Shown one piece after another: positions 1 to 21,243 of a DNA stretch of 21,243 bases. The notes beneath the pieces were generated by a model, which was not told where the DNA came from, did not search any database, and worked only from the letters and a program-made list of their open reading frames with translations. The position numbers were made by a program, and so were the translations under genes. Each line of letters begins with the position of its first letter. The first letter of the stretch is position 1. The stretch is from positions 1 to 21,243 of IMG/VR virus record IMGVR_UViG_3300045611_000186. The stretch is one strand, 5' to 3'. The stretch comes from a virus.

Positions 1-144
1 TATATCGGCAGTTTTTCCTGCAAGGGTTGGTTGTGGTTTATCTAATACAAATCCAGGCGGTAATCCTATATCTTGAATATTTCTTTGTGGCATTTCATCT
101 AAAACAAATCCAGGCGGTAAAGTTATTGTGTCATTGGTTGCCAT
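1..144 (-). CDS. Internal virion-like protein with LPPGFVLD repeats (5' part only)
   Basis: Only the first 48 codons are in the window; the gene runs off the left edge with no stop. The ATG at 144 has a GAGGTGG ribosome binding site a few bases upstream and lies inside the last codons of the preceding gene, a 22-base overlap in another frame. The visible protein has two copies of LPPGFVLD, at residues 9-16 and 28-35. Short proline-glycine repeats of this kind occur, to my knowledge, near the N-terminus of large phage internal virion or ejection proteins. Its position after two other ejection-like genes at the end of the tail module fits that. The full length and any enzymatic domain cannot be seen, so the role is inferred. 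Confidence 0.7.
   Translation of the reverse strand, partial: MATNDTITLPPGFVLDEMPQRNIQDIGLPPGFVLDKPQPTLAGKTADI
40..120 (-). repeat. Two 24-base direct repeats encoding LPPGFVLD
   Basis: On the coding strand the units at 120-97 and 63-40 both encode LPPGFVLD. They share a run of 16 identical bases, TTACCGCCTGGATTTG, and differ only in later positions. More copies may lie beyond the window edge. Confidence 0.7.
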
Positions 145-1217
145 CTTCCACCTCTATAAATTATTTTTTGCCCTGTTTTAGGATTCGTAGCAGTTTGTCC
201 TTCTTGGATATTTGGAGTTTGTATATTTATATTATTTTCTGGTATAACATTTCTTTCTAATGGTTCTGTTTCTTTACTTAAATTTTTCATTTCCTCATCT
301 AAACTTGTAATAGTATCTTCATAACCAGATACATCATAACCAGCTTTACTTAAATTGGTAATGTATCGTTTTATTACACGATTACCTATTTTTCTAACTT
401 CGTTTGTCTTTTTTATAAATACATCATAAGTGTCATTTTCAGTAGGTCTATTTTTAGCAAGTAAAGCTATTTCTTTATCTGAAGCCTGTGCTCCAGTAAC
501 AGCTACTCTATATTGTTGAAAGGCATCTTGAACATTTGCCTTCCAAGCCAGAAAATCCTGTAAATCTTTATTTACATAACTACGAAAAGGACTTCTTAAT
601 GCTCCTTTTCCTGGCCCCATAAATTGAGCAAACTTATCAGTATTAGCAGTTAATTGCTCTAAAGAATTATTAAGCGTATAATAAGCGTTCTCATTTTTAC
701 TGATTTTATCTATCATTGGAGCAATAAGAGTTTTACCTTTTTTAATCCCTGCTTTTTCTCTTTCAAATTCCAATGCTTCTTCTTTTGTAGTAGGTTTCCA
801 TTCCGCTGTTCCAAGTTTCATTTGTTCCCCATACGCTTTTATTATATCTAAAATCCCCATTTCTTTTGCCATCTCAGGAAATTGAATTGATATATTCATA
901 AGTTCATTGATTTTCTCATCTTGAGTTTTTGGAGATTTTATAATAGTCTGAATACCTTTTAAGAATTGTTGTCTTTTATTCCCTTGCTGTATCAATGCTC
1001 CACCTAAAATAAGATTTTGTAATGCTGGGCCTATACGGTTAATCGCAGGTTGCCGTAAAGGGATGTTACTTCCTGCAATATTCATTGTCTGTGGAAGTTG
1101 ATTTTGATTTAGTAATTGCAATAATGTAGCATATTGTGCTAAATCTGTTCTATCAGTTCCAGATAAACCTGTTTTATCACTTCCGAGTAAATCTAAAAGT
1201 CTATTTTTATTAGCCAT
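123..1217 (-). CDS. Probable internal virion (DNA ejection) protein
   Basis: 364 residues, mostly helical and rich in polar residues and Gln/Asn, with no catalytic motif I recognise. The N-terminal 100 residues are Leu/Gln/Asn rich. The C-terminus ends in a segment like ATNPKTGQKIIYRGGRW, a pattern I associate with C-termini of phage virion proteins. The ATG overlaps the upstream stop (TAATG) and is preceded by AGGAGG at about 9 bases, so it is translationally coupled. It sits between another Gln-rich virion-like protein and the LPPGFVLD protein, where podovirus-like phages keep ejection proteins. The functional label comes from position and composition, not from a recognised domain. Confidence 0.55.
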   Translation of the reverse strand: MANKNRLLDLLGSDKTGLSGTDRTDLAQYATLLQLLNQNQLPQTMNIAGSNIPLRQPAINRIGPALQNLILGGALIQQGNKRQQFLKGIQTIIKSPKTQDEKINELMNISIQFPEMAKEMGILDIIKAYGEQMKLGTAEWKPTTKEEALEFEREKAGIKKGKTLIAPMIDKISKNENAYYTLNNSLEQLTANTDKFAQFMGPGKGALRSPFRSYVNKDLQDFLAWKANVQDAFQQYRVAVTGAQASDKEIALLAKNRPTENDTYDVFIKKTNEVRKIGNRVIKRYITNLSKAGYDVSGYEDTITSLDEEMKNLSKETEPLERNVIPENNINIQTPNIQEGQTATNPKTGQKIIYRGGRWQPMTQ

Positions 1218-2422
1218 TAAAATAGTCCTCCTGCTGTGCCACCTGCTATCATTCCTAATGTTGGATATGCCAAACTCTTTGCTAATGAAAGTCCGCCAGT
1301 AGCAGGAGCAAGTAAAATTCCTGCTCCTAATCCTAATAATGACCCTAATCCTGAATAGTCCTTTGCAGCAGTTGCCTGTGCAAGATAAGGTAAGGTTGCT
1401 TGATACTGTTGTAATGCTTGTGCTTGCTGTTGAGCGTTATAATTTGCCATAAGTTGTAGGATATTCTGTCCTGCGGTTGTGCCTTGACCAAGTATATTTT
1501 GAAGCGTAGCAAGTTGAGCTAATGGTATATTTGCCTGTGAAGTAGCTAAATTCTGTAAATTTAGAAGTCTACTGACTAAATCTTGCCCTGTTGCTAAATT
1601 TATATTTACTCCAGCAGTTTGTAAATTCTGTAATGTAGAAAGAGTATTAAGTAAATTCTGCTGTTCCTGTGTAGTTAAACCAGCCCCTGCGGTTTGTATA
1701 TTTTGAACAGTTGTAAGTCTATTAAGTAAATTCTGTATATCACCAGATTTTAAATTCTGTAATGTAGAAAGTTTATTAAGTAATGCCTGCTCTTGCGATT
1801 GTCCTAAACCAATCCCTTGCAATGCAGCCTGAGTTCCAAGTTTTGAATATAAATCAGTTAAAGCCTCTTTATAAACACTTGAACCACCAAGACCTCTACC
1901 TATTAGTGATTGTTCTAAAGAGGGTCTTGTAGTCCTTAATGCTTCCTGTAATAATAAATCTGTCCATTTAGAAGTATCATAGGTAGTTCCTAAAGTCCCT
2001 AATAATGCTTTTTGCATATCAGCTAATTGATTATCTGTTCCTCCAACTAAAGAAAGCAGTTGCCTTTTTAAATCTTCAGTCTGAGTATCTATACCAGTAG
2101 TAGTTTTTATATTAGGCAATATAAGGTTTATTAAATCTTGATACTGTTGATTCATAGCTACTGGTGTAGTTGGTATATTAGTTTCAATCCCTTTCATTAA
2201 ATCTGTAATCTGGGTATCCTGTAATCCAAAACTTTTAAGTAAATCTTTTCGTAGATTTTTTATTATTTCCTGTTCTTCAGCTTCTTGGGGACTCATTTCA
2301 AAAGTAAAGGCCTTATCTTTATAAGTAGCTGAACCCCATGGGGTATAAAATGATGCTGTTTCAGGTTTCTGATATGCTGGTATTGATACTGATGGCGATT
2401 TAGATTTTCCCATTGTTTTCAT
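1217..2422 (-). CDS. Probable internal virion/ejection protein with Leu/Gln repeats
   Basis: 401 residues. Residues 1-60 are charged. The middle carries imperfect repeats of about 18-25 residues built on LLNxLSTLQNLQ, followed by a Gln-rich stretch. The last 45 residues are hydrophobic and Gly/Ala rich and could insert into a membrane. That arrangement suits an injected protein that helps DNA cross the host envelope. Two starts are possible. ATG 2422 has AGGA only 2 bases upstream, while ATG 2413 has the same AGGA at 11 bases; neither is ideal. The gene start overlaps the end of the acetyltransferase gene and its stop overlaps the next start. No catalytic motif is visible, so the role is inferred from context. 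Confidence 0.55.
   Translation of the reverse strand: MKTMGKSKSPSVSIPAYQKPETASFYTPWGSATYKDKAFTFEMSPQEAEEQEIIKNLRKDLLKSFGLQDTQITDLMKGIETNIPTTPVAMNQQYQDLINLILPNIKTTTGIDTQTEDLKRQLLSLVGGTDNQLADMQKALLGTLGTTYDTSKWTDLLLQEALRTTRPSLEQSLIGRGLGGSSVYKEALTDLYSKLGTQAALQGIGLGQSQEQALLNKLSTLQNLKSGDIQNLLNRLTTVQNIQTAGAGLTTQEQQNLLNTLSTLQNLQTAGVNINLATGQDLVSRLLNLQNLATSQANIPLAQLATLQNILGQGTTAGQNILQLMANYNAQQQAQALQQYQATLPYLAQATAAKDYSGLGSLLGLGAGILLAPATGGLSLAKSLAYPTLGMIAGGTAGGLF
1490..1783 (-). repeat. Imperfect tandem repeats coding for LLNxLSTLQNL units
   Basis: Within the 401-residue virion-like gene, about four to five diverged units begin with LLNKLSTLQNL, LLNRLTTVQNI, LLNTLSTLQNL and LVSRLLNLQNL. Spacings run from 18 to 25 residues. 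At DNA level the motif TATTAAGTAAATTCTG or close variants recurs on the plus strand. This looks like internal duplication of a helical unit. Confidence 0.6.
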
Positions 2423-2981
2423 AATCCTTTCTTAAATAACTCAAGATTACCACATCGTGGTATTTGGAATCTATTTTTATGTAATGTCTTAAAACACCTT
2501 CTTCTTTAAATCCGCACTTTTTATCAAGATGTAATGCTAATTTATTATCTTTTATAACATTAGCTTCTACCCTTTCCATATCTTCAAACATTGAAAATAA
2601 CCAATGTATTGCAGTCTTTACTGTATCTTCTGAATAGGTATATTTTTCTTTTCGTAATATTTTATCAAGCCCTCTTATGAAATCTTTATCCATAATCCCA
2701 TTTATACAGCATGCATCTTTTTTAATATCTGAAAAATAAATATATCCAGCTCTACGGGATGCCTTTCCTTCTTTTGTCATAACTGTAAAAATAAGCACCT
2801 GCCCGCCTAATATATTTATAGTCATAAATTTTTTTGCTTCTTCCTCGCTCATTTCCTTTAAGCAATAATTCTGCATATAACCATTTTTATCTTCCCTATG
2901 AAGTTTTATAAAATGGTCTAAATCAACTGGATTAAATTGAAATAATATAACCTTTCGTCCTATAATTGGTTCAATAGTCAT
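2400..2981 (-). CDS. GNAT-family N-acetyltransferase
   Basis: 193 residues with the layout of RimJ/RimL-type GNAT enzymes, which move an acetyl group from acetyl-CoA to an amine. Residues 1-20 resemble the usual first strand (KVILFQFNPVDLDHFIKLH). The C-terminal part has the family pattern of a helix ending in an asparagine-containing turn, then LDKKCGFKEEGVLRHY, close to the common N-x-x-S/A-x-x-x-x-x-K-x-G-F-x-x-E-G motif. The central acetyl-CoA loop (Q/R-x-x-G-x-G/A) is poorly preserved, so activity is uncertain. The start shares ATGA with the tail-fibre stop, so the two are translationally coupled. The substrate is unknown; a virion protein such as the adjacent fibre or ejection proteins is one possibility. 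Confidence 0.75.
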   Translation of the reverse strand: MTIEPIIGRKVILFQFNPVDLDHFIKLHREDKNGYMQNYCLKEMSEEEAKKFMTINILGGQVLIFTVMTKEGKASRRAGYIYFSDIKKDACCINGIMDKDFIRGLDKILRKEKYTYSEDTVKTAIHWLFSMFEDMERVEANVIKDNKLALHLDKKCGFKEEGVLRHYIKIDSKYHDVVILSYLRKDYENNGKI

Positions 2982-4765
2982 TTTAATAAAAGATTTAATT
3001 CTTCCTCTTTTATACCTAATTTATTTAAGATAGTTTCTTTTTTAATTTTATCCTGTGCTTTTTTTGCTTCAAATTCCGCTTCTCTTTGAAGTCGCCTGTT
3101 TTCCTTATCAATCTTATCCTGTTCGGTCATTTTTAATAATCTTCTAACCTGTATATAATCTGGTATAGTTTTTACTAATACTGGTTTTTCATCTGGCGAA
3201 AACTGTCCTGAATGGATTGGCACATAATTATATACTTTACTGAAATCTATCTTATATTCATTATCTACTAATTCCAATACAGATAAGTTCTTTTCTTTGG
3301 CTTCAGTTTGAATTGCTTTTGCTTGGTCTTTTTCTATCAAGATAATATCTTGAGTATTTGAGTTGAAACTCGGAAAAGGATGAGATTGCTTTTCAAAATC
3401 ATTAGAGTTGCCATAAGCTGGATGGTCTGGAGCTCCTGATGTTGATAAAATTTCTTTTGTTTGTTTATCTATAAGAAAAAAGAGCCAGTAATCTTCACCA
3501 GAAGTTGTTATATATCTAAATTGTGCATACATAGTTCCAGAACCACCCTCTCTTCTTAAAGATATGACTGTAATATATGAGGTGCTATTTGAACCCTCCA
3601 CATCATAAACTCCACAAATTCCAACTTCAAGATATTGCCCTGCATCTGAAGATTTTATCTGGGGATAAAAGCAATAAGTTCCTCCAGTAACGGTCAATGT
3701 AGCATTATCTGTTGTAGATACTTCTCCTGTTGCTGTCTTTAACGCTGTAGTGTCTACAGTATTATCTGGTAAATAGGTCGTTCCTGTTAAAGCAGAGGTA
3801 TTGCAAGTTCCAGCACCTGAAAGCGTCCCATCCGCTAAATCATCAAGTTGGGCATCATAGGCTTGGACATCTGAACCTATTGCTACGCCAAGATTAGTGC
3901 GAGCTGCTGCATAATTAGCCGAACCTAAAAAGGTCTGTATATTAGCACTTGGGGTAATACCTGCATAGGTAGTGAGGTCTGCATCATAGGCCTGGACATT
4001 TGAACCTATTGTTACACCAATAGAAGCTCTTAATGTTGCTCCACTTTCAGCTACTGGGTCAGTTGTTCCATCGCCTACTATCATTTCTCCATCTGCTAAA
4101 ACCGCCATAGCTGTTACTGCGTCTGTCCCTGAACCTAAAAGTATTCCACCATCAGTTAAGGTTGTTGCACCACTTCCACCATTTGCTACTGGTAATGTGC
4201 CTGACACACCAGTTGCAAGAGCTACTTGTGCCCACGCAGGATTATTAGAAGTTCCAGTATTAGATAAATACCGAGTTGCATTTGCATCCTTTCCAAGTCT
4301 TGCTAATGTAGCCGCAGCACTCAAATACCATATATCACCTTGTGCAGATGATGCAGGAAAATCCGCTAATATTGACCAATTAGACCCATCATAAGTCTCT
4401 AAAAGATTATTAGTTGAATCATACCATAAGTCCCCTTCTTGTGCAGTTGTCATAGCAGATGTCCCTATATGATTAGCATTTATTCCCACCCATTCATTAT
4501 TACGATACATTTTTAAGATTTTATTAGTAGTATCTACCCAAGTTTGACCTGAGATTGGGGAAGATGGAGCAGAAGCTGCACACAAAACTTTTCTATTTAA
4601 TGCAGTTGTCATTCCATCAAACTCCCCATCTAAATCCCTATCATCTATTGGATTTCCCGCAGTATAATCTGTTAAAGCTGAGAAATATCGTTCATATAAA
4701 GTGCTTGCTTTAGCAACACCTACTAATAATAAAAGTAACCATACTGTTGCAATAATTTTTTTCAT
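2978..4765 (-). CDS. Tail fibre-like protein with N-terminal signal-peptide-like segment
   Basis: 595 residues. Residues about 1-21 (KK, then ATVWLLLLLVGV, then AKA before S) look like a Sec signal peptide, which is unusual for a virion fibre. Residues 70-150 hold repeated short beta modules such as GDLWYDSTNNLLETYDG and GDIWY. The middle has hallmark fibre repeats: GTLPVANGGSGATTL, GATLRASIGV and two copies of IGSxVQAYDAxL. The last 70 residues are highly charged and probably coiled coil. These features fit a trimeric receptor-binding or side fibre. AAGGAG stands 5 bases before the ATG. It lies just downstream of the nozzle-like gene and is coupled to the acetyltransferase. It could instead be a secreted beta-repeat protein, but the VQAYDA repeats and position argue for a fibre. 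Confidence 0.78.
   Translation of the reverse strand: MKKIIATVWLLLLLVGVAKASTLYERYFSALTDYTAGNPIDDRDLDGEFDGMTTALNRKVLCAASAPSSPISGQTWVDTTNKILKMYRNNEWVGINANHIGTSAMTTAQEGDLWYDSTNNLLETYDGSNWSILADFPASSAQGDIWYLSAAATLARLGKDANATRYLSNTGTSNNPAWAQVALATGVSGTLPVANGGSGATTLTDGGILLGSGTDAVTAMAVLADGEMIVGDGTTDPVAESGATLRASIGVTIGSNVQAYDADLTTYAGITPSANIQTFLGSANYAAARTNLGVAIGSDVQAYDAQLDDLADGTLSGAGTCNTSALTGTTYLPDNTVDTTALKTATGEVSTTDNATLTVTGGTYCFYPQIKSSDAGQYLEVGICGVYDVEGSNSTSYITVISLRREGGSGTMYAQFRYITTSGEDYWLFFLIDKQTKEILSTSGAPDHPAYGNSNDFEKQSHPFPSFNSNTQDIILIEKDQAKAIQTEAKEKNLSVLELVDNEYKIDFSKVYNYVPIHSGQFSPDEKPVLVKTIPDYIQVRRLLKMTEQDKIDKENRRLQREAEFEAKKAQDKIKKETILNKLGIKEEELNLLLK
3852..4019 (-). repeat. Pair of 39-base direct repeats in the tail-fibre gene
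   Basis: Plus-strand copies at 3852-3890 and 3981-4019 are 129 bases apart and differ at about 4 positions. They encode the fibre repeat IGSxVQAYDAxL. Duplications like this allow recombination that changes fibre length. Confidence 0.7.
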
Positions 4766-4774
4766 AAAGACTCC

Positions 4775-6295
4775 TTATCTAATTTTTTCACCTTCAAATT
4801 TTACCCGTGCAATTAAATAGGGTATTTCTACACTTGCATCCAATACTGAATGGTATAAATCTATTGCTACTTGTTTACCTCTACCTAATAAATTTGAATT
4901 TAAAAATCGTGTTTGACCTGAAGCCCTATATAAACCTACTCTATATAATGCTACTCTATATAACGCAATATCCGCATCTAAACTTAAAGATGATGTCTTT
5001 GCATCTGAAACTTCTGTTCCTGTCCCATACCAATAATCAAAGTATAAAGAAAAGGATGATGATGATGCCTCATGTGATATAATTCCTTCTAATTGGCGAA
5101 GTGCCTTATTTCTATTAGCATCCTTAAAATATAAAAATGGGAATGAATATTGAAAACTTATAGCTGTGCCATCATCATTTGTCCCTGAATTCATTGTATA
5201 TACATATCCATTTCCACCCACAAGCATTGTCCCATCTATCCTTTCACAAAAAGAATGACAATTATATCCAGACCATACACCGACAATATTTTTAACATCC
5301 AACGAATAAACCAATATTTTATGTCCGCTTGTCAATGGAAGACCAATATATAAATGATTTAATTTATGAGAAAATGCTACTGAGATTAACATTTTATTTG
5401 TCAAACCAGCAATCGTATCTCTATAATAAGGAGCAATATATTTACTCAAATCATCTACATCTAAATCTTGATTAGTTAATGAAGAACGAAAACCATTTAT
5501 GCCTTCTAATGAACATATTGCTAAATCATTTCCTACAACCTGTATTCCATGAGTTGAAACACAATTTAATGGAATAATCTGTTGAAGCGTAAATCCTGTT
5601 GGGTCAGTTCCACAGGTATAAATAATAATATGTTTTTTAAATACAAAACATAAAAATACACTTGAAAATGTAGCAAATCCTATTAAGGTATCTCCAAAAG
5701 GAAGAATTTTTGAAAAATCAAGATTTCCTGCATCACTTGTCGCGCTCCATGAATCTGAGGCATTAGCAGAATCTGTCTTTGAATAATATGCCTTCATAGG
5801 ATTTGCTGCTGAATTAAGCCATACTTTATGTTGATGGACATGGATTGCACTTGCATCCGTAGGCATAGAAGCGTCACTGGATAAATTCGCTACTGCGTAA
5901 GCTGATGTGCATTTACGGGGTGTCCCACCATCAACCATAATTAACTCATTACCAAACATTACAGTTTGCCCTCTATTTCCATCAATCCTTCCAGTATCCA
6001 AATCATCAAAACTATCCGTCCCGTCATATTTAGCCCACCGAGTGCCTTCTCTTATTATTACATCAGTGCCACCAGCATTCCATTTAGCTTCATAGATATA
6101 CTTACAGGCATTAGTAAAATCTACTGTATTAAATTTAGCTATTCCAGCTCGCTGTTTTATAGTTCCAAGTCCAGTCTTAACATCTTTTTTAATATAACCA
6201 TTAGAAATCATCCATGCAAATTCAGGAGACATATTAAGTCTATCTGATAATCTATTCATTCCTCTAAAGTCTTGGTATACAAATGATTTTAACAT
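4775..6295 (-). CDS. Tail nozzle / DNA-stabilisation-like protein (T7 gp12 or P22 gp10 type)
   Basis: 506 residues, beta-rich, with many short strands and recurring blocks that read like propeller blades, for example IREGTRWAKYDG, GNELIMVDGG, VHQHKVWLNSA, GNDLAICSLEG and KLNHLYIGLPL. This pattern is typical of the proteins that close the portal channel and form the tail nozzle in podoviruses. Position supports it: directly after the adaptor-like gene and before the fibre. The ATG shares one base with the upstream TAA (TAATG), suggesting reinitiation. Near residues 440-460 is a short tandem repeat, ALYRVALYRVGLYRA. The assignment rests on fold-like pattern and context rather than a signature motif. 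Confidence 0.65.
   Translation of the reverse strand: MLKSFVYQDFRGMNRLSDRLNMSPEFAWMISNGYIKKDVKTGLGTIKQRAGIAKFNTVDFTNACKYIYEAKWNAGGTDVIIREGTRWAKYDGTDSFDDLDTGRIDGNRGQTVMFGNELIMVDGGTPRKCTSAYAVANLSSDASMPTDASAIHVHQHKVWLNSAANPMKAYYSKTDSANASDSWSATSDAGNLDFSKILPFGDTLIGFATFSSVFLCFVFKKHIIIYTCGTDPTGFTLQQIIPLNCVSTHGIQVVGNDLAICSLEGINGFRSSLTNQDLDVDDLSKYIAPYYRDTIAGLTNKMLISVAFSHKLNHLYIGLPLTSGHKILVYSLDVKNIVGVWSGYNCHSFCERIDGTMLVGGNGYVYTMNSGTNDDGTAISFQYSFPFLYFKDANRNKALRQLEGIISHEASSSSFSLYFDYWYGTGTEVSDAKTSSLSLDADIALYRVALYRVGLYRASGQTRFLNSNLLGRGKQVAIDLYHSVLDASVEIPYLIARVKFEGEKIR
4926..4970 (-). repeat. Three tandem 15-base repeats (LYRxx) in the nozzle-like gene
   Basis: Plus-strand units ctatataaacctact (4926-4940), ctatataatgctact (4941-4955) and ctatataacgcaata (4956-4970) code for LYRVA-LYRVG-LYRAS-like pentapeptides. 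Confidence 0.75.
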
Positions 6296-7002
6296 TAGAA
6301 TATAAATGTAACTCTTGGTTTTAATAAAGGCGAAGAATGTATCCTCTTCATTTTATCTAAACTACCTTCAATATCTTTTCCATCTCCAAATACCTGTATT
6401 TTATAAACTATTGCCTCATCACTACCTAAATAAGTTAAAACCTTTAATGTCGCAAGTGCTACAAGTAAAATCCTATCAAATGGTTCTGGGATTTCACTTG
6501 TTCCTGTTGTTGTTCCCGTAGAATAATATGTCGGATATTTCCAATATCTAAAATCTATATTTTTTCCATTTTGTGTCGTAGTTGCTTGTTTATCAACAAT
6601 AAATTGCCCTATGAATTTAGTAAAATAATCTGGATAACCAGTCATAGCAGTTGTAATACCTTTAGGATATAGGGCATCCCATTCTTGCGGAGTTTTAAAA
6701 ATAAGATTTTTATCACTATCAGATTGTTTAAAACTTTCTCTATCTTCCATCATTAAATCAGAACCAGTTGAAAGAACTGTTATTGTATAAGCATAATTTC
6801 CAGTCGTCATAGGTATAACGCCTATCTTTTCTAAAAAGTCCCAGCGGGTATTCTCATCCATACATATATCTTGTAATGCTTCAGTGAGTTTATTCCACGC
6901 TACAAGTTGTATTCCTGTTAAACCAGTTAAAACTGATACAGTCGGTTCACCAATATTTCTTAAAATTTCATTCATTATCTCAAGTGCTTGAAGTTTAGCC
7001 AT
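6295..7002 (-). CDS. Tail tubular/adaptor-like head-tail connector protein (T7 gp11-like)
   Basis: 235 residues. The N-terminus, ALEIMNEILRNIGEPTVSVL followed by a long helix and DICMDENTRWDFLEK, matches the pattern of podovirus tail tubular protein A: a helix with N..L..IGE.PV..L, a second helix, then W-x-F. These adaptor proteins form the dodecameric ring under the portal and bind the nozzle. The nozzle-like gene follows immediately (TAATG overlap). AGAGG stands 6 bases before the ATG, 2 bases after the upstream stop. No enzymatic motif is expected. Other head-completion families share a similar helical start, so the exact homologue is uncertain. Confidence 0.7.
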   Translation of the reverse strand: MAKLQALEIMNEILRNIGEPTVSVLTGLTGIQLVAWNKLTEALQDICMDENTRWDFLEKIGVIPMTTGNYAYTITVLSTGSDLMMEDRESFKQSDSDKNLIFKTPQEWDALYPKGITTAMTGYPDYFTKFIGQFIVDKQATTTQNGKNIDFRYWKYPTYYSTGTTTGTSEIPEPFDRILLVALATLKVLTYLGSDEAIVYKIQVFGDGKDIEGSLDKMKRIHSSPLLKPRVTFIF

Positions 7003-7004
7003 AT

Positions 7005-7889
7005 TTACCTCTTATGCCCGAAACTCATTAAGATATTATTTTTTTCTTCAAATTGCTTACTCTGTGAATTAGAAATAAGCATTGAAAGAAGTTTTATCTC
7101 ATTACCTATATCTTCCCTCATCTTTTTTATATCATCGGATTTTGCATTTATATCAGATGTTCGCTTTTGAAACTCGTCAATCTTACTTAACAATCCATCA
7201 ATACGAGAGAAAATGTCCTGCATTTTTAAAATCTGCTCTCTTAATCCACTTGTTTTCTGGTCAAACATCCTTGCCAAAGTAGCCTGTGCCTTATTCATCA
7301 TCATTACTAAATTATTAAGGGTAGTTTTCTGTTCTGAAGGAAGGAAGTCTATTTTATTTGTCATATTATTTATATTATTCCCAAATGATGAAAGGGTTGT
7401 TTTAATATCATTCATTACATTATCAGGCACAGATACATTTATAGATAATGCCTTTCTAATATCATCTATCTTTATGCCTTCTTTTTTACTGATACTTATA
7501 ATTATCTCGCCTAATGAATTTATTATGCCTTTTAATTCAGTTATTTTGTCTGTAAGAGTTGCATAAAAATCTGCTTGATTTCTCAATATATTCCAGATAA
7601 GCCGTATATGGTCTGTCTCATCCTGTATTGAGTTTAATTGAGAAAGTGTCTCCTCTACCCCATATCTCGGAGTTCCTTCTCCTGTATCCCAAAGTATAAT
7701 CCCATCAAATCCCTCATCTATCGTAGCGTAAACAGCATAAATTCCTGTTGAAGTGCCGACTTCAAAAATGCCTGTTGTAGCACGAGCCTGTTTTATAGTA
7801 TTATTTTTATTATAAAGTGTATAACCAATTGTTGAAAGTCCTGCTTTAGAAGCACCAAAATTTACTACAAATAATCTACTTGTAGCCAT
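7005..7889 (-). CDS. Virion-associated protein: N-terminal beta domain plus long coiled coil
   Basis: 294 residues. Residues 1-75 form a beta-rich domain (GYTLYNKNNTIKQARATTGIFEVG, then YAVYATIDEGFDGIILWDTG). From about residue 80 to the C-terminus the protein is almost entirely helical with heptad-like Leu/Ile spacing and many KxxI and NNI repeats, so a long coiled coil is likely. The layout suits a neck, whisker or tail-associated structural protein. It lies between the methyltransferase cassette and the adaptor gene and shares TAATG with the upstream stop, with GGAG just before. No family I can name with confidence. Confidence 0.6.
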   Translation of the reverse strand: MATSRLFVVNFGASKAGLSTIGYTLYNKNNTIKQARATTGIFEVGTSTGIYAVYATIDEGFDGIILWDTGEGTPRYGVEETLSQLNSIQDETDHIRLIWNILRNQADFYATLTDKITELKGIINSLGEIIISISKKEGIKIDDIRKALSINVSVPDNVMNDIKTTLSSFGNNINNMTNKIDFLPSEQKTTLNNLVMMMNKAQATLARMFDQKTSGLREQILKMQDIFSRIDGLLSKIDEFQKRTSDINAKSDDIKKMREDIGNEIKLLSMLISNSQSKQFEEKNNILMSFGHKR

Positions 7890-8593
7890 TATTCACTCCT
7901 TTGAGCAATTAAATGATATGTATTCCATGCCATAAAACGCTGTTCTAAATTCTTATGGCATAAAACTATCTTAAATCCTAATATATCTAAAACTCTTTTA
8001 ATCTGCCTTTCGCTAAAAAATAGCCATTTTGTCTTTGAGTCCCAGTTACCAAAATTAAACATCCCAATTTTATAAATGAGTTCTCCATCAGGAGATATAA
8101 GCATAAGTATTCCCTTTGGATTTAAAAGTTCTTTTGCCTTATAAAGTGCTTTTATAGGATTATGAAAACTCTCCAAAACCTGACTCATAAGTATAAAATC
8201 ATATTTTTCTTTAAATTTATGTTCTTCAAAATCTCCTACAATATATTTATTATAAATAAGGTCAATACCATTTGTAAGCCATCCCCGCTCAGATAGATTT
8301 TCAATATGATAATTTACTCCAAAGCCTACATCTAAAAATTTTCTGCCATAAGTAAGTTCCTCTATTATAGGTAAATATATCCTTTCAATATATTCGTATC
8401 TCTCTTTTATTCCTTTCCAACCTGAATAATTTTTAAGATAATCTTCATTAAAGCCCTTTTTATCTATAAGTTTCTGGTGAAATACGCTTCCGCATGAGCA
8501 GAAAATCCATTCAGTTTTTTCTGCATCTGCAATTACAAAAGATAATTTACATTCAGTATCACATGCAGGACATTTAATTCCTTCCAATAACAT
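7889..8593 (-). CDS. Class I SAM-dependent methyltransferase with N-terminal Cys pair
   Basis: 234 residues. The N-terminus has CPAC at residues 8-11 and CSCG near residue 32, a likely small zinc site. The SAM domain follows: FLDVGFGV around residue 88 (motif I), an acidic strand end GIDLIYN, then YDFILMSQVLESFHNPIKAL, LLNPKGILMLISPDGE and a C-terminal helix-strand. This is the Methyltransf_11/23-like pattern common in sugar and small-molecule methyltransferases. It is a diverged paralogue of the methyltransferase at 9915-10709 (shared NPIKAL / DPIKAL and LLN.KG). It starts 20 bases inside the end of the preceding GT9 gene with AAAGGG upstream. The substrate is unknown; the GT9 partner suggests a glycan. 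Confidence 0.82.
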   Translation of the reverse strand: MLLEGIKCPACDTECKLSFVIADAEKTEWIFCSCGSVFHQKLIDKKGFNEDYLKNYSGWKGIKERYEYIERIYLPIIEELTYGRKFLDVGFGVNYHIENLSERGWLTNGIDLIYNKYIVGDFEEHKFKEKYDFILMSQVLESFHNPIKALYKAKELLNPKGILMLISPDGELIYKIGMFNFGNWDSKTKWLFFSERQIKRVLDILGFKIVLCHKNLEQRFMAWNTYHLIAQRSE

Positions 8594-9611
8594 CTTTAAC
8601 CCTTTCGTAAATATCTTCTGGTCTCATACAATCCTTACTCATACATAAACAGGCACTACTTTCAGGTTCAAGTATACATTGAATTGACGCATCAGAAATA
8701 AGCCGAAAACAAGGTGCGCAAATAGCTGAACTCTCAATAGAATAGTCTTCAGTAAAATGCTTTGTAATATTCTCTTTAGTAGAATGCGTTAAAAGCCCTA
8801 TCTTAGGTGTATCCCAGCACCCAGCACCATGCAAAAAGCCCGTATCAGGTGAAATTACTAAATCTGCATATTTAGCCATTAAGATTGATTGGCGTATATT
8901 AAATTCTCCTGATTTTTTAAGGATGCGTTTATGATTAGGAAATCCTGCCTCTAAAATTTTACAGGTCTCACCACCTACTAAAATTATTATTACATTTTTC
9001 ATTTCTCTCATAATATCACCTACTATATAAGGAACATATGGATAGGTTTTCTGCCTTCCTGAACCAGATAATCCCCACATAATAATCTTATTTCCAAGAT
9101 ATTGTTGTCTTATATTTAATATAAAATCCTCTTCTTCTTCAGTAAAAAACATCGCTGGTCTATAAAATTTATTTTCTGATATAGGAAATTTTTTCCATTC
9201 ATCCATAGACAAATTAATTTCTCCGCCTATTTGACTTCTTGCAATCTCAAATGTCCATTCATAATAATTCTTATTGCAATATTCTCTTCGTTCCTTCTTT
9301 GTCCAATTCCATTGTGGATAATCTGGAGATAAAGCAAGTCTCACCTCTATACTCTCACAAAGATTTATTACCTTTTCACATTCATTATCCTTTTGTATCT
9401 TATTAAAATATTCATCAAGTTTATCATTTGCTATACTATTTCTTTTATGATAGATGAATTTATCTATATTAGGATTATTTTCTAAAATCTCTTTTGCCTG
9501 TTCACTCCCAAGATAATAAATCTCATTACCTTGACTTTTAAGATAGCGGATTAGAGGGGTTGTTATAAGAATATCCCCATATGCGGCAATTCTGACTATA
9601 AGTATTCTCAT
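8574..9611 (-). CDS. Glycosyltransferase family 9 (heptosyltransferase-like)
   Basis: 345 residues in the GT-B heptosyltransferase pattern. The N-terminus MRILIVRIAAYGDILITTPL has the G-D-I-L..TPL loop of this family. The NPNIDKFIYH segment is typical of its first domain. The C-terminal nucleotide-sugar-binding half has ADLVISPDTGFLHGAGCWDTPKIGL, matching the family's D-T-G-x-x-H-x-A element. After that comes a Cys-rich tail (SAICAPCF, then several more Cys) shared with the GT9 at 10684. The family moves heptose or related sugars from ADP-sugars during LPS core synthesis; here the sugar and acceptor are unknown. The start shares ATGA with the upstream zinc-protein stop. The gene sits between head and tail genes. 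Confidence 0.85.
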   Translation of the reverse strand: MRILIVRIAAYGDILITTPLIRYLKSQGNEIYYLGSEQAKEILENNPNIDKFIYHKRNSIANDKLDEYFNKIQKDNECEKVINLCESIEVRLALSPDYPQWNWTKKERREYCNKNYYEWTFEIARSQIGGEINLSMDEWKKFPISENKFYRPAMFFTEEEEDFILNIRQQYLGNKIIMWGLSGSGRQKTYPYVPYIVGDIMREMKNVIIILVGGETCKILEAGFPNHKRILKKSGEFNIRQSILMAKYADLVISPDTGFLHGAGCWDTPKIGLLTHSTKENITKHFTEDYSIESSAICAPCFRLISDASIQCILEPESSACLCMSKDCMRPEDIYERVKDVIGRN

Positions 9612-9943
9612 ACTATTATCTTTTGTTTTTTAAGATTAAAAAATAATCTTTCACCTAATCTTGCCCACTTCTCATTTTCTTTTTTCTGATGTAATAATAC
9701 CCGCCTATGATATTCCTCGCAATGGCTTGAACCACAATGGACTTTTTCAGGCACACCATTAAAAGCAAACTGTATATTATCTCCCCACTCATCACATTCA
9801 GAAACATCAAAGGTAAACCATTTGCCACAATAATCACATCTTTTATCAATAGAGCGGTTTCCATCCTTCTCAAATTGATATCCTAAAAATAATTCTTTCT
9901 CTGGGTCAATCTTTTTATATTTTGTCGTTATTATTATCGCCAT
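9608..9943 (-). CDS. Small zinc-binding-like protein of unknown function
   Basis: 111 residues. CDYCGKWF near residue 36, a lone Cys near 49 and CGSSHCEEYHRR near 70 give a C-x2-C ... C-x4-C-x3-H set that probably holds one or two zinc ions. The C-terminus is basic. GAGGAAAA precedes the ATG, which lies 29 bases inside the end of the upstream methyltransferase gene, so it is translated as part of the cassette. No function is recognised; it could be an accessory or acceptor-binding factor for the flanking enzymes, or an unrelated phage zinc-ribbon protein. Confidence 0.7.
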   Translation of the reverse strand: MAIIITTKYKKIDPEKELFLGYQFEKDGNRSIDKRCDYCGKWFTFDVSECDEWGDNIQFAFNGVPEKVHCGSSHCEEYHRRVLLHQKKENEKWARLGERLFFNLKKQKIIV

Positions 9944-10709
9944 TTTTCCTCAAAATTATATTAAAATCTCCTGAAAGGTTATTAAAATATACTCCAGATA
10001 TGCGTCTATTATATTCAAGATTAAATCCTTTCTCTAAACACACATCTATAAATGAGTCCATATCCCATAAAATATGATGTTCTTTCACTACCCAATGTGC
10101 CCATTGTAAAGGATTATTCCAGGGAATAAAATATGGGTCAGGCATAGCTATAAATAAAAATCCTTTTAGATTTAAAAGATTATAACATTTCTCTAATGCT
10201 TTAATTGGGTCTTTAAAATGTTCAAATATATGGCTTGCCCAGATACAATCAAATTTGTCTTTTATTTCTACTTCCTCAAAATTGCCTTGTATTATTTTAT
10301 ATTTGGAATCTCTATTGATATAATCAATAGCTGAAGGAATCCATCCCATTTTTTCAGCTTCTATCAATAAATCATCTCTAATTGAACCTATCTCAAAAAA
10401 TGTCTTTATATTATGTTTAAACATTGGAAAATAAAAATCTGCTTGTCTTTTATAAGTATCAGTAATAATAGTTTTATATTTCTCTGTATATTTATCATTA
10501 TAAACACTGAAACTTATATTTTTCCAATTTGTAAAAAATATATTCTTACAATTACAAAATGAGTATCCTTTATCATTGACTATTTTCATATTTAACTCAT
10601 TAGTATTTTCTAATCCCTTAACAATTATTTCCTGTGTCATTCCGCAAAGAGGACACTCTTGCACATCTTTTATTCCTAATAATTTATACTGTAACAAGCC
10701 TTCGTTCAT
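9915..10709 (-). CDS. Class I SAM-dependent methyltransferase with N-terminal CxxC motif
   Basis: 264 residues. CPLCG at residues 19-23 and C-N-C near residue 52 suggest an N-terminal zinc site, as in the second methyltransferase of the cassette. The SAM domain has FFEIGSIRD (motif I, with GxG weakened to G-S), then SAIDYINRD, FDCIWASHIFEHFKDPIKAL and LLNLKGFLFIAMPDPY. The HIFEH / DPIKAL pattern is typical of Methyltransf_23-type enzymes. The weakened glycine loop means activity should not be assumed. It starts 26 bases inside the end of the first GT9 gene. No clear ribosome binding site precedes ATG 10709, which is consistent with coupling to the upstream gene. Confidence 0.8.
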   Translation of the reverse strand: MNEGLLQYKLLGIKDVQECPLCGMTQEIIVKGLENTNELNMKIVNDKGYSFCNCKNIFFTNWKNISFSVYNDKYTEKYKTIITDTYKRQADFYFPMFKHNIKTFFEIGSIRDDLLIEAEKMGWIPSAIDYINRDSKYKIIQGNFEEVEIKDKFDCIWASHIFEHFKDPIKALEKCYNLLNLKGFLFIAMPDPYFIPWNNPLQWAHWVVKEHHILWDMDSFIDVCLEKGFNLEYNRRISGVYFNNLSGDFNIILRKNGDNNNDKI

Positions 10710-11658
10710 AAATTTGTTTTATTTTATTAATTATATCTACAACATTAAAATATACACATAATGGATTACCATTTTTATGCGGACATCCTCTATATTGATA
10801 TGGCCCTTTATAACAAGGTGAGCAATATGCAGGAGATTGTATACTATAATCATTAGGATTATATTTACAATGGCTTTCTATACTCGCCGCAGTCATAAGC
10901 ATTATTGTTGGAGTATACCACATACTTGCACCTATCATAAGACCAGATTCACAACCTATAACACAATTAACATATTTAGTTATTAAAAGTGCTTGTCTAA
11001 AAGGCATTTTTGCTATAATGCTTGTTACTCCTTCCATTTCTATATTAGGATAATCTGGTGCAGCAGTAACTATAATATGTGAATTATCTATATGTTTAAG
11101 AATAAGATTAATTAGTTGTCTTGCTTGAATAAATCTTTTATGAGGGCCTGTTCCAGCCAGATTTATCATAATCAAAAACTTTCCCTCAAATTTTTTAAGC
11201 CAATCTTTAACAATTTGTTTTTCTTTATCATTATAATAAACTTCACCATTATATTTCCCAGCTAATTCTGGGTATCCTGCCAAATAAGTTGTCTGGTCAT
11301 AGTAATTTATATGCTGGTATCTATTCCTACGAACTTCATTTGACATATAATATAAATTCTCATCTTCCATAGCTAAAAGACCATATTCAAGACTATTTAT
11401 AAGATTTATTACTTTATCATATTCTTCAGCTATTGTTTCCCAATGCTTAATTAACATCCATTCTCTTTTTTGAAATATTACTTCAGGATTTATCCCTTTT
11501 ATATTATCAATATACGGATTTTGAGCTAAAAGTTGATAGCCCTTAAAATTAGTTTCAACATCTACAGTATTAAAACCCACATCTTTTAATAAATGCGGAA
11601 GATGTGACATATGAATAATATCACCATAAGCACCATAACGAAATATAATTGCTTTCAT
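10684..11658 (-). CDS. Glycosyltransferase family 9-like protein (first of two)
   Basis: 324 residues from the ATG at 11658. MKAIIFRYGAYGDIIHMSHL matches the GT9 start pattern. NPYIDNIKG and the C-terminal VIGCESGLMIGASMWYTP match the family's later elements, though the usual D-T-G-x-x-H is replaced by E-S-G-x-M. The tail DYSIQSPAYCSPCYKG aligns with DYSIESSAICAPCFRL in the second GT9, so they are paralogues with a shared Cys cluster. The start codon directly follows the T-tract of a strong terminator and has no ribosome binding site. An open frame continues upstream to 11739 through the terminator, but the family N-terminus begins at this ATG. The altered active-site residues leave enzymatic activity open. 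Confidence 0.8.
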   Translation of the reverse strand: MKAIIFRYGAYGDIIHMSHLPHLLKDVGFNTVDVETNFKGYQLLAQNPYIDNIKGINPEVIFQKREWMLIKHWETIAEEYDKVINLINSLEYGLLAMEDENLYYMSNEVRRNRYQHINYYDQTTYLAGYPELAGKYNGEVYYNDKEKQIVKDWLKKFEGKFLIMINLAGTGPHKRFIQARQLINLILKHIDNSHIIVTAAPDYPNIEMEGVTSIIAKMPFRQALLITKYVNCVIGCESGLMIGASMWYTPTIMLMTAASIESHCKYNPNDYSIQSPAYCSPCYKGPYQYRGCPHKNGNPLCVYFNVVDIINKIKQIYERRLVTV

Positions 11659-11687
11659 AAAAAATGGGGGCTTTGACCCGCCCCCAT
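11659..11687 (-). terminator. Strong rho-independent terminator after the head genes
   Basis: On the coding strand ATGGGGGC - loop GGGTCAAA - GCCCCCAT forms a perfect 8-bp GC-rich stem, followed at once by TTTTT. It begins 5 bases after the stop of the decoration-like gene. Its T-tract ends at the ATG of the first GT9 gene, so it separates the head operon from the GT9/methyltransferase cassette. Confidence 0.85.
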
Positions 11688-11692
11688 AGGTT

Positions 11693-12112
11693 TTAGTTAT
11701 CACCTGTCTGGAATGCTTCTTGATACTGGACAAAAGCATTTACTCTTATAGTAGCTTCAGTTTCAGTTCCTGCAGCTCTTGCAAGAACTACATCATCTCC
11801 TGTATCAAAAGAGGTTGCAGTTAATGAACCATCAATAACACTTGCAGCAGTTTTCGTTCCTGTAAGAGTTATAGTTCCTACTGCTGAAAGCGCTCCAGTT
11901 CCTGCAGCAGATTTACATAAAATCAAATTTGTATCTACAGCAGTCCCTGCTACTACAACTGCCACATTCCAATCAGTAATTCTGATTGGATGCATTGCCG
12001 TAAATGCAGCCTTTGCTGTTGTAGAAGTAACTGTGCCATTTAAAGCAACTCCATTGCCAAGCGCTATAACTTTCTTTGACCCATAAGAAGGGTCAGAATA
12101 TGCTCTACTCAT
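11693..12112 (-). CDS. Probable capsid decoration (head) protein
   Basis: 139 residues, small and beta-rich, with many Ala, Thr, Gly and Val and no charged core, for example GTITLTGTKTAASV and DTNLILCKSAAGTGAL. Small proteins of this type immediately after the major capsid gene often decorate or stabilise the shell. The start is taken at ATG 12112 because GAGGAGGG stands 4 bases upstream; an in-frame ATG at 12130 lies upstream of that site and would include it. The gene follows the capsid stop by 10 bases and is followed by a strong terminator, so it closes the head unit. The family is not certain; head-fibre or minor capsid protein are alternatives. Confidence 0.6.
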   Translation of the reverse strand: MSRAYSDPSYGSKKVIALGNGVALNGTVTSTTAKAAFTAMHPIRITDWNVAVVVAGTAVDTNLILCKSAAGTGALSAVGTITLTGTKTAASVIDGSLTATSFDTGDDVVLARAAGTETEATIRVNAFVQYQEAFQTGDN

Positions 12113-12122
12113 TTTACCCTCC

Positions 12123-13738
12123 TCATGCACTCGTTACATGCACAATGCGTTCAATGCCTTTGCCTGTGGAATTTAAATCATCATTTGTTATATCCCACAT
12201 TTTTTTCCAGCCAAGTATTGCATACCATCCGAGCTTTTTAGAGCGACCTAAATCAGTCTCCTCATATCTAAGCTCTTCAGGTAAGGCTACGGCTTCCACT
12301 ACTGCCTCATCCCCGAAATATAACGCCTCTCCATACGAACTATTTAATACATTAGAGAGGATATTATTTTCAGCGATGTGACGTGCACTATAATACTGTC
12401 CGACTTCATTTTTAAATCTAAATTCTGGTTCAGCATACTGGGCTACTGCTTGGAGAAAATCATATACACCTCTCATTGACTTAACTGAGAGTATACCAAT
12501 ATAATAATCTCCACCCTTAAACTTAGGGACTTGAGCCAGCATTAGATAATCTACAATATCCCTTACATTTTTATCAGAGATATTTGCCCCAGGATTACCA
12601 ATTGCTGTTCCATTAGAGAAAAATGAAGTTGTAGCAGTATTAGTTGCTACTGCCTTAAATTTTGCAGACTGGAATTGAAGAGCGATATTATAATCAATCG
12701 TATCCTTCTGGTCTTGAACCAAACCCTTCTGGTATTTATCCTTCATGTTAAATTCAGCCAGAGTTTCCAATTTCTGCGTATAATTTACGCCATTCCCATA
12801 TTCAGTTACCTGAACGCTATCAGTTGTAAATTTAATAGTATTCATGGGCATGGTTGCTGTTTCCGTGAGAGTCCCGCCCCGTGTATCTATGCGGAGTTGT
12901 TTTACAAAAGGAACTTTATCACCACTATTAGCTCCAAGTCCTTTCTCAGACAAATCCACAAAATTACGGAATACAAATAATGGAGCAGCTTGCTCTCTCA
13001 TCTGCTTTGATAGCTTCGGCGAGGTTAAATCTTAACCTTATATATTTCTATATAAGTTGGACTATATCTTCTCTTTCTTTTAAAAGAGCTTTGCGTATAG
13101 TCTCTGAGGAGCCCCTATTATTCAATCGTCTTATTTCTTCAGCAACGGAAATTTCCTCGTTATTATAAGGAACATCTTTACCCAGTTTCATCTCATTAAA
13201 TCCATCATTTTCCTTAAATTCTCTCCATCGCTTTAAACGTGAATTTATAAACCGTAACATTAACTCGGCTCTGGATTTCTTTGTTATTAAGTAAGGAAGT
13301 AAAGTATCTAACAATTTTTTAACCTTACTTAATGCGTTAACATCGCAAATATAGTAAGGTTTTTTAACTTTATTAGATACCATTCTTCTTATTCTTAATG
13401 GAGCCCCTATTTTCTCGCATATCTTAACTGTTTCCAATATAGAATTATCATCAGTATTGGTAATAGTAAAAAGAGGATTTAATCTTCTAAATCTTTCCTT
13501 TTTACTATTAAATGTAGATATCATAGTTAAGCAACCTTCTCCATCAAAAAATCCAGCAAACCAAGCCAATTCGGTTTCTTTTAGGGTTTCCTGCTGATTG
13601 TCCATTATTTTATCATTCATATTTTCACCTTGGTAGTAATGAATGTTTTAGGAGTTTCCAGCATATAGCAAAGTTTAATGTGGGCATTTAACTATACCCA
13701 CCCAAGCTACCAGTTATCCATACTCCCTGTGCTCCCAT
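12123..13738 (-). CDS. Major capsid protein, split by a group I intron: join(12123..13030, 13696..13738)
   Basis: Exon 1 runs from ATG 13738 (AAAGGA ribosome binding site) to T 13696, coding MGAQGVWITGSLGG plus one base. Exon 2 starts at 13030. Splicing gives GGYLTSPKLSKQMREQAAP and a continuous 316-residue protein. The N-terminal run, G-S-L-G-G-Y-L followed by L-S-K-Q and A-A-P-L-F-V-F-R-N-F, fits the start of HK97-fold major capsid proteins of podovirus-type phages (N4-gp56/P22-like groups, from memory). Exon 2 holds the bulk of the fold, including KMWDITNDDLNS near the C-terminus. The gene follows the scaffold-like gene and precedes the decoration-like gene. Calling the gene from ATG 13001 would lose 24 residues. 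Family assignment is moderate; capsid identity is strong from context. Confidence 0.85.
13031..13695 (-). ncRNA. Group I self-splicing intron (665 nt) in the capsid gene
   Basis: All core helices can be read in coding-strand order. P1 pairs exon-intron UGGGUA (13700-13695) with UGCCCA (13686-13681), with the splice-site U.G wobble after exon base 13696. P3 is CUUUGC (13673-13668) with GCAAAG (13084-13079). P4 is UGCUG (13663-13659) with CAGCA (13596-13592), inside the typical CAAUCAGCAGGAAACC. P5 extension is CAUUCAU with AUGAAUG. P7 is GACUAUA (13092-13086) with UAUAGUC (13066-13060). P8 is CUCUUU with AAAGAG. P9 is CUUAUAUA-GAAA-UAUAUAAG (13056-13037). P10 is GUUAAAU (13692-13686) with exon-2 AUUUAAC (13030-13024). 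The last intron base is G 13031. The endonuclease gene is inserted in the P6 region. Confidence 0.95.
13048..13620 (-). CDS. Intron-encoded LAGLIDADG homing endonuclease
   Basis: 190 residues with a single LAGLIDADG motif, LAWFAGFFDGEG at about residues 18-29, whose acidic residues (the D and E of FDGEG) would hold the catalytic metal. The usual later element, LLDTLLPYLITKKSRAELMLRFI, is present. One-motif enzymes act as homodimers and cut intron-lacking alleles so that the intron is copied in; some also help folding. The ATG has AGGTG upstream. The frame begins in the P5 stem region and ends (TAG) in P9, so both ends of the protein are coded by catalytic intron sequence. The target is expected to be the intronless capsid gene at the GGT-GGG-T|AT-TTA junction. 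Intactness suggests recent activity. Confidence 0.92.
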   Translation of the reverse strand: MNDKIMDNQQETLKETELAWFAGFFDGEGCLTMISTFNSKKERFRRLNPLFTITNTDDNSILETVKICEKIGAPLRIRRMVSNKVKKPYYICDVNALSKVKKLLDTLLPYLITKKSRAELMLRFINSRLKRWREFKENDGFNEMKLGKDVPYNNEEISVAEEIRRLNNRGSSETIRKALLKEREDIVQLI

Positions 13739-13752
13739 ATTTTATCCTTTAT

Positions 13753-14481
13753 TTAAAGTATCTTTTTTTGCAAACTCTCTTTCCGTTTTTCTAATTCTTC
13801 TAACGGAGAAAGCACTACCTCAGGTTTAGGCGAAGGTTCAGGCGGTTTATTAGCGCCTGCCTCTGCCTTTGCACCTTCTGGTAATGGCGGAGTTGCATTT
13901 TTCTTTGAAGCATAGGCCTCAAATTTTGCTTTCACAAATTGCGTTGCTGCATCAATAGCTTCTTGAGCAGTCTTATACTTTCCAGTTCTCGCCAATTCAT
14001 CAGCCTTTATCATAATTGTATCTACCACATCTTCATCAAACTCAGGATTGGCTTTCTGTACCCCTTGTTTCAACTTTTCTATGGTAGTATTAATTTGAGA
14101 TTGTGCTTGCGATGTAGTAATAGCTGCTTTAGAAGCGTTTGTTTGTATCTCAGTTAAAAGATTTGTTAATTCCGCACTGGCTGTATCAGGGTCAAAGGAA
14201 GCAATCTCTAAAATCTTTTTCACCTTTACCTGCACATCCTTAGTAGCTTCAGTAGCATCTTTAGGAATATTAACCTGTTTTAATCTTTCCTCAATAGTTG
14301 CCACAGTAGTTGAAAGGTCAGCAATTTTAGTATCCCTGTCTTTTAACTGGTCTTCAAGGTCTTTTATTTTCTTCTGTGCCTCATCAGAAGGGCTCGGATT
14401 AGGCACTGATGTAGGTTTTGGCTCTCCATCCTCAGATGTCGGGCTTGGCGTTACATCAGGCTTTTTTTCTATGTCTGCCAT
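13753..14481 (-). CDS. Probable capsid scaffolding protein
   Basis: 242 residues, strongly polar and probably extended to helical. Residues 1-35 are Pro/Ser/Glu rich and disordered. Residues about 36-75 form a clear coiled coil (KKIKDLEDQLKDRDTKIADL). The middle is helical, then comes a Pro/Ala linker and a short charged C-terminal helix (LEELEKRKESLQKK) of the type that binds capsid protein in scaffolds. It has no catalytic motif and lies immediately before the major capsid gene, the standard scaffold position. AGGAGGT stands 5 bases before the ATG, one of the best ribosome binding sites in the window, as expected for an abundant protein. Confidence 0.75.
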   Translation of the reverse strand: MADIEKKPDVTPSPTSEDGEPKPTSVPNPSPSDEAQKKIKDLEDQLKDRDTKIADLSTTVATIEERLKQVNIPKDATEATKDVQVKVKKILEIASFDPDTASAELTNLLTEIQTNASKAAITTSQAQSQINTTIEKLKQGVQKANPEFDEDVVDTIMIKADELARTGKYKTAQEAIDAATQFVKAKFEAYASKKNATPPLPEGAKAEAGANKPPEPSPKPEVVLSPLEELEKRKESLQKKIL

Positions 14482-14510
14482 ATATTACCTCCTTTTCCTC
14501 TTCTCGGATA

Positions 14511-14795
14511 TTACTCCAGTTGAGGTGTGATATACTTTTTTACATATTTCTCAGTTGCTACTTTTCCAAATTCTAATTCAGAGTTTAAAGTTGTCATAAA
14601 TCTATCTAAAAAGTTTATAATTGAACGTGCCTCTATCTCTTGTTTCGCATATTTAGGTTTTTTTAAAATATCCAATGCCTCATTATATTCCGCAGTTATA
14701 ATCTCCATTAAATCTCCCCAGCCAGATTGAGTAGTGAGATTTTTAAGCCTTGAATATTTAGCCTTCCCAATTTCTAATTTTTCCTTCTCAGTCAT
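14511..14795 (-). CDS. Small helical protein of unknown function in the head module
   Basis: 94 residues, mostly helical and charged (KLEIGKAKYSRLKNL; ARSIINFLDRFMTTLNSELEFG). No family recognised. The start shares ATGA with the stop of the upstream basic protein, and the gene ends 29 bases before the scaffold-like gene. A minor head or assembly protein is a fair guess from position only. Confidence 0.7.
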   Translation of the reverse strand: MTEKEKLEIGKAKYSRLKNLTTQSGWGDLMEIITAEYNEALDILKKPKYAKQEIEARSIINFLDRFMTTLNSELEFGKVATEKYVKKYITPQLE

Positions 14796-14983
14796 TTTCT
14801 TAATTTTTTAAGTGTTTTTGCTAATCTTGCTTTCTGCCCAATTTTACCTGAACGTTCTGCCAATTCTTCTAAATATCCAGTTTTTATTGTCCCTTTTTTT
14901 GTTAATTTCCCAGCCTTTTTAGCAATCCGTTTTAATGAACCTGGTTTTTTAATTGCCTTCTGAATCCATTTCTTTTTAGCCAT
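14792..14983 (-). CDS. Very basic small protein (MAKKKWIQ... type), unknown function
   Basis: 63 residues from ATG 14983, chosen because GGAGG stands 4 bases upstream; a longer in-frame version to 15022 would start before that site. About a third of residues are Lys or Arg. The pattern KKWIQKAIKKPGSLKRIAKKAG followed by ARLAKTLKKLRK is one I associate with small phage proteins of unknown role found near structural genes. The charge suggests DNA or RNA binding, possibly packaging with the genome. It overlaps the end of the DUF6496-like gene by 8 bases and the next gene by 4. Confidence 0.75.
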   Translation of the reverse strand: MAKKKWIQKAIKKPGSLKRIAKKAGKLTKKGTIKTGYLEELAERSGKIGQKARLAKTLKKLRK

Positions 14984-15233
14984 ATTTCCTCCTTTTCTTT
15001 TTTTTGGATAAACCTGCCTCACTCATTGCTATTGCTTTAGCTTGATTTACATCTGTTACTATTTCCCCACTACCTGAATGTAATGTTCCTCTATAAAATT
15101 CCCTCATTACCGCACTAACTTTTGTCTGCCCTTTTAAATGTTTTCTTTTTTTAGCTCCTGCACCAAGTTTATTAGGATGTATCATTGCCTTTTTTATTTG
15201 TTCTTCTCTACGCTTTTTAATATAATCTTTCAT
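14976..15233 (-). CDS. DUF6496-like basic protein
   Basis: 85 residues. The segment VMREFYRGTLHSGSG, then VTDVNQAKAIAMSEAG at about residues 42-74, matches the pattern I know for DUF6496 (M-x-E-F-K-x-G-x-L-x-S-G-S-G-x-x-V-x-x-x-x-Q-A-I-A-I-A-L-S-E-A). The ends are Lys/Arg rich, so it is strongly basic overall. The function of the family is unknown; related short proteins occur in phages and bacteria. AAGGG stands 4 bases before ATG 15233, whose first bases overlap the stop of a six-codon minicistron. The gene sits between the portal-proximal unknown and the scaffold. Confidence 0.8.
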   Translation of the reverse strand: MKDYIKKRREEQIKKAMIHPNKLGAGAKKRKHLKGQTKVSAVMREFYRGTLHSGSGEIVTDVNQAKAIAMSEAGLSKKKKRRKYG

Positions 15234-15250
15234 ATATCCCTTCTTTTCAT
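15230..15250 (-). other. Possible six-codon minicistron (MKRRDI) ahead of the DUF6496-like gene
   Basis: ATG 15250 has GGAGGG 3 bases upstream, better than that of the next gene. It reads six codons and ends in TGA (15232-15230), which overlaps the next ATG (15233). Ribosomes loaded here could be passed to the DUF6496-like start. It may also be chance. Confidence 0.3.
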
Positions 15251-15261
15251 TTTCCCTCCTT

Positions 15262-15678
15262 TTATACTGTGTTTATATTCGTCCAGGCCATTGTAAGACC
15301 ATGAATTAAACTCTCAAATATTATAGAAATAATATTATTTGCCCCTACACCATCAGCATCTGCTATATTAAGGCTTGAAATCCTGAAATGGTGCCTAACA
15401 TTGCCTTCTTCAACAAAACAAACATTTCCATTATTTAATGTAACAGAGCCATCTGCGGATGAACGAAATCCATAAATAGGGTCGCATTCAATCGTAAATT
15501 CAAACTTATCACTACAAGTTATTTTCCCTCCGTCAATTAAACCTGTAAATAATCCGCCTGTTCCTTCATCTGTAAAGATTAATGTTAAAGTTTCATTCGT
15601 ATTGATAATATGTTCAATTCTATCTTTATCAATATACTTTAATCCCGCAACATCTAAAGTCCAAGTTTGCACAGCCAT
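15262..15678 (-). CDS. Small beta-rich protein after the portal, unknown function
   Basis: 138 residues with a strongly beta-like pattern (LTLIFTDEGTGGLFTGLIDGGKITCSDKFEFTIE). It has no catalytic motif and no recognised family. AAGGAGG stands 5 bases before the ATG, which overlaps the portal stop (TAATG). The position between portal and scaffold genes suggests a minor head or decoration component. An immunoglobulin-like or jelly-roll fold is possible but not shown. Confidence 0.7.
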   Translation of the reverse strand: MAVQTWTLDVAGLKYIDKDRIEHIINTNETLTLIFTDEGTGGLFTGLIDGGKITCSDKFEFTIECDPIYGFRSSADGSVTLNNGNVCFVEEGNVRHHFRISSLNIADADGVGANNIISIIFESLIHGLTMAWTNINTV

Positions 15679-17519
15679 TATATTCCTCCTTCTGTTGACG
15701 CAATAGCACCTTGAGGTCTTACACCTCCATATAACTGATTCATAATCTTTTGAATTTCCTCATCTGTCTTGATTAAATCGTGATAGTCCTGTATTTCCGC
15801 AGCCTGTAAGACTCTCTTATATATCTCCTCTACTTTTGAGATAATCATAAGTTGCGGTGTTTTAACAACTGTTAATAAGAGTTCTTTTAATTTTGTTAAT
15901 GTCTCAAGTGCTTTAGTAAACTGTGTCATCCCCACTGCCTTAAAATCATACCCCATCTCTGTAATCTGGGATATTTTATTAAAATCAAGCTTTTGAACCA
16001 TTCTTTTCATTGGAATATTCTCGCCTATTGGTCCTGGCATCATCATGGTTTCCTCTTTCATGCCAAGTATTCTATCTATAATTGCTTGATTAAAAAACTT
16101 TGGATTAAATAATATTTTAAACATCCCTTTTAACATCGGTTCAAAATAATCTCTTTCAATAAAACGAGCTATCTTTAAAAATCTATTATCTATCATTGCT
16201 AACTTTGCCTGGTATTCACCTAAAGTTTCAGACCCACCCGCAGTTAATTCAGGTGCGCCTTGAATTTGTCTTAATACTCCAGTAGACTCCTGCTGAAATT
16301 GGTCTAAAATAGTTAATCCCCGCATAATATCTGTTAATGCACTAATACCTTGCCTACCAAGTTTTACTGCCTCATTAGGATTTCCTTTTAACATCCACAC
16401 AGCCATCGGTTTATATTCAATAGAAGCTGGGTCTTTAATCTTAGTAGCATCCACTAATGCAATATCCATTGAGCATAATTTAAGTGAGTCAAATCCTAAG
16501 TTAATCATTGAATTAGTAAGCTCCTGTAAATCTACTGTATTATCTAAAAAGCCTAATCCATAGAAATCATATTTACGAGGCTTTATACGGCAACTATAAA
16601 ATGGTAAAAATCCATATTCATTAGAAACATCCCTTAACTTAATAGTCTCATTTGCTAAAGTAACTATTCTGTTTTCATATCGTTTGATTTCTTTTCCATC
16701 TTTATTCTTCGTTATTATAGGCACTACCCCCCAGTATTCTATAAGTGAGATATTTTTAAATTGTTCTGTTATTACTATATCTGTGCCATCAAATCCTTTA
16801 ATGGTAGACTTTGCCTCATCAGATTTATTCCTTGAGACTTCTTCGGCATAATCAATAAGAGTTTGCACTCTTTCCTTTGCATATAAGCTTATTTCATTTT
16901 CTACTTCCTGCACCAATTCACTTAAAGATTTTTTATATTCATCTATAATAAATCTGGCTCGCTCTAATTTATGTCCGCATTCTGGGTCTATTGTAATATT
17001 ATAGCTTGAACGCCATATAAATTTAATCCCAGTAGCAGTAATTTTTCCTTCCACATTCTTTGTATCTACTAAAAGCTTCATAAAACTTGTTCCAGGCCCT
17101 CCGCAAGTCTCATTTAATACAAAATCATTCTCAATAGAGAAATTTCCTCTATCAAAAAGATTATCATATAAATCCATAATATAACCTTCTTCTTCTCGGT
17201 CAGTAGTCTCTGTGCCTTTAATGCTGAAATTTCTCTTTTGACCGAAAAGCATTTTATCTAAATAACTCTGAGCAGTTTCAGAAGTTTTTGCCTGCTGGGG
17301 TATAAATACCTTTGTCTGCCAAGCCTCTTTATTATCCCACATAGAAGGATGCTGACACCGAATTTGACTCTCAATATCATCCCAACGAGTCTTAAATTTT
17401 TTACGGTAATTATCTCCAGCAGTATGGCAAGCTACTATATGAGAAATTAACTCTTGGTCTGGTTCTTTCTTAATTGGTTCTAATTTACCTGATTTTTGTA
17501 ATGTTTTTTTAACCTTCAT
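15678..17519 (-). CDS. Portal protein
   Basis: 613 residues, the size expected of podovirus-type portals. The sequence runs from an N-terminal charged stretch with YRKKFKTRWDDIESQIR, through mixed alpha/beta wing and stem regions (FIWRSSYNITIDPECGHKLERARFIIDEY; LIEYWGVVPI; FLPFYSCRIKPRKYDFYGLGFLD), to the characteristic LQELTNSMINLGFDSLKL helix, then GAPELTAGGSETLGEYQAKLAMIDNRF and a C-terminal helical barrel-like part. GxGxxD/N followed by Q-x-x-x-N is a recurring portal feature. The dodecamer would form the vertex through which terminase pumps DNA. It lies two small genes after terL, the usual order. The ATG shares ATGA with the upstream stop. Confidence 0.85.
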   Translation of the reverse strand: MKVKKTLQKSGKLEPIKKEPDQELISHIVACHTAGDNYRKKFKTRWDDIESQIRCQHPSMWDNKEAWQTKVFIPQQAKTSETAQSYLDKMLFGQKRNFSIKGTETTDREEEGYIMDLYDNLFDRGNFSIENDFVLNETCGGPGTSFMKLLVDTKNVEGKITATGIKFIWRSSYNITIDPECGHKLERARFIIDEYKKSLSELVQEVENEISLYAKERVQTLIDYAEEVSRNKSDEAKSTIKGFDGTDIVITEQFKNISLIEYWGVVPIITKNKDGKEIKRYENRIVTLANETIKLRDVSNEYGFLPFYSCRIKPRKYDFYGLGFLDNTVDLQELTNSMINLGFDSLKLCSMDIALVDATKIKDPASIEYKPMAVWMLKGNPNEAVKLGRQGISALTDIMRGLTILDQFQQESTGVLRQIQGAPELTAGGSETLGEYQAKLAMIDNRFLKIARFIERDYFEPMLKGMFKILFNPKFFNQAIIDRILGMKEETMMMPGPIGENIPMKRMVQKLDFNKISQITEMGYDFKAVGMTQFTKALETLTKLKELLLTVVKTPQLMIISKVEEIYKRVLQAAEIQDYHDLIKTDEEIQKIMNQLYGGVRPQGAIASTEGGI

Positions 17520-17704
17520 TTAACCAATACCTCTTCTTCCTTTGACCCTTGCAACCAGTTTAATCCATCCTTACGGATTATTCGTGGACATGATTGTCTA
17601 ACACTATATATAGCAAAACATCTATTATTTATAAAACTCTCTTTAAAAACGCATACCTCATTTGAACCACAAAAAAATCGTTTAACCTCTTTTGCTTCGC
17701 TCAT
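17516..17704 (-). CDS. Small Cys-containing protein between terminase and portal
   Basis: 62 residues with four Cys (CGSNEVC near residue 12, then C-F-A-I-Y and SC-P-R) and a charged C-terminus. No family recognised; a small zinc or redox fold is possible. ATG 17704 has no strong ribosome binding site. It lies 23 bases inside the end of the 34-residue gene upstream and shares ATGA with the portal start, so it is probably translated by coupling. It could be a non-coding filler frame, but the tight overlaps at both ends favour a real gene. Confidence 0.55.
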   Translation of the reverse strand: MSEAKEVKRFFCGSNEVCVFKESFINNRCFAIYSVRQSCPRIIRKDGLNWLQGSKEEEVLVK

Positions 17705-17786
17705 AATTCTTGCAATATGCTAAATAATATTCTTTATATGGAAAATTACATTTATCCTTTTTTTTACAATTTTTACATAAACTCAT
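17682..17786 (-). CDS. 34-residue Cys-rich microprotein (CxxC)
   Basis: MSLCKNCKKKDKCNFPYKEY is the first part of a 34-residue frame with Cys at positions 4, 7, 13 and 25 and many Lys. That C-x2-C-x5-C-x11-C set could bind one zinc ion, and similar tiny C-x2-C...C...C-x-x-Y proteins are common in low-GC phage and bacterial genomes. GGAGG stands 7 bases before the ATG, and the start shares one base with the terminase stop (TGATG). Those two facts make it a credible gene although it is very short. The next small gene begins before its end. Function unknown. Confidence 0.7.
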   Translation of the reverse strand: MSLCKNCKKKDKCNFPYKEYYLAYCKNYERSKRG

Positions 17787-19093
17787 CAATATCCTCCAGC
17801 TCCGCTAAATACAGGCTCATGCTGTCTTATTACCATAGTATTTACATCGCTTTCTTTAACCTCTTTTAATCCCCAAATACCATAAACAAAAGCATCTGCT
17901 CTATCAGGAGACCTGCCTAATCTTTTTTTTGTATCTTCCTTTGGCTCAAGCTGTATCTTTCCATTAGAGTTAATAACTCTCCTTTTAACAGATGTTAATT
18001 GTCTTTTAAGCTCTTCATCTTGAATATACTCAATCTCTCTTTTTTGTATCTCTTCTAATAAATACCACCACATCTCAACTCTGCGATTATAAAACATCTC
18101 ATCATTACTTGACTTCTCAGCAGAGTCTATTGCTATAACATCCTTTCCAAGTTCTCTAAGTCTATCAACAATCCCTTTTCCTATTCCAATCGTATCTACC
18201 GCACATATCTCAAGTTTATGTTTCTGCATTAAAATCATTATCTCGCCAACTATCTTCATTGTATCATCATAATGAAGGACTTTTTCATCTATAATCTTTG
18301 TATTCTCAAATATATAAATTACGCATTCATCCCCACCCATTGATGGGTCACAGGACAAAAGTCTTTTAGTTCTGGGAATAAAATGTATTACATTTTTAAG
18401 GGCTTCTAAAGAATTATAATCTATTAACGCATTCTCTATTTCAGTTAAAGGCTCACCTAACCAGATATGCCTATAATCCTTTTCGCTTCTACGCTTACAT
18501 TCCTCTGCTTCTTTCTTTAGAGCCTCTGGACAAAATGGATTATCAGGATAATTTATGTTTATATGTAGACAATTCTCTCTGTTAATAAATGCCTCATATA
18601 CAGGGTCATTTGGTAAAAATCTATTCATTGTAAAATATACTTTTGCTTTTTCTTTTCGTATAGTAGGGATTAAAATATCAAGGGTTTGTTTTGTTATAGC
18701 CTGGGCCTCATCAATCCAGAGTATATCTACACCTTCCATGCCTTGAATGTTAAAACGGCCTTGTTCTCTAAAGCCCCTAAAGTTTATAGAAGATTTACTT
18801 TCCTTATGAAGTATTTTCGTGGCCAATGTCTCAAAGTAAAGATTGTAATTAGTGATTAAATCAGATAGTAAGGTATAAACACTTTCAGATATTGAGTTCT
18901 GGATTTCACGGCCACAGACTATTCGGATAGTTTTCTTCTCGGCAAGATAAAGAAGAAAGCGCCCTATGGATTGAGATTTGGCCCCGCCTCTTCCGCCCTC
19001 AATAAGAAAATACCTTTTTTCATTAAATTGTGTAATAATTGGCAATAACTTTTCAGGAATATTAAGAATTTCTGGAAGTGTTAAGCTCTCCAA
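17786..19093 (-). CDS. terL: Terminase large subunit (packaging ATPase/nuclease)
   Basis: About 435 residues. The N-terminal ATPase has a Walker A-like GGRGGAKS at residues about 33-40 and Walker B ILWIDEAQ at about 124-131, followed by the coupling motif T-M-N. The C-terminal RNase H-like nuclease has its first Asp in LLSCDPSMGG, the second in AVDTIGIGKG and the last in GRSPDRADAFVYG. Layout and motifs match the PBSX/Terminase_3-6 type. It pumps DNA into the head through the portal and cuts it. TTG 19093 is taken as the start because GGAG stands 7 bases upstream; TTG 19099 is the alternative, and no ATG is available nearby. It overlaps the small-subunit gene by about 30 bases. Confidence 0.95.
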   Translation of the reverse strand: MESLTLPEILNIPEKLLPIITQFNEKRYFLIEGGRGGAKSQSIGRFLLYLAEKKTIRIVCGREIQNSISESVYTLLSDLITNYNLYFETLATKILHKESKSSINFRGFREQGRFNIQGMEGVDILWIDEAQAITKQTLDILIPTIRKEKAKVYFTMNRFLPNDPVYEAFINRENCLHININYPDNPFCPEALKKEAEECKRRSEKDYRHIWLGEPLTEIENALIDYNSLEALKNVIHFIPRTKRLLSCDPSMGGDECVIYIFENTKIIDEKVLHYDDTMKIVGEIMILMQKHKLEICAVDTIGIGKGIVDRLRELGKDVIAIDSAEKSSNDEMFYNRRVEMWWYLLEEIQKREIEYIQDEELKRQLTSVKRRVINSNGKIQLEPKEDTKKRLGRSPDRADAFVYGIWGLKEVKESDVNTMVIRQHEPVFSGAGGY

Positions 19094-19493
19094 TATCAAA
19101 CTCCAATAGTCTATTATTTGTCTGGACTTCGCCCATTTTGGTAAATTTTATCTCGCCTGTAATATCTAAATGTTGTTTAAGTTTTCCTGTTAATTCATAA
19201 TAGGTCCTTATTGCTTGCACATCTTTATCTATAATTGCGCCCAATAAAGCATAAGGCGGAATTGCGGCATTTTCACCTAATACGCTAAAACATAAATTCG
19301 CAAACCACAGTCTAAAATCACTATTTGTTCTATAAGCATAATAGAATTTGCCTGGGTCAATATTCGTTAACTGTGATGCTCGTGATTTATTTCCTTTAAC
19401 ATCTGGCAATATAAGAGCTTGACAGAATCGCTCTAAATCTTTTGAGGGTTGATAATTCTTTAATATTTCAGTTAATTTTGGTGGCCTTGGCAT
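19062..19493 (-). CDS. terS: Probable terminase small subunit
   Basis: 143 residues. The N-terminal half is helical with a helix-turn-helix-like segment (KGNKSRASQLTNIDPGKFYYAYRTNSDF), the layout used by small terminases to bind pac/cos DNA. DVQAIRTYYELTGKLKQH near residue 100 is a pattern seen in small-terminase-like proteins (A-x-R-x-Y-x-E-L-x-G). The gene lies directly before terL and overlaps it, the standard order. It starts 26 bases inside the end of the methyltransferase gene, with GGAG about 11 bases upstream. The identification rests on the motif pattern and its position. Confidence 0.8.
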   Translation of the reverse strand: MPRPPKLTEILKNYQPSKDLERFCQALILPDVKGNKSRASQLTNIDPGKFYYAYRTNSDFRLWFANLCFSVLGENAAIPPYALLGAIIDKDVQAIRTYYELTGKLKQHLDITGEIKFTKMGEVQTNNRLLEFDIGELNTSRNS

Positions 19494-20634
19494 TTATATA
19501 TTTCTCCCAACGGTCTATGATTACTTGGCAAAACTGCGGAGATATTTCTATAACTCTGCATTTTCTATTATTTTTCTCACAAGTAATTAAGGTTGTTCCA
19601 CTTCCGCCAAAAGGTTCATAAACAATATCATCTCTATTGGTATGATTAAGTAATAACTTCTCAAAAAGTTCTAAAGGCTTCTGTGTTGGATGTATATTAT
19701 TCTTCTTTTTTCTATCAATATTAAAAACAGTTCCTTGATTGCTCGGCACATTGTCTATAATCTGCTCCCCCTCACGCCTTGCAATAAAAATTAATTCGTG
19801 TTGCTGTTGGTATCTTGCTCCTGGCCAGAAACAAAAGTTTTGCTTGCACCAAATCAATAAATCTATTGTTTCAAAATCTAATTTTTCACAAGTCAAAACA
19901 TAGGGATGTAATTGTTTGTCAGCATAAGTCATTATTAAAACATCACTTGGTAAAATAGACATAAATCCATAAAGTAATTCATCTGCATTTTTTGGGTCTT
20001 GATAACTCGCAAGCGTTTCGGATACTTTTTCTTTTCTGCTTTTGTAATTGACTGAATAAGGTGGGTCAGTAAGACATATTCTTGCCTTCTCTCCCTGTAT
20101 CAGTTTTTCAACATCTTCCCTTTTCGTCGCATCCCCACATAACAACCTATGTTCTCCCAATTTAAACATATCCCCTAACTTTATATCCGTTGTTCTTGCC
20201 TCCGGCACATCGTCATCTTCAGGTCTTGTATCTAACTGAAATATTCTGTCCAATTCCTTGCTCTCAAATCCTACATCCTTAAGCAATTCCTCATCAAAAT
20301 TAGCCAGTAAATCAAAATCCCATTCCCCTAAGTTCTTATTAAGCCGTAAGTTAAGCTCTCTTTCTTTTTCTATTTCAGGCACATTCACATACACACAAGG
20401 CACTTTTCTTCTTCCCATATCTTTTAAAACTCTTAAGCGAAAATGACCCCCTATTACTATATTAAATCTATTAGGTGCAGAGTTAATTATAATAGGGTCT
20501 ACTATACCAAATCTTTCTATGGATTTTTCTAAATCTTCATATTCTTTTTGAGTAGCTTGTCTTGGATTATATTCGGCTGGCTTTAAATCGCTTATATCAA
20601 GTTGGATAATTTCAATATTTTCTGTCTCTTTCAT
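19468..20634 (-). CDS. ParB-like domain fused to a beta-class DNA methyltransferase
   Basis: 388 residues from ATG 20634. Residues 8-100 form a ParB/sulfiredoxin-like domain (ISDLKPAEYNPR; IVIGGHFRLRVL at about 58-70). Residues about 150-388 are an amino-methyltransferase with DPPY at 190-193, HPTQKP at 315-320 and the SAM loop FGGSGTT at 342-348. The order DPPY before FGGSG marks the beta class, which methylates adenine N6 or cytosine N4. The fusion is common in phages next to terminase genes, where it may protect phage DNA or mark packaging sites. An in-frame TTG at 20652 would add six residues, but it lies in a terminator-like hairpin. The family start fits the ATG, which lacks a ribosome binding site. 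Confidence 0.92.
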   Translation of the reverse strand: MKETENIEIIQLDISDLKPAEYNPRQATQKEYEDLEKSIERFGIVDPIIINSAPNRFNIVIGGHFRLRVLKDMGRRKVPCVYVNVPEIEKERELNLRLNKNLGEWDFDLLANFDEELLKDVGFESKELDRIFQLDTRPEDDDVPEARTTDIKLGDMFKLGEHRLLCGDATKREDVEKLIQGEKARICLTDPPYSVNYKSRKEKVSETLASYQDPKNADELLYGFMSILPSDVLIMTYADKQLHPYVLTCEKLDFETIDLLIWCKQNFCFWPGARYQQQHELIFIARREGEQIIDNVPSNQGTVFNIDRKKKNNIHPTQKPLELFEKLLLNHTNRDDIVYEPFGGSGTTLITCEKNNRKCRVIEISPQFCQVIIDRWEKYINAKATKIN

Positions 20635-20641
20635 AAATAAT

Positions 20642-20672
20642 AAAAAACTCAAGCGCCGTTTCCAGCTTCGAG
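20642..20672 (-). terminator. Terminator-like hairpin just before the methyltransferase start
   Basis: On the coding strand CTC-(G bulge)-AAGC, a 10-base loop and GCTTGAG form a 7-bp stem with one bulged base, followed by TTTTTT and further T-rich sequence. It ends 8 bases before ATG 20634. It could end the transcript of the lipoprotein gene or act as an attenuator. Confidence 0.45.
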
Positions 20673-20685
20673 TCTCGTTTTAAAT

Positions 20686-20838
20686 CTATTTCAACGCTTC
20701 TAATACAAATAGTATAACATATATTATATATAATGCAAGAACAAAAGTTCGTTTATCTAAAATTTTCTTATCTTGTAATCTTGTAGTTACGCATCCTGAT
20801 AATAATAAAAATAGCAAAATATATTTTAAAAGTCTCAT
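20686..20838 (-). CDS. 50-residue putative lipoprotein with C-terminal transmembrane segment
   Basis: The frame reads MRLLKYILLFLLLSGC, a short signal peptide ending in a lipobox (LLSGC, Cys at 16). A charged stretch (RLQDKKILDKR) follows, then a 17-residue hydrophobic segment, TFVLALYIIYVILFVLE, near the C-terminus. If processed it would carry a lipid at its N-terminus and span a membrane at its C-terminus, the topology of unimolecular spanins, but it is far shorter than known ones. AGAG lies about 7 bases before ATG 20838. It sits alone between the cloverleaf-like element and the methyltransferase and overlaps nothing. It could also be a small accessory lipoprotein or chance hydrophobic frame in AT-rich DNA. 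Confidence 0.5.
   Translation of the reverse strand: MRLLKYILLFLLLSGCVTTRLQDKKILDKRTFVLALYIIYVILFVLEALK
20711..20738 (-). promoter_or_regulatory. Weak sigma70-like promoter candidate upstream of the methyltransferase
   Basis: TTGCAT, 16 bases, TATACT on the minus strand. The -10 matches 5 of 6 consensus bases and the -35 only 3 of 6. It lies inside the lipoprotein frame, and transcription would begin about 30 bases before the terminator-like hairpin. AT-rich DNA gives such matches by chance. Confidence 0.25.
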
Positions 20839-20852
20839 ATTTTTCTCTTTTT

Positions 20853-20955
20853 AGAGCCAGTTCCAAATTCTGCTTATGGCTGCACATTGGACGGTAATCA
20901 TCTATCATTTACCATAATCTACCGAACTTTTATTTCCGTAAAAGTTACTGGCTCT
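20853..20955 (-). ncRNA. Cloverleaf-like inverted-repeat element (candidate structured RNA)
   Basis: Read on the minus strand, AGAGCCAGU (20955-20947) and ACUGGCUCU (20861-20853) form a 9-bp closing stem. Inside are three hairpins: AACUUUUA-CGGAAA-UAAAAGUU (8 bp); AUGGUAA with UUACCGU (7 bp including a U.G pair) or alternatively CGGUA with UACCG; and UCCAA-UG-UGC with GCA-GAAU-UUGGA. The G-U pair would be an A-C mismatch on the other strand, so the minus-strand RNA is favoured. It is not a tRNA: loop sizes, stem lengths and conserved T-loop bases do not fit. It begins about 8 bases after a possible promoter start point and ends 14 bases before the lipoprotein ATG. No known class was recognised. 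Confidence 0.6.
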
Positions 20956-20969
20956 TATGTTATTTCTTA

Positions 20970-20998
20970 TTTATATACTACTTCTCAACCCTTTTAAA
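20970..20998 (-). promoter_or_regulatory. Sigma70-like promoter candidate upstream of the structured element
   Basis: TTTAAA, 17 bases, TATAAA on the minus strand: 4 of 6 and 5 of 6 matches with ideal spacing. It lies over the last codons and stop of the DUF2934-like gene and would start transcription near 20963, just before the cloverleaf-like element. Chance matches are common in AT-rich DNA. Confidence 0.35.
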
Positions 20999-21243
20999 TA
21001 CGCCCTTAAATGCGGGAAACCATAGTTATTATGCTGAAGGATAGTAGTTATAACTTCCTCAATGGCTTCCTCATAAGTCAATTCTTTAGGAATTCTTTTA
21101 TATTCATACCATTTATCATTTACTACATCAAAAGTATGAACTCCTACTTTTATAGTCAATTCCCTTTCAGCTTGTAGCCAGTTGTCTACGGCCTCGCCCC
21201 CAGTTTTTTGCCATATCTCATAAGCCCGCAATTCAATTTCTTT
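20971..21243 (-). CDS. DUF2934-like small protein (5' end outside the window)
   Basis: Ninety codons are visible, open to the window edge. The visible start reads KEIELRAYEIWQKTGG, then NWLQAERE, close to the DUF2934 pattern (I-x-x-R-A-Y-x-x-W-x-x-x-G, then W-x-x-A-E-x-E). That motif usually begins a few residues after the N-terminus, so little is probably missing. A TTG at 21231 is only a frame-internal codon and would cut the motif. The rest (VGVHTFDVVNDKWYEYKRIPKELTYEEAIEEVITTIL) is a helical or mixed tail of unknown role. DUF2934 has no established function that I know of. It is the first gene of the run seen here and is followed by the intergenic region with the structured element. Confidence 0.7.
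   Translation of the reverse strand, partial: KEIELRAYEIWQKTGGEAVDNWLQAERELTIKVGVHTFDVVNDKWYEYKRIPKELTYEEAIEEVITTILQHNNYGFPHLRAYLKGLRSSI

Follow-up and report, generated by a model that had tools for sequence, protein, structure and literature searches.

A glycosyltransferase and methyltransferase cassette beside an N4-type phage capsid gene: a candidate virion-glycosylation module

Five adjacent genes in the window (the whole analysed stretch of 21,243 nucleotides, IMG/VR virus record IMGVR_UViG_3300045611_000186) are read here, with modest confidence, as a capsid-linked virion-glycosylation module that would place methylated heptose-type sugars on a capsid, decoration or tail protein. The order GT9, methyltransferase, zinc protein, GT9, methyltransferase, given in a preliminary description of this DNA, was confirmed, with all five ORFs on the minus strand at 7889-11658, as was the site between head and tail genes, capsid and decoration genes lying upstream and neck and adaptor genes downstream (Table 1). 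As a whole, that earlier interpretation was partly supported. A wider reading is advanced more tentatively, with confidence somewhat short of even: a widespread, undescribed virion heptosylation, in which a module of GT9 and TcaB9-like methyltransferase, with a constant place directly 3' of an N4-type capsid gene, would coat uncultivated phages with methylated heptose and would owe its diversity to GT9 paralogues, to fusions of MT with GT9 and to sugar-synthesis genes nearby.

Table 1. Features of the cassette and its neighbouring genes in the window.
Feature	Position	Strand	Basis
5' exon of major capsid gene (MGAQGVWITGSLGGYS)	13691..13738	-	matches N-terminus of L001 capsid protein
Major capsid protein, main exon, N4-type capsid family	12123..13001	-	PHROG 1357 major head protein, E 9.5e-11
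Decoration-like protein, 3' of capsid gene	11693..12112	-	position and same-place homologues
Terminator-like hairpin and T tract, between decoration gene and GT9-1	11664..11687	-	8-pair stem, 6 GC pairs
GT9-1, slot-1 clade glycosyltransferase	10684..11658	-	paralogue match to GT9-2, tree clade, kept Asp13/Lys188/four Cys
MT-1, methyltransferase, zinc-ribbon type	9915..10709	-	Methyltransf_23, E 7.8e-12
Small Cys/His (Zn) protein, immediately before GT9-2	9608..9943	-	RCxxCGK...HCGxxxC
GT9-2, slot-2 glycosyltransferase	8574..9611	-	Pfam GT9 25.9 bits; AlphaFold model; fold matches
MT-2, methyltransferase, zinc-ribbon type	7889..8593	-	Methyltransf_23, E 5.7e-16; fold matches
Neck-like coiled-coil structural protein, after cassette	7005..7889	-	homologues in L006, L005
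SU10-type head-tail adaptor	6295..7002	-	SU10_adaptor E 5e-5, under its cut-off; PHROG 10775 tail protein E 6e-6

The major capsid gene was found to be split by a group I intron (Rfam Intron_gpI, 13038-13208, E 1.5e-6), and its product shares 34% identity with the capsid protein of the relative L001; a sequence search retrieved no solved structure for this capsid family. The start of the decoration-like gene was set at the ATG after GAGGAGGG, and homologues occupy the equivalent place in seven relatives (L017, L093, L096, L102, L110, L123 and L133). Homologues of the neck-like protein lie between methyltransferase and adaptor in L006 and, in L005, upstream of the adaptor gene. From GT9-1 on, neighbouring genes abut or overlap. 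The hairpin with T tract ahead of GT9-1 is strong (MFE -17 kcal/mol, z -2.5), so that transcription of the cassette may occur by read-through. Genes of the HNH and LAGLIDADG types lie close by, and a ParB-DNA methyltransferase fusion is encoded at 19468-20652 of the window.

GT9-2 exceeded the cut-off of the Pfam GT9 profile (PF01075, 22 bits), under which GT9-1 remained (16.2 bits). The solved folds closest to the AlphaFold model of GT9-2 (pLDDT 95) were 3tov (Z 26.0), WaaF (1psw, 23.9), WaaC (21.8) and TibC (20.2), with values of about 15 or less for other GT-B enzymes. The phage enzymes share with the ADP-heptose:LPS heptosyltransferases WaaC and WaaF, and with 3tov, the GT-B fold (as modelled for GT9-2) and an N-terminal GD with the catalytic-base Asp, together with the Lys of the phosphate site. 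Gly12-Asp13 was present in 85 of 85 phage GT9s, Lys188 in 81 of 85 and the four cysteines were nearly invariant, and Asp13, Lys188 and the four cysteines are preserved in both window copies; by analogy with WaaC, Asp13 would be the catalytic base and Lys188 would bind phosphate. Most phage GT9s have lost the His that bacterial enzymes carry in the DTGxxH motif; GT9-2 retains it. Unlike WaaC, WaaF and 3tov, the phage GT9s reside in phage genomes with no LPS genes around them, have phage-specific Glu89 and Lys270 positions and frequently occur as methyltransferase fusions. TibC, which adds heptose to a protein, requires its four-Cys iron finger (PMC4358343). The catalytic-domain fold of the bacterial autotransporter heptosyltransferases TibC/AAH (BAHT) resembles the GT9-2 model over 268 residues (3.3 A), and the C-x2-C-x(n)-C-x(n)-C finger, formed by C298, C301, C312 and C323 in the window and by residues 339, 342, 358 and 370 in TibC, is similarly spaced, although the bacterial GT9s of the group carry four Cys too. 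The N-terminal beta-barrel of TibC (residues 1-97) is missing in GT9-2, whose alignment to TibC starts only at residue 97 and whose model has the catalytic domain's first strand at its very start. TibC/BAHT form dodecamers and act on an autotransporter, none of which was recognised in the window, and TibC was not recovered by the sequence-profile search.

Both MT-1 and MT-2 passed the Methyltransf_23 cut-off. The best folds for the MT-2 model (pLDDT 90) were MtmC, TcaB9 and KijD1 (Z 19.3-20.8), so that the methylated sugar proposed earlier agrees with a fold closest to zinc-ribbon sugar C-methyltransferases. The zinc-ribbon and Rossmann domains of these three enzymes align with the window methyltransferase over residues 5-234, and CPxC and CxC are kept in the alignment of window-type methyltransferases. 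The C-terminal domain of TcaB9, KijD1 and MtmC is absent from the window proteins, the alignment reaching only to about residue 267, and the chains are correspondingly 234 and 264 aa against about 394-419 aa. The window methyltransferases have a degenerate SAM motif I (DVGFGVN and EIGSIRD, the MT-1 form being EIGSIRDD); the motif is canonical in other islands, such as those of L010, L016 and L121, and in the fusions of L009 and L011.

When the search was started from the capsid, a GT9 gene was found no more than 6 kb downstream of the capsid gene in 24 of 30 non-redundant environmental loci, a proportion biased upward because the first capsid-scan profile was built from GT9-linked capsids; with a profile from capsids of GT9-less cultured relatives the count was 5 of 18, which makes the trait patchy. 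No GT9 lay beside the capsid gene in the cultured relatives examined, where only short genes occupy that spot, and GT9 is therefore dispensable. A tblastn search of the phage-record collection with GT9-1, GT9-2 and MT-GT9 fusion queries gave no match. The arrangement recurs in other phages and does not consist only of unlinked single insertions, and its location in the virion module, to which the preliminary description had drawn attention, is not accidental, since 60 GT9s were counted downstream and 0 upstream of the capsid gene in flanks covering 385 kb and 422 kb, respectively. This one-sided placement also argues against the proposal, considered unlikely, that the cassette alters a host surface glycan (LPS core or capsule) and so blocks superinfection or re-binding of progeny to the receptor. 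Such a role would suit the GT9 enzymes of known function, most of which are LPS core heptosyltransferases, with WaaF and WaaC the nearest folds of known function to GT9-2; it would also suit the presence of bacterial homologues of the phage GT9s in ordinary bacterial chromosomes, e.g., of Bacteroidota, and the joint divergence of the slot-2 GT9 and the tail genes between L007 and L011. Nevertheless, it would leave the association with the capsid gene, within a late head module, unexplained, and no flippase or polymerase gene was recognised within the window.

Of the 43 capsid-linked GT9 loci, 33 also have a methyltransferase, fused to GT9 in 21, so that the association noted in the window recurs as gene fusions in other phages; the fusions show varied domain order and varied methyltransferase families (Methyltransf_11/23, FkbM). 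GmhA-like genes, of about four lineages and all under the curated cut-off, were present in 7 of 44 GT9-bearing records, in some relatives within the head module. One lies between two GT9s in L110 (TIGR00441, E 1.1e-48, under its cut-off), and those of L001 and L119 are distant from the capsid gene. Taken with the GT9 fold, these genes suggest a heptose donor. Other relatives carry at the same spot GT4, PIG-L deacetylase, hexapeptide acyltransferase or nucleotide-sugar dehydrogenase genes. This highly variable island content, the short genes at that site in cultured relatives and the nearby HNH and LAGLIDADG genes would fit sugar genes carried as mobile cargo at a site that tolerates insertions, their functions differing by phage and no acceptor being common to them; this is rated quite improbable, however, as GT9 is constant and the methyltransferase nearly constant across diverged phages.

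The dN/dS ratios of GT9 (0.06-0.15 in close pairs and 0.3 in one diverged pair), of the methyltransferase (0.12) and of the Zn protein (0.02, L007 vs L011), alongside 0.04-0.12 for the capsid gene, indicate strong purifying selection on the cassette genes. Together with the near invariance of the catalytic Asp and Lys across the family and the sugar-synthesis genes adjoining in some relatives, this makes it very unlikely that the GT9 and MT-GT9 proteins are inactive, structural or lectin-like virion parts on reused enzyme folds, as their position amid head-tail connector genes and the degenerate SAM motifs of several methyltransferases might suggest. Least probable of all is the glycosylation of virion DNA at a modified base, an acceptor also named in the preliminary description, which gained no evidence: phage DNA-hypermodifying glycosyltransferases exist (Pyle et al. 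2024, as cited in PMC12619734) and the ParB-DNA methyltransferase fusion would be compatible, but 16 related, partial records held no thymidylate-synthase-type enzyme, the window DNA methyltransferase belongs to the N6/N4 type, whose products offer no hydroxyl for glycosylation, and a Tet/JBP search without a match was uninformative, its control being silent too.

Under the virion-glycosylation reading, GT9-2 would transfer an ADP-heptose-type sugar, in the cytoplasm of the infected cell, onto a virion protein, whether of capsid, decoration or tail, encoded in the same late operon, and GT9-1 would work with it, in sequence or on another site. The zinc-ribbon methyltransferases would add methyl groups to the sugar, either ahead of its transfer or afterwards, and the small Cys/His protein would be an accessory that possibly aids acceptor selection. 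The latter is kept in L004-L008, L011 and L145 and shows no similarity to the CxxC protein of L001. Ser/Thr richness of the decoration protein was rejected as an acceptor sign (about 20% with GT9 and 19% without detected GT9). This equality weighs against the reading, as do the degenerate SAM motif I of the window methyltransferases, the small number of GmhA-like genes, the dispensability of GT9 and the loss of the DTGxxH His from most phage GT9s. The chemistry is testable, with expected shifts of +192 Da for heptose and +14 for methyl. Documented cases of phage virion glycosylation come from few isolates. In mycobacteriophage Corndog (cluster O), an O-methyltransferase and glycosyltransferases in the structural operon were proposed to modify the capsid (PMC4351075), and PMC12619734 cites glycans on the capsids and tails of mycobacteriophages. 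Corndog and the window with its relatives both have glycosyltransferase and methyltransferase genes inside a late structural operon; unlike the window, the Corndog locus sits between portal and capsid protease, in an unrelated phage group, and the paper does not call its enzymes GT9 (PMC4351075). Searching the literature for phage capsids linked to GT9 or ADP-heptose brought up no direct report. Virion-glycosylation loci are already known and the putative GT9-based version is new; in many environmental phages, gene position would link such glycosylation to a single capsid family. Should this hold, sugar coats would be borne by many uncultivated phages, with a bearing on adsorption, immune recognition and proteomic detection of virions.

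The cassette contains genuine paralogue pairs of GT9s (27% identity, E 3e-28) and of methyltransferases (29% identity, E 2e-17). The motifs previously quoted were recovered, namely the GT9 Cys tails EDYSIESSAICAPC and NDYSIQSPAYCSPC, the N-terminal CPxC of the methyltransferases and their HNPIKAL and KDPIKAL segments. The duplication of a two-gene unit that had been drawn from them was unsupported, GT9-1 and GT9-2 belonging to separate old clades (support of 100/99, the value for the slot-1 clade containing GT9-1), and the Cys tail does not mark a duplication, as the four-Cys finger is family-wide and common to nearly all GT9s of the group, bacterial ones included. The idea that a GT9-MT unit was duplicated recently was likewise discarded, since sister pairing of the window GT9s was rejected (p-AU 0.002), and each window copy resembles genes from other phages more closely than its own neighbouring paralogue.

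The window comes from a tailed phage (a 21.2-kb virus record) that encodes Terminase_3 together with a portal and an adaptor, both of the SU10 type. The gene order in the preliminary description was confirmed: the glycosyltransferase family 9 gene GT9-1, the methyltransferase gene MT-1, a small Cys/His protein gene (Zn), GT9-2 and MT-2 lie on the minus strand between the capsid/decoration and the neck/adaptor genes, and neighbouring genes abut or overlap from GT9-1 through the neck gene. The terminator-like hairpin (Table) suggests that the cassette enzymes may be expressed below the level of the capsid protein. The intron in the major capsid gene, supported by an exon match, was matched in Rfam with an E value of 1.5e-6, under the family's gathering score, and capsid genes split or adjoined by LAGLIDADG genes also occur in the environmental loci L119, L137 and L146.

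Table. Features and gene orders in the window and in related environmental loci (L-numbers)
Record	Position (nt)	Feature	Context
Window	7889–11658	Five-gene cassette	
Window	11664–11687	Terminator-like hairpin	Ahead of GT9-1
Window	13038–13690	Group I intron with LAGLIDADG endonuclease	Splits major capsid gene
Window	19468–20652	N6/N4 DNA methyltransferase fused to ParB N-terminal domain	Adjoins terminase genes
Window	2400–2981	GNAT-like acetyltransferase	Within tail module; relatives after tail gene in L007, L011
L006		Capsid, Zn, GT9, MT, neck, adaptor, tail	
L007, L008, L011		MT-GT9 fusion, Zn, GT9, MT, adaptor	Capsid gene also upstream in L008, L011
L004, L005		Zn, GT9, MT	Extra genes between capsid and Zn, one GT4-like
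L007	1671–2666	Slot-2 GT9	
L011	9759–10778	Slot-2 GT9	
L011	10753–11424	Inserted HNH endonuclease gene	Slot-2 GT9 on one side, MT on other
L061	8876–11617	914-aa protein	Three consecutive GT9 domains

Scanning viral contigs with a GT9 profile yielded 66 loci, and the arrangement, sought in other phage contigs, recurs in L004–L008 and L011. L145, a contig of 3.7 kb from an Omnitrophota MAG, carries Zn, GT9-2 (56% identical) and MT genes; since phage contigs are commonly misbinned, it hints only weakly at the host. GT9 was found downstream in 24 of 30 non-redundant capsid-anchored loci having at least 6 kb downstream, with a profile built from capsids of GT9-linked phages; all 60 GT9s detected lay downstream of the capsid gene and none upstream, despite slightly more upstream DNA being searched. 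Because of the origin of that profile, the scan was repeated with capsids of cassette-less cultured phages, and GT9 was found in 5/18, again downstream. In the cultured relatives PTXU04 and Bas95 (E. coli), 219E41.1 and 1.232.O (Vibrio), BS162P1 (Bacteroides) and GiJojo (Streptomyces), the capsid gene is followed mostly by short genes, none of them annotated as GT9. No match to GT9-1, GT9-2 or an MT-GT9 fusion was obtained by tblastn against 50,697 phage records; a structure search of predicted viral proteins returned remote phage proteins of GT9-like type, among them one with the annotation Aah/TibC.

The two GT9-MT pairs had been read as a probably duplicated unit, and the copies are related (GT9s, 27% identity, E 3e-28; MTs, 29%, E 2e-17). 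A recent duplication is contradicted by the rejection of a tree constraining the window GT9s as sisters (p-AU 0.002) and by their closer likeness to genes of other phages: GT9-1 scored 151 bits against another phage's GT9 (phmmer) and 100 bits against GT9-2 (BLASTP, a different program), and MT-1 scored 82 bits against L006 and 56 against MT-2. In a tree of 56 GT9s, subject to long branches, ten slot-1 GT9s, GT9-1 among them, form a clade (support 100/99) whose phages all carry at least two GT9s each, and GT9-2 groups with slot-2 or single GT9s from other phages. In the slot-1 group some otherwise conserved residues are replaced, His276 by Thr/Ala and Asn281 by Gln.

The GT9-2 model (pLDDT 95) matched 3tov (Z 26.0), the heptosyltransferases WaaF (23.9) and WaaC (21.8), and TibC (20.2), with remaining GT-B enzymes near 15 or less. 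A plant chloroplast NDH-PSI supercomplex subunit (7wff_a, 9grx_1, 7f9o_6) also showed a strong GT9-like fold (Z about 20–21). The Asp of the N-terminal GD and Lys188 hardly vary, and phage and bacterial members alike retain four Cys at the C-terminus; TibC heptosylates a protein, and mutating any of its four finger Cys abolishes activity (PMC4358343). GT9-2 may work in the manner of bacterial autotransporter heptosyltransferases, but is not classed as one because it lacks TibC's beta-barrel. The MT-2 model (pLDDT 90) most resembled three zinc-ribbon sugar C-methyltransferases, MtmC, TcaB9 and KijD1 (Z 19.3–20.8, residues 5–234), whose C-terminal domain it lacks, and its SAM motif I is degenerate. 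Of 43 non-redundant GT9 loci linked to a capsid gene, 33 have an MT, which is fused in 21, with the MT N-terminal (L009, L011) or C-terminal (L017, L093); in a second GT9 clade, FkbM methyltransferases are fused on either end (L030, L028). These recurring fusions in differing orders point to one pathway for GT9 and MT. In the inspected loci of L024–L054 this second clade, partly FkbM-fused, sits amid tail-like genes. For close pairs, dN/dS was 0.06–0.15 (GT9), 0.12 (MT) and 0.02 (Zn), similar to capsid.

A GmhA-like gene lies between the two GT9s of L110 (TIGR00441, E 1.1e-48, under the curated cut-off) and, in the L135/L138–L140 group, upstream of the capsid gene and, judging by the ORFs, within the head module. 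Such matches occurred in 7/44 GT9-bearing records (about four lineages) and 0/6 without a detected GT9. Other islands carry GT4, PIG-L deacetylase, hexapeptide acyltransferase and nucleotide-sugar dehydrogenase genes, a variety suggesting that the glycan probably differs from phage to phage.

In Corndog-type mycobacteriophages, an O-methyltransferase and glycosyltransferases lie within the structural operon and capsid modification was proposed (PMC4351075), and mycobacteriophage capsid and tail tube glycans were reported (Freeman et al. 2023, as cited in PMC12619734). The present module shares the idea in a different phage group, and uses GT9 enzymes at a constant position behind the capsid gene. 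Its location and its late-operon setting make a virion protein the favoured putative acceptor; the Ser/Thr content of the decoration protein did not discriminate. Between the close phages L007 and L011, the slot-2 GT9s share 62% amino-acid identity and their neighbours about 95–99%, as if this GT9 had been exchanged; the tail genes are likewise diverged, and in this single pair the pattern would fit a glycan role in host contact.
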